Source of the DNA: Pseudoclavibacter helvolus
Lineage (GTDB): Bacteria; Actinomycetota; Actinomycetes; Actinomycetales; Microbacteriaceae
Assembly (NCBI RefSeq): GCF_014191305.1
Contig: NZ_JACHWJ010000004.1
Location: forward strand, 248,001 to 312,000
DNA length: 64,000 nt
Reading direction: 5' to 3'
Under the pieces are notes generated by a model, which was not told the origin of the DNA, searched no databases, and saw nothing but the letters and a program-made list of their open reading frames with translations. Shown here one piece after another: positions 1 to 64,000 of the stretch; the first letter of the stretch is position 1; every line of letters starts with the position of its first letter. A program made the position numbers and the translations under genes.

Positions 1-357
1 GCGCGCATCGAGGCCGCGCACGGGGTGCGCCCCGGTTGGCAGGAGTGGCTCCGCGACGACACGATCGTGTGCCGCTGCGAGGAGGTCACGGCGGGCCAGC
101 TGCGCCGGAAGGCCTCCGCCACCCGATCTCGGAGCCTCCGCTCGCAGAAGCTCTCCACCCGTGCGGGCCTCGGTATCTGCCAGGCGCGCATCTGCGGCCG
201 CAGCGCCGAGGAGCTGCTGCGAGCAGCGACGGGCGCGGCGCGCGAGCTTGACGAGGGCATCGTCGACCGACGCCCCATCCAGACCCCCATCCGGCTCGCA
301 GAGCTGGCAGGAATCTCAGAAGAACAGCATCCCTCGACAGGAAGGCAAGACCCATGA
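1..357 (+). CDS. FAD-dependent dehydrogenase subunit, C-terminal [2Fe-2S] BFD-like part (partial)
   Basis: The reading frame is open from the first base of the window, so only the C-terminal ~118 residues are present. They contain a CxC pair (TIVCRCEEV) and a later C-x4-C pair (GICQARIC), the spacing of the BFD-like [2Fe-2S] domain at the C-terminus of the alpha subunit of HcnB/OoxA-type amino-acid dehydrogenases. The gene ends in an ATGA overlap with a DapA-family gene and lies upstream of a proline-racemase-family and a KGSA-dehydrogenase gene. By this context it is most likely a subunit of D-hydroxyproline dehydrogenase, oxidising cis-4-hydroxy-D-proline to the pyrroline carboxylate. An opine or other D-amino-acid dehydrogenase cannot be excluded, because the FAD domain lies outside the window. 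Confidence 0.75.
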   Translation, partial: ARIEAAHGVRPGWQEWLRDDTIVCRCEEVTAGQLRRKASATRSRSLRSQKLSTRAGLGICQARICGRSAEELLRAATGAARELDEGIVDRRPIQTPIRLAELAGISEEQHPSTGRQDP

Positions 358-1295
358 CCGCAACAGCTTCCACGCACCTCGACCTCGGCGGTGTCGTCGT
401 CGCGACGGCGCTCCCGTACAAGGAAGACGCCTCGGCTCCTGCCGGCCTCGCCGTCGACTACGACGCGTACGCCGAGCACTGCAACTGGCTCATCGAGAAC
501 GGCTGCCGCGGCGTCGGCCCGAACGGTTCGCTCGGCGAGTACTCGTCGCTTACTGACGAGGAGCGCCGCAAGGTCGTGCAGGTCGCCGTGGAGACCGTCG
601 GCGACCGCGGCATCGTCGTGGCCGGCGTGCACGGACCGGGCTGGCACCAGGCGCAGTACTGGACGCAGCTCGCCAAGGAGGACGGCGCACACGGCGTGCT
701 CTGCCTCCCGCCGACCATGTACCGCTCGGCCGATGCCGATGTCGCCGAGCACTTCGCGAAGGTCGCCGAGGTTGGTCTTCCCGTCATGATCTACAACAAC
801 CCGCTCGACACGAAGGTCGACCTCCGGCCGGAGCTCGTCGCGGAAATCGCAAAGATCGACGGCATCGTCGCCGTCAAGGAGTTCTCGGGCGATGTGCGCC
901 GCGCATTCGAGATCCAGGAGGCCTGCGAGGCGGCTGGGTCGACGATCGACGTCATCGCGGGAAGCGATGACGTGCTGTTCGAGCTCATGATCGACGGTGC
1001 CACCGGATGGTTCGCCGGCTACCCGAACGTGTTCCCCGCAGAGGCGGTCGCGATCTACGACAACATGGCCGCCGGCCGCTACGTCGAGGCGCGCGAAATT
1101 TACAAGAGCCTGATCGCCGCGTTCCGCTGGGACTCTCGCACGGAGTTCGTGCAGGCGATCAAGCTCGGCATGGACATGGTCGGTCGCAATGGCGGGCCCT
1201 GCCGTCCGCCACGCGCGGCGCTCACGCCTGCCATGGAGGCGCAGGTACGCGCCGACACGCAGCGCGCCCTCGACGCACTCGCCGCCCTCAAGTAG
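354..1295 (+). CDS. DapA-family lyase, probable 1-pyrroline-4-hydroxy-2-carboxylate deaminase
   Basis: This 313-residue protein is a class I aldolase-fold member of the dihydrodipicolinate synthase family. The GxxGE-type motif (GPNGSLGEY, residues 55-63), the catalytic tyrosine in IYNNP (Tyr147) and the Schiff-base lysine in VAVKEFSGD (Lys175) are all present. It is unlikely to be the biosynthetic DapA, because it sits between a BFD-type dehydrogenase subunit and a proline-racemase-family epimerase. That is the arrangement of the hydroxyproline pathway, where a DapA homologue deaminates pyrroline-4-hydroxy-2-carboxylate to 2-oxoglutarate semialdehyde. The start ATG overlaps the previous stop codon (ATGA), which indicates translational coupling. 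The exact substrate is inferred from the neighbours. Confidence 0.85.
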   Translation: MTATASTHLDLGGVVVATALPYKEDASAPAGLAVDYDAYAEHCNWLIENGCRGVGPNGSLGEYSSLTDEERRKVVQVAVETVGDRGIVVAGVHGPGWHQAQYWTQLAKEDGAHGVLCLPPTMYRSADADVAEHFAKVAEVGLPVMIYNNPLDTKVDLRPELVAEIAKIDGIVAVKEFSGDVRRAFEIQEACEAAGSTIDVIAGSDDVLFELMIDGATGWFAGYPNVFPAEAVAIYDNMAAGRYVEAREIYKSLIAAFRWDSRTEFVQAIKLGMDMVGRNGGPCRPPRAALTPAMEAQVRADTQRALDALAALK

Positions 1296-1434
1296 GGTCG
1301 CAGCAGACATGGGGGTCGATGTTCAAGCCCCCTGCCGTCTGCTCGCGGGTCTCTTCCCGCACCATGCGACGCAATCCGGCAATAGCGCCGGTTGCGTCTG
1401 GCCCGCGGGGTGATCCCCCTCTTCCCGCCGGGCC

Positions 1435-1466
1435 GGCTGCCCGGGGTGCCCCCACTCCGGGCAGCC
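1435..1466 (+). terminator. Intercistronic hairpin between the DapA-like and epimerase genes
   Basis: Perfect 10-bp inverted repeat GGCTGCCCGG / CCGGGCAGCC with a 12-nt loop, followed by only a short CTTT. It lies in the 200-bp gap between two genes of one pathway. It could be a weak terminator or attenuator, or a 3'-end stabilising structure that sets the relative expression of upstream and downstream cistrons. Confidence 0.5.
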
Positions 1467-1495
1467 CTTTACTTCACGTCACGAGGTCATCTGAC

Positions 1496-2503
1496 ATGCG
1501 AGCATCACGAGTCATCTCCGCCGTCGATTCCCACACGGAGGGGATGCCGACCAGGGTCGTCACTGGAGGCGTTGGGGTCATCCCCGGCGCGACCATGAAC
1601 GAGAAGCGCCTTTTTGTCCAGGAGCATCGCGACGACCTGCGCACGTTCCTCATGCGGGAACCGCGCGGCCACTCCGCGATGAGCGGGAGCATCCTGCAAC
1701 CGCCGACAAGGCCGGATGCCGACTTCGGTGTCCTCTACATCGAGGTCTCCGGCTTGTTGCCCATGTGCGGGCACGGCACGATCGGCACGGCGACGGTGCT
1801 CGTCGAGACAGGGATGGTCGAGGTTCACGAACCGGAGACCGTCATCAGGCTCGATACTCCGGCGGGTCTTGTGATTGCTCGCGTCGAAGTGAGCGAAGGA
1901 CGTGCTGTTAGCGTTACCATCGAGAACGTGCCCAGCTTCTGCGAACGCCTCGACGCCGTCGTCCCGGTGCCGGAACTTGGCATCGACGCGCTCAGGTACT
2001 CGCTCGCGTTCGGCGGAAACTACTACGCCATGGTCGACCTCGAGGACGTCGGCCTGCCCTTCGACCGCGCCCGCAAGGACGACATCATGCGGGCCGGGCT
2101 CGCCATCATGGACGCGATCAACACGCACGACGCACCTCAGCATCCGACGATCCAGGGCGTCGACCACGTGCACCACGTCGAGTTCATAGCTCCTGGATCC
2201 GATGCCGCCCACTCGCGTCATGCCATGGCGATCTACCCAGGCTGGTTCGACCGCTCGCCCTGCGGCACCGGCACGTCCGCACGCATGGCCGAGCTGCACG
2301 CCAGGGGTGAGCTGCCGCTGCACACCGACTTCGTCAACGAGTCGTTCATCGGCACGAGCTTCACGGGGCGGCTCATCGACGAGGTGCAGGTGGGCGACCA
2401 CGCGGCCGTGATCCCGACCATCAAGGGCCGTGCCTGGATCACCGGCATGGGCCAGTACATGCTCGACCCGACAGACCCGTTCCCGGCAGGATTCGAATTC
2501 TAG
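1496..2503 (+). CDS. Proline racemase family protein, probable 4-hydroxyproline 2-epimerase
   Basis: This 335-residue cytosolic enzyme has both catalytic cysteines of the proline racemase family: Cys91 in MCGHGTIG and Cys256 in RSPCGTGTSA. A Cys/Cys pair is typical of racemases and epimerases, whereas the dehydratase branch (trans-3-hydroxyproline dehydratase) replaces one cysteine with Thr or Ser. The expected reaction is trans-4-hydroxy-L-proline to cis-4-hydroxy-D-proline, the first pathway step. The start ATG was chosen because it opens directly into the family's N-terminus (VISAVDSHTEGMPTR) and has GAGG about nine bases upstream; longer in-frame extensions are low-complexity. The flanking deaminase and aldehyde dehydrogenase support hydroxyproline over proline as substrate. 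Confidence 0.88.
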   Translation: MRASRVISAVDSHTEGMPTRVVTGGVGVIPGATMNEKRLFVQEHRDDLRTFLMREPRGHSAMSGSILQPPTRPDADFGVLYIEVSGLLPMCGHGTIGTATVLVETGMVEVHEPETVIRLDTPAGLVIARVEVSEGRAVSVTIENVPSFCERLDAVVPVPELGIDALRYSLAFGGNYYAMVDLEDVGLPFDRARKDDIMRAGLAIMDAINTHDAPQHPTIQGVDHVHHVEFIAPGSDAAHSRHAMAIYPGWFDRSPCGTGTSARMAELHARGELPLHTDFVNESFIGTSFTGRLIDEVQVGDHAAVIPTIKGRAWITGMGQYMLDPTDPFPAGFEF

Positions 2504-2516
2504 ATTGGACTCATCG

Positions 2517-4034
2517 ATGAGCACACCCACCCCGCTCACCAGCGACGCCGAGCTCGAGCAGATTCTCGCGGCGGCAGCCGTCGCCGCCCCCGTCTGGGCG
2601 GCGACGCCCCCGACCGAACGCGCCTCGGCGCTCATCGCGGTCGCTGACGCGCTCGACCAGGCCGCGGGGGAGCTCATCCCGATCGGCATGCGCGAGACGG
2701 GCCTCGCCCAGGCTCGCCTCACGGGCGAGCTGAAGCGAACGACCGTGCAGATCCGTCTCTTCGCGGATGTCATCCGCGACGGCTCGTACCTCGACGTTCG
2801 CCTCGACGAGGCAGACCCCGACTTCGTGCTCGGACCACGCCCCGACGTGCGGCGGATGCTCGTGCCGGTCGGCGTGGCCGTCAACTTCTCTGCCTCCAAC
2901 TTCCCGTTCGCCTTCTCCGTGGCGGGTGGGGACTCGGCTGCGGCTCTCGCTGCCGGCTGCGCGCTCATCGTCAAGGGCCACTCGGGGCACCCGGAGCTGT
3001 CGGTCGCGACGGCGCGGGTTGTTGAGGGCGCGCTTCGCGCTGCTGGGGCACCCGACGGCGTCTTCGCGCTTGTCCTCGGCCAGCAGGCCGGTGTCACCGT
3101 GCTCGAAGACGACCGCGTCGATGTCGGCACCTTCACTGGGTCGATCCGCGTGGGTCGCCTGCTCGCTGACAAGGCCGCGGCGCGACCGCGCCCGATCCAG
3201 TTCTACGGCGAGCTTGGCAGCGTCAACCCCGTGTTCGTGACGGGGGCCGCCCTCGCTGAGCGCGGCGAGGAGATCGCGACCGGTTACGCCGCTTCGGTTG
3301 CCGGCTCCGCGGGGCAGCTCTGCACGAAGCCCGGCTTCCTCTGGGTACCCGCGTCGGATGCGGCCGCCGAGCTTGAGCTCCGCGTCTCGCAGGCCGCCGA
3401 GCAGGCCGCCGAGCACCGCCTCCTCAACCCGAGCATCGGACGCGCCTACATCGAGCGACGTGCTGCGGTGCTCGACGCGGAGGGCGTTCGCGTTGTTGCG
3501 GAAGGGTCCGTGCGCAGTGGCGACGACGGCAACGTCTGGGCGACGCCAACGATCGTTGCAGTGCCAGCGAGCAAGCTCGAAGCCGGTGACGAGACACTGC
3601 TCGACGAGGTCTTCGGACCGTTCTCCATCATCGTCGAGTACGCCGAAGAGGCGTCGCTGGCTCCGAGCCTCGACGAGCTCTACGTCGGCAACCTGACCGG
3701 CACGGTGCATGCCGCGGCTGGCGAGCAGTCGCCCGCGCTCTCCTCTCTCGTCGCTGGCCTCGCTAGGAAGACGGGACGTGTGCTCTTCGGTGGCTGGCCG
3801 ACGGGCGTTGCCGTCACTCCGGCGATGCAGCACGGCGGACCCTACCCGGCGACCTCGAACGACACCTCCACGTCGGTCGGCACCGCATCCATCTCCCGCT
3901 TCCTGCGCGGCGTCGCCTACCAGGGCGCGCCGCAGGAGGCGCTGCCGGAACCGCTGCAGGATGCCAACCCCTGGGGCGTGCCGCAGCAGCGTGCCGCCGC
4001 CGGTCAGTCGGTCAGCTGGGGCTCGAAGGCCTGA
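2517..4034 (+). CDS. Aldehyde dehydrogenase, probable 2-oxoglutarate semialdehyde (2,5-dioxovalerate) dehydrogenase
   Basis: This 505-residue NAD(P)-dependent aldehyde dehydrogenase has the general base Glu232 in FYGELGSVNP, the nucleophile Cys269 in GSAGQLCTKPG and the cofactor lysine in IVKGHSGHP (Lys153). The ELGSVNP and GQxCTKPG variants are characteristic of the KGSADH branch of the superfamily. It would oxidise 2-oxoglutarate semialdehyde to 2-oxoglutarate, the last step of hydroxyproline catabolism, which also fits its neighbours. It begins 13 bases after the epimerase stop. No strong Shine-Dalgarno is visible, so translation may depend on readthrough from the epimerase. Its 3' end overlaps the tail of a convergent minus-strand pseudogene by 31 bases. 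Confidence 0.88.
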   Translation: MSTPTPLTSDAELEQILAAAAVAAPVWAATPPTERASALIAVADALDQAAGELIPIGMRETGLAQARLTGELKRTTVQIRLFADVIRDGSYLDVRLDEADPDFVLGPRPDVRRMLVPVGVAVNFSASNFPFAFSVAGGDSAAALAAGCALIVKGHSGHPELSVATARVVEGALRAAGAPDGVFALVLGQQAGVTVLEDDRVDVGTFTGSIRVGRLLADKAAARPRPIQFYGELGSVNPVFVTGAALAERGEEIATGYAASVAGSAGQLCTKPGFLWVPASDAAAELELRVSQAAEQAAEHRLLNPSIGRAYIERRAAVLDAEGVRVVAEGSVRSGDDGNVWATPTIVAVPASKLEAGDETLLDEVFGPFSIIVEYAEEASLAPSLDELYVGNLTGTVHAAAGEQSPALSSLVAGLARKTGRVLFGGWPTGVAVTPAMQHGGPYPATSNDTSTSVGTASISRFLRGVAYQGAPQEALPEPLQDANPWGVPQQRAAAGQSVSWGSKA

Positions 4035-4880
4035 GCTTCGCCGAGAGGCCTGAACTTCGACGAGAGGCGGGAGCGCAGCGTGGGTGCGGTCGGTGAGGCT
4101 TCCGCCTCCGGAAGGCGCCCGCGTCTGCGCAACTCGGGGACGACGTATTCGACGAAGTCCGCAAGCGAACCAGGCAGGATGGCGGGAGTCACGACGAAAC
4201 CGTCGGCGGCTCCGGCGTCCTGCCATTCGCAGAGCTCGTCGGCGATGTCGGCCCCGCTGCCGGTCGGCGACGGCGTGAGCTGATCGAACGACTGCCGCAG
4301 CGCGAGGTCACGCACCGTCAGTCCCTCGCGTCGACACACCGCGGCGAGCATGTCCTCGAATCCTTCGCTGCCGGTTGCGTCCCGATGGTCTGCGAGGAAG
4401 TCGACGGCAGGGTCTTGGAGCCGGATGCTGGCCGGGTCCGCGTGCATGAGCCGGGCGAGTGAGCGCACGGCGGAGGCCTCGTCGATGTGCGCGAGGAGTG
4501 AGGCCCGCTGACTGGCTGCATCGATGTTCGTCGATCCAGCGATGGGCTGAATCGCCGCGCACACCCTGAGCTCGTCCGGGTTGCGCCCGGCAAGGCGCGC
4601 GCGCTCGCGCAGCTCGGTGCGCACGGCGAGGTTGCCTTCTATGCCGTCGGCCGCGATGAAGACGAGCTCCGCCCACTTCGCGGCGAACTCCATGCCGCGG
4701 GGAGAGGCACCAGCCTGCATGAGCACCGGGTGGCCCTGTGGACTCCGTGGCAGGCTCAGCGGACCAGGGGCCGCAGAACGCTCTCGCGGCGCCGGAGTGC
4801 GGGCAACCAGCCTCGGGTCTGCGAACAGGCCGCTCTCGGCTTCCTGAACCAGCGCGTCGGCGTGCCAGGTTCCCATCACG
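4004..4880 (-). pseudogene. NtaA/SnaA/DmoA-family FMN monooxygenase, 5'-truncated remnant
   Basis: From the sequence GTWHADALV onward the frame matches the C-terminal ~290 residues of bacterial-luciferase-like monooxygenases of the nitrilotriacetate/pristinamycin type. Landmarks are GLFADPRLV, then GPLSLPRSPQGHPVLMQAGAS, then VFIAADGIEGN, and the C-terminal DGFVVTPAILPGSLADFVEYVVPELRRRG. The N-terminal part of the (beta/alpha)8 barrel, which includes much of the FMN site, is absent. Upstream of the breakpoint the DNA instead encodes an ABC exporter in another frame. No start codon with a ribosome binding site precedes the remnant, so it is almost certainly non-functional. The frame itself has no internal stop, which suggests a fairly recent rearrangement. 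Confidence 0.8.
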
Positions 4881-6044
4881 CGGGACGCGGAGTGAGACGC
4901 CCTTGAGGACCTCCACGTCGGGCGCATCCGCGTAGGCGAAATGCACGTCGTCGAGGTTCAGGTCGCCAGCGAAGCTCACCTCGCCGAGCGGAGGCACGTG
5001 CTCGTCAAGCTCATCGAGTTCGTCGTACTCCTCGAGGAGCGCTTCGACGCCGGGCCAGCACGCCTTCAGGGCGCCGGCCGAGCCGAGCAGACGGACGGCG
5101 CTCGGCAGCATCCGCACGCCGGCGACGCCGAATGTCGCGAGGGCGACCAGGGAAGAGCCGCTCCCGCCGGTCGCCGAGAACAGCACTACCGCCGCTCCGG
5201 CAAGGACAAACACGAAGACGATCTCGAACACGTGCTTCGGAAGTTCGCCGAGGAAGCCGAGCTGGCGCTGCGCATCCACTGACTGACGATTCGCCCCCTC
5301 GAACTCGTCGACGAACGGGCCAGCGTTGTCGCGGAGCTTGACCTCCTGGGCGCCGCCGCAGGCCTGCAGTGTCGCCGCTCCGGCCGCCTGCGCCAGGTGG
5401 ATGCTCAGGCGACCGAGACGCTCCTGCCGTGCCCGCACGACGCGTTGGAAGACCGGCCCGAGCACTGCGATCAGGAGGAACGAGGCGACGGCCAGGGCTG
5501 GCTGAATGATGATGACGGCCACCGCGAGCATGAGCATCGAGAGCATTTCGGCAACGATCCCGAGCACCGTCGAAATGGCTCGGAAGGCCATCCCGACAAC
5601 TGTGCCGAGCACGTTCGAGAGCTCCGCGTAGCCGCGGCGACGGTGCATCGAATACGGGGCGAGCAAGTGCCTGCGCATGAGGTTCGATGCGACGCGAACG
5701 TGCTCGTGGGCGAGGACCCCCGACGCCCACCAGCGGAAGACCAGGCCGAAGACCGCCTTGAGGATGAACGCGCCTGCGAGGAGCCCTGCGGCCGCGAGCA
5801 TGTAGTCGGGGCTCGCCGGGGAGGGAAGCAGCGGGTCGAGGATCGCGGCTCCCGCGATGGTCGCCGACGAGTCACCGCTGAGCGCCTACATGAGCGGCAC
5901 CATGGCGAGCACCCCGACCAGGTCGAGCACGGAAGCGAACGTTGTGCCGAGCACCAGAAGGATCAGCTTGCGCCTGGTCGACGCCGAGAAGACCTCGAAG
6001 AGCATCCGGCGCAGCTCCTCGACCTGGCGCGGCTTTGAAGTCAT
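4880..6044 (-). pseudogene. ABC exporter membrane domain, interrupted by TAG and 3'-truncated
   Basis: Starting at the ATG at 6044, the frame reads MTSKPRQVEELRRMLFEVFS, then a first membrane segment and AMVPLM, then TAG at 5888-5886 (codon 53), and continues in the same frame with ALSGDSSATIAG. PLMQ would be a natural continuation, so a CAG-to-TAG change is likely. The rest shows the six-helix exporter fold (AELSNVLGTVVGMAFRAIS; ACGGAQEVKLRDNAGPFVDEF) and the linker into the nucleotide-binding domain (LDDVHFAYADAPDVEVLKGVSLRVP). There the ABC homology stops, just before the Walker A motif, and flavin-monooxygenase DNA follows. With no ATPase domain and a premature stop, this is a dead gene. 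Confidence 0.85.
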
Positions 6045-6122
6045 AGGTGCATCACGCACCTAGCCAACCACGATTCACATCGTCGTGTGGCAGATGGCCT
6101 CAGGGTGCCCTTCGGGGTAGTT

Positions 6123-7127
6123 TCAGCCCTGCGGGTAGGTCTCGCGCAGGATTCGGCCGAGGTAGGCGGCGATCGCGCCGGGTCCGGAGCCCTCTGCGAC
6201 GCGCTCGACGTCGGCGTTGTAGTTGGTGTTCGTGTTGATGTCGTAGACGACCTGGCGGCCGTCCTCGGTCTCGATGAACTCGATGCCGGCGATCTCGAGG
6301 CCGATGTCGTTCGTGAAGGCCACGAGGCGCTCCACGAGATCGTCGTGGCCGCCCTGACGAAGCGAGAAGATCGAGGTACCTGGCTCCGGCGCCAGCTCCG
6401 CGCCTGGCGGGACCACGGGGCGGCCGGTGTCTGGGTCGATCGCGCACGCGTCCGCCGGGCAGAGCTGGAAGCCGCCGTGGATGGTGTCTGCCGCGATCGA
6501 GTAGATGTGCTCGCCGCCCACGATCTCGACGCGAGTGATGAACCCGCCAGCGGGCCGCAGGTACTCCTGCAGGAGGGTGATGCCGTCGAGCGGTTCCTCG
6601 AACTCGGGGGAGTCCAGGTAGCCCTCGAACTCGGCGAAGTCGTCGAAACGGCGCACACCGAGGCCCTTTCCGCCCTGGTTGTGCTTCGTGATGAACGGCG
6701 TCGGGAACTCGCGCGCCGCATCCCGCAGTCCCTGCTTGCCGATGATGGCGAGCGTGCGCGGGGTGTCGATGCCCGCCTTGCGAAGCAGCGTCAGCTGATC
6801 GACCTTGCTGACCTCGAGCTCGATGGCGCGGCGGCCGTTGACGGTGCGGCGACCCGCGGCCTCGACCCAGTTGAGCACCGACCGCGCGTAGTCCTTCGCC
6901 AGCGCGTGGTCGCGCGTGTGCGATGAGGCGCTGATGCGGGACCAGAAGATGCCCTCTGGCGGCAGCGCGTCGATGTCGAGCACGCCCTCGATGAGTCGCC
7001 ACTCGACGACCGGCACGCCAGCCTTCTCGAACGCGGCCTGGAACGGCGGCCACCACTCGGGGTTCTCGTGCAGGGCGTAGACGGCGGGCGTGGATGCAGC
7101 GGGCTGCGTGGAGATCTGTGTGCTCAA
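6123..7127 (-). CDS. ATP-grasp domain ligase (RimK/glutamate-ligase-like)
   Basis: This 334-residue soluble protein has an N-terminal pre-ATP-grasp region (VYALHENPEWWPPFQAAF) and an ATP-grasp domain. Visible motifs are the phosphate-binding lysine and glycine loop TKHNQGGKGLGVRRF, the hinge LLQEYLRP, and the metal-binding strand IEFIETEDG...VYDINTNTNYN. Such enzymes activate a carboxylate as acyl phosphate and join it to an amine or thiol; the substrate here is unknown. It starts at TTG, which overlaps the stop of the upstream M20 hydrolase gene (TTGA), with GAAGGG eight bases before, so the two are translationally coupled. No biosynthetic core enzyme lies nearby. It could act as a peptide or amino-acid ligase whose product is related to the hydrolase's substrate. 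Confidence 0.8.
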   Translation of the reverse strand: MSTQISTQPAASTPAVYALHENPEWWPPFQAAFEKAGVPVVEWRLIEGVLDIDALPPEGIFWSRISASSHTRDHALAKDYARSVLNWVEAAGRRTVNGRRAIELEVSKVDQLTLLRKAGIDTPRTLAIIGKQGLRDAAREFPTPFITKHNQGGKGLGVRRFDDFAEFEGYLDSPEFEEPLDGITLLQEYLRPAGGFITRVEIVGGEHIYSIAADTIHGGFQLCPADACAIDPDTGRPVVPPGAELAPEPGTSIFSLRQGGHDDLVERLVAFTNDIGLEIAGIEFIETEDGRQVVYDINTNTNYNADVERVAEGSGPGAIAAYLGRILRETYPQG

Positions 7128-8527
7128 GAGAAGAACCCTTCGACGTCGAGTGCGCCGCCTGCCGCGTCGAAATCGGCGCGGGCGGCAGCACGGAGATTGG
7201 AATCGGCGAGGAAATCTGCGGCGACAAGAGCGAGCCCGGAGCTCGCATCGGCGATGGCCGTGCTCGCGGCATCGCTCGTTGCATACTCGGCGAATTCGCG
7301 CGTGTGCAGGCTCACGTCGGGTGGGCTGATCGCGATGACCGGGTGGATGCCGGGCACGCGCACGCTGACGTTACCGAAATCGGTCGAGGCTGCGAGGTGC
7401 GACGGCACGGACGCCTTGGTCAGCACGCGGCGGCCACGCGTCTCCTGGTGCACGGCCCACCGCTCCGAAAGGGGAGTGTTGTAGCGCAGTGGCATCGTGA
7501 AAGGCAGCGGGTCCCACTCGACCTCGACGCCGGTGCCGGTGGCGAGGGCGATGCCGTTGGCGATGTCCTCGAGGCGAAGGCTCAGCTCCTTGAGCGTCTT
7601 GGCTGCGTTCGAGCGCACGTAGTACTCGAGCTCCGCGAACTCGGGCACGACGTTCGGGCGCTGACCGCCGTTGACGATGACGCCGTGGATGCGGTCGCCC
7701 GGGTAGAGGTGCTGCCTGAGCAGGCCCGTCGCCTGGTAGTTCAGGTTGGCCGCGTCGAGTGCATTTCGGCCCTGGAACGGGGAGGCTGATGCGTGGGCGG
7801 GGACCCCGTAGTAGCGCACGCGCAGGATGCGCCGGCCGATGAAGGGCTGGTCCGTCACGTCGTAGCCGAACGGGTGGATCATGATGGCCGCATCGACGCC
7901 CTCGAAGGCGCCGGCGCGAGCCATGATCTCCTTGCCGTTTCCGCCCTCCTCCGCTGGGCTGCCGTACAGCAGCACACGTCCAGCGGGGAGCTCGCGCGTG
8001 CGGCTCGCCTCGACAAGCGAGAGGAACGCGCCTACGGCCGAAGCCGCGATGATGTTGTGCCCGCAGCCGTGCCCGACACCCGGCAGGGCGTCGTACTCCG
8101 CGAGGATCGCCACCGTCGGCGCATCCGGAGCCGCTTCCCCGAGCGCAAGCTCGGCGACCAGGGCCGTGTCGAGTCCAAAGGCACCTACCTGAGCCGTGAC
8201 ACCGTGCTCGGCGAGGAGCTCGGCGATGTCGGCGACGCTCTGCGTCTCCTCGAAGCCTTCCTCGGCGTACTCGAAGATGCGGTGCGAGAGCTCGACGAGC
8301 TCTGGCTGCAGGGAGTCAGAGGCGGCGCGGACGGCCGCGGCGTCATCGCCGGACGCACCTTCGTGAGCCGAGGTGATCCGCGGGGCGGCGGCTGCGGCGA
8401 TCGCGGTCTCGGCCGCCACGAGGTCGAGGTACGTGCTGCTCGGGGTCGTGGGGGATGCGCCCACCCTGATCCCGCGGGTCGCCCTGGATTCTCGGGGTGC
8501 GCTGGTCGGGTCCGCTGCTTCGCTCAC
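7124..8527 (-). CDS. M20D-subfamily metallo-amidohydrolase (AbgB/peptidase-dimerisation type)
   Basis: This 467-residue protein shows the M20D zinc-site pattern: GHGCGHN (Cys155, His157), the Glu pair in PAEEGGNGK (193-194), His218 in MIHPFG, and the dimerisation-domain histidine in PAHASASPFQGRNALDA. M20D members hydrolyse small amide bonds such as p-aminobenzoyl-glutamate or N-acyl amino acids. The GTG start at 8527 is preceded by AAGGAG with eight-base spacing; frames extending further upstream are low-complexity and overlap the divergent gene's promoter. The stop codon overlaps the start of the ATP-grasp ligase, so an amide hydrolase and a putative amide ligase are made together. The physiological substrate is not evident. 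Confidence 0.87.
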   Translation of the reverse strand: MSEAADPTSAPRESRATRGIRVGASPTTPSSTYLDLVAAETAIAAAAAPRITSAHEGASGDDAAAVRAASDSLQPELVELSHRIFEYAEEGFEETQSVADIAELLAEHGVTAQVGAFGLDTALVAELALGEAAPDAPTVAILAEYDALPGVGHGCGHNIIAASAVGAFLSLVEASRTRELPAGRVLLYGSPAEEGGNGKEIMARAGAFEGVDAAIMIHPFGYDVTDQPFIGRRILRVRYYGVPAHASASPFQGRNALDAANLNYQATGLLRQHLYPGDRIHGVIVNGGQRPNVVPEFAELEYYVRSNAAKTLKELSLRLEDIANGIALATGTGVEVEWDPLPFTMPLRYNTPLSERWAVHQETRGRRVLTKASVPSHLAASTDFGNVSVRVPGIHPVIAISPPDVSLHTREFAEYATSDAASTAIADASSGLALVAADFLADSNLRAAARADFDAAGGALDVEGFFS

Positions 8528-8665
8528 GTGGTGTGCTCCTTGCCGCCGGCGGCCCCGGGCGAGCCGTCTGCATCCATCGTGCCTCGATTCTCGGGGAGCG
8601 TGCAGAGTCGTGTCGGGGTTGCCGTCGTGGGCCGTAACGTGAAGCTCCATTACAGTGGCAGCGTG

Positions 8666-8956
8666 ATGTTCATCGTCGGTGCCGTGCTGCTCGGGCTCAG
8701 CCTCGGGCTTACGACCTGGGCGCACTTCCTCGTCGGCAGGGCGGGCGCCGGACGCAGGCTCCCCATCTTCAAGGACCCTCCTGGCACTCCCAAACTCGCG
8801 AGCTGGCTGCGGATGGGCGGCGCGCTGCTGGCGGTAGTCGCGGCCGGGCAGCTCTGGCACGTCATCGGGCTCTTCGCGATGCTGCCTGTCGCCCTCGTGC
8901 TCTTTGTGCCAGGACTCATCGCGCACTCGCGGCACGAGCGTACGCTTCGCTCATGA
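8666..8956 (+). CDS. Small hypothetical membrane protein
   Basis: This ~96-residue protein has an N-terminal hydrophobic segment (MFIVGAVLLGLSLGLTTWAHFL) and one or two more around residues 50-90 (GALLAVVAAGQLWHVIGLF; LPVALVLFVPGLIA), ending in a basic tail. I do not recognise a family. TACAGT at 8651-8656 resembles a -10 box and would start transcription near 8663, so the mRNA may be leaderless, with GTG 8663 or ATG 8666 as start. Its last codon overlaps the next gene (ATGA), so it is probably co-expressed with the UBP zinc-finger protein. It is divergent from the M20/ATP-grasp pair. Confidence 0.65.
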   Translation: MFIVGAVLLGLSLGLTTWAHFLVGRAGAGRRLPIFKDPPGTPKLASWLRMGGALLAVVAAGQLWHVIGLFAMLPVALVLFVPGLIAHSRHERTLRS

Positions 8957-9330
8957 GCAATGAAGCTACGGTCCTCTCCACTGATTCCGAGGGCATTGAC
9001 GTCACCGCACCGCCGCTAGGAACCGGGGGCTGCGTTGAGTGCGACGCCGCGCAGGGCTGGTGGGTGCATCTCAGGCGCTGTGCAGCGTGCGGGCATATCG
9101 GATGCTGCGATTCTTCACCCGCGCAGCACGCGACCGCGCACTACCGCGAGACCGGCCACCGCTACATGCAGTCCTTCGAGCCAGGCGAGAGCTGGTACTG
9201 GGACTTCACGGGCGAGGTGTCACTGGACGGGCCTGAGCTAGCCGCGCCTACGTCAAAGCCCGACGACGTGGCGACGCCGGGCCCGGCCGACCGACTCCCG
9301 GCCGACTGGCGAGCGCACATCCATCAGTAG
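8953..9330 (+). CDS. UBP-type zinc finger domain protein
   Basis: This 125-residue soluble protein has a single Zf-UBP-like domain in its central part: GGCVECDAAQGWWVHLRRCAAC, then GHIGCCDSSPAQHATAHYRETGHRYMQSFEPGESWYW. The Cys/His ligands (CxxC, CxxC, then C and several His) and the GESWYWDF motif are typical. In eukaryotes this fold binds ubiquitin C-termini. Stand-alone actinobacterial versions are common but functionally uncharacterised. The C-terminal ~35 residues are Pro/Ala-rich and end with LPADWRAHIHQ. The gene is translationally coupled to the small membrane protein upstream. Confidence 0.85.
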   Translation: MSNEATVLSTDSEGIDVTAPPLGTGGCVECDAAQGWWVHLRRCAACGHIGCCDSSPAQHATAHYRETGHRYMQSFEPGESWYWDFTGEVSLDGPELAAPTSKPDDVATPGPADRLPADWRAHIHQ

Positions 9331-9389
9331 GTCTGTGTCGCTACGCCCTTCCGGTTTCCCGCTTGGCTACCGGCCGCTGGCAAGCTGTT

Positions 9390-9423
9390 ACTACATCCGT
9401 AGTGCTTGTACTACGTCTATAGT
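9390..9423 (+). promoter_or_regulatory. Tandem palindromic operators and -10 box of the TetR gene
   Basis: ACTACATCCGTAGT (9390-9403, perfect ACTAC/GTAGT arms) is repeated as ACTACGTCTATAGT (9410-9423, one arm mismatch), exactly 20 bp centre to centre. TATAGT at 9418-9423 would be the -10 box inside the second site, which places the transcription start at about 9430 on a GTG codon. Autorepression by the TetR protein encoded immediately downstream is the obvious inference. Confidence 0.7.
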
Positions 9424-9429
9424 GAAGTG

Positions 9430-10005
9430 GTGCCCTCCACGCGTGATCGCTCGCTTTCTGCCGCCCTCGAGCTCTTGGCCTCAGGCGGCATGCGGGCCCT
9501 CACACACGCGAGAGTCGACGCTGAGGCTGGGCTTCCACGAGGGTCCACGTCGAACCACTTCCGGACGCGACAGGCGCTCATCGAGGGGGTCATCGAGAAC
9601 CTTGAGCGAAGCGACTACGCGGAGTGGCTCCTGAGCTACGAGTGGGGTGAGCCGAACCTCGATCGATTCTGCGACGCCATTGAGGCGGCAGTCGAGACCA
9701 TGGCAGGCCCCGGCCGCGTGCAGACGCTCGCTCGCTACGCGCTGTTTCTCGAGGGCATCCACAACCCATCGGTGGCCGCGGCGGTTCAGCTCGGACGCGA
9801 TCGCTTGCGCGGGTGGGCCGTTGGGGCCGTCGCCGCCCTGGGTGTGAGTGAACCAGAGGCGCGCGCCGCAGCGCTCTTCGCGTTCATCGACGGGGTGGTG
9901 CTGCATCGGTTGTCGCTGCCCGCCGAGAGTCAGCATGTTGGGGGTCGTCCTAGTGAGTCCATCGACGTGCAGCTCACCGTGCGGCGGATGCTCGCTGACG
10001 GGTAA
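9430..10005 (+). CDS. TetR/AcrR family transcriptional regulator
   Basis: This ~191-residue regulator has an N-terminal helix-turn-helix domain (RDRSLSAALELLASGGMRALTHARVDAEAGLPRGSTSNHFRTRQALIEGVI; quoted regions span residues 5-55) and an all-helical C-terminal ligand and dimer domain. A GTG start at 9430 (or 9427) was preferred because the predicted -10 box TATAGT would initiate transcription there, giving a leaderless message. No Shine-Dalgarno is present. Two palindromes directly upstream are probably its own operators. The gene is convergent with an alpha/beta hydrolase and follows, but is not fused to, the zinc-finger gene. Its ligand and other targets are unknown. Confidence 0.85.
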   Translation: MPSTRDRSLSAALELLASGGMRALTHARVDAEAGLPRGSTSNHFRTRQALIEGVIENLERSDYAEWLLSYEWGEPNLDRFCDAIEAAVETMAGPGRVQTLARYALFLEGIHNPSVAAAVQLGRDRLRGWAVGAVAALGVSEPEARAAALFAFIDGVVLHRLSLPAESQHVGGRPSESIDVQLTVRRMLADG

Positions 10006-10044
10006 GAACCCTCACCTGCTCGAGGCGGACGCTGAGGTGCAGGC

Positions 10045-10845
10045 TCAGCCTGCCGGCTGTAGCTCGGCTGCCCAGGCTGCCGTCGCGGCGGAGATCTGCT
10101 CGCGCGCGTCAGCGTCTGGGATGGTCGCCGTGCCGTCTCCCGACTGCGGGCCGTAGTTCCCGAACATGGCGTGGTTCGCGCCCTCGATCTCGACGGTCTC
10201 GGCGTCCGCGGGGAGCAGGCCGCGTGCATCCGCTGCCTTCTGCGGGGTGGTGAGCCCGTCGGCGCTGCCGGTGATGCTGAGGACGTCGAGCGACTCGTCC
10301 GCGGCGAGGTCGTTGGCGCAGTAGCTGCCGAAGAGGAGGAGGCCTTCGACCTCGGGCGATTCTGCCAGCTGGCAGGCGCGGACGCCGCCGAGTGAGTGCC
10401 CACCGACTGCCCAGGTGGTGACGCCCGGGGCCGCTGCCGCGTAGTCGTCGATCGTGCGGGTGTCGAAGAACGCCAGGTTGAGGAGAGGCTGCGGAATGAC
10501 AACCGTCAGGTTGCTGTCGGCGACAAGGCTCGAGAGCTTTGCCGCGTAGGCGGATGGTTCGACCTTGGCGCCTGGGATAAAGACGAGTCCCGTGTCGCTT
10601 GGTGCCTCGGCTGGGCTGAGCACGAGCGAGCCATCGACTTCCGTGACCGTGATCGCGGGGTCAGCGGTGACGGCTTCGAGGGGTTCGGGCTCGGCGGCCA
10701 TGACGCCGACGTTCGCCCAGATGAGGAATGCGGCTATCGCGGCCACGAAGACGGCGGCTATGACGGAGAACGTCCAGATGAGGGCGCGCCGCAGCCGGCT
10801 GCGCTTGCGTCGGGGTGGCTGCGTGTTCGGGGGAGTTGCTGGCAC
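10045..10845 (-). CDS. Membrane-anchored alpha/beta hydrolase
   Basis: This ~266-residue protein has a basic N-terminus (RRKRSRLRRA) and one transmembrane helix (LIWTFSVIAAVFVAAIAAFLIWA), followed by an extracytoplasmic alpha/beta-hydrolase domain of the Abhydrolase_5 type. The nucleophile elbow is GGHSLGG, the acid is probably Asp in TGSADGLT, and the histidine lies in EGANHAMFG, so the catalytic triad looks intact. Substrate is unknown; dienelactone-hydrolase-like or esterase activity is typical. The GTG at 10845 is the last in-frame start before the family-like region. The only Shine-Dalgarno-like sequence overlaps it, so the start is uncertain by some codons. Confidence 0.8.
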   Translation of the reverse strand: MPATPPNTQPPRRKRSRLRRALIWTFSVIAAVFVAAIAAFLIWANVGVMAAEPEPLEAVTADPAITVTEVDGSLVLSPAEAPSDTGLVFIPGAKVEPSAYAAKLSSLVADSNLTVVIPQPLLNLAFFDTRTIDDYAAAAPGVTTWAVGGHSLGGVRACQLAESPEVEGLLLFGSYCANDLAADESLDVLSITGSADGLTTPQKAADARGLLPADAETVEIEGANHAMFGNYGPQSGDGTATIPDADAREQISAATAAWAAELQPAG

Positions 10846-10861
10846 CTCCCGAGGATATCCC

Positions 10862-11368
10862 TCAGTGCCTGAGCGGGTCCGCGGTCGGGGCTGTGCTGAC
10901 GGGCTTCTCGAAGGCGAAGACGGGCAGGTCGAATTCGGGGATGCGCCGCTCGCCGCCTTCGAAGCCGGAGGCACGGTACAGGGCGACCGCCTCTGGTTGG
11001 CGGGAGCCTGTCGTGAGGAAGATGCGCGTGTAGCCGAGCTCTCCTGCGGCGGTGTCGAGTTCACGGAGCACTCGCTGCGCGAGGCCGCGGCGGCGGTGCG
11101 AGTCGCGCGTCCACATGCGCTTCACTTCGGCCGTGGTCTCGTCGTAGCGGCGGATGGCGCCGGCCGCGACGAGCAGGTCGCCGTCGAGGATCCCGACGAA
11201 CGCCCCGTCTGGTGCGATGAAGTCGGTCAGGGGGTAGGCGGCGATGTCGTTCTTGTAGAACTCCCGGTACCTGGCGCGGTACTCGCCGTCGAGGGCGTCA
11301 AGCACTTCGCTGACCTCTGCTGAGGTGACGTCGAGGCGGCGGACGGTGAGGGCGGATGTCATGCGCAC
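10862..11368 (-). CDS. GNAT family N-acetyltransferase
   Basis: This 168-residue protein has the GNAT fold. Motif A for acetyl-CoA binding is visible as VKRMWTRDSHRRRGLAQRVLREL, with R-x-x-G-L-A replacing the usual RxxGxG/A. It is followed by the beta5-alpha4 region IFLTTGSRQPEAVALYRASGFE, the common NxxAxxLYxxxGF-type motif B. The acceptor substrate cannot be told from sequence. GTG at 11368 has GGAG six bases upstream; ATG at 11362 is an alternative start. The gene lies 16 bases upstream of the alpha/beta hydrolase on the same strand, so the two may be co-transcribed. Confidence 0.85.
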   Translation of the reverse strand: MRMTSALTVRRLDVTSAEVSEVLDALDGEYRARYREFYKNDIAAYPLTDFIAPDGAFVGILDGDLLVAAGAIRRYDETTAEVKRMWTRDSHRRRGLAQRVLRELDTAAGELGYTRIFLTTGSRQPEAVALYRASGFEGGERRIPEFDLPVFAFEKPVSTAPTADPLRH

Positions 11369-11547
11369 ATAGTGCTCCGCATCCCGACTTCTCGCTCGAG
11401 GTAGGTCGTCTCGGTGACGTTGTGTTTCGCCCCGAGAAGTCTGGTGTCGGCGCGCGTACGCGTCTTGCGCGCACCGCTTCTCGTCAGGCCCCTTGGGTTC
11501 CTACGCTGGCGGCAAGAGGTCAGGTTGCGACGAACGAGGGGCAGATC

Positions 11548-11691
11548 ATGAGCATTTCACTCCGCACGACCGGTGGTGCGATGGTCGCCATGAAATTGCA
11601 GCGGTTCCTCGCGCAGTTCTTCGTTTCCGAGCAACCAGGAGTCGGTGAGCAGCGGCTCCTTCTCCGCGGCGTCGGTATCGAAGAGGTGTAG
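11548..11691 (+). CDS. Possible 47-residue hypothetical protein
   Basis: A short frame MSISLRTTGGAMVAMKLQRF... has GAGGGG six bases before its ATG, which is the only good argument for it. I recognise no homology or domain, and composition does not clearly favour coding. It lies between a GNAT gene and a convergent DUF222/HNH gene. The preceding 11369-11547 stretch holds a 9-bp inverted repeat (GACTTCTCG at 11386, CGAGAAGTC at 11433). It may equally be non-coding. Confidence 0.3.
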   Translation: MSISLRTTGGAMVAMKLQRFLAQFFVSEQPGVGEQRLLLRGVGIEEV

Positions 11692-11715
11692 CCCTGCCTC
11701 ACCTGGTCGCCCGTG

Positions 11716-13191
11716 TCAGAACGGCGGTGGGTGGTTGCCTGGGTCTCGTCCCGTGTGAGCTTCGGGTGGACACGCGGATGTGGTCTCGGCCGTAGTTGAG
11801 ATCGTGTTCGTGGGGGTGGACTCAGCTCCGCTGAGGGTCGCGAGTTCGTCAGTCGGCACGAACCGAACACCCTGTCGCTCGGGTCTGTCGGTGAGCGCTT
11901 TGCCGCTTGGTGTCTTCCAATCGAGCACGCCGCCTTCGAGCTGGTCGACCGACCATGGGGCAGCGTGCCGCATGACGTGATGGAAGACGCAGAGGTGTTC
12001 CAGGTTGCTGGCGCAGGTCTTGCCGCCGTGCTGCCATTCCTGCGTGTGATCGATTTGGCATCCGCGCGCGGGGAGCCGGCAGCCGGGGAAGCGGCAGTGC
12101 ACGTCGCGGGCCGCGAGGAATCTCCGCATGGCGGCGGTCGGCTTGTACGTATCAACGGCCAGGACGGTCCCGGTGATGGGGTGCGTGAGAACTCTCGTGA
12201 ACATCGGAGCCTTGGCTGCGATCCGCTTGGCTTCGTCGATCGGCACGGGGGAGAGGCCGTCGAGGAGCCCTGGCGGATGGCCGGGTTCGCGTTCGTCGGC
12301 GAGCAAAGTCGTGGTTGGGATGACCAGGTTCACCGTTGCTTGGACGCCACTCGCTGCGGTTGTCGAAGTGGGGTCGCTCGTGAGGAGCTGGTCGCAGATG
12401 AGGTCGGCGCTGACTTCTCCGAGTGTCCTCTCATCGGGTTCGGCCTGTGGTGCTTTGCTGGAGGCTGCGGCAGCCTTCTCGGCTTTTGTGCGTGCCCGCA
12501 TGACCAACGTTGCCTGTTTGCGGACTCTGTCACGCACCGCGGTGAGCAGGAGGAGCGAGCCGCCGACGTGCAGCACCCCGTGCCCATCGCCCGTGTCTGT
12601 CACCGAGACGAAGCCCTTCATGCGTGTCTTCCGGCGGCGCTCGGCGAGGGGGATCTGCGTCAGTTCCTCGGCGATACGCGCCGTGATGCGCTTGAGCGCC
12701 GCATCCGTGAGGATCTGCCCGCTCACCTGCTCGAGAGCGAGCTCGACGTAGCGGGCGCGAAGTGCCGCCTGCTCGGCTTCGACTTCGTGGCAGATGAGGA
12801 GGCCTGACGAGACGATGGCATCGAGGTGGTGGCCGGAGATGCGTCCGTCGGCGACGGCATCCACCGCCGCGGGGAACTCCCGGACGGCGTTCCAGGACCC
12901 GGCGAGCTGCCTGATCACGAGGCCATGCTTCGCCTGCACCTCGAACGAGATCTCCGCCGAGATCGAGCGCACGTGCATGCCCATCCCGGGGTGCCCCTCG
13001 GCGAGGTCGAGGAGGTAGCCAAAGTTGTACGCGCGAGCCTCAAGGAGAATCTGCTCAGCAACGATCGCCCGCTTAGCCGACTCGATGCGCGACGTCTCGG
13101 ACAGAATCGCGGCGCGCTCGGCAGCGACGGAAGCCGGATCGCTGACGTCGAAACGCCACCGCTGCTCGAAGCCTGCCGCCGGTTGGTACAT
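11716..13191 (-). CDS. DUF222 / HNH endonuclease domain protein (13E12-repeat family)
   Basis: This 491-residue protein has an N-terminal DUF222 helical region (about residues 30-330) and a C-terminal HNH nuclease-like motif, CRFPGCRLPARGCQIDHTQEW...GGKTCASNLEHLCVFHHVMRH. The motif includes the zinc-binding cysteines, the IDH catalytic histidine, the asparagine and the final HH. This family is highly multicopy in actinobacteria (13E12 repeat proteins of mycobacteria) and often behaves as a selfish or dispersed element; its biochemical role is not established. The last ~60 residues are Thr/Pro-rich and variable. It is preceded by an unusually AT-rich promoter region containing a perfect palindrome. 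Confidence 0.85.
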   Translation of the reverse strand: MYQPAAGFEQRWRFDVSDPASVAAERAAILSETSRIESAKRAIVAEQILLEARAYNFGYLLDLAEGHPGMGMHVRSISAEISFEVQAKHGLVIRQLAGSWNAVREFPAAVDAVADGRISGHHLDAIVSSGLLICHEVEAEQAALRARYVELALEQVSGQILTDAALKRITARIAEELTQIPLAERRRKTRMKGFVSVTDTGDGHGVLHVGGSLLLLTAVRDRVRKQATLVMRARTKAEKAAAASSKAPQAEPDERTLGEVSADLICDQLLTSDPTSTTAASGVQATVNLVIPTTTLLADEREPGHPPGLLDGLSPVPIDEAKRIAAKAPMFTRVLTHPITGTVLAVDTYKPTAAMRRFLAARDVHCRFPGCRLPARGCQIDHTQEWQHGGKTCASNLEHLCVFHHVMRHAAPWSVDQLEGGVLDWKTPSGKALTDRPERQGVRFVPTDELATLSGAESTPTNTISTTAETTSACPPEAHTGRDPGNHPPPF

Positions 13192-13207
13192 GCTCCGATG
13201 CTAGCAA

Positions 13208-13222
13208 AAATAGAATCTATTT
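13208..13222 (-). promoter_or_regulatory. AT-rich palindrome upstream of the DUF222/HNH gene
   Basis: AAATAG-AAT-CTATTT is a perfect 15-bp palindrome, 16 bp upstream of the start codon at 13191. The surrounding ~50 bases are far richer in A+T than the rest of the window. It overlaps the likely -10 region of the minus-strand gene. It could be an operator or a melted promoter element. Confidence 0.45.
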
Positions 13223-13288
13223 ACTAGGAACACGAGATAACTTTTTTGTGCCTCCTGGCGGGCAATCTGTGCCCGACCGGTGCGTCCG

Positions 13289-13807
13289 CTACGGCAGTTG
13301 TCGTGCGACGAACCCGAGCGCGGCGGCCGTGTCAACGATCTCGGTGACGGACTCGCGCGGCACGACAACAAGCGGATATGCGTCGCTGTCCTCCTCGAGG
13401 AACACGAGTGCGAGGCCGGACGGGGCCAGGAGTGCGTCCGCCGCAGCCGACGCGGTTGGTACGTCGCCGTCGATGTCGCCGACTTCATCGGTGTCGAGCC
13501 CGAGGTGCACGACTCTCGGCACCCCAGCCAGGGCATCCGCGAGTTCCATGGCCGTGTCGTCGGCGTGGAGGTAGGCGAGGGCGCCGCAGTCGTCGAGCGC
13601 GTCGATGAGTGCAGCCCAGGCCTCGCCTGCGCCGTCGTCCTCCTCGACACCACTCTCGTCGGTGTCCTCCTGGTCGCCGCCGCCGCCGTCTTCGTCTTCG
13701 CTCTCACCGTCCGTCTCGCCCTGGAGTGCCTGCTGGACGCTTGGCCAGATCTCCGGGTCGTCGTCGATGAGCGTGCAGAGGCGTTCCCAGGCGGTGTAGT
13801 CAGTCAC
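13289..13807 (-). CDS. DUF6630-like acidic hypothetical protein
   Basis: This 172-residue acidic protein starts at GTG. It has an N-terminal helical part (AWERLCTLIDDDPEIWPSVQQAL) and a Gly/Asp/Glu-rich linker (residues ~32-58, with GGGGDQEDTDESG). A C-terminal alpha/beta part follows (AWAALIDALDDCGALAYLHADDTAMELADAL ... ALVFLEEDSDAYPLVVVP). The C-terminal part resembles the uncharacterised DUF6630 family, by recollection only. Function is unknown. It is transcribed away from the DUF222/HNH promoter region and ends near it. No operon partner is apparent. Confidence 0.6.
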   Translation of the reverse strand: MTDYTAWERLCTLIDDDPEIWPSVQQALQGETDGESEDEDGGGGDQEDTDESGVEEDDGAGEAWAALIDALDDCGALAYLHADDTAMELADALAGVPRVVHLGLDTDEVGDIDGDVPTASAAADALLAPSGLALVFLEEDSDAYPLVVVPRESVTEIVDTAAALGFVARQLP

Positions 13808-13834
13808 GGCCCCGAGGGTACCCGCCCCTCTCGC

Positions 13835-14878
13835 CTACGCGCCCGCGACGGCCGCGATGAGGCCATCCACATCACTCTCAGTCGTGTCCCACGAGCAGAG
13901 GAATCGGACGAGTCCCGTGGATGCATCCCAGGTGTGGAACGCGTAGTTCTCGCTGACGCGTTCCGCGATCTCCCCTGGCAGGACGGCGAAGACGCCATTC
14001 GCCTGGCGGGGGAGCGGCACGGAGCAGCCGTCGACGGCCTCGATGCCGGCGGCGAGCCTGGCGGCCATGGCGTTGGCGTGTTCGGCGTTCACCCGCCAGA
14101 GGTCACCGCCGAACAGGGCAAGCAGCTGCGCCGAGACGAAACGCATCTTCGACGACAACTGCAGATCGATCTTCCTCGCCTCCTCGGCGCCGTAGACGGC
14201 CTCCGGGTTGACAACAACAACCGCCTCCGCTGCGAGCGCGCCGTTCTTGGTCCCGCCCAGGCTGATGACATCGGCTCCTGCTGCGCTCGAGACCTCGGCG
14301 AGGCTGCAGCCGAAGTGGGCGGCGGCGTTCGAGAGCCGTGCCCCGTCGACGTGCAACCACATGCCGTTCGCGTGGGCGGCATCGGCGAGCGCCCGCACCT
14401 CGACTGGCGAGTAGGCAGTGCCTACCTCGGTCGCCTGGCTGATGCTCACGGCGAGGGGCGTCGCGCGGTGCACGTCGCGCCGCACTGCCGCCGCGCGCAC
14501 GATGTCGGCGGGCGCGAGCTTGCCGTCTGCAGTCTCGACCGTGAGCAGCTTCACTCCACCGACGCGCTCGGGCGCGGCGTTCTCGTCGGTGTTGATGTGC
14601 GCGGACGCGGGGCAGACCACCCCGCCCCAGCGGGGAACCATCGACTGCAGCGCGACGACGTTGGCACCGGAGCCGTTGAACACGGGCAGCCCGATCGCTT
14701 CTGCGCCGAACAGCTCGCGGCACAGCGCCTGGAACGCAGCCGAGTACGGGTCAGCCCCGTACGCTCCGACGTGCCCACCGTTGGCGGTGACAAGCGCCTC
14801 CAGCACCTGCGGGTGCGCACCCGCGGCGTTGTCGCTCGTGAACGTGCGGATGCTGGGGTCGTGCAGCTGCGTAATCAC
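13835..14878 (-). CDS. ltaE: Low-specificity L-threonine aldolase / beta-eliminating lyase family
   Basis: This ~347-residue PLP enzyme belongs to fold type I. Features are TFTSDNAAGAHPQVLEAL at the N-terminus, GAYGADPYSAAFQ (substrate loop), the cofactor aspartate in LHVDGARLSNA, and the PLP lysine in SLGGTKNGAL. It would cleave L-threonine or allo-threonine to glycine and acetaldehyde. The GTG at 14878 was preferred because GGAAG lies nine bases upstream; ATG 14905 adds nine residues but has no ribosome binding site. It is divergent from the pirin gene with about 60 bp between them. Related beta-hydroxy-amino-acid lyases are possible substrates. Confidence 0.85.
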   Translation of the reverse strand: MITQLHDPSIRTFTSDNAAGAHPQVLEALVTANGGHVGAYGADPYSAAFQALCRELFGAEAIGLPVFNGSGANVVALQSMVPRWGGVVCPASAHINTDENAAPERVGGVKLLTVETADGKLAPADIVRAAAVRRDVHRATPLAVSISQATEVGTAYSPVEVRALADAAHANGMWLHVDGARLSNAAAHFGCSLAEVSSAAGADVISLGGTKNGALAAEAVVVVNPEAVYGAEEARKIDLQLSSKMRFVSAQLLALFGGDLWRVNAEHANAMAARLAAGIEAVDGCSVPLPRQANGVFAVLPGEIAERVSENYAFHTWDASTGLVRFLCSWDTTESDVDGLIAAVAGA

Positions 14879-14942
14879 CGACCCATTCTTCCGTACCTCT
14901 CGCATCGATGAAAACTCATGCGAACGCGCCTACGCTCGGAAC

Positions 14943-15971
14943 ATGAGCAACGCCGAGGCGAACCCCATCGAGGCGCAGCTGCAGGCCGCGTACGAGACCG
15001 GGCAGGTGGTCGCGGGCATCGAGCTGCTCCTGCCTCGGGAGGTGCCGCTCGGCGCACCACGTTCGCTGCCGGTGCTGCGTTCGATCCCGAACAGGTTCCG
15101 CCACTTCATCGGCGCATGGTGCTTCATCGACCACTACGGGCCCGTCGACCTGCCGTCGGGCACAGGGATGGATGTTGCTCCGCATCCGCACACGGGCCTG
15201 CAGACGGTCAGCTGGCTGTTCTCCGGCGAGGTGGTGCACCGCGACTCCATCGGCAGCCGCCACGAGGTCGCGCCAGGCGGTGTCAATGTCATGACGGCGG
15301 GCCGAGGCATCGCCCACTCCGAGGTCTCGTCCGAGCGCCCGACTCGCTCTCGCGTGCTCCACGGGGTGCAGCTCTGGGTGGCGTTGCCCGCCGAGGTGCG
15401 AGGCATGCCCCCGGCCTTCGCTGGCCTGGATCAGTGTCCGTCGATGCGGTTGGCGGCGTCGGCCGGCGCGAATGCGCCCGTCGAGGCGACCGTCTTCGTG
15501 GGGGAGTTCGGCGGGCTCCGTTCGGACGCGCCGAGCTTCTCCCCGCTCCTGGGTGTCGAACTCGCGTTCCAGGGCTGCTCGGAGGCGCAGCTCGACCTGG
15601 AGCCGGGGTTCGAGCACGGCATCCTCGCTTGCTCGCCGGGCATTTCGATCGACGACGTCGAGCTACCGGTTGGCGCCGTCGGCTACCTGCCCGTCGGCAC
15701 GAACCGGGCAGTCGTCGGCGCGGCGGACGGCGGGCGCGCGCTGCTCCTCGGCGGTGCGCCGTTCGACGAGAAGATCGTCATGTTCTGGAACTTCGTCGGC
15801 TCCTCGCACGACGATGTCGCGGCGGCCCGTGAAGAGTGGGAGCAGACCAGGTTGGGCCCGGCGGCGGATGCACGCTTCGGGAGCGTCGACAGTCACGGCG
15901 GCAAGACCCTGCCGGCTCCCGCCCTCCCGACCGTGCGCCTCAAACCTCGAGGGCGTACCCGCGAGGACTGA
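14943..15971 (+). CDS. Pirin family cupin protein
   Basis: This 342-residue bicupin protein has the conserved pirin N-terminal metal site APHPHTGLQTVSWL and GGVNVMTAGRGIAHSE, which supplies the His, His, His and Glu ligands. The C-terminal pirin domain includes the usual GGAPFDEKIVMFWNFV signature near residue 285. Bacterial pirins have been linked to quercetinase activity and to redox or pyruvate dehydrogenase modulation; which applies here cannot be decided. ATG at 14943 opens a family-like N-terminus. The gene is divergent from the threonine aldolase gene. Confidence 0.9.
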   Translation: MSNAEANPIEAQLQAAYETGQVVAGIELLLPREVPLGAPRSLPVLRSIPNRFRHFIGAWCFIDHYGPVDLPSGTGMDVAPHPHTGLQTVSWLFSGEVVHRDSIGSRHEVAPGGVNVMTAGRGIAHSEVSSERPTRSRVLHGVQLWVALPAEVRGMPPAFAGLDQCPSMRLAASAGANAPVEATVFVGEFGGLRSDAPSFSPLLGVELAFQGCSEAQLDLEPGFEHGILACSPGISIDDVELPVGAVGYLPVGTNRAVVGAADGGRALLLGGAPFDEKIVMFWNFVGSSHDDVAAAREEWEQTRLGPAADARFGSVDSHGGKTLPAPALPTVRLKPRGRTRED

Positions 15972-15989
15972 GGTGGGCGGAGCAGGACG

Positions 15990-17195
15990 CTAGCGTTCGG
16001 GCTCGTCGTGGTCGACGATGGGGATCGCGTTCGTGAACACCGAAGCACGCTCTTGAGCCTGGACGCTCCCGGTGAACAGACCAGAGCCGCTCGCGCTCGT
16101 GTCGTCGCTTCTCGTGTCTTCGTCCTGGGATTCTCGAGTCGCAGACCCATCAGGGGGCGCCGGCTCCGTGATGAGCACCCGCTGCACAGGCAGTGCCGAC
16201 GGCATGGTTCGCTGCAGCCAGGTGACCATCGCCTCGCGCACGAAGCATCGCAGGTCAAACAGCGTGGGAGCATCCAGCGCCGTCACGAGGATTCGGATGC
16301 GGACGAGTCCGCCCGTCGCCTCGGTTACCTGCAGGACCTGCGCACGCCCATCCCAGAGGTCGGTCTGTGTGAGCACCTCGGCGAGGCGCTCCCGCATGAG
16401 CGAGGGGGAGACGCGCCAGTCGACATCGAGCTCGACCGAACCGAGCAGCTCGCTGCCCTGTCGAGTCCAGTTCTGGAAGGGCTGCGTCGTGAAGTAGGTG
16501 CAGGGGAGGACGAGTCGCCGGTCATCCCAGAGGTCGACGACGACGTAGCTCAGCGTGATCTCGCCGATGCGCCCCCACTCGTCCTCGACCACCACGACGT
16601 CGTCGACGCGTAGAGCCTCGCTGAAGACCAGCTGGAGGCCGGCGAAGATGTTCGCGAGTACTGACTGGGCCGCGAGCCCCGCCACGACCGAGGCGATCCC
16701 GGCCGAGGCGAGCAGGCTCGCGCCGACCGTCCGAACCGCCGGGAACGTCAGCAGGATCGCGCCGAGCGCGATGATGACGATCACGGCGACGGCCAAACGC
16801 CGCAAGATGAGGGTCTGGGTGCGGATGCGCCGCGCAACCCGGTTGTTCGCGACGTCGATGCGATTCCGGCCGAGCGTGATGTCGGTCGAGAAGGCGACGA
16901 GACCTGCCATGAGCCAGGCGCCAGCCGCGATCACGGCGATCGTGAGCGCGTGGTAGATGATGTCCCGCCAGGATTCTGCGCCCGCAGCTGGGAAGGCCAC
17001 AGCGACTGCCGCCCACAGGGCGATGATCAGGACGACGACGCGGAAGGGGCGCCGTGTGTGCCGCACGAGCGGCTCGGGCCAGCGCAGACGCTTCGCGACG
17101 AGCCGGATGATGAGGGCGACGAGGGCAGTCAGGGCGACCGCCGCGACGACGGCGATGGCAAGCGAGAGAACAAAGTTGAGCCAGGGATCGAGCAC
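15990..17195 (-). CDS. MscS family mechanosensitive ion channel
   Basis: This 401-residue inner-membrane protein has about five predicted transmembrane helices in residues 1-180. The pore-lining helix is glycine/alanine rich (SLLASAGIASVVAGLAAQSVLANIFAGL), typical of MscS TM3, followed directly by the beta domain (DDVVVVEDEWGRIGEITLSYVVVDLWDDRRLVLP). The C-terminal ~60 residues are hydrophilic and Ser/Asp-rich. The gene starts at GTG with AGGAGG three bases upstream. It should act as an osmotic emergency valve. It is convergent with the pirin gene and likely monocistronic. Confidence 0.88.
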   Translation of the reverse strand: MLDPWLNFVLSLAIAVVAAVALTALVALIIRLVAKRLRWPEPLVRHTRRPFRVVVLIIALWAAVAVAFPAAGAESWRDIIYHALTIAVIAAGAWLMAGLVAFSTDITLGRNRIDVANNRVARRIRTQTLILRRLAVAVIVIIALGAILLTFPAVRTVGASLLASAGIASVVAGLAAQSVLANIFAGLQLVFSEALRVDDVVVVEDEWGRIGEITLSYVVVDLWDDRRLVLPCTYFTTQPFQNWTRQGSELLGSVELDVDWRVSPSLMRERLAEVLTQTDLWDGRAQVLQVTEATGGLVRIRILVTALDAPTLFDLRCFVREAMVTWLQRTMPSALPVQRVLITEPAPPDGSATRESQDEDTRSDDTSASGSGLFTGSVQAQERASVFTNAIPIVDHDEPER

Positions 17196-17288
17196 GTTCC
17201 TCCTCAGGGAGTGGAGGCCCCTCCTCTCGAGAGCGGAGGGCTGGAGAAGCCACGCTAGTGAGCGAGTCTCCGTGCTCGCTGGCTCGGA

Positions 17289-17762
17289 TCAGCCGTGGCG
17301 CTCCGCGTCCGAACGCTCGCGCCACTGGATGAGGAACCTGCGATCGAACGCCGGCGCGCAGCGCAGGCAGGAGACGAGCCTTCCGCGCTGGGGGCGGCGG
17401 AACCGGAGCACTTCGTGCCCGTTCGGGCAGACGCCGACCCACTTCGCGAACTCCGAGGCCACCTCGCCGTCGTGCGTGCGCCCGCCGACGTAGCCGAGGT
17501 CGTCGGCGATTCGCTTCCACTCAGGCCCGTGCCCTGCCTTGTGGCCGGCGACCGCGTGGGCGACCTCGTGCAGCAGCGTCTGGTGCACCGTGTCGTCGTC
17601 GTAACGGGCGGAGAGGTAGCGCGAGACCGTGATGCGCTTGTCGCGGAAGTTGCAAGCGCCAGCGCGCTTCTTGGCGTGGTCGAAGGCGAAGCTCCAGGTG
17701 TCGTCGAGGTGCATGCGGATGAGGGCCTCTGCCCACACGCGCACCTTGGCCAGGTCGGCCAC
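17289..17762 (-). CDS. SprT-like zinc metalloprotease-domain protein
   Basis: This 157-residue protein carries the metallopeptidase motif HEVAH (His65-Glu66-x-x-His69) within LLHEVAHAVAGHKAGHGPEW and a C-terminal zinc-ribbon-like CPNGHE ... CLRC. This is the SprT / Spartan-like domain order. Eukaryotic Spartan removes DNA-protein crosslinks; the bacterial SprT role is poorly known. It starts at GTG only ten bases after the TPR gene on the same strand, so both probably form one transcript. Its C-terminus is rich in Arg and Glu. Confidence 0.8.
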   Translation of the reverse strand: MADLAKVRVWAEALIRMHLDDTWSFAFDHAKKRAGACNFRDKRITVSRYLSARYDDDTVHQTLLHEVAHAVAGHKAGHGPEWKRIADDLGYVGGRTHDGEVASEFAKWVGVCPNGHEVLRFRRPQRGRLVSCLRCAPAFDRRFLIQWRERSDAERHG

Positions 17763-17772
17763 TCTTGCCCGG

Positions 17773-18345
17773 TTAGGAGTCGATCGAGGTGATCGGCTCG
17801 CTCAGCTCCGAGGAGGGCTCCTCGTCGCCCTCGAGGATCGCGCGGGTCACGCGGATCGCGAACTTCGACGACTGCAGCTGATCGGCCGCGACTCCTCGCG
17901 CGAGGCGCAGCTCGTGCGCGCGCTCGAAGTCGACGAGCGCGTCCGTGTACTCGCGCTGTTCGAATCGCACCTTGCCCCGGTGCTGCAGCGCAAACGCGGC
18001 GAGTTCGTCCCACTCGTGGGTGAGCGCCTCGTCGACGCACCCCGTGAGGTCCTGCAACGCCACGTCGTGCTTGCCCTGGAACTGCTGCACCTGAGCCTTG
18101 CGGACGCGCGCGGCGAGCGCATCTTCGCGGGCCCCGGTGAAGCGGGACTGGCGGTACGCGGTCTGCGCGGTATCGAACGCCTCGTCGAGGCGACCGAGCA
18201 TGCGAAGCAGCGCGACCTTCTCGTTGAGGGCGGAGAGGGACCGCAGGACGGCGATCTCGGCGAGGCGCGCCTCCGCAGCGTCGACGTCGATGCGCTCGCG
18301 GAGGGTCTCCGGGTCGTAGCCGAGGATGATGGGAGCGTCTGACAC
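17773..18345 (-). CDS. TPR-like repeat protein
   Basis: This 190-residue soluble all-helical protein has TPR-like helical pairs. Examples are EKVALLRMLGRLDEAFDTAQTAYR, then AQVQQFQGKHDVALQDLTGCVDEAL, then LQHRGKVRFEQREYTDALVDFERAHELRL. Such repeats mediate protein-protein contacts, and nothing indicates a specific partner. It starts at GTG 18345 and is followed ten bases after its stop by the SprT-like gene. The pairing may be functional or only positional. Confidence 0.75.
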   Translation of the reverse strand: MSDAPIILGYDPETLRERIDVDAAEARLAEIAVLRSLSALNEKVALLRMLGRLDEAFDTAQTAYRQSRFTGAREDALAARVRKAQVQQFQGKHDVALQDLTGCVDEALTHEWDELAAFALQHRGKVRFEQREYTDALVDFERAHELRLARGVAADQLQSSKFAIRVTRAILEGDEEPSSELSEPITSIDS

Positions 18346-18500
18346 CCCAGCAGGCTAGCCGCAGTGGCGCCGGAATGGGCGCATCCCCCGCCGGGATGTG
18401 GAGAGGTCGTCGAGGAGCGCGGCCAGTGGGGTGCCCGGGCAGTTGTCCCCATTGCCGGATGCCCGAGCGGTCGGCATCATGACGAGCGGGGGAGGACCGG

Positions 18501-18541
18501 GCTGTCGCGATACTGCGACAGCGTGACGACAAGCTGACGAT
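18501..18541 (+). promoter_or_regulatory. Inverted repeat and 11-bp direct repeats upstream of the lipoprotein/two-component operon
   Basis: GCTGTCGC (18501-18508) and GCGACAGC (18515-18522) form a perfect 8-bp inverted repeat with GATACT between. Immediately after it, TGACGAC (18524) and TGACGAT (18535) are direct repeats 11 bp apart, one helical turn, the arrangement bound by OmpR-family regulators. An OmpR-type regulator is encoded in the operon that follows, so autoregulation is plausible. Confidence 0.5.
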
Positions 18542-18563
18542 GACTCTTTCCTAGCTTGGAAAC

Positions 18564-19151
18564 ATGAAGACACAGACACGAATCATCACGAGCCTCGCCG
18601 CCGCATCCATTGCAGCGGCCGGGCTCCTCGCACTCACCGGATGCACCGCGAGAGTCGTCGAGGAGCCGGCTGCAACCGCGCCGGCGGCGGAGACCACAGC
18701 GCCGGTCGCGCCTGCGCCTGCCGAGACGCAGAGCGCCCCGGACGCGACGGCCGACTCGCCAGCACCGGAGGAGAGCGCACCGGAGGTCGTGAGCACGGAT
18801 GGCGACGCGACGGGGGCAGCAGGCGCGTCGGAGACCCGCACCGACCTCAGCGAGGGCGTCACCGCGTCGCTCACGTGCAACGGAGGCGCGCTAACGATCG
18901 ATGGCACGTACACGGCGCAGGTCGTGGAGGTGACGGACGACTGCTCGTCGCTCACCATCAACTCGAACACGACCGTCGTCGTCGCACAGAACGTGGGCAC
19001 GCTGAACGTCGCGGGGAGCACGAACAACGTGCTCGTCGCGTCCGCGCAGTCCGTCACGATGGATGGAACGGCGAACGTCGTGAGCTGGGAGACGGGAAGC
19101 CCTCAGGTCAGTAACTCCGGGAACGCCAACGCAGCATTCCAGGCCGACTGA
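18564..19151 (+). CDS. DUF3060 domain lipoprotein
   Basis: This 195-residue protein has a signal peptide ending in the lipobox LTGC (Cys27). An Ala/Pro/Thr/Glu-rich linker (residues 30-95) leads to a C-terminal DUF3060 domain with repetitive beta strands (LTCNGGALTIDGTYTAQVVEV, DDCSSLTINSNTTVVVAQNVGTLNVAG). Two cysteines in the domain could pair. It should sit on the outer face of the cytoplasmic membrane. The function of DUF3060 is unknown. It is the first gene of a tight operon with a DUF4190 membrane protein (1-base overlap), a response regulator and a histidine kinase, which suggests a role in the sensed signal or its response. Confidence 0.85.
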   Translation: MKTQTRIITSLAAASIAAAGLLALTGCTARVVEEPAATAPAAETTAPVAPAPAETQSAPDATADSPAPEESAPEVVSTDGDATGAAGASETRTDLSEGVTASLTCNGGALTIDGTYTAQVVEVTDDCSSLTINSNTTVVVAQNVGTLNVAGSTNNVLVASAQSVTMDGTANVVSWETGSPQVSNSGNANAAFQAD

Positions 19152-19462
19152 TGAGCATCCACCAGTCGCAGCAGTCGAACGGGCAGGCACCGTACGGAAG
19201 TCCGCAGGTGTACGCCGGAGCGCAGCCGAGCATGAACGTCCTTGCCGTCGTGAGCCTCATCGGCGGCATCATCGGCTTCAACGTGATCGCGGTCATCTGC
19301 GGGCACATCGCGATGAGGCAGATCCGTCGCACGGGCGAGCGTGGCCTGCCGCTCGCCATAATCGGCACGATCCTCGGCTACTTGGCGCTCGTGGCGCTTG
19401 TCGTCTTCGTGGTTCTCGCGGTGGTCGGCGGCGCCGTCGGCATCTTCTACGGTCAGCGCTGA
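19151..19462 (+). CDS. DUF4190 domain membrane protein
   Basis: This 103-residue protein has a hydrophilic Gln/Pro/Tyr-rich N-terminus (residues 1-27) and two hydrophobic segments (VLAVVSLIGGIIGFNVIAVICGHIAM; LAIIGTILGYLALVALVVFVVLAVVGGAVGIF). They are separated by RQIRRTGERG, the classic DUF4190 layout. The ATG overlaps the TGA of the DUF3060 lipoprotein gene. Its role is unknown. The coupling suggests the two proteins act together at the membrane, possibly upstream of the two-component pair that follows. Confidence 0.85.
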   Translation: MSIHQSQQSNGQAPYGSPQVYAGAQPSMNVLAVVSLIGGIIGFNVIAVICGHIAMRQIRRTGERGLPLAIIGTILGYLALVALVVFVVLAVVGGAVGIFYGQR

Positions 19463-19511
19463 GGTCGTAGTGGCCGTCGAAGGTGGAGCAGGAGGGGCGC
19501 TATCGCGAGGG

Positions 19512-20222
19512 GTGACGGCGCTGCCGAGACTGCTCCTCGTTGACGACGAGTCCTCGATCACCGACTCGCTCGCGCCCTTCCTGTCGCGCTCGGGGTTCGA
19601 GGTCGAGGTTGCGATCGACGGGGCGGATGCGCTCGCTCGCTTCGCTGCTCGCCGTCCCGACGTTGTCGTGAGCGACGTCATGATGCCTCGTGTTGACGGT
19701 CGCGAGCTCGTGCGCCGCCTCCGGGGTGGCGACGATTGGACGCCGATCATCCTGCTCACGAAGGTGGGGGAGTCGTTCGAGCGTTCCGCGGCACTGGAGG
19801 AGGGGGCCGACGACTACCTGAACAAGCCGTTCGACCCGCAGGAGCTCGTGTCACGGGTGCGCGCGGTGCTGCGCAGAGTTGCGGGCGGACAGGCGCAGCT
19901 CGTCGCCGCGCAGCAGCTGCGGGCCGGCGGGCTGCGCCTTGATCGCACCGCGAGGCGCGTGTGGCTTGAAGGGCGCGAGGTCACCCTCACGCCGAAGGCC
20001 ATGCATGTCCTCGAGTACCTCATGGCGCGGCCAGGCGAGGCGCACTCGCGTGAGCGGCTCCTGCAGGCACTGTGGGGGTTCACGTTCGCCGCGAACACGC
20101 GCGCCATCGATCACCGCATCGCCGAGCTCCGGAAGGTGCTCGGCGATGACCCGCAGTCGCCGACCTTCATCCACACGGTTCCTGGCTTCGGCTACCGGTT
20201 CGCGCATTCGGTGACGCAGTGA
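19512..20222 (+). CDS. OmpR/PhoB family response regulator
   Basis: This 236-residue regulator has an N-terminal receiver domain with acidic pocket Asp11-Asp12, phospho-acceptor Asp55 in VVSDVMMPR, switch Thr83 and Lys105 in NKPFDP. The C-terminal winged helix has the usual RELRKVLGDDPQSPTFIHTVPGFGYRF end. The GTG at 19512 gives a normal N-terminus (MTALPRLLLVDDES). GTG 19470, with GAGG five bases upstream, would add 14 residues and cannot be excluded. It is paired with the kinase through a stop/start overlap, and its likely targets include its own operon. Confidence 0.9.
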   Translation: MTALPRLLLVDDESSITDSLAPFLSRSGFEVEVAIDGADALARFAARRPDVVVSDVMMPRVDGRELVRRLRGGDDWTPIILLTKVGESFERSAALEEGADDYLNKPFDPQELVSRVRAVLRRVAGGQAQLVAAQQLRAGGLRLDRTARRVWLEGREVTLTPKAMHVLEYLMARPGEAHSRERLLQALWGFTFAANTRAIDHRIAELRKVLGDDPQSPTFIHTVPGFGYRFAHSVTQ

Positions 20223-21142
20223 GGCGAGCGAAGCCGCTCGTGCTGCTGGCGTTTGCGCCCGCCGTCGTGGGGGCCCTCATTGCCGTGTGGATGCTCGTGG
20301 CGGGTGACACGCGAACGCTGGAGCTGGGCATCCGCCTGCCTGCTCTTGTGGCGTTCAGCGCTGTCGCAATGGCCCTCGTCGCCGCCTTGCTGCTGCTCAC
20401 GCACGCGAGGACGGCGCGAGCCGCAGCGCGTGCGACGGCCGAGGCTCGATCAGCCGCAGGCCAGGAAGCGGCTTTCGCGCACCGTCGCTTCCTCGACAGG
20501 CTCGACCACGAGCTCAAGAACCCACTCATGGCAATGCGCTCGGCCGTAGCCGCGAGCGTTCCGAGGACTCCACAGCTCGGCGTCATCGACACGCAATCGA
20601 AACGCCTCGGGGCACTCGTCGCGGAGCTGCGAAAGCTCTCCGAACTCGAGTCGGCGCCCCTCGACTTCGAGACTGTCTCCCTCGAGACCGTGACGCGCGA
20701 CGTTGCCGACGCGGTCCGCGCGCAATTCGGAAGATCGATGCACGTCGATTTTCCGGCGGCACCCTGGCCGCTGCCGACCATCGAGGGTGACCCGGATCTG
20801 CTCTACATCGCCATCTACAACCTCGCCGTCAACGCGGCCAAGTACTCGGCCCCGGATGCGCGCATCGAGGTTCGGGCAAGCGAGGAGCTCGCGGGGCAGC
20901 CAGGCGCGGTTGTGCACCTCGACGTCGCGGACACGGGGCGGGGGATACCCGTCGCCGACCTGCCAAGCGTGTGGGAGGAGCTCGCGCGTGGAGGAAACTC
21001 CAGGGACGTTCAGGGGTCTGGACTCGGCCTCGCGCTCGTGACCGTCATCGTGCGCCGCCACGGTGGTTCGGTCGCGCTCACCTCCCGAGAAGGTTCCGGC
21101 ACGCGAGTGCGCCTCACCCTTCCCGTCTTGCGAGCCCGCTGA
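20219..21142 (+). CDS. Short two-component sensor histidine kinase
   Basis: This 307-residue kinase has two membrane helices (residues ~7-29 and ~40-62) separated by only ~10 residues, so it has no real extracellular sensor domain. The dimerisation helix contains the phospho-acceptor His97 in LDRLDHELKNPL. The ATPase domain shows the N box (YNLAVNAAKYSAPD), G1 (DTGRGIP) and G2 (GSGLGLALV). Such a layout suggests intramembrane sensing or signal input from a partner protein, for which the lipoprotein and DUF4190 protein of the same operon are candidates. It starts at GTG overlapping the regulator's TGA. Confidence 0.9.
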   Translation: MRRAKPLVLLAFAPAVVGALIAVWMLVAGDTRTLELGIRLPALVAFSAVAMALVAALLLLTHARTARAAARATAEARSAAGQEAAFAHRRFLDRLDHELKNPLMAMRSAVAASVPRTPQLGVIDTQSKRLGALVAELRKLSELESAPLDFETVSLETVTRDVADAVRAQFGRSMHVDFPAAPWPLPTIEGDPDLLYIAIYNLAVNAAKYSAPDARIEVRASEELAGQPGAVVHLDVADTGRGIPVADLPSVWEELARGGNSRDVQGSGLGLALVTVIVRRHGGSVALTSREGSGTRVRLTLPVLRAR

Positions 21143-21164
21143 GGCGCGCCACCGCTGAGAGGGC

Positions 21165-22061
21165 CTACCAGCCGCCCTGCCTGCGCTCGCGGAAGAGGCT
21201 CTTGCCTGGCAGCGGAGAGGCCGTGGCCGAGGCGTCGCGAGCCGGGTCGGCGCCGCGAACGAACTCGCGCACTGCCTTCCCTCGCACGACGACGGCCGGC
21301 GGGAACCCTGACGCGACTCGTCGCTCCAGTCCGGGAAGCGCCAGCGCCTCTGCGGAGCGTGAGGCGACGGCGGCGATGTTGCCGAACCTGCGGCCTTTGA
21401 GCATCGCCGGGTCGCCGACGAGGGTGACCTCGCCGAACACCTCGAGCAACGTCGCAACCTCGGCTCGCGCGAACGAGAGGTCGTGACCGTCCGCGATGTT
21501 GACGAGCACCACGCCGTCCGGCCGCAGGAACGGCTCCAGCTCGGAGAAGAACTCCACGCTCGTGACGTGGGCTGGCGTCTGCGCGCCGGAGAAGATGTCG
21601 ACGACGATGGCGTCGACCGAGCCGAGCAGGCCGCGCGGGAGCCTGCCGAGCTGCTCGCGTGCGTCCCCGTAGCGGATGCGGATGCTCGCCCCTGCTGGCA
21701 GCGGAACGACCTCGCGCACGAAGTCGACCAGGGAGCGCTCGAGTTCGACGACCTGCTGGCGCGAACGTGGCCGCGTCGCGTCGACGTAGCGGGGGATCGT
21801 GAGTGCCCCAGCGCCGAGGTGGAGGGCCGTGATGGCTGCCGCTTCAGGGAAGGCGAGGTCGAGGACGTAGCCCATGTGGCGGATGTACCCGAAGGAGAGC
21901 TCGCGGGGATCGAGCGGGTTGACGGCCGACTGCGGCGTGCCGTCGACGATGAGCGTCCACTCCTCGCCGTCGCGCGAGAACCGGGCCTGGGCTCCGGAGT
22001 CGAGCTTGACGCTGGTCTGCGGGCTGGAGCTGTTTGGGGTCTTCTCGCTGGCTGACGGCAC
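21165..22061 (-). CDS. Spermidine-synthase-like Rossmann protein
   Basis: This ~298-residue protein has an N-terminal beta strand region (ARFSRDGEEWTLIVDGTPQSAVNPLDPRELSFGYIRHMGYVLDL; residues ~20-65) and a class I methyltransferase-like Rossmann domain. Motif I is LHLGAGALTIPRYV, then QQVVELERSLVDFV, and the acidic strand VDAIVVDIFSGAQTP. This is the polyamine aminopropyltransferase fold. The DAxD-type putrescine-binding signature is not clear, so actual spermidine synthesis is doubtful; many actinobacterial members are only annotated as spermidine-synthase-like or fused MFS members. GTG 22061 is the start best compatible with the divergent regulator promoter. Confidence 0.75.
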   Translation of the reverse strand: MPSASEKTPNSSSPQTSVKLDSGAQARFSRDGEEWTLIVDGTPQSAVNPLDPRELSFGYIRHMGYVLDLAFPEAAAITALHLGAGALTIPRYVDATRPRSRQQVVELERSLVDFVREVVPLPAGASIRIRYGDAREQLGRLPRGLLGSVDAIVVDIFSGAQTPAHVTSVEFFSELEPFLRPDGVVLVNIADGHDLSFARAEVATLLEVFGEVTLVGDPAMLKGRRFGNIAAVASRSAEALALPGLERRVASGFPPAVVVRGKAVREFVRGADPARDASATASPLPGKSLFRERRQGGW

Positions 22062-22110
22062 CTGGCAAGTCAAGCAGAGACACGCGGCTTTCGAGCAAGG
22101 GTCGCCTTGT

Positions 22111-22125
22111 TTGGAATCATTCAAA
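22111..22125 (+). promoter_or_regulatory. Candidate Fur/PerR-family operator
   Basis: TTGGAATCATTCAAA is a near-palindrome centred on C, AT-rich in a GC-rich neighbourhood, about 20 bp upstream of the regulator's start. It also lies in the promoter space of the divergent spermidine-synthase-like gene. Fur/PerR/CatR-type regulators bind such 7-1-7 inverted repeats and usually repress their own gene and the linked catalase. Confidence 0.5.
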
Positions 22126-22145
22126 AGAAGGGCCAGCATGGATGC

Positions 22146-22610
22146 ATGGCAACCGCAACCGAGCACGCAGCAGGGGAGCGCCGTGACGCCGCCTTCTGGC
22201 AGTCGGCGCTGCGTCGGGCCGGCCTTCGCGTGACGCGCCAGCGCGTCACCGTGCTCGACCTACTCGACACGAACCCGCACTCGTCCGCCGAGTGCATCTT
22301 CGCCGCCGCGACGCCGAGCCGGGCCGAGCTCGGCTCGCTCACGCTGCAGGCCGTCTACGGGATCCTCGACGACCTCGGGCGCGCCGGCCTCGTTCGCCGC
22401 TTCGACGCACCCCGCACCGCAGCCCGCTTCGAGACCCGCATCGGCGACAACCACCACCACGCAGTCTGCGACGAGTGCGGCCGCATCGAGGACGTCGACT
22501 GCGCCGTCGGCGAGGCGCCCTGCCTCATCCCCGAGGCGCCGCGAGGCTTCGCCGTGCATACGGCCGAAGTCGTCTACCGCGGTATCTGCGCCGACTGCTC
22601 GTCGCACTGA
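22146..22610 (+). CDS. Fur family regulator, probable PerR/CatR-type peroxide sensor
   Basis: This ~154-residue regulator has a winged-helix domain ([31 protein letters not shown]) and the metal-binding C-terminal domain. [19 protein letters not shown] carries the HHH sensing site plus one CxxC, and GICADCSSH the second CxxC of the structural zinc site. The catalase gene starts 56 bases downstream on the same strand, the regulator-catalase pairing typical of peroxide sensors (FurA-katG, CatR-catA, PerR-katA). The ATG at 22146 was chosen by alignment. A better-spaced GAAGGG precedes an out-of-frame ATG at 22138, so initiation may be inefficient. Confidence 0.85.
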
Positions 22611-22665
22611 TCCACCCAAGTCTCATCCCCCAGTTCACAGCCCAATGAACCCGAAGAGGAGCGCC

Positions 22666-24162
22666 ATGACTGACTACATCGACCCGACAGTCCCATCGAC
22701 CGAAACCAACGGCTCGCCGACCGAGAGCGACCGGAACTCCCTGAGCGCGGGCGCTGACGGCCCGCTCATGCTGCACGACGTGCGCCTCGTCGAGACGCTC
22801 GCGAGCTTCAACCGCGAGCGTGTGCCGGAGCGCAACCCGCACGCAAAGGGCGCCGGCGCATTCGGCACCTTCACGACGACGCACGACGTCTCCCAGTACA
22901 CACGCGCCGCCGTCTTCCAGCAGGGTGCCGAGAGTGAGACGCTCCTGCGCTTCTCGACCGTCGCGGGCGAGCAGGGCTCGCCGGACACGTGGCGCGACGT
23001 GCGCGGCTTCTCGCTGCGCTTCTACACGAGCGAGGGCAACCTCGACATCGTGGGCAACAACACGCCTGTCTTCTTCCTGCGCGACCCCATGAAGTTCCCC
23101 CACTTCATCCGCTCGCAGAAGCGTCTCCCGAACTCGGGACTGCGCGACAACACGATGCAGTGGGACTTCTGGACGCTCAACCCGGAGACCGCGCACCAGG
23201 TCACCTACCTGATGGGCGACCGTGGCCTCCCGCGCTCGTGGCGTGAGATGAACGGCTACGGTTCGCACACCTACGCGTGGATCAACGCGGCTGGTGAGCG
23301 CTTCTGGGTGAAGTACCACTTCATCTCCGAGCAGGGCGTCGAAGTCCTCTCCAACGACGAGGCCGAGAAGCTCGCCGGATCCGACGCCGAGTACCACCGC
23401 CGCGACCTGTTCGAGGCGATCGACCGTCAGGAGTTCCCGCGCTGGAAGCTCAGCGTGCAGGTCATGCCGTTCGAAGAGGCGAAGACCTACCGCATCAACC
23501 CGTTCGACCTCACGAAGGTGTGGCCGCACGCCGACTACCCGCTCATCCCGGTCGGCACGCTCGAGCTGAACCGCAACCCTGAGAACTTCTTCGCGCAGAT
23601 CGAGCAGGCTGCGTTCTCGCCCTCGAACCAGGTTCCAGGCACCGGCATCTCGCCGGACAAGATGCTCCTCGGCCGCGTCTTCGCCTACCCTGACGCGCAG
23701 CGCGCGCGCATCGGCACGAACTACCAGCAGCTGGACGTCAACCGGCCCAAGAACCCGACGAACTCGTACACGTTCGACGGCAACATGACGGTGTCGCACT
23801 CGGGAGCCGCTCCGGTCTACGCCCCGAACTCGTTCGGGCGCCCCTACGCCGACCAGACCGGGCCCGTGGAGAACTCGTGGGAGACCGACGGCGACCTCGT
23901 CCGCAGCGCCTACACGCTGCGCGCGGACGACGACGACTTCTCGCAGCCTGGCACCCTCATCCGTGAGGTCTACTCCCAGGAGCAGCGCGACCGCCTCGTG
24001 GAGACCGTCGCCGGCGCGCTCGAGACCGTCATCGAGCCGGTGCGCTCGAACGCTTTCCAGTACTGGGCGAGCATCGACGCTGAGACAGGCGCGCGCATCC
24101 GCGCCGCGGTCGAGGCGAACGCCGTCGACACCGACCCAGCGCCCGTGGGCGTCGGCCACTAG
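22666..24162 (+). CDS. katA: Monofunctional haem catalase
   Basis: This 498-residue small-subunit catalase has the active-site motif [20 protein letters not shown] (the catalytic His is in this stretch), the distal Asn in [15 protein letters not shown], and the proximal haem-ligand Tyr in [14 protein letters not shown]. It detoxifies hydrogen peroxide in the cytoplasm. ATG 22666 has AGAGGAG five bases upstream; the ATG at 22645 is an unlikely alternative. It lies behind a Fur/PerR-type regulator gene and is followed by a very strong hairpin terminator, so the two genes probably form a peroxide-inducible operon. Confidence 0.96.
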
Positions 24163-24174
24163 CAGCAGGTCTGC

Positions 24175-24227
24175 GCAGACGAGCGTGCCCCCTCGAGTAC
24201 TTCACTCGAGGGGGCACGCTCGTCTGC
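24175..24227. terminator. Bidirectional terminator between catalase and lipoprotein genes
   Basis: A perfect 24-bp inverted repeat (24175-24198 and 24204-24227) with a five-base ACTTC loop lies between convergent genes. It has no long T tract but is exceptionally stable. It probably terminates katA from the left and the minus-strand lipoprotein gene from the right. Confidence 0.8.
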
Positions 24228-24248
24228 TGTCGGCGCTGGGCGAGAAGC

Positions 24249-25067
24249 TCAGGCTGCTCGCCAGTAGCCGCAGTTCCTGGACTCGAACGTGGCGTCGGTC
24301 GCGTCGATCGTCACGACGATCTCCGCCTGGGTTTTGTCGTAGGACGACTCGATCCAGTCGCCCTTGTCGTCGTAACGGAACCAACGGCAGTTGTCGCTTG
24401 GGGACTCCGGCTTGTACGTGCCCGGCTTGATCTCCTCGCCGACCTTCCAGGTGCCGTCGTTGAAGCGAGTGCCGTCGTTGCCAGCGGTGACGTTCGCGTC
24501 GTACGTGCTGAGCGAGGTCCTGGCCGAGTCGGCGTCCGGTGCCTCGGGGCACAGGATGAGCGCGGCCTCGAGCTGCGAGGCCTGCTCGTCCGTGGAGATC
24601 CCAGGCGAGATCGCGAAGTAGAAGCCGGGAGTGGCGCACAACGCGTAGATGTCGGCGAGACGGACGTCGTCCGGTGCCGCCTCCTTGTCGTCGTCGGTCG
24701 CGGCCTGCCCGAGGGCGTCAAGCGCCTTTTGCTCGGTCTCGCTGAACGTCGTCCCGCCGTTGGACTTGCCTGTGCAGCGCGTGACGTCGTCGCCGAGCGC
24801 CCAGATCTCGCCGAGATCGGAGGGCGCTTCCGTGAAGTTCCGCGAGTCGACCATTCGGCACGAGTAGCTGACAGCGAAGGCACCGGCGTCGGTCGACGTC
24901 GACGGGGTGGTCTCGCCCGGCCCGGCGGGCGTCGTCTCCGGCGTCGACGTGGAAGTCGCCTCGACCTCTGGGGACTGCCCGCCCGTCATCTGGTCGACGA
25001 GGGCGCACCCTGAGAGCAGGAACAGGGCGGTCAGCGCGACCGCCGACGTACGCACGAGCTTCTTCAC
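24249..25067 (-). CDS. Secreted lipoprotein of unknown function
   Basis: This 272-residue protein has a signal peptide ending in the lipobox LSGC (Cys21) and a Thr/Ser/Pro/Glu-rich linker. A globular region with several cysteines follows (YSCRMVDSRN, RCTGK, ALCATPGF, LILCPEAP, NCRWFRYDDKGDW, ESRNCGYWR). The C-terminal ~80 residues contain GTRFNDGTWKVGEEIKPGTYKPE, a pattern seen in many actinobacterial secreted proteins. GTG 25067 has AAGGAG five bases upstream. The function is unknown; it should be anchored outside the cell membrane. It shares the 24-bp terminator with katA. Confidence 0.8.
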   Translation of the reverse strand: MKKLVRTSAVALTALFLLSGCALVDQMTGGQSPEVEATSTSTPETTPAGPGETTPSTSTDAGAFAVSYSCRMVDSRNFTEAPSDLGEIWALGDDVTRCTGKSNGGTTFSETEQKALDALGQAATDDDKEAAPDDVRLADIYALCATPGFYFAISPGISTDEQASQLEAALILCPEAPDADSARTSLSTYDANVTAGNDGTRFNDGTWKVGEEIKPGTYKPESPSDNCRWFRYDDKGDWIESSYDKTQAEIVVTIDATDATFESRNCGYWRAA

Positions 25068-25251
25068 TGTTTCTCCTTCGTACCGAGGCCTGGCACGGCC
25101 GAAGCTTGGGGGCGGCACGCTTCCTCGCGGTGAAAGCCGACCGTGCTGAGGACCACGCTAACGGAACCTGTCGCCGCGGAACGGCGGCGGGGGAGGAGTC
25201 CCCGGTCTGCGATGCGCTCGCGCGGCCTGCGTGCACTGCGGGTGGATGCGA

Positions 25252-25285
25252 CTGAGGGCAGGAGCGAGATCGCTCCTGCCCTCAG
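25252..25285 (-). terminator. Intrinsic terminator of the lamin-tail surface protein gene
   Basis: CTGAGGGCAGGAGCGA (25252-25267) and its exact complement (25270-25285) form a near loopless 16-bp hairpin 16 bp past the stop codon of the minus-strand gene. No clear T run follows on the minus strand. Confidence 0.7.
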
Positions 25286-25300
25286 CTTCCCGCGGGTGCT

Positions 25301-27793
25301 CTACGCGTCGCGGCGGCGGGCCAGCGCGAGACCGCCGAGTGCCAGCGCCCCGAGCGCGGCGAGCGTCACGAAGACGAGCTGCTCAGCGCCCGTCGTCGCG
25401 AGCGCGTCACCCTTCGGGCCAGCCTCCGTGCCAGATCCGTTGCCGGCGCCGGTGGTTGCGCCGGGTGCGTGCGTCGCGACGGGCGACTCGGTGGAACCGG
25501 GCGTCTCTGTCGGGCCGGGCGTCTGCGTAGGAGCCGGGGTCGAGGCCGGTGCGCACGCGATCGAGCCCTGCTTCAGGGCGTCGGCCTTCACGCCGTCCTC
25601 CAGCCAGTAGGCGGCCCTTGTGCCGTTGGAGCACGTCTCGTTCGCCGCGATGGCGAAGCCCTCGTTGTTGTTGTCGGGAAGCCCGGCCGGCCGGGCGACG
25701 TGGCTCACCGTGTAGCCGGCGGAACCGTCGCTCGCCCCGAACTGGAAGAGCGCGCTGGTGCCGCCGCATCCGTTGTCGCACATGCCACACAGGGTCCGCG
25801 TCGATTCGTCGTAGTCGAGCGCCATGACGCCGCCGAGTCCGGACTCGAGGGTGGCGACGCGACCCGCGCTGCCGTCATCGAAGAGCGCGTAGGCGTAGAC
25901 GCCGGCCGTCTCCTCGACGGCGACGAAGAACAGGCCGCTCGCGCCTGGGTAGTTCGCGGAGTCGTAGGGCGCGCCCGTGTTCTCGTCGAGCAGCTTGCCC
26001 TCGAGCTCGCTGTCCGCGACCCACTCGATCGCCTCGATGCCAGTGTTCGCGCCGACCTGCGGCAGGCTCGCCGTGAGGTCCCACTCGGCGGTCGCGACGA
26101 CGTCCGAGCCGGTCGCGTCGTCGAGGTTGACCTTGAGGATCGTGTTCTTGTTCGTGGACTTGTCCGAGTTGTCGCGCTCAGAGCCGATGTACACGGACCC
26201 GGGCTGGTCCGCCGAGACCGTGACGCCCTCGGCGTCTGGGCCGGCGGCCGCCGGGTTGTCCGCATCCGCCTGGAAGCGAACCCGCTTGGGGTCCTCCCAG
26301 CCAGCAGCGGGGGAGACGCTGCCATCGGCGGCGACGTCGAAGCGATACAGGTTGCCCGTGCCGTTGTCCACGGCCCAGAGCGTGCTGCCCTCCGCCGAGT
26401 ACTGCAACTCGAGCCCAGACATGTCCTCGCCGAGGGTGATGCCACCTGCGATGGGGGTGACGTCGGGTGAACCCGACCACGGTGAGGCCTCGGGGGTGGT
26501 CGGCGTCGGGGTCTCGACTGGCGCGTCGGAGCACGCGTTGAGCGCACCCTTCGTCGACGCGCTTGTTGCGCGGAAATCGCCGTCGCCGTCGGCGCAGCGG
26601 GCCCAGCTCACGTCGACGTGGTCGACCCACGTGGTGGTGTCGACGATGGTTCCGGATGCGTCTGCAAGCGTCGCGCTGTCGCCGCTGCCGAGCCCGAATC
26701 CGAGCAGGCTCTCTTCGTAGACGAAGAACTCGCCGGGTGCCAGCACGGTCGTGGCAGGCGCGGGGGCGGGCGTGTGGCCCGCGTTGTTGTCCACGATCGT
26801 CCAGCCGGAGATGTCGACCTGCTCGGTGCCGCGGTTGTAGACCTCAACCCAGTCGCCGGGGGTCCCGCCATTCGACTCGACCTCGTTGATGACGACTGGC
26901 GACGTGGGGCTGACGCCCGCGAACAGGTTCTCGGCGCCCTTCGTCGGCTCGGACGTCTCGGTGAACGCGCCCGTGCCGTTCGGCGACCGGCCGTAGCTGG
27001 TGGCCGCGTGCTGGGTCCACGAGTGCTCGTCGACGAGCGTCGTCCCGTCTGGGGTGAACAGCATGGCGCTGTCGCCGCCACCGAGGCCGAAGTTGAAGTC
27101 GGCCTCCTCGATCACGAGGTACGCGCCGGGCTGCAGCGTCGTGCCTGCCGCGAGCTCGTAGCGGTGCGTGGCATCCTCAGGCGAGTTGTCGGTGAAGACG
27201 TAGCCGCTCAGGTCGATGGCGCCGACCCCAGGGTTGAAGAGCTCCACCCAGTCGCCAGGCTCGCCGCCAGACGACTCGACCTCGTTGATGACCACGGACC
27301 CAATCGCAGGAGCGACGTCGTTTGCCGCGCCTCGGCTGCTCGCGGTCGTCTGAGCGAAGTCACCTGTGCCATCCGGAAGCCGCGCGTAGCTGACCTCGGC
27401 GTGCTGCGCCCACGCGTACGCGTCGACGAGAGTCCCTGCCGAGTCGAAGACCCGCGCCTCGTCCTCCTTGCCGAGGCCGAACCCGAACTGTGCGTCATCG
27501 ACCACCAGGTAGGCGCCAGGCTGGATGCTCGTCCCGGTGGGGAAGCGGAAGTCACGGGCGTCGTCGTTGTCCTTGACCGCCCATCCTGAGATGTCGACGG
27601 GCGCGCTGCCGGTGTTCTTGAGTTCGATCCAGTCGCTCGCGTCGCCGTTGGACTCGACCTCGTTGATGACGATGCCGCTTGTGTGGGCCGCGGGGGAGGG
27701 CGCAGCGCTCGCCGACAGTGGAACTGCCAGGGCCGCACCTCCGCCGATGATCAATGCGACGGCTGCCGCCAGTGGGGTTCGTTGTGCTTGCAC
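25301..27793 (-). CDS. Cell-wall-anchored protein with three lamin-tail domains and a propeller-like region
   Basis: This ~830-residue secreted protein has a signal peptide (residues 1-31, cleavage near ASA/AP). Three lamin-tail (LTD) repeats follow at about 41-158, 166-288 and 299-420, each starting with VxINEVES.G...DW(I/V)E. A beta-propeller/phytase-like region spans roughly 440-745 (SGLELQYSAEGSTLWAVDNGTG; DAEGVTVSADQPGSVYIGSER). A Pro/Thr linker leads to a sorting signal with LATTG at 798-802, a hydrophobic stretch and RRR. LAxTG is the substrate type of actinobacterial class E sortases. GTG 27793 has AGAGGAG seven bases upstream. An extracellular nuclease/phosphoesterase or DNA- or surface-binding role is plausible but unproven. 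Confidence 0.85.
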   Translation of the reverse strand: MQAQRTPLAAAVALIIGGGAALAVPLSASAAPSPAAHTSGIVINEVESNGDASDWIELKNTGSAPVDISGWAVKDNDDARDFRFPTGTSIQPGAYLVVDDAQFGFGLGKEDEARVFDSAGTLVDAYAWAQHAEVSYARLPDGTGDFAQTTASSRGAANDVAPAIGSVVINEVESSGGEPGDWVELFNPGVGAIDLSGYVFTDNSPEDATHRYELAAGTTLQPGAYLVIEEADFNFGLGGGDSAMLFTPDGTTLVDEHSWTQHAATSYGRSPNGTGAFTETSEPTKGAENLFAGVSPTSPVVINEVESNGGTPGDWVEVYNRGTEQVDISGWTIVDNNAGHTPAPAPATTVLAPGEFFVYEESLLGFGLGSGDSATLADASGTIVDTTTWVDHVDVSWARCADGDGDFRATSASTKGALNACSDAPVETPTPTTPEASPWSGSPDVTPIAGGITLGEDMSGLELQYSAEGSTLWAVDNGTGNLYRFDVAADGSVSPAAGWEDPKRVRFQADADNPAAAGPDAEGVTVSADQPGSVYIGSERDNSDKSTNKNTILKVNLDDATGSDVVATAEWDLTASLPQVGANTGIEAIEWVADSELEGKLLDENTGAPYDSANYPGASGLFFVAVEETAGVYAYALFDDGSAGRVATLESGLGGVMALDYDESTRTLCGMCDNGCGGTSALFQFGASDGSAGYTVSHVARPAGLPDNNNEGFAIAANETCSNGTRAAYWLEDGVKADALKQGSIACAPASTPAPTQTPGPTETPGSTESPVATHAPGATTGAGNGSGTEAGPKGDALATTGAEQLVFVTLAALGALALGGLALARRRDA

Positions 27794-27938
27794 GCACGCG
27801 CTCCTCTGCGCTCGGGGGATGAAGCGTTGTGCGCTCGGGGGGAGCACATGCGCCGTGAGCATCGAAGCCGGAGCGGGTGCCGCTGCGGTAGCGGGGAGCT
27901 GAACGTGAGGAGCGAGAACTTGAACGGCAGGCGAACGA

Positions 27939-27974
27939 CGAAGCGCCGGCCCCCAAGTGGAGGTCGGCGCTTCG
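27939..27974 (-). terminator. Terminator of the DUF1540 gene
   Basis: CGAAGCGCCG (27939-27948) pairs perfectly with CGGCGCTTCG (27965-27974), with partial pairing further inward. It lies 20 bp past the DUF1540 stop codon and separates it from the downstream surface-protein gene. Confidence 0.65.
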
Positions 27975-27993
27975 GCGGCGGACTTGGCTGCGG

Positions 27994-28281
27994 TCAGGCT
28001 GCTTCGTAGGTGAGGCAGTCGGCGGCGTCGCTGCCTTGCGCGCCGACCCGGATGGCAGGGGCGCTGCAGGTGAGGTCCTTGTTGAAGCGGCAGTCTGCGG
28101 CCTGGCAGGCTCCGACGCCCGCGATGACCTTGTCGAGGCCGCCCTTGCGGTCGAGTGGGATGAACGTGGCGCAGCCCTCGTCGCCGTCGATGGTCACGGC
28201 GGGCGCGTGGCAGCCGTCGTGGTTGAACGAGCATCCGGCGACAGAACAGGTGCTGACGTTGGGGAGATCGAGCAGTGTCAT
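27994..28281 (-). CDS. DUF1540 domain protein (two Cys-rich repeats)
   Basis: This 95-residue protein has two DUF1540 units: VSTCSVAGCSFNHDGCHAPAVTI...CATF, and VGACQAADCRFNKDLTCSAPAIRV...DCLTY. Each has four regularly spaced cysteines, likely a metal site. The family is small, found in actinobacteria and firmicutes, and has no known function. A GGAGG ribosome binding site and a good promoter (TTGAAC, 18 bp, TACCGT) lie upstream, so it is probably well expressed as a single gene. It is divergent from rpoB. Confidence 0.88.
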   Translation of the reverse strand: MTLLDLPNVSTCSVAGCSFNHDGCHAPAVTIDGDEGCATFIPLDRKGGLDKVIAGVGACQAADCRFNKDLTCSAPAIRVGAQGSDAADCLTYEAA

Positions 28282-28309
28282 GATGTGCCTCCGTTGTTGG
28301 GTTGCTTCA

Positions 28310-28339
28310 ACGGTAGGAGCCTCGGCGCCGTGTGTTCAA
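28310..28339 (-). promoter_or_regulatory. Promoter of the DUF1540 gene
   Basis: On the minus strand TTGAAC (28339-28334), an 18-bp spacer and TACCGT (28315-28310) match a sigma-A promoter. The start codon is at 28281. The short leader contains a 6-bp inverted repeat CCGTTG/CAACGG (28291-28296, 28308-28313). Confidence 0.6.
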
Positions 28340-28481
28340 GCCGACACTGGACTTGGCAGGCGCTTTCTGATAAGGCCAGGTTCGCCTTGCTGAGCACAGC
28401 CTCGCCTGCCTCGAGCGCCGATCTTCGAGAGGTCAGCGGGCCGCGTTATACCTGAGAATTCAGATTGAGGCAAGGTCGGGG

Positions 28482-28510
28482 TAGACACACCACCAAACGG
28501 CGCATACACT
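28482..28510 (+). promoter_or_regulatory. rpoBC promoter
   Basis: TAGACA (28482-28487), a 17-bp spacer and TACACT (28505-28510) give a good sigma-A type promoter with a start site near 28517, about 190 bases before rpoB. The stretch between the DUF1540 promoter (28339) and here shows no gene or other element that I can support. Confidence 0.65.
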
Positions 28511-28709
28511 CGATGTTTGCGCTTCGTCTCACCATGCCTTCATATTGCGGTCGGCCTGGCAGTGCTTCTCTCACCAACATCTTCGCGGGTCTTCTTCGAT
28601 CGCGGCCGTTGGTGATGGGCACGCCTTGTACATCGTGAAACGTGGCGGAACCTCACCGACGACACTACTGGCATCTCGCGGAATCCGCGGGATCGTGGAG
28701 GGAACTTCC
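28511..28709 (+). other. rpoB 5' leader
   Basis: Roughly 190 untranslated bases lie between the predicted start site and the rpoB TTG. They include a perfect 8-bp inverted repeat TCACCAAC (28571-28578) / GTTGGTGA (28608-28615) around a 29-base loop. The frame stays open upstream of rpoB, but no family-like residues are encoded there. The structure could affect rpoBC translation or early transcription. Confidence 0.4.
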
Positions 28710-32198
<3,489 letters not shown>

Positions 32199-32246
32199 GC
32201 CTCCCCGACACGACGAAGACTCATTCTTCACAAGGAGACAACAGCA

Positions 32247-36125
<3,879 letters not shown>

Positions 36126-36162
36126 CTCTGAAGTGGCGTCGGCTCGCCGGCGTACCAGTGCA

Positions 36163-36193
36163 AACGCCCCCACCCGTTCCGGGTGGGGGCGTT
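36163..36193 (+). terminator. rpoBC terminator
   Basis: AACGCCCCCACCC (36163-36175) and GGGTGGGGGCGTT (36181-36193) form a perfect 13-bp stem with a GTTCC loop, 38 bases after the rpoC stop codon. No T run of note follows, as is usual in high-GC actinobacteria. Confidence 0.8.
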
Positions 36194-36251
36194 CGCGCGT
36201 CTGCGGCTTGTCACCCGAGAGAAGCGAGCGAGCAGCCCTAACGTTGGCGTC

Positions 36252-38237
36252 ATGAGTGACGACACGCGCGCGCCTCGCCAGCCCTTCGACGACGGCCCCC
36301 AGCCGGAAGCAGGCATCGAAGCGGGCGAACCCCGAGAGCTGCCAGACGTCCAGGACCAGCTCGAGGCGGCCCTCGCCCGCAGCCGAGGGATCGGGGAGGA
36401 CGGCGACGTCGCCGCCGGTGAGGTGCTCGCCGGAGATGACCTCGCGTTCGACGGCCGAGCGGAGGCGCCGACGGACCCGGCGCTCGCACCGCAGGAGGAC
36501 GTCACCGTCGCCTTTGCAGACCTGCTAGCAGCAGGCAACGCTGGTGAGCCGGACAACGCGGGTGGGCCGGACAACGCGGGTGGGCCAGACAACGCGGTTT
36601 GGGCTGACCCGAACGCAACCGTTGGCCTCGACAGGGATGAGCTCGCCGCGGTGCTCGCGAACGGTCCCGTGGAGCGCTCAGGCGAAGGGGAACCAGACCC
36701 CGCGCAGTCCTCCGCGGGGGAGGCCCAGGCTGATGGGACGCTCCAGTCCGACGTACCGTCGCCTGTTGCTGGCGCGTCGGACGCTGAAGCCCTGTCACAC
36801 ACCGATGCCCCCTCACAAGCTGAGCCTCACGGGGTGGCCGAGGAGAACGAGGCGCACTCCGGGGCAGACTCCCTTGAGGATTCCGGCTTCGCGGAGGTCC
36901 CCGTCGCCGAGCGCGTGATCCCCGAGGAAGACGACGCGGCGATGTTCCCCGTCACGGAACCGGTTCCGGCACAGGACCTCGCGGCCAACGCGATCGACGC
37001 CGAGTCGGTCGCCGCCATCACGGTCGACGCAGCCGGCTCCGCAACCGCGCCAGACGACGACACGGACGCGCCCAGACGCACGCTCGAGATCGACCGCACG
37101 GCCGCCAGGGTCGCCGCGGTGGTGCCTGCTGCTGCCCTGTCCACCAGCAACGTCGACGGGTCGTTGAACGACACCCGATCGGACGAACCAGGAGCCTCGG
37201 ACGCCCGTGACGTGGACGGCGATGCGGGACGCACCGAGATGCTCGTCACGGAGACCGTGACCGAGCAGCTCTCCGACGACGGCGAGAGTGTCGAAGCCGT
37301 CACCGTCACCAAGCGCGTCGACGTCGTCGACAGCGCGAGTGTCGTCAACGACGAACCGGCTGCACTGGCGACGGGCGCGGACACTCGAGACACGTCCGAA
37401 GTCTCTGGGCCCGCTGAATCCAGTGACGCCGCTGACGCCACTGGCGCCACTGAGGCGACCTCGACGGAGCAAGACGGCCTTGGTTCCCCGGCTGCGCTGA
37501 CAGCCAGCGAGACCGACACCCAGGAGCCTCTCCGCGACGGTGAGACCGACAGTGGGACCGACGGCGGGGCCTCTGCTGGCGCATCAGCCGCATCCGGTGA
37601 CGACGACTCCACCTTCGCTCCGCTCAGGCTCTCCGCCCCGACCGACAGCGATGACCTCGCGCCCGTTAAGCCGAAGAAGCGCGGCAACCGGATGTTCGCG
37701 GTCTTCGTGGCGCTCGTCGCGTCCGTGGTGTTCGCCGCGCTCTACCTGCTCGCGTTCGCGCTCCTGCGCACGGCGTTCAATACCGGTCTCGACCCGATCG
37801 GCGAGGCCTCCGAGTTCGCGATCACCGCGGCCTTCACGGTTCCCGTCACGGTGTTCGCGGCGTTCGGAGTCCTCTGGGCCCTCATCGTGAACCGGGCCGG
37901 CTGGTGGGCCTACGTGCTCGGAGGCTTCCTCGCCGCCGTGCTTGTCGCCGCCGGCTACTACTTCGGTGCGGCCCTCCAGCAGCACCTCGCCGACGGCCTG
38001 CCGATCACGACCATCCAGCTCGACGAGGTACTCGCGAAGTTCCGCGCCTCCGAGCACCTGCTGACGGCGCTCGTCGCCGCCATCGCCGCCAGAGAGGCAT
38101 TCACGTGGGTGGGCGGAATCGCCGCGGCTCGCGGCCGCCGGGTCTCGCGAGCGAACCGCAGGGCCAAGCTCAGCTACGAGAAGCGCATGGCGGAGCGCGC
38201 GGCCGAGACCGCCGAGGCGAACGGCGTCGCGGAGTGA
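36252..38237 (+). CDS. Large acidic, disordered-N-terminus membrane protein
   Basis: This ~661-residue protein falls into two parts. Residues 1-475 are a low-complexity, very acidic Asp/Glu/Ala/Ser/Thr-rich region with no recognisable domain, including a tandem hexapeptide GGPDNA (about 95-112). A basic stretch KPKKRGNRM precedes about four membrane helices (residues ~480-630), and a basic tail follows (RGRRVSRANRRAKLSYEKRMAER). I do not recognise a family. It lies just past the rpoC terminator, and its stop overlaps the GTG of the next gene. The long cytoplasmic acidic domain could be a flexible scaffold; this is speculation. Confidence 0.7.
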   Translation: MSDDTRAPRQPFDDGPQPEAGIEAGEPRELPDVQDQLEAALARSRGIGEDGDVAAGEVLAGDDLAFDGRAEAPTDPALAPQEDVTVAFADLLAAGNAGEPDNAGGPDNAGGPDNAVWADPNATVGLDRDELAAVLANGPVERSGEGEPDPAQSSAGEAQADGTLQSDVPSPVAGASDAEALSHTDAPSQAEPHGVAEENEAHSGADSLEDSGFAEVPVAERVIPEEDDAAMFPVTEPVPAQDLAANAIDAESVAAITVDAAGSATAPDDDTDAPRRTLEIDRTAARVAAVVPAAALSTSNVDGSLNDTRSDEPGASDARDVDGDAGRTEMLVTETVTEQLSDDGESVEAVTVTKRVDVVDSASVVNDEPAALATGADTRDTSEVSGPAESSDAADATGATEATSTEQDGLGSPAALTASETDTQEPLRDGETDSGTDGGASAGASAASGDDDSTFAPLRLSAPTDSDDLAPVKPKKRGNRMFAVFVALVASVVFAALYLLAFALLRTAFNTGLDPIGEASEFAITAAFTVPVTVFAAFGVLWALIVNRAGWWAYVLGGFLAAVLVAAGYYFGAALQQHLADGLPITTIQLDEVLAKFRASEHLLTALVAAIAAREAFTWVGGIAAARGRRVSRANRRAKLSYEKRMAERAAETAEANGVAE

Positions 38238-38722
38238 GCGGCGACCAGGTCAGGCGCCTGACGCTGCCGAGCGGCGACTTCCCGGCGTTTCCGCAGATCT
38301 CCATCGACGTGCCCGCTGGGTGGGAGCCGCTGCAGTGGGCGGGTTCCGTGCTGGGCGCGCGGCACCTCGTCGCCACTAACGGCTTCAACCCCAACGTGCT
38401 GGTCACGATCGAGCGGTGGCCAGGCACCATCTCGCACGAGGATGCGCTGACGGTACTGCGGCAGCGCATCACGCAGGGTGGCGGCAAGGAACGCTCTGCT
38501 GAGTCCTCGGCGGAGGGTCAGCCCTCGCACTACGTGGAGTCCACGCAGCAGGACCCGAGACTCGGCGGGCTCGAGGTCCGCTCCAAGATGGTTGTCCTCC
38601 ATCGTGGCCCCGTCACCGAGATCGTCACGGCGGTTGGGACGAGCACGGCAGCGCAGTCGGCGCACATCGGCAAGGACATCGCGGCGATCGTCCGCGGCCT
38701 GCAGGTCGAGGTCGCGTCCTGA
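38234..38722 (+). CDS. Hypothetical LpqN-like protein
   Basis: This 162-residue soluble protein begins MSGDQVRRLTLPSGDFPAFPQISIDVPAGWEPLQWAG and ends with GKDIAAIVRGLQVEV. The mix of strands and the WEP and PNVLVTIERWPG elements resembles the LpqN/PsbP-like fold of actinobacterial proteins, but no signal peptide is present. The family assignment is tentative. GTG 38234 overlaps the stop of the large membrane protein, so the two are translationally coupled. The following membrane-protein gene starts 17 bases after its stop. Confidence 0.6.
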   Translation: MSGDQVRRLTLPSGDFPAFPQISIDVPAGWEPLQWAGSVLGARHLVATNGFNPNVLVTIERWPGTISHEDALTVLRQRITQGGGKERSAESSAEGQPSHYVESTQQDPRLGGLEVRSKMVVLHRGPVTEIVTAVGTSTAAQSAHIGKDIAAIVRGLQVEVAS

Positions 38723-38738
38723 GCGAAGCAGTGCAAGC

Positions 38739-39257
38739 ATGATCGAGAGCTCCGACGCCGAGCTGCCCCCAGACCCCGGCTCGTCGTGGGGGAGGGCCGC
38801 CACCTGGGGAGCCGTCAGCGGCCTGGTCTTCGCGTCTCTTGTCATCGCCACGTGGGGCTTCGTGGCGCTCGGCCTCGACCGCGACGTCATCGACCTCCCC
38901 GGAGTCGGGATCCTCGTCGCCCCGCTGTCCGTGGCCGCGGCGACCGTCATCGTGGCCCTGTCCGCTGCGCTCGCGCTCCGGCGGCGGTTCGGTGGCAAGC
39001 CGGGATCCCTGTGGGTCTCACTCCCAGGCAGTCTGCTCGCCTGGCTCGCCTTCGCGCTCGTCTCCGGCATTGTTGCCTCTGGGACGCGACCGGAACCAGG
39101 TGAGACGGATGCGCTCTCGCCGCTCGCGAGCGAGGTTGCGGTCGGGCTCTCGACGGGCCCTTTCGGTCTGGCAATCGTGCCACTCGCGGCCATCGTCATC
39201 GTCGCGGTGGTGCTTTCCACGGCTCGACCCGCCGGACGCGATCGGGGTGCCGCTTGA
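38739..39257 (+). CDS. Hypothetical four-helix membrane protein
   Basis: This ~172-residue protein has an acidic N-terminus (IESSDAELPPDPG) and four predicted membrane helices (AVSGLVFASLVIATWGFVALG; GILVAPLSVAAATVIVALSAALA; LPGSLLAWLAFALVSGIVA; GPFGLAIVPLAAIVIVAVVLS). It ends with a short basic tail. No family is recognised. It completes a three-gene unit between rpoC and rpsL. The rpsL promoter -35 box overlaps its last codons, so the next transcription unit starts right at its end. Confidence 0.65.
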   Translation: MIESSDAELPPDPGSSWGRAATWGAVSGLVFASLVIATWGFVALGLDRDVIDLPGVGILVAPLSVAAATVIVALSAALALRRRFGGKPGSLWVSLPGSLLAWLAFALVSGIVASGTRPEPGETDALSPLASEVAVGLSTGPFGLAIVPLAAIVIVAVVLSTARPAGRDRGAA

Positions 39258-39282
39258 CCCTGCAAAACTCACGGGGTAGGAT
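39254..39282 (+). promoter_or_regulatory. rpsL-rpsG-fusA-tuf promoter
   Basis: TTGACC (39254-39259), a 17-bp spacer and TAGGAT (39277-39282) give a near-consensus sigma-A promoter starting near 39289. The following ~230 bases to the rpsL start contain no gene. They form an unusually long leader that is richer in A+T than the flanks. Confidence 0.75.
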
Positions 39283-39519
39283 TTTTCGGTGCGCGCGCCC
39301 TGTCGCGCCCAAAACCGTGCGAACGTTGAAACTGTGAAGAAACTGCAGCTCAACGCGCAACTGTAAGCAACGCCAGTCGCCTCGACTGCCACCGCTTCAC
39401 CAACCAGCGATACCAGAGATTTTGTACCGCCGGTCGGTTATCAAGAGGCAAACAGTGCCTCGTAGGCACAGGAATCGTGCTTACCACGATCACGCAGTAC
39501 AAAACCAAGGAGATTATTC

Positions 39520-39894
39520 GTGCCAACAATTCAGCAGTTGGTCCGCAAGGGCCGCCGCCCCAAGGCGTCGGCGTCCAAGACGCCAGCCCTGAAGGCCAAC
39601 CCTCAGCAGCGCGGGGTTTGCACCCGCGTCTACACCACGACGCCTAAGAAGCCGAACTCGGCGCTCCGCAAGGTCGCTCGTGTCAAGCTGTCGAACGGCA
39701 CCGAGGTGACCGCCTACATCCCAGGTGAGGGCCACAACCTCCAGGAGCACTCGATGGTGCTCGTCCGCGGCGGTCGTGTGAAGGACCTCCCGGGTGTGCG
39801 GTACAAGATCGTCCGCGGTGCACTTGACACCCAGGCAGTGAAGAACCGCAAGCAGGCTCGCAGCCGTTACGGCGCGAAGATGGAGAAGAAGTAA
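39520..39894 (+). CDS. rpsL: 30S ribosomal protein S12
   Basis: This 124-residue S12 sits at the decoding centre. The conserved segments [21 protein letters not shown] and [18 protein letters not shown] include the lysines equivalent to K43 and K88, both wild type, so no streptomycin-resistance allele is seen. It begins at GTG with a perfect AAGGAG seven bases upstream. It is the first gene of the str operon and overlaps rpsG by one base (TAATG). Confidence 0.98.
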
Positions 39895-40364
39895 TGCCAC
39901 GTAAGGGTCCAGCCCCGAAGCGCCCCGTGGTCGCCGACCCCGTGTACGGCGCCCCCATCGTCAGCCAGCTCGTCAACAAGATTCTTCTTGATGGCAAGAA
40001 GGGCCTCGCCGAGCGCATCGTCTACGACGCACTCGAGGGTGTCGCTGCCAAGTCGGAACTCGACGCAGTCGCGACCCTGAAGAAGGCGCTCGACAACGTG
40101 CGCCCCACGCTCGAGGTTCGCTCGCGTCGCGTCGGCGGCTCGACGTACCAGGTCCCGGTCGAGGTCAAGCCTCACCGTGCCAACACGCTCGCTCTCCGCT
40201 GGCTCACGAGCTACGCGAAGAACCGTCGCGAGAAGTCGATGACCGAGCGCCTCACGAACGAGATCCTCGACGCATCCAACGGCCTCGGTGCCGCGGTGAA
40301 GCGCCGTGAAGACACGCACAAGATGGCCGAGTCCAACAAGGCCTTCGCGCACTACCGCTGGTAA
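39894..40364 (+). CDS. rpsG: 30S ribosomal protein S7
   Basis: This 156-residue S7 is the primary assembly protein of the 30S head. It shows the characteristic [21 protein letters not shown] start and the [26 protein letters not shown] core, ending in FAHYRW. Its ATG shares a base with the rpsL stop, so translation is coupled. The fusA gene begins 54 bases downstream. Confidence 0.98.
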
Positions 40365-40418
40365 TCCAGCAGCTGGTAGCCCTCACCACTCTCGCTTCAA
40401 TCCTTTCGGAGGACACCC

Positions 40419-42533
40419 GTGGCACAGGACGTGCTTACTGACCTGAACAAGGTCCGCAACATCGGCATCATGGCGCACATCGATGCTGGCAAGACGACAA
40501 CCACCGAGCGCATCCTGTTCTACACCGGTGTCAACCACAAGCTCGGCGAGACGCACGACGGCGCCTCGACGACGGACTGGATGGAGCAGGAGCAGGAGCG
40601 TGGCATCACGATCACCTCCGCTGCTGTGACGTCGTTCTGGAAGAAGAACCAGATCAACATCATCGACACGCCAGGTCACGTCGACTTCACCGTCGAGGTG
40701 GAGCGTTCGCTCCGCGTCCTCGACGGTGCAGTCGCCGTGTTCGACGGCAAGGAGGGCGTTGAGCCCCAGTCGGAGACCGTCTGGCGTCAGGCCGACAAGT
40801 ACGACGTTCCGCGCATCTGCTTCGTCAACAAGATGGACAAGCTCGGCGCTGACTTCTACTTCACGGTCGACACGATCGTCAACCGCCTCGGCGCGAAGCC
40901 GCTCGTCATCCAGCTCCCTATCGGTGCTGAGAACGACTTCATCGGCGTCGTCGACCTGGTCGAGATGAACGCGAAGGTCTGGCCGAGCGACTCGAAGGGT
41001 GACACCACCCTCGGTGCGGCTTACGAGACGCAGGAGATCCCGGAAGACCTCAAGGAGCGCGCTGCGGAGTACCGCAACAAGCTGCTCGAGGCTGTCGCCG
41101 AGACCGACGACGCGCTCATGGAGCGCTTCTTCGCCGGCGAGGAGATCTCGATCCCCGAGGTCAAGGCCGCCATCCGCAAGCTCACGGTCACGAGCGAGAT
41201 GTACCCGGTGCTCTGCGGCTCCGCGTTCAAGAACCGTGGCGTCCAGCCGATGCTCGATGCAGTCGTCGACTACCTCCCGTCGCCGCTCGACGTTCCTGCC
41301 GTTGTCGGCATGAACCCGCGCGACGAGTCGGAGGAGCTCACGCGTCGTCCGAGCGCGGATGAGCCGTTCGCGGCTCTCGCGTTCAAGATCGCCGTGCACC
41401 CGTTCTTCGGTCGTCTCATCTACACGCGCGTCTACTCGGGACACGTCCCGTCCGGCGCGCAGGTCGTCAACTCCTCGAAGGGCAAGAAGGAGCGCATCGG
41501 GAAGATCTTCCAGATGCACGCCAACAAGGAGAACCCGGTCGAGTCGATGACCGCTGGACACATCTACGCCGTCATCGGCCTCAAGGACACCATGACCGGT
41601 GACACCCTGAGCGACCCTGACAAGCAGATCGTCCTCGAGTCGATGACCTTCCCTGACCCCGTTATCGAGGTCGCGATCGAGCCGAAGACCAAGGCCGACC
41701 AGGAGAAGCTCGGAACGGCTATCCAGAAGCTGGCTGAGGAAGACCCGACGTTCCGCGTCATGCTCGACCAGGAGACCGGTCAGACGGTCATCAAGGGCAT
41801 GGGCGAGCTCCACCTCGACATCCTCGTCGACCGCATGAAGCGCGAGTTCAAGGTCGAGGCGAACGTGGGCAAGCCCCAGGTCGCCTACCGCGAGACGCTC
41901 ACCAAGGTCGTCGAGAAGTTCGACTACACCCACAAGAAGCAGACGGGTGGCTCCGGCCAGTTCGCCAAGATCCAGATCAAGCTCGAGCCGCTTGAGATGG
42001 ACGCTGAGAAGACCTACGAGTTCGTGAACGCCGTCACCGGTGGTCGCGTGCCTCGTGAGTACATCCCATCCGTGGATGCTGGCATCCAGGATGCGATGCA
42101 GGTCGGCGTCCTCGCCGGCTACCCGATGGTCGGCGTCAAGGCGTCGCTCCTCGATGGTGCTGCACACGACGTCGACTCCTCGGAGATGGCGTTCAAGATC
42201 GCGGGTTCGATCGCGTTCAAGGAAGCAGCCCCCAAGGCCGGTCCCGTCATCCTCGAGCCGCTCATGTCGGTCGAGGTCCGTACTCCTGAGGAGTACATGG
42301 GCGACGTGATCGGCGACCTCAACTCGCGCCGCGGCCAGATCCAGTCGATGGAAGATGCCAGTGGTGTGAAGGTGGTGCGTGCACTCGTGCCGCTGTCGGA
42401 GATGTTCGGATACATCGGAGACCTGCGCAGCAAGACCTCTGGTCGTGCCGTGTACTCCATGACGTTCGAAACGTACGCCGAGGTCCCCAAGGCTGTTGCC
42501 GAGGAGATCATCCAGAAGAACCGGGGCGAGTAG
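40419..42533 (+). CDS. fusA: Elongation factor G
   Basis: This 704-residue translational GTPase catalyses ribosomal translocation and, with RRF, recycling. The G motifs are [12 protein letters not shown] (G1), RGITITSAA (G2), DTPGHVDF (G3) and NKMDK (G4), with domains II-V complete through the C-terminal [10 protein letters not shown]. It starts at GTG with GGAGG upstream. It belongs to the str operon; a hairpin downstream may lower readthrough into tuf. Confidence 0.98.
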
Positions 42534-42542
42534 CCCTTGCCG

Positions 42543-42571
42543 GCTCGGGTGACGCAGCGCGTCGCCCGAGC
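42543..42571 (+). terminator. Hairpin between fusA and tuf
   Basis: GCTCGGGTGACGC (42543-42555) pairs with GCGTCGCCCGAGC (42559-42571) with one T-G mismatch and an AGC loop. It has no T tract. It is probably a partial terminator or attenuator, letting tuf also be transcribed from its own start. Confidence 0.55.
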
Positions 42572-42653
42572 GGGTAACATTCATCACTGAAAACCCGGAA
42601 GTCAATCTGCGTCATTCGCGGACTGGCACCAACGACGTCCTAGGAGGACCACA

Positions 42654-43847
<1,194 letters not shown>

Positions 43848-43865
43848 GCTTCCAGCTCACTTCGG

Positions 43866-43896
43866 AAAGGGTCGGACCTTCGGGTCCGGCCCTTTT
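43866..43896 (+). terminator. tuf terminator with UUCG tetraloop
   Basis: AAAGGGTCGGACC (43866-43878) pairs with GGTCCGGCCCTTT (43883-43895) across a C(UUCG)G tetraloop, with one G-U pair, followed by T. It is a classic stable intrinsic terminator at the end of the str operon. Confidence 0.88.
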
Positions 43897-44092
43897 CGTG
43901 TCCCCGCGCGATTCGCCCGGTGCCGCTGAATCTCGTATCTTGACCCCGGGTTCGCCGAATCGCGAACCGCGTTAGAATCGCACATTGTGCATCGGGCGCA
44001 GCCCCGCGGTCTCCCGAATCTCTTCGACGGAGCCCCGACGCACCAAGCGGAGGAACGCCCACCGCCTCAGCGCAGCCCCAGGAGCTCGACGA

Positions 44093-46198
44093 ATGTCCGT
44101 ACGCGCAGAACGCCCGACGAGCGCGACGCCTCGGCAGGCACCAAACCGCTACCGGACCGACATTCAAGGCCTGCGAGCGGTTGCATCGCTCCTCGTCGCC
44201 TCGTTCCACATCTGGTTCGGCACCGTCTCAGGGGGCGTCGATCTCTTCTTCGTCCTCGGCGGCTTCCTTCTCGCAACGACGCTCGTGGGCGAGCTCGAGC
44301 GGCGGGGGAGCATCCGCGCTTGGCAGTACATCAAGCGCACGGCTACACGTTTGTTCCCGATGGCCGGGCTGGTGCTGCTTGTCGTTTCGGTCGTCCTCCT
44401 CCTGACGGCCCCCGCGCTCTCCTTCCAGAGGAACGTCACAGACGTCTTCGCCGCGGCGACCTACTGGGAGAACTGGCGCCTCGCTGGAGACGCGACCGAC
44501 TACATCGCGGCGGGGCACGACAAGTCCGCCGTGCAGCACTTCTGGGCCATGTCCGTGCAGGGGCAATCGACGCTGCTCCTGCTCGGCTTCGTCGTGATCC
44601 TGGGGCTCATCGCCAAGGCCGCGAAGTGGCCGGTCCGTCGCGTCGCGGTCGCGGGGTTCGCGCTCCTGACGGTCGCCTCCTTCGTTTACGCGCTCAACGG
44701 TGTCGCGATCGATCCCGTGCCCACGTACTACAGCACCTGGGCTCGCCTCTGGGAGTTCGGGATAGGAGCGCTCGCCGCCCTGCTCGTGACGCGCATCCAC
44801 CTTCCTACGGTTGCGCGAGCGATCCTCGGCAGCCTGGGCCTCGCCCTCGTGTTGACGGCTGGTCTCCTGCCGAGCACCTGGCCGTACCCTGGCCTCATTG
44901 CGCTCTACCCGGTCGGGGGAGCACTGCTTGTACTCATCGCGGGGGCATCAGGTGCGCCGGCTGGCGGCAACCGGATCCTGACGTGGAAGCCGCTCGTGTG
45001 GCTCGGCGGATTCTCCTACGGGTTGTACTTGTGGAGCTGGCCGATCCTCAAGCTGTTCGTAGAGATCTTCCCGGAGCGCGCAGAACCCGTCTCCTTAGTC
45101 GATGGCGTCCTGCTCCTGGCCGTGTCGATCGGCGTCGCCTGGTCAGCGAACAGGGGGCTCAAGCTGCTCGGTCGGATTCGGAATCCCATCGCGCCGATCG
45201 ACTCGACGGCGCCCAAGTGGAAGCCGAACCCGCGCCTGATCACCTCGGCAACGGTGCCGCTCGTGGCACTCGTCGCGTTCTACGGTGTCCAGATCGCACC
45301 CCAGGTGCACGAAGACGCCATCGAGGCGATCGGGGTAGCTCCGGCGGTCGACAGCCAGGAGGACCTCTCCGCGGTCATCGCGGAGTCCATCGCAGAGCCG
45401 AGCGTGCCAGACGGAAGGCTCATCAGCGGCGCCGAGGCGCGCAGCGAGGAGTGGGAGCTCGACGATTGCGTTTCCGTCGCATCCGACGAAGCGCTCGAAC
45501 GCTGCGCGTACGGCAGCGCGGATGCCGACCGCGAGGTCTGGCTCGTCGGGGACTCCCAGGCTGTGACCTGGGCGCCCGGGTTCAGGGAAGCGCTCGGCGA
45601 CGACACACGGCTGCAGCTCCTCGGCCTCTCGATGTGTCCGTTCACCTCTGGTGCTGGACTCGACAGCATCGAGCACTACAGAGAGACCTGCGAGGGCCAT
45701 AACAACTGGGTTGTCGACCTCGCCGCTGAGGGGAGACCGGACGTCGTCGTCATCTCCTACGGCGCGTGGTGGGTCGGCGATGGCTATGAGCACCTCGGGG
45801 ACGATGTCGGAATGGACCTTGGGCGAGGCAGCAGCGAGTACGTTCGCGCCCTCACCGAACTCGGAATCCGGGTCGTCTGGCTCGACTCAGTGCCGCCGAC
45901 CCGGGACCTCGATGAGTGTATGGAGGCGTCGACGAGCTCAGAGGCTGGACGCTACTGCGAGACGCCGTTCGGTGCGGAGCGCCAGCAGCGCGTCGACGAG
46001 CTGGCTGAGGTCATGGGGGAGTCTGGCGCAACAGTCGTTCCGACCACTGCGTGGTTCTGCGACGTCGACGCGGCGGCCTGCCCGAACGTCGTCTCGGGGA
46101 TGCCCGTGCACAGCGATCCGACGCACATCGGGCGTCAGTACTCGCTCTACCTTTCGAAGGTCATCGCGGACCGCGTCCTCGCCCCGCTCGGCCTCTGA
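44093..46198 (+). CDS. Acyltransferase family 3 membrane protein with C-terminal SGNH domain (OatA-like)
   Basis: This ~701-residue protein has an N-terminal acyltransferase-3 membrane domain of about ten helices (YRTDIQGLRAVASLLVASFHIWFG then GGVDLFFVLGGFLL) and a C-terminal extracytoplasmic SGNH hydrolase-like domain. That domain has block I GDSQA (EVWLVGDSQAVTW) and the catalytic DPTHIG near the end. This architecture is shared with OatA, which O-acetylates peptidoglycan, and with other surface-glycan O-acyltransferases. Its substrate here is unknown. The ATG at 44093 has AGGAG eight bases upstream; a TTG at 43985 would add 36 residues. It interrupts the usual adjacency of str and S10 operons. 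Confidence 0.88.
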   Translation: MSVRAERPTSATPRQAPNRYRTDIQGLRAVASLLVASFHIWFGTVSGGVDLFFVLGGFLLATTLVGELERRGSIRAWQYIKRTATRLFPMAGLVLLVVSVVLLLTAPALSFQRNVTDVFAAATYWENWRLAGDATDYIAAGHDKSAVQHFWAMSVQGQSTLLLLGFVVILGLIAKAAKWPVRRVAVAGFALLTVASFVYALNGVAIDPVPTYYSTWARLWEFGIGALAALLVTRIHLPTVARAILGSLGLALVLTAGLLPSTWPYPGLIALYPVGGALLVLIAGASGAPAGGNRILTWKPLVWLGGFSYGLYLWSWPILKLFVEIFPERAEPVSLVDGVLLLAVSIGVAWSANRGLKLLGRIRNPIAPIDSTAPKWKPNPRLITSATVPLVALVAFYGVQIAPQVHEDAIEAIGVAPAVDSQEDLSAVIAESIAEPSVPDGRLISGAEARSEEWELDDCVSVASDEALERCAYGSADADREVWLVGDSQAVTWAPGFREALGDDTRLQLLGLSMCPFTSGAGLDSIEHYRETCEGHNNWVVDLAAEGRPDVVVISYGAWWVGDGYEHLGDDVGMDLGRGSSEYVRALTELGIRVVWLDSVPPTRDLDECMEASTSSEAGRYCETPFGAERQQRVDELAEVMGESGATVVPTTAWFCDVDAAACPNVVSGMPVHSDPTHIGRQYSLYLSKVIADRVLAPLGL

Positions 46199-46230
46199 CC
46201 TCCGGATCTGAGACACGCGACACGCCCGGG

Positions 46231-46260
46231 TTGCAAGAACGGCCCCGTCCGGTCTAAACT
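46231..46260 (+). promoter_or_regulatory. S10 operon promoter
   Basis: TTGCAA (46231-46236), an 18-bp spacer and TAAACT (46255-46260) give a sigma-A type promoter with a start near 46267, 33 bases after the acyltransferase stop codon. It would drive the long ribosomal-protein operon from rpsJ. Confidence 0.7.
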
Positions 46261-46586
46261 CGGTGAGTTCAGTATTTCGGGGCGCGGCGCTAGTCGTGTG
46301 TTCGAATCACTGCCCGGAGTGTGCATAAGCGCCCCGCGTCTACGGCAACTGTCGCAAGACGCCTGGTGTGCAGCTTAGGCCGCCGGCAGCAGAGCAAAGC
46401 TCCGGCCAAAGGACAACGCCTCACCGAGGTTGCGTCTGGAAGGCCGTCCATCAGCTTGAGTACACTCCTGTGCTCCGAGCAGGTGAACTTGACAGAAAAA
46501 CAGTGGTGCGAATCCCGGCGTGAAGACGCCACGGGGTTGCATGCGAAGCCGCAATGGCGGCACGTCATTGAGAGAGAGAGTCAACC
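46261..46586 (+). other. Long leader of the S10 operon
   Basis: About 320 bases lie between the predicted start site and rpsJ. I find no credible gene: the open frame at 46321-46617 has no ribosome binding site or family match and would run into rpsJ out of frame. The stretch is more A+T-rich than its flanks. It is a candidate autoregulatory leader, as S10 operon leaders are in other bacteria. A GAGAGAGAGAG ribosome-binding run sits just before the rpsJ ATG. Confidence 0.5.
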
Positions 46587-46895
46587 ATGGCGGGACAGAA
46601 GATCCGCATTCGACTGAAGTCGTATGACCACGAGGTCATCGACAGCTCGGCGCGCAAGATCGTCGACACCGTAACCCGTGCTGGCGCCTCCGTCATCGGC
46701 CCGGTGCCCCTTCCTACCGAGAAGAACGTGATCGCCGTGATCCGTAGCCCTCACAAGTACAAGGACAGCCGCGAGCACTTCGAGATGCGCACCCACAAGC
46801 GTCTGATCGACATCGTCGACCCGACGCCGAAGGCCGTCGACTCGCTCATGCGTCTCGACCTTCCGGCCGACGTCAACATCGAGATCAAGCTCTAG
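46587..46895 (+). CDS. rpsJ: 30S ribosomal protein S10
   Basis: This 102-residue S10 belongs to the 30S head and doubles as the NusE factor in antitermination. It is recognised by [23 protein letters not shown] at the start and [23 protein letters not shown] later. It is the first gene of the S10 operon; the ATG follows a purine-rich GAGAGAG ribosome binding site. rplC starts eight bases after its stop codon. Confidence 0.98.
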
Positions 46896-46903
46896 GGAAA
46901 CAC

Positions 46904-47557
46904 ATGTCTACCGCTACCAAGACGTTCAAGGGACTGCTGGGCACGAAGCTCGGCATGACCCAGGTCTGGGACGCTGAAAACCGTCTCGTCCCCGTCACGG
47001 TCATCCAGGTGAGCACCAACGTCGTCACCGAGATCATGACCGTCGAAAAGAACGGCTACGAAGCCGTTCAGATCGCCGCAGGCGCAATCGACCCGCGCAA
47101 GGTGAACAAGCCGGCAGCCGGCAAGTTCGCAGCAGCGGGCGTCACGCCGCGCCGCCACATCACCGAGCTCCGCACCGCTGATGCAGCCACGTACACGATC
47201 GGTCAGGAGCTCGGCGCAGACACGTTCGAGCCCGGCACGAAGATCGACGTCGTCGGCACCAGCAAGGGCAAGGGCTTCGCCGGTGTCATGAAGCGTCACA
47301 ACTTCTCCGGTGTTGGCGCATCTCACGGTGCGCACAAGAACCACCGTCGCCCCGGCTCCATCGGTGCCTCCGCGACCCCCAGCCGTGTCTTCAAGGGCAC
47401 GCGCATGGCTGGCCGGATGGGTGGCGACCGCGTCACCGTCCAGAACCTCACGGTTCACGCAGCCGACGCCGAGAAGGGCATCCTCCTCGTCAAGGGTGCT
47501 GTCCCCGGCCCCAAGGGTCGTCTCGTTTTCGTTCGCAACGCAGTGAAGGGGGCCTAG
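46904..47557 (+). CDS. rplC: 50S ribosomal protein L3
   Basis: This 217-residue L3 is an early assembly protein near the peptidyl-transferase centre. The extended loop reads [19 protein letters not shown] and later [32 protein letters not shown]. The length is normal for actinobacteria. Its ATG has AGGGAAA upstream, and rplD begins six bases after its stop codon. Confidence 0.98.
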
Positions 47558-47563
47558 TTTCCT

Positions 47564-48211
47564 ATGGCAACCAAGATTGACGTCACCGACGCAGCCGGCA
47601 AGAAGTCCGGCTCGGTCGAACTGCCTGCCGCCATCTTCGACGCGCAGACCAACGTCCCGCTGATCCACCAGGTTGTCGTCGCTCAGCGTGCGGCTGCTCG
47701 TCAGGGCACGCACAAGACGAAGAACCGTGGAGAGGTTTCCGGCTCCGGCCGCAAGCCGTTCAAGCAGAAGGGCACCGGCCGCGCCCGTCAGGGCTCGGTC
47801 CGCATGCCGCAGCACAAGGGTGGTGGCATCGTCCACGGACCGACGCCGCGTGACTACTCGCAGCGCACCCCCAAGAAGATGATTGCAGCTGCCCTCATCG
47901 GCGCACTGAGCGACCGCGCACGCGGTGGCCACCTGCACATCGTCGACTCCCTCGTCACGGGCGAGAAGGCCTCGACCAAGGTCGCAGCCGCAGCTATCGC
48001 GAAGGTCGCAACGGGACGCAACATCCTCGTTGTCCTCGACCGCAGCGACGAGCTCAGCCTCCTGAGCGTCCGTAACCTCCAGTCGCTTCACGTCCTGTTC
48101 GTTGACCAGCTCAACGCCTACGACGTGCTCGTCTCGGACGACATCCTCTTCACGAAGGCTGCTTACGACGCGTTCGTCGAGAGCAAGACCACCAAGGAGC
48201 AGGGCGCATGA
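47564..48211 (+). CDS. rplD: 50S ribosomal protein L4
   Basis: This 215-residue L4 lines the exit tunnel. Its internal loop is normal ([36 protein letters not shown]), with no macrolide-resistance-type deletion seen. In E. coli, L4 represses the S10 operon through the leader; whether that occurs here is unknown, but the leader is long. Its stop overlaps the rplW start (ATGA). Confidence 0.98.
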
Positions 48212-48507
48212 GCGCAAACAACAAGGACCCGCGCGACATCATCTTCGCGCCGGTGATCTCCGAGAAGAGCTACAGCCTGATCGACCAGGGCAAGTACACC
48301 TTCGAGGTTGACCCCCGTTCGAACAAGACCGAGATCAAGCTCGCTATCGAGCAGATCTTCGACGTCAAGGTCGACAAGGTCAACACCTTGAACCGCACGG
48401 GCAAGACGCGCCGCACCCGCTTCGGGCTCGGCAAGCGCAAGGACACCAAGCGCGCCATCGTCTCGCTCAAGTCCGGCACCATCGATATCTTCTCGAACGC
48501 CGGTTAA
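48208..48507 (+). CDS. rplW: 50S ribosomal protein L23
   Basis: This 99-residue L23 is the docking site at the tunnel exit for trigger factor and SRP. The start [20 protein letters not shown] and the core [21 protein letters not shown] are typical. The ATG overlaps the rplD TGA. The C-terminal [16 protein letters not shown] matches the family end. Confidence 0.97.
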
Positions 48508-48532
48508 TCGAGAGCACAGAGGACGAATTCAC

Positions 48533-49372
48533 ATGGCTATTCGCAATTACAAGCCCACGACGCCAGGTCGTCGTGGAGCCTCGGTGTCCGAGTTCACCGA
48601 GATCACGCGCTCGACCCCTGAGAAGTCGCTGCTCCGCCCCCTGACGAAGTCGGGTGGCCGCAACAACCAGGGACGCATCACGACCCGTCACATCGGTGGT
48701 GGCCACAAGCGCCAGTACCGCGTTATCGACTTCCGTCGTAACGACAAGGACGGCGTGAACGCCAAGGTCGCTCACATCGAGTACGACCCCAACCGCACCG
48801 CTCGTATCGCGCTGCTGCACTTCTTCGACGGATCCAAGCGCTACATTCTGGCTCCGAACAAGCTCAAGCAGGGCGACATCATCGAGTCGGGCGCTGGCGC
48901 CGACATCAAGCCGGGCAACAACCTCCCGCTGCGCAACATCCCGACCGGTACGGTCATCCACGCTATCGAGCTCCGCCCAGGCGGCGGCGCGAAGATGGCG
49001 CGCTCGGCTGGAGCATCCGTTCGCCTCGTTGCGAAGGACGGCCCCTACGCCCAGCTGCGTCTGCCGAGCGGCGAAGTCCGCAACGTCGACGTGCGCTGCC
49101 GCGCAACGATCGGCGAGGTCGGCAACGCCGAGCAGTCGAACATCAACCTGGGCAAGGCCGGCCGCAAGCGCTGGCTCGGCGTTCGCCCGACTGTTCGTGG
49201 TGTTGTCATGAACCCGGTCGACCACCCGCACGGTGGTGGTGAGGGTCGTACGTCCGGTGGACGTCACCCGGTGAGCCCCTGGGGTAAGCCAGAAGGCCGC
49301 ACCCGTCGCCCCAACAAGGAGAGCGACAAGCTCATCGTCCGCCGTCGCCCTGCCGGCAAGAAGCGTAAGTAG
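48533..49372 (+). CDS. rplB: 50S ribosomal protein L2
   Basis: This 279-residue L2 is essential for subunit association and peptidyl transfer. The conserved [23 protein letters not shown] and the late motif [21 protein letters not shown] (carrying the functionally important histidine) are intact. GAGGAC lies upstream of the ATG. rpsS follows after 11 bases. Confidence 0.98.
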
Positions 49373-49383
49373 GAGATCAGAAG

Positions 49384-49665
49384 ATGCCTCGCAGTCTCAA
49401 GAAGGGCCCCTTCGTCGACGAACACCTCTTCCAGAAGGTGGTCAAGCAGAACGAAGCTGGCTCGAAGAACGTCATCAAGACCTGGTCGCGCCGATCGATG
49501 ATCGTGCCGGACATGCTCGGCCACACCATCGCCGTGCACGACGGACGCAAGCACATCCCCGTGTTTGTTACCGAAACCATGGTCGGCCACAAGCTCGGCG
49601 AGTTTGCACCGACCCGCACCTTCCGTGGACACGAGAAGGACGACAAGAAGGGTCGTCGCCGCTAA
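49384..49665 (+). CDS. rpsS: 30S ribosomal protein S19
   Basis: This 93-residue S19 contacts S13 and the A-site tRNA side of the 30S head. [19 protein letters not shown] and [26 protein letters not shown] are typical, ending in KKGRRR. A GGAG sequence lies before the ATG. rplV begins 25 bases downstream. Confidence 0.98.
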
Positions 49666-49689
49666 CGCGGCGACGTGAAGGAGGAAAAT

Positions 49690-50073
49690 ATGGTGGAGTC
49701 AACCGCACGCGTGCGGCACATCCGCGTCACCCCTCAGAAGGCTCGTCGCGTCGTCAACTTGATCCGCGGCAAGCAGGCGCTTGAGGCGCTCGCAATCCTG
49801 AAGTTCGCACCTCAGGGTGCTTCTGAGCCGGTCTACAAGGTTGTTGCATCCGCAATCGCCAACGCACGCGTCAAGGCGGACAAGGACAGCCAGTTCCTTG
49901 ACGAGCGCGACCTCTACATCGCCAAGGCGTTCGTAGACGAGGGTGCAACCCTCAAGCGCTTCCGTCCGCGTGCACAGGGACGAGCATTCCGCATCAACAA
50001 GCGCACAAGCCACATCACGGTTGTGCTGGCGACGCCGGAGCTCGCCGAGGCCGAGAAGGGGAGCAGCAAGTAA
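49690..50073 (+). CDS. rplV: 50S ribosomal protein L22
   Basis: This 127-residue L22 lines the exit tunnel with L4. The start at 49690 ([27 protein letters not shown]) has a strong GGAGG upstream and gives a normal N-terminus; the in-frame codons before it are the ribosome binding region. The tunnel hairpin ([18 protein letters not shown]) is normal. Its stop shares a base with the rpsC start. Confidence 0.97.
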
Positions 50074-50831
50074 TGGGCCAGAAGATCAATCCGTACGGCT
50101 TCCGTCTCGGAATCACGACCGACCACGTCTCACGTTGGTACGCAGACTCGACCAAGCCGGGTCAGCGCTACAGCGACTACGTCAAGGAAGACATTCGCAT
50201 CCGCGAATACCTCCAGAAGTCGCTCGACCGCGCAGGCGTTTCCCGCATCGAGATCGAGCGCACCCGTGACCGCGTTCGCGTCGACATCTACACGGCACGC
50301 CCCGGCATCGTCATCGGACGTCGCGGAGCAGAGGCCGAGCGCATCCGCGCCGACCTCGAGAAGCTCACGGGCAAGCAGATCCAGCTGAACATCCTCGAGG
50401 TCAAGAACCCCGAGGCTGACGCTCAGCTGGTCGCGCAGGGCATCGCCGAGCAGCTCTCTGCTCGTGTCGCCTTCCGCCGTGCAATGCGCAAGGGCCTCCA
50501 GGGCGCTCAGCGTGCAGGTGCCAAGGGCATCCGCATCCAGGTCTCGGGCCGCCTCGGCGGCGCTGAAATGAGCCGCTCGGAGTTCTACCGCGAGGGACGC
50601 GTTCCGCTGCACACGCTCCGCGCCAACATCGACTACGGCTTCTACGAGGCCAAGACCACTTACGGTCGCATCGGTGTCAAGGTGTGGATCTACAAGGGCG
50701 ATATGACCAACAAGGAACTCGCCCGCGAACAGGCCAACCAGAAGTCGTCCCGTGGGGACCGTAACGACCGCTCCCGTCGTGGCCCGCGCCGCGACAACGA
50801 GAAGCAGGTCGCCGCAGGAGTTGAGGCGTAA
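50073..50831 (+). CDS. rpsC: 30S ribosomal protein S3
   Basis: This 252-residue S3 forms part of the mRNA entry site. The KH domain ([20 protein letters not shown]) and C-terminal domain ([31 protein letters not shown]) are conserved. The C-terminal ~35 residues are an Arg/Asp/Asn-rich tail ([21 protein letters not shown]), as commonly seen in actinobacteria. TAATG coupling joins it to rplV. Confidence 0.98.
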
Positions 50832-50833
50832 CC

Positions 50834-51250
50834 ATGTTGATTCCACGTCGAGTCAAGCACCGTAAGCAGCACCGCCCGGACCGCAGCGGCATGTCGAAGG
50901 GTGGCAACACCGTCTCGTTCGGAGAGTTCGGCATCCAGGCGCTCACGCCGTCCTACGTCACGAACCGTCAGATCGAGGCAGCTCGTATCGCGATGACCCG
51001 CCACATCAAGCGTGGCGGCAAGGTCTGGATCAACATCTACCCGGACCGCCCGATGACCGCTCGCCCCGCTGAGACCCGTATGGGTTCCGGTAAGGGTGCA
51101 GTCGACTCCTGGGTTGCGAACGTCAAGCCCGGCCGCGTCCTCTTCGAGGTCGCCGGCGTCAGCGAGGAGCTCGCTCGCGAGGCCCTCACTCGCGCCATCC
51201 ACAAGCTGCCGCTCAAGGCACGCATCATTTCGCGCGAGGAAGGCGAGTAA
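50834..51250 (+). CDS. rplP: 50S ribosomal protein L16
   Basis: This 138-residue L16 helps A-site tRNA accommodation. [24 protein letters not shown] at the start and [22 protein letters not shown] are diagnostic. It lies three bases after rpsC and two bases before rpmC, so this block is tightly packed. Confidence 0.98.
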
Positions 51251-51252
51251 TC

Positions 51253-51582
51253 ATGGCGATTGGTACCAAGGAGCTCGCCACCACCGAGCTCGACAACTTC
51301 GAAGACGGACGTCTCGTCGAGGAGCTCAAGAAGGCCAAGGAAGAGCTGTTCAACCTGCGCTTCCAGGCCGTGACCAACCAGGTCGAAGAGCGTGGACGCA
51401 TCCGTCAGGTAAAGCGCGACATCGCGCGCATCTACACGGTGATCCGCGAGCGTGAGCTCGGGATCCGCGCAACCCCGGCCCCGGTCGAGAAGCCGGCCAA
51501 GAAGTCGAAGGCCACCAAGGCTTCGAAGAAGGCCGAAGCCCCTGCGGCTGCGCCCGAGGCTGAGAACGAGGAGACCAAGTAA
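51253..51582 (+). CDS. rpmC: 50S ribosomal protein L29 with long C-terminal extension
   Basis: The first ~72 residues are a normal two-helix L29 ([32 protein letters not shown] ... [18 protein letters not shown]), which sits by the tunnel exit. A further ~37 residues form a Lys/Ala/Pro/Glu-rich tail ([18 protein letters not shown], ending EAENEETK), making 109 residues against the usual 60-80. The tail is probably disordered. Its stop overlaps the rpsQ start. Confidence 0.96.
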
Positions 51583-51878
51583 TGGCTGAAAGCACGACAC
51601 AGCCCGAGGCAGCGGAAGAAGCGCTCGAGCGCAACGACCGCAAGACCCGGCGCGGCTACGTCACGAGCGACAAGATGGACAAGACCATCACCGTCTCGGT
51701 CGAAGAGCGCGTCAAGCACCCCCTTTACGGCAAGGTGCTCCGCCGCTCGAGCAAGGTCAAGGCGCACGACGCCGACAACCAGGCCGGCATCGGCGACCTC
51801 GTCCTGATTGCAGAGACCCGTCCCCTCAGCGCTACCAAGCGCTGGCGCCTGGTCGAGATCCTGGAGAAGGCGAAGTAG
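51582..51878 (+). CDS. rpsQ: 30S ribosomal protein S17
   Basis: This 98-residue S17 is a primary 16S-binding OB-fold protein. [20 protein letters not shown] and [21 protein letters not shown] are typical. The first ~20 residues are an acidic Ala/Glu-rich extension. The ATG overlaps the rpmC TAA. Confidence 0.97.
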
Positions 51879-51917
51879 GCCTCGCCTCTTCGACCTCTCA
51901 GCGAAGGAATTTGACAC

Positions 51918-52286
51918 ATGCTTCAGCAAGAATCCCGAGTCCGCGTCGCCGACAACACCGGCGCCAAGGAACTCCTCACGATCCGCGTACTCGGTGGCTC
52001 CGGCCGCCGCTACGCGGGAATCGGTGACGTCATCGTCGCGACCGTCAAGGACGCGATCCCTGGCGGCAACCTCAAGAAGGGTGAGGTCGTCAAGGCCGTC
52101 ATCGTTCGCACAGTCAAGTCGACCCGTCGTCCCGACGGCTCGTACATCAAGTTCGACGAGAACGCAGCGGTCATCCTCAAGGGTGACAACGAGCCGCGTG
52201 GCACTCGAATCTTCGGACCGGTCGGTCGCGAGCTTCGCGACAAGAAGTTCATGAAGATCGTGTCGCTCGCTCCGGAGGTGATTTAA
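51918..52286 (+). CDS. rplN: 50S ribosomal protein L14
   Basis: This 122-residue L14 contacts the small subunit and is the binding site of the silencing factor Rsf[21 protein letters not shown] and the C-terminal [23 protein letters not shown] are diagnostic. It begins 40 bases after rpsQ, with AAGGA upstream, at the start of the spc part of the cluster. Confidence 0.98.
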
Positions 52287-52289
52287 CCC

Positions 52290-52766
52290 ATGGCAACGAT
52301 CCGCAAGGGCGACCTGGTTCAGGTCATCTCTGGTCCGACGCAGGCTCGCGGTGGAGACCGCGGCAAGCAGGGCGAGGTCCTCGAGGTGCTCCGCGAGGAG
52401 AACCGCGTCCTCGTCCAGGGCATCAACTTCGTGACCAAGCACGTTCGCGTCGGTCAGACGCAGCGTGGCACGAAGACGGGTGGCATCGAGACCGTCGAGG
52501 CCCCCATCCACATCTCAAACGTCGCACTCGTCGACCCCGAGACCAAGCAGCCGGCTCGCACCGGTGTGCAGGTCGAAGAGGTCACGAAGGACGGCGTGAC
52601 CAAGACGGTGCGCACGCGCGTCTTCAAGTCCTCGCGCCGCGCAGCTAAGCCTGCGAAGGCCGAGAAGGCTGCCAAGGCCGACAAGGCCGACAAGGCTGAG
52701 AAGGCTGAGAAGAAGCCAGCGACGAAGGCTAAGGCCGCCGCACCGAAGAAGAAGGACGACGAGTAG
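52290..52766 (+). CDS. rplX: 50S ribosomal protein L24 with long Lys/Ala-rich tail
   Basis: The first ~118 residues carry the L24 KOW core ([30 protein letters not shown]...[12 protein letters not shown]). L24 initiates 50S assembly. About 40 further residues form a repetitive tail ([21 protein letters not shown] ... KKKDDE), giving 158 residues where ~105-120 is usual. The tail alternates Lys with Ala, Asp and Glu and is likely a disordered RNA-contacting extension. Confidence 0.96.
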
Positions 52767-52768
52767 AT

Positions 52769-53356
52769 ATGACTGACATCGCCACGGAGGCTGGCAAAAT
52801 CCAGCCCCGTCTCAAGCTGAAGTACCGCGACGAGCTCAAGGCTCAGCTGCAGGCAGACCTCGGCGTGAGCAACGTCCACCAGGTTCCGGGTCTCGTGAAG
52901 ATCGTCGTGAACATGGGTGTTGGCGAGGCAGCTCGCGACGGCAAGATCATCGAAGGTGCCATCACGGACCTCACGGCGATCACGGGCCAGAAGCCCAAGG
53001 TCACCAAGGCCACGAAGTCCATCGCGCAGTTCAAGCTGCGTGAGGGCCAGCCGATCGGCGCGCACGTCACGCTGCGCGGCGACCGCATGTGGGAGTTCCT
53101 CGACCGCCTGCTCTCGCTCGCTCTTCCCCGTATCCGCGACTTCCGTGGTCTCAACGACCGCCAGTTCGACGGCAACGGAAACTACACCTTCGGCCTCACG
53201 GAACAGGTAATGTTCCATGAGATCGATCCAGACAAGATCGACCGCACACGCGGTATGGACATCACCGTCGTAACGACGGCGAAGAACGACGACGAAGGCC
53301 GTGCCCTCCTGGGCAAGCTCGGGTTCCCGTTCCACGCAGGTCTCCAGCAGAACTAG
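52769..53356 (+). CDS. rplE: 50S ribosomal protein L5
   Basis: This 195-residue L5 binds 5S rRNA. The segments [25 protein letters not shown] and [28 protein letters not shown] are diagnostic. In most bacteria rpsN follows directly. Here the next 125 bases contain no S14 gene on either strand before rpsH, only a GC-rich spacer (53357-53481). Confidence 0.98.
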
Positions 53357-53481
53357 TCTGAACACCCGAGGGTCACGGCGCATGCCGTGACCCCATCGGG
53401 CTGTTGCAACCGCAGCGGCCCGTCCACCACAGGTCGCGGGGCCGTGTACGGCCCCGCGAAACCAGGCGAAAGGCACTCATC

Positions 53482-53880
53482 ATGACGATGACAGATCCCG
53501 TCGCAGATATGCTGACGCGACTGCGCAACGCGAACTCGGCGCACCACGACTCCGTGTCGATGCCGAGCTCGAAGCTCAAGTCCCACATTGCCGACATTCT
53601 CAAGCGCGAGGGTTACATCACCGACTGGACAGTCGAAGATGCACGAGTGGGCCAGACCCTCACTCTCTCGCTGAAGTTCGGTCCGAACCGCGAGAGGTCG
53701 ATCGTCGGCATCAAGCGCGTCTCCAAGCCAGGTCTCCGCGTGTACGCGCGCTCGACCGAGCTGCCTAGCGTCCTCGGCGGCCTCGGCATTGCCATCCTGT
53801 CCACCTCCTCTGGTCTCCTCACGGACCGCCAGGCCGAGCAGAAGGGCGTAGGCGGAGAAGTCCTCGCCTACGTGTGGTAA
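53482..53880 (+). CDS. rpsH: 30S ribosomal protein S8
   Basis: This 132-residue S8 binds the central domain of 16S rRNA and in E. coli represses the spc operon. [23 protein letters not shown] and the C-terminal [31 protein letters not shown] are diagnostic. ATG 53482 has AAAGG eight bases upstream; ATG 53488 is an alternative start. It follows rplE after a spacer without rpsN. Confidence 0.97.
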
Positions 53881-53886
53881 TCCGTC

Positions 53887-54423
53887 ATGTCACGAATTGG
53901 TCGTCTCCCGATCAGCGTCCCAGCCGGCGTTGACATCAAGATCGACGCGCAGAACGTCACCGTCAAGGGCCCGAAGGGCGAGCTCGCACTCGTCGTCTCG
54001 AACCCCATCGAGGTCAAGCTCGAAGACGGTCAGGTTCTCGTCACGCGTCCGAACGACGAGCGCGAGTCACGTGCACTGCACGGCCTGACCCGCACGCTCA
54101 TCAACAACAACATCATCGGCGTCACCGAGGGCTACACCAAGAAGCTCGAGGTCGTTGGAACCGGTTACCGCATCGTTTCCAAGGGCACGGGCGTCGAGTT
54201 CGCACTCGGCTACTCGCACCCGATCAACGTTGAGCCCCCCGCAGGCATCTCGTTCCAGGTCGAGGGCAACAACAAGCTCACGGTTGTCGGAATCGACAAG
54301 CAGGCCGTCGGCGAGGTCGCAGCGAACATCCGCAAGCTCCGCCTCCCCGAGCCCTACAAGGGCAAGGGCGTGCGTTACGAGGGCGAGCAGATCCGCCGCA
54401 AGGCCGGAAAGTCAGGTAAGTAA
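53887..54423 (+). CDS. rplF: 50S ribosomal protein L6
   Basis: This 178-residue L6 is a two-domain protein near the sarcin-ricin loop. [20 protein letters not shown] and the C-terminal [24 protein letters not shown] are diagnostic. It lies six bases after rpsH and two before rplR. Confidence 0.98.
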
Positions 54424-54425
54424 CC

Positions 54426-54797
54426 ATGGGACTCGGAACTCGAGGAAAGAGCAAGCAGGCTGCGACCCGTCGCCGCCACGTCCGCCTTCGCAAGAAGGTC
54501 TCGGGCGACGCGCAGCGTCCCCGTCTCGTCGTCACGCGTTCAGCGCGTCACGTCTTCGTCCAGGTTGTCGACGACACCAAGGGCATCACGCTCGCATCCG
54601 CCTCCACCATGGAAGCTGAGCTGCGCGCGTTCGAGGGCGACAAGTCCGCCAAGGCAAAGCGTGTCGGCGAGCTCGTCGGCGCACGCGCCAAGGACGCCGG
54701 CATCGAAAGCGTGGTCTTTGACCGCGGCGGCAACAAGTACGCCGGTCGCGTCGCGGCCATCGCTGATGGAGCACGAGAGGCAGGGCTGAACCTGTGA
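54426..54797 (+). CDS. rplR: 50S ribosomal protein L18
   Basis: This 123-residue L18 binds 5S rRNA together with L5. [22 protein letters not shown] and [28 protein letters not shown] are typical. Its stop overlaps the GTG start of rpsE. Confidence 0.97.
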
Positions 54798-55522
54798 CCG
54801 AGAAAATCGACACCAACACGCCCGACAACATGACCGACACGCCCGTTGAGACGGCCGCGTCGAGCGAGTCGGCACAGCGCGAAGGCGGAAGCGGACGCGA
54901 CAACAACCGTCGCGGCGGCGGTCGCGGCGAGCGCGGCGGACAGGGTGGCGGTCGTGACCGCAACTCCCGCGATGACAAGAGCCAGTTCCTGGAGCGCGTC
55001 GTCACCATCAACCGCGTCTCCAAGGTCGTCAAGGGCGGTCGTCGCTTCGCGTTCACCGCGCTCGTCGTCGTCGGAGACGGCAACGGACTCGTGGGCGTCG
55101 GCTACGGCAAGGCCCGTGAGGTACCGCTGGCCATCTCCAAGGGCGTCGAAGAGGCGAAGAAGAACTTCTTCCGCGTCCCGCGCGTCCTGAAGACGATCCC
55201 GCACCCCGTGCAGGGTGAGGCAGCTGCAGGCGTCGTCCTGCTCCGCCCCGCCGCTGCAGGTACCGGTGTTATCGCCGGTGGCCCCGTCCGCGCCGTACTC
55301 GAGTGCGCGGGAATCCACGACGTCCTGTCGAAGTCGCTCGGTTCGTCGAACACGATCAACATCGTGCACGCAACCGTCGCGGCCCTGAAGCAGCTCGAGG
55401 AGCCGCGCGCCGTCGCAGCTCGTCGTGGCCTGCCCGTCGACCAGGTCGTCCCGCAGCGCATCCTGCGTGCCGAGGCCAACGCGGCCAAGGCAGCAGCCGA
55501 AGCACAGAAGGTTGGTGCCTGA
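54794..55522 (+). CDS. rpsE: 30S ribosomal protein S5 with N-terminal extension
   Basis: This 242-residue S5 has the double-stranded RNA-binding core ([36 protein letters not shown]) and a normal C-terminal domain. The first ~55 residues are a Gly/Arg/Asp-rich, likely disordered extension ([19 protein letters not shown]), as in other actinobacteria. It starts at GTG inside the rplR stop, and rpmD starts inside its own stop. Confidence 0.97.
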
Positions 55523-55710
55523 TGGCCGCGAGTCTCAAGGTGACCCAGATCAAGTCCAAGATCAGCGAGAAGCAGAACCAGCGCGACACACTGCGCTCGC
55601 TCGGCCTCAAGCGCATTGGCGACACCGTCGTGAAGCCGGACAACTCGGTGAACCGTGGCTACGTCAAGACAGTCGCTCACCTGGTCTCAGTTGAGGAGAT
55701 TTCCGAATGA
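55522..55710 (+). CDS. rpmD: 50S ribosomal protein L30
   Basis: This 62-residue L30 is recognised by [51 protein letters not shown]. Its ATG overlaps the rpsE TGA and its end overlaps the rplO start, so the rplR-rpsE-rpmD-rplO genes are all coupled by overlaps. Confidence 0.97.
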
Positions 55711-56180
55711 GCAAGAACGAGAACGAGAAGGACGTGACCTCCGAGCCTCAGCTCAAGGTCCACCACCTCCGTCCCGCTCCCGGCGCCAAGAAGTCCAAGA
55801 CGCGCGTTGGCCGCGGTGAGGGCTCCAAGGGCAAGACCGCCGGTCGCGGTACCAAGGGCTCGAAGGCGCGCACGACAGTGCGTATCGGCTTCGAGGGTGG
55901 CCAGATGCCGCTGCACATGCGTACGCCGAAGCTGCGCGGGTTCAAGAACCCGTTCCGCGTCGAGTACCAGGTTGTCAACCTCTCCAAGCTGGCCGAGCTC
56001 TTCCCCGAGGGTGGCGATGTCACCATCGCTAACCTCGTGGCAAAGGGCGCGGTTCGCAAGAACGAGCCCGTCAAGGTGCTCGGCAATGGCGAGATTGCGG
56101 TTAAGCTGAACGTCGCGGTCGACAAGGTCTCCAGCTCAGCAGAGCAGAAGATCGTTGCCGCCGGCGGTTCCGTCAAGTAG
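55707..56180 (+). CDS. rplO: 50S ribosomal protein L15
   Basis: This 157-residue L15 is a late 50S assembly protein. The Gly/Lys/Arg-rich N-terminal part ([25 protein letters not shown]) and [23 protein letters not shown] are diagnostic. It begins by overlap with rpmD and is followed by a strong hairpin, which marks the end of the spc transcription unit. Confidence 0.98.
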
Positions 56181-56187
56181 CAACTCC

Positions 56188-56219
56188 AAGCGGGGGTCGG
56201 CGGTTGCCGACCCCCGCTT
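56188..56219 (+). terminator. Terminator between rplO and secY
   Basis: AAGCGGGGGTCGGC (56188-56201) and GCCGACCCCCGCTT (56206-56219) form a perfect 14-bp stem with a GGTT loop, followed by GTCTCTTT. It suggests that most ribosomal transcription stops before secY. Confidence 0.82.
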
Positions 56220-56252
56220 GTCTCTTTCACGAGAAATGAAAGCAGGAACGTA

Positions 56253-57611
56253 GTGTTCAGTGCCGTCGCACGAGTGTTCAAGACTCCGGATCTTCGTCGC
56301 AAGATCCTCTTCACGCTCGCTATGGTCGCCATCTACCGGATCGGCACCGCGGTTCCTGGCCCCTTTGTGAACTACGTCAATGTGCAGCAGTGTCTCGACA
56401 CGGGTACGCAGATGGCCGGTCTCTACGACATGGTCAACCTGTTCTCCGGTGGCGCGCTGCTGCAGTTGTCGATCTTCGCGCTGGGCATCATGCCGTACAT
56501 CACGGCGTCGATCATCACGCAGCTGCTGCGTGTGGTCATCCCGCACTTCGAGGCGCTCCATAAGGAGGGTCAGGCCGGTCAGTCGAAGCTCACGCAGTAC
56601 ACGCGGTACCTGACCATCGCCCTCGCGATCCTGCAGGCGACAACGCTCGCCACAGTCGCGAAGTCGGGGACACTGTTCGGAACGGGCAACGCTGCCTGCG
56701 AGAACGTCCTCGACATGCTCAACGAGTCGGCCGCGACGCCGGAGAACGCCGTCATCAACATGGTGCGCGTTGTCCTCATGGTCGCAGCGATGACCGCCGG
56801 TACCGCAGTCATCATGTGGATGGCCGAGCTCATCACCGAGCGCGGCGTCGGCAACGGTATGTCGCTGCTCATCTTCACGTCGATCGCCGCCTCGTTCCCG
56901 TCCGCGTTTGGAGCGATCGCCGCCGGCACCGGTGGAATGACGACGCTTGTCATCGTCATCGCGATCGGCCTTCTCATCATGATGGCCGTCGTCTTCGTCG
57001 AGCAGTCGCAGCGTCGCATCCCGGTGCAGTACGCCAAGCGCATGGTCGGGCGTCGCACGTACGGGGGCAACAGCACGTACATCCCGATCAAGGTGAACCA
57101 GGCCGGCGTTATCCCGGTCATCTTCGCCTCGTCGCTCCTTTACCTGCCCGCGCTCGTCGCGCAGTTCAACCAGCCCGCAGCGGGGGAGACCCCGCCTGAA
57201 TGGGTCACCTGGGTCATGAACAACTTCACGACCGGCGACCACCCGCTCTACATGGCGGTGTACTTCCTCCTCATCATCGGCTTCACCTACTTCTACGTGG
57301 CGATCGCCTTCAACCCGGAGGAAGTCGCAGAGAACATGCGCAAGCACGGCGGCTTCGTGCCCGGCATCCGTGCAGGCCGACCCACTGCCGAGTACCTCAA
57401 CTTCGTACTCACGCGAATCACGTTCGCTGGCTCGCTGTACCTGGGTGTGCTCGCGCTCATCCCGCTCATCGCACTTTCCACGGTCAACGCCAACGCCAAC
57501 TTCCCGTTCGGCGGCGCGTCCATCCTCATCGTCGTCGGTGTCGGCCTTGAGACGGTGAAGCAGATCGACGCTCAACTCCAACAACGCAACTACGAGGGGC
57601 TTCTCCGATGA
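56253..57611 (+). CDS. secY: Protein translocase subunit SecY
   Basis: This 452-residue channel protein of the Sec translocon has ten membrane helices. Landmarks are the N-terminal [24 protein letters not shown], the plug/lateral gate region [31 protein letters not shown], and the conserved cytosolic loop [11 protein letters not shown]. It starts at GTG. It lies behind a strong hairpin, so it may have its own promoter or rely on readthrough. Its stop overlaps the adk start. Confidence 0.98.
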
Positions 57612-58231
57612 CACATCACGACCAGACCTTCCGCCTGCTCATCGTCGGTCCCCCCGGGGCCGGTAAGGGAACCCAGGCCGTAGGCATCGCCGAGGCGTTC
57701 GGTGTACCCGCGATCTCCACGGGCGACATCTTCCGTGCCAACATCAAGAACGGCACGAACCTCGGCATCCAGGTTCGCGAGATCATCGAGAGCGGCAACC
57801 TCGTTCCCGACTCGCTCACGAACGAACTCGTGCGGGACCGTCTGACCGAGGCCGACGCCGCGGCGGGCTTCCTGCTCGACGGCTACCCGCGCACGTTGGA
57901 GCAGGTGGCGTTCCTCACCCAGCTCCTCGCCGATCAGGGAAACGCGATCGACGCCGTCATCGAGCTCAAGGTCGAGGTCGACAGCGTTGTAGAGCGCCTT
58001 CGCCGCCGTGCCCTCGAGCAGGGCCGCGCCGACGACACGGAAGAAGCTATCCGCCACCGCCAGAACGTCTACCTGCAGGAGACGGCTCCCTTGCTGGAGA
58101 CCTACTCGGCACGGGGCGTGCTCGTGAGCGTCAACGGTTTCGGCACGGTTGAGGAAGTTCGCAACCGTATCTTGGCTGCGCTCGAGGAGCGTGGCCTTCG
58201 TCACCCGCTGCATCGCCTGAGCGGCAAGTAG
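57608..58231 (+). CDS. adk: Adenylate kinase
   Basis: This 207-residue enzyme interconverts AMP + ATP and 2 ADP. The P-loop [11 protein letters not shown], the AMP-binding [12 protein letters not shown] and LDGYPRT(L/I) motifs are present. It is the short form, as usual in actinobacteria, with a minimal LID and no zinc-binding cysteines. The ATG overlaps the secY TGA. A strong terminator follows, and the usual next gene, map, is displaced by about 3 kb. Confidence 0.97.
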
Positions 58232-58253
58232 CCCGCACTCAGCACCACACGTC

Positions 58254-58287
58254 AGGACCCGCGCGGAGAACACTCTGCGCGGGTCCT
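58254..58287 (+). terminator. secY-adk terminator
   Basis: AGGACCCGCGC (58254-58264) and GCGCGGGTCCT (58277-58287) form an 11-bp stem that extends inward (GGAG/CTCT) around an AACA loop, followed by TTCTGT. It is an intrinsic terminator 23 bases past adk. Confidence 0.85.
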
Positions 58288-58299
58288 TTCTGTATCCGG

Positions 58300-58316
58300 C
58301 CAGAATCTGCTTCTGG
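58300..58316. promoter_or_regulatory. Inverted repeat upstream of the acyl-CoA dehydrogenase gene
   Basis: CCAGAA-TCTGC-TTCTGG is a perfect 6-bp inverted repeat just past the adk terminator, in the 175-bp space before the acyl-CoA dehydrogenase gene. It is a candidate operator. I could not identify a convincing -35/-10 pair. Confidence 0.35.
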
Positions 58317-58462
58317 TTAGAACGCACGCGTCGGTCTGATCGCCGTACTTTTCGTCCCTGGCCCGGCGTGGTTCGACTCCGCTAGCTTTGCCGTGGCGGC
58401 TCCCCACCCAGCGGGCGCCGCATGAACCCTGCTGACAAGGTTGTCCAGGAATGGAGACGTCT

Positions 58463-59635
58463 ATGTCCTCGCCCGCGGCTGAGCCCCACGACCTCATTGA
58501 CTTTGATGTGCTGTTGAGCGCTGACGAGCTCGCGCTGCGCCAGCGGGTGCGCCGGCTCGTCGACGAGCACGTCCGGCCGGGCATCGCCTCCTGGTACGAG
58601 GACGCAGTCTTCCCGCTGGAGCTTGTCCCTGTTCTCGCCAGCGAGGGCCTGCTCGGCATGCATCTGAGCGGGTACGGATGCGCTGGGCGCAGCGCCGTCG
58701 AGTATGGGATCGTCGCGTCCGAGCTCGAGGCTGGCGACTCCGGCATTCGCACGTTCGTTTCCGTGCAGGGCTCGCTGGCAATGAGCGCGATCTGGAAGCA
58801 CGGGAGCGAGGAGCAGAAGACCGAGTGGCTCCCACGAATGGCGGCCGGCGAGGTGATCGGTTGCTTCGGGCTGACCGAGCCTGGTGCCGGGTCCGACCCC
58901 GGGACGATGGGCACTCACGCGAAGCGCGATGGCGGAGACTGGGTCATCAGCGGTGTGAAGCGCTGGATCGGCCTGGCCTCGCTGGCGCAGATCGCGGTCA
59001 TCTGGGCGCAGACAGACGATGGAATCCGGGGCTTCATCGTGCCGACCGACTCAACCGGGTTCACGGCGACACCCATCTCACCGAAGCTCTCTATGCGAGC
59101 CTCGGTGCAGTGCGACATCGTCCTCGACGAGGTCAGAGTCCCTGCCGATGCGATGCTGCCGGGCGCGCGTGGACTGCGTGGGCCGTTCGAGTGTCTCAAC
59201 GAGGCCCGGTATGGCATCGCGTGGGGCGTCATGGGGGCTGCAAGGGACAGCTTCGAGGTGGCCCTCGCCTATGCGGGGGAGCGGCAGCCGTTCAACCGTG
59301 CGCTCGCCGGCTTCCAGCTGACGCAGCAGAAGCTTGTCGACATGGCACTTGAGATCAACAAGGGGTACCTGCTGGCCCTGCAGCTCGGACGCTTGAAGGA
59401 CGCTGGACGTATCCAGCCGCACCACATCTCGGCGGGCAAGCTCAACAACACGAGGGAGGCCATCGCGATCGCCCGAGAAGCGAGGACGATCCTCGCTGGG
59501 AACGGCATCACGCTCGATTACTCGCCGCTGCGCCACGCGAACAATCTGGAGTCTGTGCGCACGTACGAGGGCACCGACGAGATCCACACGCTTGTACTCG
59601 GCAACAAGCTCACCGGCATCCCGGCCTTCAGGTAG
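58463..59635 (+). CDS. gcdH: Acyl-CoA dehydrogenase, probable glutaryl-CoA dehydrogenase
   Basis: This ~390-residue flavoprotein has the acyl-CoA dehydrogenase fold, with FAD-binding signature CFGLTEPGAGSDPGTM and the catalytic Glu in VRTYEGTDEIHTLVLG. Closeness to the glutaryl-CoA branch is suggested by SVQGSLAMSAIWKHGSEEQK, RQPFNRALAGFQLTQQKLVDMALEI and the overall length. The adjacent class III CoA-transferase gene (nine bases downstream) is a common partner of gcdH, activating glutarate. ATG 58463 has GGAG six bases upstream and is preferred over ATG 58451. Another short-chain acyl-CoA substrate is possible. Confidence 0.82.
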   Translation: MSSPAAEPHDLIDFDVLLSADELALRQRVRRLVDEHVRPGIASWYEDAVFPLELVPVLASEGLLGMHLSGYGCAGRSAVEYGIVASELEAGDSGIRTFVSVQGSLAMSAIWKHGSEEQKTEWLPRMAAGEVIGCFGLTEPGAGSDPGTMGTHAKRDGGDWVISGVKRWIGLASLAQIAVIWAQTDDGIRGFIVPTDSTGFTATPISPKLSMRASVQCDIVLDEVRVPADAMLPGARGLRGPFECLNEARYGIAWGVMGAARDSFEVALAYAGERQPFNRALAGFQLTQQKLVDMALEINKGYLLALQLGRLKDAGRIQPHHISAGKLNNTREAIAIAREARTILAGNGITLDYSPLRHANNLESVRTYEGTDEIHTLVLGNKLTGIPAFR

Positions 59636-59643
59636 GGCCCGCC

Positions 59644-60795
59644 GTGGATAAGGCGACTGGGCACGACGGCGTGCTGAGCGGGGTGAGGGTCGCGGACTTC
59701 TCCCGGGTGCTCGCGGGGCCATACGCGACGATGATGCTCGCTGACTTCGGCGCTGACGTCATCAAGATCGAGCCCCCGGGCGGAGACGAGACCCGCGCGT
59801 GGTCACCGCCGGTGGATGCGCGTGGGCAGTCGACGTACTTCGGGGGCGTGAACCGGGGTAAGCGTTCGGTGGTCCTCGACCTCACGCTCGCTGACGACCT
59901 TGCGACAGCGAGGCGCCTCGCACATGAGTCCGACGTTGTGGTCGAGAACTTCAGGCCGGGAGTCATGGCGCGCTTTGGTCTCGACTACGAGACGGTCTCC
60001 GCGGAGAACTCGTCCGTGGTGTTCTGCTCCGTCACGGGGTTCGGCGCCGGCGGGGGAGCTAGTCTGCCCGGCTATGACCTCCTTGTGCAGGCCGTCGGCG
60101 GCCTGATGAGTATCACTGGGCCGGTGGACGGTGAGCCGAGCAAGGTCGGCGTCGCCCTCGTCGACGTGCTGACGGGGTTGAACGCGGTCACGGGCATCCT
60201 GCTCGCTCTGCGCGAGCGGGATCGCACGGGGGTGGGGCAGCGCGTGGAGGTCGATCTCATGACAAGCCTCCTGTCTGCGCTCGCGAACCAGGCATCGAGC
60301 ACGCTGGCGACTGGGCAGGCTCCAGCACGGCTCGGAAACGCGCATCCGAGCATCGCCCCGTACGAGCTGTTCGAGGCCCGCGACCGACCGCTCGTGATTG
60401 CTGTTGGCAACGACAGGCAGTTCGCTGCGCTGGTCGAGGCCCTTGGATACCCAGGGCTGGCCCGCGACGCCCGTTTCTCATCGAATGAGCTCCGCGTGCA
60501 CCACCGGGCGGAGCTCAGAGCGCTGCTGGTCGCTCGTCTTGGTGAACGGGACGCTCGCGATTGGGTGGTGCGTCTCACGGAAGCTCGGGTACCCGCAGGC
60601 CTGGTGAACGATGTCGCCGAGGCGTTCGACTTCGCGGAGGCGCTTGGCCTCGAGCCCGTTGCCGAACTGGCAAGGGGAGCGGGGGAATCGGTGCGGTCGA
60701 CAGCCAACCCCATCCACCTGTCACGGACGCCGGCGGAGTGCGGACACCCGTCACCAGATCTTGGGTCAGCGGGTGCGTCCGTCGACTGGCGGTAG
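59644..60795 (+). CDS. Class III CoA-transferase (CaiB/BaiF family)
   Basis: This 383-residue CoA-transferase of the interlocked-dimer family has the N-terminal LSGVRVADFSRVLAGPYATMMLADFGADVIKIEPPGGDETR and the catalytic Asp in GYDLLVQAVGGLMSITG. It starts at GTG nine bases after the gcdH-like stop. In several bacteria such a gene beside gcdH encodes a succinyl-CoA:glutarate CoA-transferase; here that is inference. Together the pair would convert glutarate to crotonyl-CoA. The last ~40 residues are less conserved. Confidence 0.82.
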   Translation: MDKATGHDGVLSGVRVADFSRVLAGPYATMMLADFGADVIKIEPPGGDETRAWSPPVDARGQSTYFGGVNRGKRSVVLDLTLADDLATARRLAHESDVVVENFRPGVMARFGLDYETVSAENSSVVFCSVTGFGAGGGASLPGYDLLVQAVGGLMSITGPVDGEPSKVGVALVDVLTGLNAVTGILLALRERDRTGVGQRVEVDLMTSLLSALANQASSTLATGQAPARLGNAHPSIAPYELFEARDRPLVIAVGNDRQFAALVEALGYPGLARDARFSSNELRVHHRAELRALLVARLGERDARDWVVRLTEARVPAGLVNDVAEAFDFAEALGLEPVAELARGAGESVRSTANPIHLSRTPAECGHPSPDLGSAGASVDWR

Positions 60796-60800
60796 CTCTC

Positions 60801-60814
60801 CGGTTACGTAACCG
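60801..60814. promoter_or_regulatory. Perfect 14-bp palindrome after the CoA-transferase gene
   Basis: CGGTTACGTAACCG begins six bases past the CoA-transferase stop codon. It is followed by CGTGACCGTAGAAA, a possible promoter end. A loopless perfect palindrome is better read as an operator than as a terminator, possibly for the small membrane protein or the map unit. Confidence 0.4.
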
Positions 60815-60937
60815 TGACCGTAGAAACGCCCGTGTTGCAGAAGTGTTGTCGCCTGCGCCCGCTGTCGGGCGAGGTGCCGGGCTAGCGTCGATGAGTGCCT
60901 GCAGATCGTGGGTGTTCTGCGGTTACTGGAGGTCCGG

Positions 60938-61156
60938 ATGCGCACACACGATGAACTCGAGGATTCGGTGGGGGAGCCTCTCCTGCACGAGCGCCTGAAT
61001 CTGCTGACGCGTGTGGTCGTCATCGCATCGGTGTTCTCCGCGATCGTGGCGCTGTGGATGCTTGTCCCGCTGATCCTGAGTTCTTGGTTCGCCGACCTGG
61101 TGGGGTGCGGCCTCGTCTTCGGGGGCTTGGTCGGCCTCCAAATGCTGCTCGCTTGA
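60938..61156 (+). CDS. Small two-helix membrane protein
   Basis: This 72-residue protein starts MRTHDELEDSVGEPLLHERLNLLTR and has two hydrophobic segments (VVVIASVFSAIVALWMLVPLILSSWF; LVGCGLVFGGLVGLQMLLA). A good GGAGG lies five bases before the ATG, which supports it as real despite its size. No family is recognised. It lies between the CoA-transferase and map, separated from map by 80 bases that contain the map promoter. Confidence 0.6.
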   Translation: MRTHDELEDSVGEPLLHERLNLLTRVVVIASVFSAIVALWMLVPLILSSWFADLVGCGLVFGGLVGLQMLLA

Positions 61157-61224
61157 GCCGGCGATCGCCGACCAGAAGGCTCCACCAGGTGGCCGCTTCC
61201 GCCAAAGCGCGGCAGACCTGGTCG

Positions 61225-61230
61225 TAGACT
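61225..61230 (+). promoter_or_regulatory. map: -10 box of a probably leaderless map transcript
   Basis: TAGACT lies seven bases before the ATG at 61237 (GTG at 61234), so transcription would begin at or next to the start codon. No Shine-Dalgarno is present. The -35 region is poor. Confidence 0.5.
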
Positions 61231-61236
61231 CGTGTG

Positions 61237-62076
61237 ATGCGCAAGAGCATCTATAAGCCCCCTGCTGAGCTCGCGGCCATGGTGCCAGCCGGCCGTATCA
61301 CCGCCCTCGCGCTCGACGCGGTCGCCGAGGCCATCCGCCCCGGTGTGACGACGCTGGAGCTCGACGCCATCGCGGAGCGAGTCGTGCGGGATAACGGCGC
61401 GGTGCCGAACTTCGCGCTTGTCCCCGGCTACCGCCACACGATCTGCGCGTCCGTCGACGACGCGGTTGTTCACGGCATCCCGAACGCCGTGCCTCTCAAG
61501 GCAGGGCAGCTCGTATCAATCGATGCCGGCGCGATGTTCGAGGGCTGGAACGGGGACTCGGCACGAACGTTCGTCGTCCCGGGAAGCGATGCTGGCGCGG
61601 CTGCGGTGGCAGACGGGGTGCGACTCAGTGACGCCTGCGAGCGCTCCCTCTGGGCTGGTATCGCCAAACTCTCGACGGCAAGGCATCTCGCGGAGGTCGG
61701 TGCGGCCGTCGAGGAGTCCATCGAGCAGTCAGGTGACTTCGGGATCCTCGAGGACTTCGCGGGCCACGGCATCGGCCGGAGCATGCACGAGGAGCCGACC
61801 GTGCACAACATCCGCGTGTTCGGCCGAGGACCGGTCGTCAAGTCAGGCCTCGCCATCTGCATCGAGCCGATGATCACGCTTGGCGGTCCTGACGTCGTCA
61901 TTGATGACGACGACTGGACCGTGCGCTCGGCAGACGGCACGCTCGGTGCGCACTGGGAGCACACGATCCTCGTTCACGCCGACGGCATCTGGGTCTCGAC
62001 AGCACACGACGGGGGAGCGGCAGGTCTCGCACCGTTCGGAGTCGTCCCCGTCCCGCCCGCCGGCGCGGGAGTATAG
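61237..62076 (+). CDS. map: Type I methionine aminopeptidase
   Basis: This ~279-residue dinuclear metalloprotease removes N-terminal Met. The metal ligands are visible: Asp in VSIDAGAMF, Asp in [10 protein letters not shown], His in [12 protein letters not shown], Glu in ICIEPMITL and Glu in AHWEHTILV. The start is probably leaderless (ATG 61237, or GTG 61234). It normally follows adk, but here a dehydrogenase/CoA-transferase pair and a small membrane gene lie between. infA follows with its own promoter. Confidence 0.96.
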
Positions 62077-62083
62077 TCCGCAC

Positions 62084-62112
62084 TTGCACTCCACGGGAAG
62101 ACCACCTAGAGT
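62084..62112 (+). promoter_or_regulatory. infA promoter
   Basis: TTGCAC (62084-62089), a 17-bp spacer and TAGAGT (62107-62112) form a good sigma-A promoter immediately after map. The leader to infA would be about 90 bases. Confidence 0.7.
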
Positions 62113-62207
62113 TGACGCTTGGTGTCTTTTGCGTTGCGATTTCGCGCGCGTCGTCACCGTCCATCCGCACGACCAGCGTGCATTCAATAGCAAACGACAG
62201 TGAGGCT

Positions 62208-62429
62208 ATGGCCAAGAAAGACGGCGTCATCGAGATCGAGGGTTCGGTTGTCGAGGCATTGCCAAACGCAATGTTCCGCGTAGAACTCTCGAACGGACAC
62301 AAGGTTCTTGCTCACATCTCGGGCAAGATGCGTCAGCACTACATCCGTATCCTTCCTGAGGACCGCGTGATCGTGGAGTTGAGCCCGTACGACTTGACCC
62401 GCGGCCGCATTGTCTACCGCTACAAGTAG
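62208..62429 (+). CDS. infA: Translation initiation factor IF-1
   Basis: This 73-residue OB-fold factor blocks the A site during initiation. [42 protein letters not shown] and the C-terminal [13 protein letters not shown] are diagnostic. TGAGG lies close before the ATG. It has its own promoter and is followed by a palindrome before rpmJ. Confidence 0.98.
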
Positions 62430-62446
62430 GCACGCTGTAAGGAACG

Positions 62447-62468
62447 GCTGGGCATACGTATGCCCAGC
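62447..62468. promoter_or_regulatory. Perfect 22-bp palindrome between infA and rpmJ
   Basis: GCTGGGCATAC (62447-62457) is followed directly by its exact reverse complement (62458-62468). It could be an operator, or a hairpin that protects or attenuates the infA/rpmJ message. It is in the 69-base gap between the genes. Confidence 0.5.
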
Positions 62469-62498
62469 ACGAGGCCAGCGATCACAGAAGGAACTTCA

Positions 62499-62612
62499 AT
62501 GAAGGTCAACCCCAGCGTCAAGAAGATCTGCGACAAGTGCAAGGTTATCCGCCGTCACGGTCGCGTCATGGTCATCTGCGAGAACCCGCGCCACAAGCAG
62601 CGCCAGGGTTAA
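62499..62612 (+). CDS. rpmJ: 50S ribosomal protein L36
   Basis: This 37-residue L36 reads [21 protein letters not shown] then [16 protein letters not shown]. The CxxC...C...H zinc ligands are all present, so this is the zinc-binding paralogue type. Zinc-limited bacteria often keep a second, cysteine-free copy elsewhere. GAAGGA lies upstream of the ATG. Confidence 0.97.
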
Positions 62613-62618
62613 TCGCTC

Positions 62619-62661
62619 GGGGCTCCTCTCTCACGTGCAAGTTTGACGTGAGAGAAGCCCC
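62619..62661 (+). terminator. Hairpin downstream of rpmJ
   Basis: The arms at 62619-62636 and 62646-62661 are complementary apart from a small bulge (GGGGCT...CTCTCACGT against ACGTGAGAGAAGCCCC). It is a probable terminator for infA-rpmJ. The following 140 bases to rpsM hold no gene, only further short GC-rich repeats. Confidence 0.65.
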
Positions 62662-62805
62662 TGGGTGCTCAGGCACCCGACGTCACAACTGAATACGAAA
62701 CAGCACCAGTAAGAACCGCCCGGAGTCAAAGCCAGGCGGGGACACCTTCGGACCGAGGCCGGGGCCCATCCGGTGCATCACACCTCAACCCACAGGAGAA
62801 ATCCC

Positions 62806-63180
62806 ATGGCACGTCTCGCAGGCGTCGATCTCCCACGCGAAAAGCGCGTTGAGATCGCACTCACCTACATCTACGGCGTCGGCCGCACGAGCGCCCTCAA
62901 GGCACTCGAGGACACCGGCATCGACGGCAACATCCGCGTCAAGAACCTCGACGACGAGCAGCTCGTTCAGCTCCGCGACTACATCGAAGGCAACTTCAAG
63001 GTAGAAGGTGACCTCCGCCGTGAGGTCGCAGCTGACATCCGCCGCAAGGTCGAAATCGGCAGCTACGAGGGTCTCCGCCACCGCCGCGGCCTTCCCGTGC
63101 GCGGCCAGCGCACGAAGACGAACGCTCGTACCCGCAAGGGCCCGAAGCGCACGGTCGCCGGCAAGAAGAAGGCACGCTAG
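62806..63180 (+). CDS. rpsM: 30S ribosomal protein S13
   Basis: This 124-residue S13 contacts the P-site tRNA and forms intersubunit bridges. [26 protein letters not shown] and [21 protein letters not shown] are diagnostic. The ATG has AGGAG upstream; the in-frame codons before it are part of the leader. rpsK follows after 42 bases. Confidence 0.98.
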
Positions 63181-63222
63181 TCGCCGCCGCGACAGCGCCC
63201 GCAGATTTCGTAGGAGAGAAAA

Positions 63223-63621
63223 TTGGCTACCCCAAAGAGCGCCGCTCGTAAGCCGCGCAAGAAGGACAAGAAGAACGTCGCAGTGGGCCAGGCTCACATC
63301 AAGTCGACCTTCAACAACACGATCGTGTCGATCACCGACCCGTCCGGCGCTGTCATCAGCTGGGCTTCCTCCGGTGGAGTCGGCTTCAAGGGCTCGCGCA
63401 AGTCGACCCCGTTCGCCGCGCAGCTCGCAGCCGAGGCCGCAGCTCGCCAGGCGCAGGAGCACGGCATGAAGAAGGTCGACGTCTTCGTCAAGGGACCGGG
63501 CTCCGGTCGCGAGACCGCGATCCGCTCGCTTCAGGCCGCAGGCCTCGAGGTCGGCTCGATCAACGACGTCACCCCACAGGCACACAACGGCTGCCGCCCC
63601 CCGAAGCGTCGCCGCGTCTAG
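63223..63621 (+). CDS. rpsK: 30S ribosomal protein S11
   Basis: This 132-residue S11 forms the 30S platform. [52 protein letters not shown] is diagnostic, with a normal C-terminus ([16 protein letters not shown]). It starts at TTG with TAGGAG upstream. rpsD is not present downstream; the next gene is rpoA. Confidence 0.98.
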
Positions 63622-63637
63622 CCTCTCGTCCGCTGCG

Positions 63638-63661
63638 AGGCTCTCCCGCAAGGGAGAGCCT
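63638..63661 (+). terminator. Terminator between rpsK and rpoA
   Basis: AGGCTCTCCC and GGGAGAGCCT form a perfect 10-bp stem around a GCAA (GNRA) tetraloop, with outer pairing CCGC/GCGG. It lies 17 bases past the rpsK stop and suggests that rpoA has its own promoter or depends on readthrough. Confidence 0.8.
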
Positions 63662-63730
63662 TGTGGCGGATGTTCGGCGTCCCCGCTCGAACTCCACACC
63701 CGGTCGACGACGTGCGTCGGCTGAATCGCC

Positions 63731-63752
63731 AAGTGTCATATAGCGGACACTT
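63731..63752. promoter_or_regulatory. Inverted repeat in the rpoA promoter/leader
   Basis: AAGTGTC (63731-63737) and GACACTT (63746-63752) flank ATATAGCG. It lies 19 bases before the rpoA start and contains a TATA-like core. It may be an operator over a -10 box or a leader hairpin near the ribosome binding site. Confidence 0.4.
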
Positions 63753-63770
63753 TGCCGAAAGGAACCCATA

Positions 63771-64000
63771 GTGCTTATCGCACAGCGTCCAACGCTCACC
63801 GAGGAAAGCCTCTCCGAGAACCGCTCGAAGTTCACGATCGGACCACTCGAGCCCGGCTTCGGCTACACCCTCGGCAACTCACTGCGTCGCACCCTGCTGT
63901 CCTCCATCCCTGGAGCTGCAGTCACGAGCATCCGCCTCGACGGTGTCCTCCACAAGTTCACGACCATCCCTGGTGTGAAGGAAGACGTCACCGAGATCAT
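63771..64000 (+). CDS. rpoA: RNA polymerase alpha subunit (partial, 5' end)
   Basis: A GTG start preceded by GAAAGG opens a frame that runs off the window. It encodes [21 protein letters not shown] and continues with [32 protein letters not shown], the unmistakable N-terminal assembly domain of alpha. About 76 residues are present. It follows rpsK after a terminator-like hairpin and an inverted repeat. Confidence 0.96.

Follow-up and report, generated by a model that had tools for sequence, protein, structure and literature searches.

A conserved gene pair for an M20D amidohydrolase and an ATP-grasp ligase in Pseudoclavibacter helvolus, and a possible link to organosulfur scavenging

Why would a bacterium encode an M20D amidohydrolase and an ATP-grasp ligase in two genes that share four bases? 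This question is raised by a locus in a 64,000-nucleotide stretch of the Pseudoclavibacter helvolus genome (the window). The initial annotation had described a pair of these families sharing a TTGA; our analysis bore out the coordinates, family assignments and overlap, and places both genes on the minus strand. The features of the locus are as follows.

7124..8527, minus strand: M20D amidohydrolase gene, 467 aa, PM20D2/HmrA-like, with CGHN, PAEEG, HP and HT motifs (profile and motif alignment)
6123..7127, minus strand: RimK/LysX-like ATP-grasp gene, 334 aa, with invariant K148-HNQGGKG, E188 and D296-x-N298 (profile, alignment and fold)
7124..7127, minus strand: TTGA stop/start overlap of the M20D and ATP-grasp genes (from the sequence; translational coupling is probable)
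8536..8541, minus strand: AAGGAG, ribosome-binding site of the M20D gene (read from the sequence)
7136..7140, minus strand: AAGGG, ribosome-binding site of the ATP-grasp gene, within the M20D gene (read from the sequence)
4746..6044, minus strand: broken ABC-transporter gene, with an in-frame TAG at 5888-5886
4064..4870, minus strand: C-terminal remnant of an NtaA/DmoA-family (LLM) flavin monooxygenase gene (family search)

The GTG at 8527 was taken as the M20D start because a ribosome-binding site lies there (8541-8536, spacing 8 nt) and because the first residues of two relatives, L009 and L010, align to this position; the gene ends with TGA at 7126-7124. A mechanically called open reading frame that starts at 8935 (603 aa) is without support in the relatives. 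The ATP-grasp gene starts with TTG at 7127-7125, preceded by the AAGGG at 7140-7136, and its stop ends at 6123. A four-base overlap alone is ordinary in bacterial operons. Among the abutting M20D/ligase pairs examined across genera, an in-frame NTGA overlap is present in 11 of 11, a count that excludes L036 (a 707-base gap with no gene called between) and L037 (masked) and for which the starts of L010, L011 and L016 were set by hand. Furthermore, both genes are under purifying selection, with dN/dS values against four Pseudoclavibacter genomes of 0.027-0.067 for the M20D gene and 0.052-0.139 for the ATP-grasp gene, and of 0.30 and 0.38, respectively, against the more distant Leifsonia locus L012. 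The overlapping genes are a real and well-preserved pair.

The M20D protein scores 227.9 bits against TIGR01891, which is over the curated cut-off of 153.75. Residues C135, H137, E173, E174 and H198 are invariant in the M20D alignment (A1), and H388 is missing from a single row (L037) that is disrupted by a masked stretch. We take the CGH, PAEEG, H-P and HT motifs to be metal-binding or active-site motifs. Against solved structures, the M20D profile gives 286 bits to Xaa-Arg dipeptidase (presumably PM20D2), 260 to HmrA, 85 to YxeP (1ysj) and 78 to the aminobenzoyl-glutamate utilisation protein 3io1, and a single-sequence search also returns Xaa-Arg dipeptidase chains as the nearest solved relatives (E 8e-59). 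Among these, the window protein is closest to Xaa-Arg dipeptidase. Assignment as a ScmP/YxeP-type N-acetylcysteine deacetylase is weakened by the same comparison.

The ATP-grasp protein reaches the gathering score of the RimK family PF08443 (22.8 bits, threshold 21). It falls below the cut-offs for RimK S6 glutamate ligases (NF007764, 19.8 versus 331; TIGR00768, 65.4 versus 143.4) and for LysX/ArgX (TIGR02144, 45.8 versus 275.6 bits), and no LysW candidate in the window genome reaches the TIGR01206 cut-off of 53.2 bits (the best scores 14.4). On these grounds we reject a RimK, LysX or ArgX function for the ligase, and such proteins should not be named ribosomal S6 or lysine-biosynthesis ligases. 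The predicted model (pLDDT 85.8) has the LysX/ArgX/RimK fold across its full length, matching LysX 3vpd_A at Z 24.3 (273 residues aligned, 2.9 Å), ArgX, and RimK at Z 23.3. Active-site motifs are conserved in the ligase alignment (A2), and the aligned ligases, drawn from Actinomycetota and Chloroflexota, are 55 to 96% identical to the window protein. In family profiles and in open-access titles and abstract openings, we found no ligase of this family that has been characterised; the titles and openings searched describe neither the M20D/ligase pair nor the ligase/LLM neighbourhood.

The pairing is kept well beyond the window. Of 80 named loci with the ligase, 22 have an M20D gene close by; these 22 represent Pseudoclavibacter, Leifsonia, Glaciihabitans, Cryobacterium and Arthrobacter plus one MAG. 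Of 199 Microbacteriaceae genomes sampled, 36 encode the ligase; M20D is nearby in 5 of these and absent within 6 kb in the other 31. Close M20D relatives also occur without an adjoining ligase, and one genome (G142, locus L089) has an LLM cluster and M20D, yet no ligase match. In the M20D tree, the Microbacteriaceae proteins group with a protein from one Actinomycetales MAG in a single clade (100/100, 13 rows); LLM genes lie within the fetched stretch in 12 of its 13 loci, the window holding only a remnant. The initial annotation had presented a two-gene composition and proposed a search for conserved adjacency and further shared neighbours. Both were found, and the lack of any conserved neighbourhood, which would have spoken against the proposal, is not what we observe. 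The adjacency thus stands, but the pair is not self-contained. We reject a strict two-gene system because each partner is often alone and because enzymes of sulfur-amino-acid metabolism and flavin monooxygenases accompany the ligase. More than two genes are involved, and each partner can do without the other.

Specifically, 26 of the 36 Microbacteriaceae ligase genomes carry an LLM, MetY-type or PatB-like gene within 6 kb of the ligase, a distance set after the locus maps had been looked at. LLM genes are found there in 21 genomes (2.4 expected) and MetY-type genes, a label for a Cys/Met-metabolism PLP cluster that includes 35%-identical members, in 11 (1.3 expected). When one genome per genus is counted (n = 19), the numbers are 10 (1.3 expected) and 8 (0.7 expected); expectations, computed for the LLM and MetY-type genes, assume uniform gene placement. 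The pattern was first noticed in the named loci, and at least four of their genera are also in this sample. We therefore repeated the count on 15 genera that do not repeat named loci, some of which may still be among the genera seen earlier, and found LLM genes near the ligase in 8, MetY-type genes in 7 and either in 11 (1.5 expected). The ligase is statistically associated with LLM and MetY-type genes, and this link to sulfur acquisition gives an uncharacterised enzyme a concrete, testable role. The 10 genomes with none of the three gene types within 6 kb include all 3 of a genus whose loci match those of Clavibacter.

Ligase neighbours include NtaA/DmoA LLM proteins over cut-off, a PALP enzyme and several proteins that score under their cut-offs, namely an SfnG-like LLM protein (TIGR04021, 259-269 bits, cut-off 383), an SfnB-like oxidoreductase (253 bits, cut-off 431) and a PatB-like lyase (302 and 309 bits, cut-off 340). 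In a Thermomicrobiales locus (L058), a MetY-type gene and a molybdopterin oxidoreductase are near the ligase. In L091, a second M20 hydrolase gene lies 3′ of the ligase, again with a four-base overlap. Ten further neighbour genes that were scanned are mostly unrelated to sulfur. The ligase is also found near MSMEG_0567/0568-type genes in two genera. Genes were called with a home-made codon-usage caller, which missed some and misplaced the starts of others; the ligase call was lost in L035 and in L052, the latter with zero gene calls. Neighbours were labelled by BLASTP against cluster representatives, and genes left without a label could include more relatives.

The neighbours of the window pair itself have decayed. 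The broken ABC gene is 82.5% identical to residues 1-441 of a 605-aa transporter encoded 3′ of the ligase in L011, and an intact LLM gene beside the pair was not found in the window genome. With the nearby monooxygenase and ABC genes broken, the window pair would be fed by enzymes encoded elsewhere or would retain a residual function.

From the pair and its conservation, the fold of the ligase and its association with LLM and MetY-type genes, we infer a possible chemistry, substrate and order of steps. The reading we favour, tentatively and by analogy, is that the two enzymes form a module that attaches and later releases a group through an amide bond, coupled to clusters that scavenge organosulfur compounds. 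The ligase would act as a carboxylate-amine ligase, linking an amino acid (or a different carboxylate) to an amine on a small organosulfur molecule, which is probably a cysteine substituted at sulfur or a similar amine. Once the molecule is protected, neighbouring flavin monooxygenases would break its C-S bond, after which the dipeptidase-like M20D hydrolase would strip the attached group. The freed amino acid could pass to MetY-, PALP- or PatB-like enzymes for sulfur assimilation.

This order of events is modelled on the scm/yxe route for S-(2-succino)cysteine salvage in Bacillus subtilis, which, in the available portions of two reports, follows an acetylate-oxidise-deacetylate logic and uses the acetyltransferase ScmL, the FMN monooxygenase ScmK and the M20D deacetylase ScmP (PMC9706529, PMC12757645). 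In the related loci, too, M20D genes cluster with LLM FMN monooxygenases, some loci include a GNAT gene, and a protect-break-deprotect logic can be proposed. Unlike the Bacillus route, the window pair adjoins a broken monooxygenase gene and includes an ATP-grasp ligase, which those portions do not list among the scm/yxe parts (PMC9706529, PMC12757645). Since the M20D protein is far closer to Xaa-Arg dipeptidase than to YxeP/ScmP, the likeness is one of logic and not of orthology. An ATP-made amide would replace, or stand beside, the acetyl group. Plain replacement of the GNAT acetyltransferase is the weaker option because GNAT genes share clusters with the ligase (L012, L043, L045, L046 and L091). 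A GNAT gene is likewise present in L089, whose lack of a ligase indicates that the ligase is not essential to the cluster. The GNAT label is absent from the Pseudoclavibacter loci L009-L011 and L049, and a small gene at 10862-11368 was outside the family search. It is rather doubtful, but conceivable, that the pair marks an unrecognised salvage step in which the ligase masks the amine of an organosulfur compound in a dipeptide-like amide, flavin-dependent C-S cleavage follows and the PM20D2-like enzyme deprotects the product. Such an ATP-paid route would occur across Microbacteriaceae, with parts of it in Arthrobacter and Thermomicrobiales. If attachment, oxidation and release do proceed in this way, the protecting groups of cysteine salvage are not restricted to acetyl.

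The initial annotation named no two-gene system of this exact composition; a partnership of an ATP-grasp enzyme with an M20-family hydrolase does have precedent, in two known cases. In the LysX/ArgX system for LysW-carried lysine or arginine synthesis, the M20-superfamily hydrolase LysK, which is not of the M20D type, releases the product. The window ligase shares the fold of LysX, whereas its TIGR02144 score and the LysW search set it apart. In the other case, PM20D2 removes side products of carnosine synthase (CARNS1), itself an ATP-grasp enzyme. The hydrolase here is PM20D2-like, but the ligase is of the RimK/LysX type and is found in a bacterial operon with sulfur-gene context. The clusters also recall SfnG/SfnB scavenging of dimethylsulfone and sulfonates, in that SfnG-like and SfnB-like genes adjoin the ligase in Microbacteriaceae loci, although with scores under the equivalog cut-offs; to our knowledge, neither a ligase nor a hydrolase of this kind is part of that pathway.

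The carnosine precedent suggests a reading in terms of metabolite proofreading, in which the ligase would make a useful dipeptide-like amide and the hydrolase would clear wrong side products. The Xaa-Arg dipeptidase match fits this, and overlapping genes would yield matched protein amounts. However, most ligase genomes lack M20D within 6 kb, the M20D clade occurs without the ligase, and the ligase matches LysX/RimK folds (CARNS1 is not among the 50 structural matches listed, which excludes nothing), so that we consider proofreading improbable. An equally improbable reading has independently useful genes drifting into one operon within a mobile accessory-metabolism region, with no joint pathway. 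M20D proximity changes at least nine times on the ligase tree (81 rows, with most Curtobacterium and several Clavibacter and Arthrobacter rows dropped as near-duplicates, and without L118, L119, L120 and L090, which repeat named loci), the genes flanking the window pair have decayed, and the MSMEG_0567/0568-type neighbours are compatible with drift. The overlap kept in all 11 abutting pairs, the recurrence of the pairing in both Arthrobacter and Microbacteriaceae, and purifying selection on both genes argue against it.

Arthrobacter is the basis for a reading that is unlikely on balance but deserves more weight than these two. M20D is present in 12 of 19 Arthrobacter ligase loci, and in 11 of the 12 an AbgT transporter gene lies between M20D and ligase; none of the 19 has a called gene of the LLM or MetY clusters. 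In more distant actinobacterial loci, M20D adjoins AbgT in 5 of 7 and the ligase in none. These genes belong to the AbgT family by PF03806 (over cut-off) and reach 412 bits against TIGR00819, below the cut-off of 754. An AbgT-type carrier might thus import an N-acyl or peptide-like amino acid that M20D hydrolyses, with the ligase re-using one product and the monooxygenase context of Microbacteriaceae being a later recruitment. This arrangement resembles AbgA/AbgB/AbgT use of p-aminobenzoyl-glutamate, which differs in having no added ligase and whose solved utilisation protein 3io1 matches the M20D profile with only 78 bits. However, gene calling gave no AbgT in either the window locus or the Microbacteriaceae loci with the pair, and uptake leaves unexplained why LLM and MetY-type genes are enriched around ligases that lack M20D. 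For a folate-derived substrate, the AbgT genes of Arthrobacter are the sole hint, and the window locus gives no support.

The overlapping M20D amidohydrolase and ATP-grasp genes proposed in the initial annotation were confirmed. The two share a TTGA overlap, and each is preceded by a purine-rich ribosome site:

6123-7127, minus strand: RimK-like ATP-grasp gene (termed ligase), just passing PF08443
7124-8527, minus strand: M20D amidohydrolase gene (termed hydrolase), passing TIGR01891
7140-7136, minus strand: ribosome site of the ligase gene, AAGGG, 8 bases before the start
8541-8536, minus strand: ribosome site of the hydrolase gene, AAGGAG, 8 bases before the start

The hydrolase scores 227.9 bits with TIGR01891 (cut-off 153.75). 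The ligase passes PF08443 narrowly (22.8 versus a cut-off of 21), whereas each of the four NCBIfam models listed for it gives a score below the cut-off. Alignments of 23 and 39 sequences reveal that the metal-site motifs of the hydrolase and K148/HNQGGKG, E188 and D296-x-N298 of the ligase are kept, and we take these residues to be catalytic. Relative to four Pseudoclavibacter genomes, dN/dS is low for both the hydrolase (0.027-0.067) and the ligase (0.052-0.139). Values relative to a more distant Leifsonia locus are 0.30 and 0.38, respectively. Purifying selection thus acts on both genes.

The predicted ligase model (pLDDT 85.8) matches the structures of LysX, ArgX and RimK along its length at 15-21% identity (LysX 3vpd_A: Z 24.3, 273 aligned, 2.9 A). 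Because members of this family join amino acids to carboxylates, the ligase likely carries out a carboxylate-amine ligation, although the fold does not name the substrate. LysX and ArgX require LysW, and no LysW was found over the cut-off in the window genome.

The ligase was used to scan 84,980 species genomes, and from the 236 relatives recovered the best 80 loci were retained. In 22 of these 80, a hydrolase gene sits upstream of the ligase at a distance of at most about 2.1 kb: nine Microbacteriaceae loci where the genes abut, 12 of 19 Arthrobacter loci (11 with an AbgT transporter gene in between), and one MAG in which a gene of the LLM family of flavin monooxygenases separates the two. 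These 80 loci are not independent, as 28 are from Curtobacterium, where the hydrolase was called in none; locus L052 yielded zero gene calls. All 11 abutting pairs, counting the window and locus L091, overlap in frame by NTGA, where N is A, G or T. Among 199 Microbacteriaceae genomes, 36 carry the ligase and six carry a close relative of the hydrolase, scoring over 600 bits, which is beside the ligase in five. A sample of 296 genomes from the class holds the ligase in three and the close hydrolase in nine; the two lie together only in the window genome, and G440 carries both on separate contigs. In genome G142 the hydrolase lies inside a flavin-monooxygenase cluster and a search for the ligase gave zero match. 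M20D proximity switches at least nine times on a tree of 81 ligases. Pairing is therefore not obligate. The interpretation in the initial annotation is borne out in part: the coupling is real, but the pair is an optional module within larger clusters.

LLM and Cys/Met-metabolism genes lie near the ligase more often than expected. Within 6 kb of it, 21 of 36 Microbacteriaceae genomes carry an LLM gene (2.4 expected from the LLM counts of the genomes themselves) and 11 carry a Cys/Met-metabolism PLP enzyme (MetY-type; 1.3 expected); the hydrolase is found in five. At least one of LLM, MetY-type or PatB-like genes is present in 26. With one genome per genus, the corresponding counts are 10, 8 and 14 of 19 for LLM, PLP enzyme and any of the three. 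In 15 genera with loci other than the named ones that first prompted the sulfur idea, LLM is near the ligase in eight (1.0 expected), MetY-type in seven (0.6) and either in 11 (1.5). Among the scanned neighbours, SfnG-like monooxygenases reach 259-269 bits with TIGR04021 (cut-off 383), an SfnB-like oxidoreductase reaches 253 bits (cut-off 431) and PatB-like lyases reach 302 and 309 bits (cut-off 340), all short of the cut-off. The other scanned neighbours are NtaA/DmoA-type monooxygenases, a PALP-family enzyme, peptide-type ABC parts, and GNAT and DUF1684 proteins. In a Thermomicrobiales locus, MetY-type and molybdopterin oxidoreductase genes precede the ligase, and in L091 the ligase is followed, again with a 4-base overlap, by a second M20 hydrolase that clears the NF005913 cut-off with 530 bits.

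Several observations count against this pattern. None of the three gene types is within 6 kb of the ligase in 10 of the 36 genomes, including all three from the genus whose loci match Clavibacter ones; gene calls in the 19 Arthrobacter loci include no member of the LLM or MetY clusters; and ten further neighbours that were scanned belong mostly to families unconnected with sulfur (MFS, RDD, beta-lactamase, nucleotidyltransferase, BrkB, endonuclease/phosphatase, aldehyde dehydrogenase, ABC1 kinase and two GNAT-AIRS). Separately, a DUF1684 protein recurs beside an LLM gene in LLM/M20D clusters (L012 7504-8343, L016 8534-9403, L043, L046 and L089); in four of these five loci that LLM gene is of the CE1758-like cluster. 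In two genera, the ligase is directly beside MSMEG_0567/sll0787-type GNAT-AIRS genes (L097 4537-5943) or near them and an MSMEG_0568 radical SAM gene (L105 8977-11447), a nitrogen-starvation type cluster that offers no obvious reason for the presence of the ligase.

The hydrolase (predicted model pLDDT 87.5) gives profile scores of 286 bits for Xaa-Arg dipeptidase, which we take to be PM20D2, 260 for HmrA, 85 for YxeP and 78 for an aminobenzoyl-glutamate utilisation protein. Proofreading of the PM20D2 type, in agreement with the highest of these scores, is a rival reading that we consider unlikely. The hydrolase tree groups the Microbacteriaceae members with one Actinomycetales MAG in a single clade (13 rows, 100/100), and LLM genes are in the fetched stretch at 12 of its 13 loci, starting about 4.6 kb beyond the hydrolase in L091; the window, with a remnant only, is the exception. 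The other clade holds Arthrobacter and more distant actinobacterial members, whose usual neighbour is AbgT. Abg-like uptake and breakdown of an amide, with re-use, would suit that second clade and is a rather doubtful rival explanation. Close M20D relatives from other actinobacterial families (L110-L113, L115) adjoin an AbgT carrier gene, and the ligase was not called there.

In the B. subtilis scm/yxe pathway, an S-modified cysteine is acetylated, broken by an FMN monooxygenase and then deacetylated by the metal-dependent hydrolase ScmP/YxeP, a route its authors liken to a chemist's protecting group (PMC9706529; PMC12757645). The loci described here have LLM and M20D parts in common with scm/yxe, the LLM gene being only a remnant in the window, and add the ligase, which is predicted to form an amide. 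By this analogy we therefore tentatively favour a scheme, still short of probable, wherein the ligase would form an amide on an organosulfur amine, which would then be oxidised and finally released. That the hydrolase and ligase have no joint function would fit their frequent separation, and is improbable given their shared overlaps.

The pair itself is still conserved in the window genome, and its surroundings are not. In four Pseudoclavibacter loci (L009, L010, L011 and L049), two LLM genes of 455 and 384-397 codons, of the NtaA/DmoA family by a scan of L009, are downstream of the ligase on the opposite strand, and L011 has a full-length ABC transporter gene between. The window ABC gene is interrupted by an in-frame TAG, its match stopping at residue 441 of 605; the window LLM is a C-terminal piece only, which shares about 30% identity with the monooxygenases of these relatives; and the best window-genome match to their 455-aa enzyme (52% identical) is located elsewhere. 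The window genome thus carries a decaying form of the neighbourhood. Downstream of the pair, the broken ABC-transporter and LLM genes are fused end to end (4064-6044, minus strand), which suggests a deletion junction. Convergent with the pair is a row of DHDPS-family, proline racemase-family and aldehyde dehydrogenase genes (354-4034, plus strand) that by its gene families looks like hydroxyproline catabolism. Elsewhere in this genome, two tandem LLM genes (G000:C1 510043-512543) and an LLM gene adjoining an M20 gene (G000:C1 1348812-1351573) are possible scavenging clusters.
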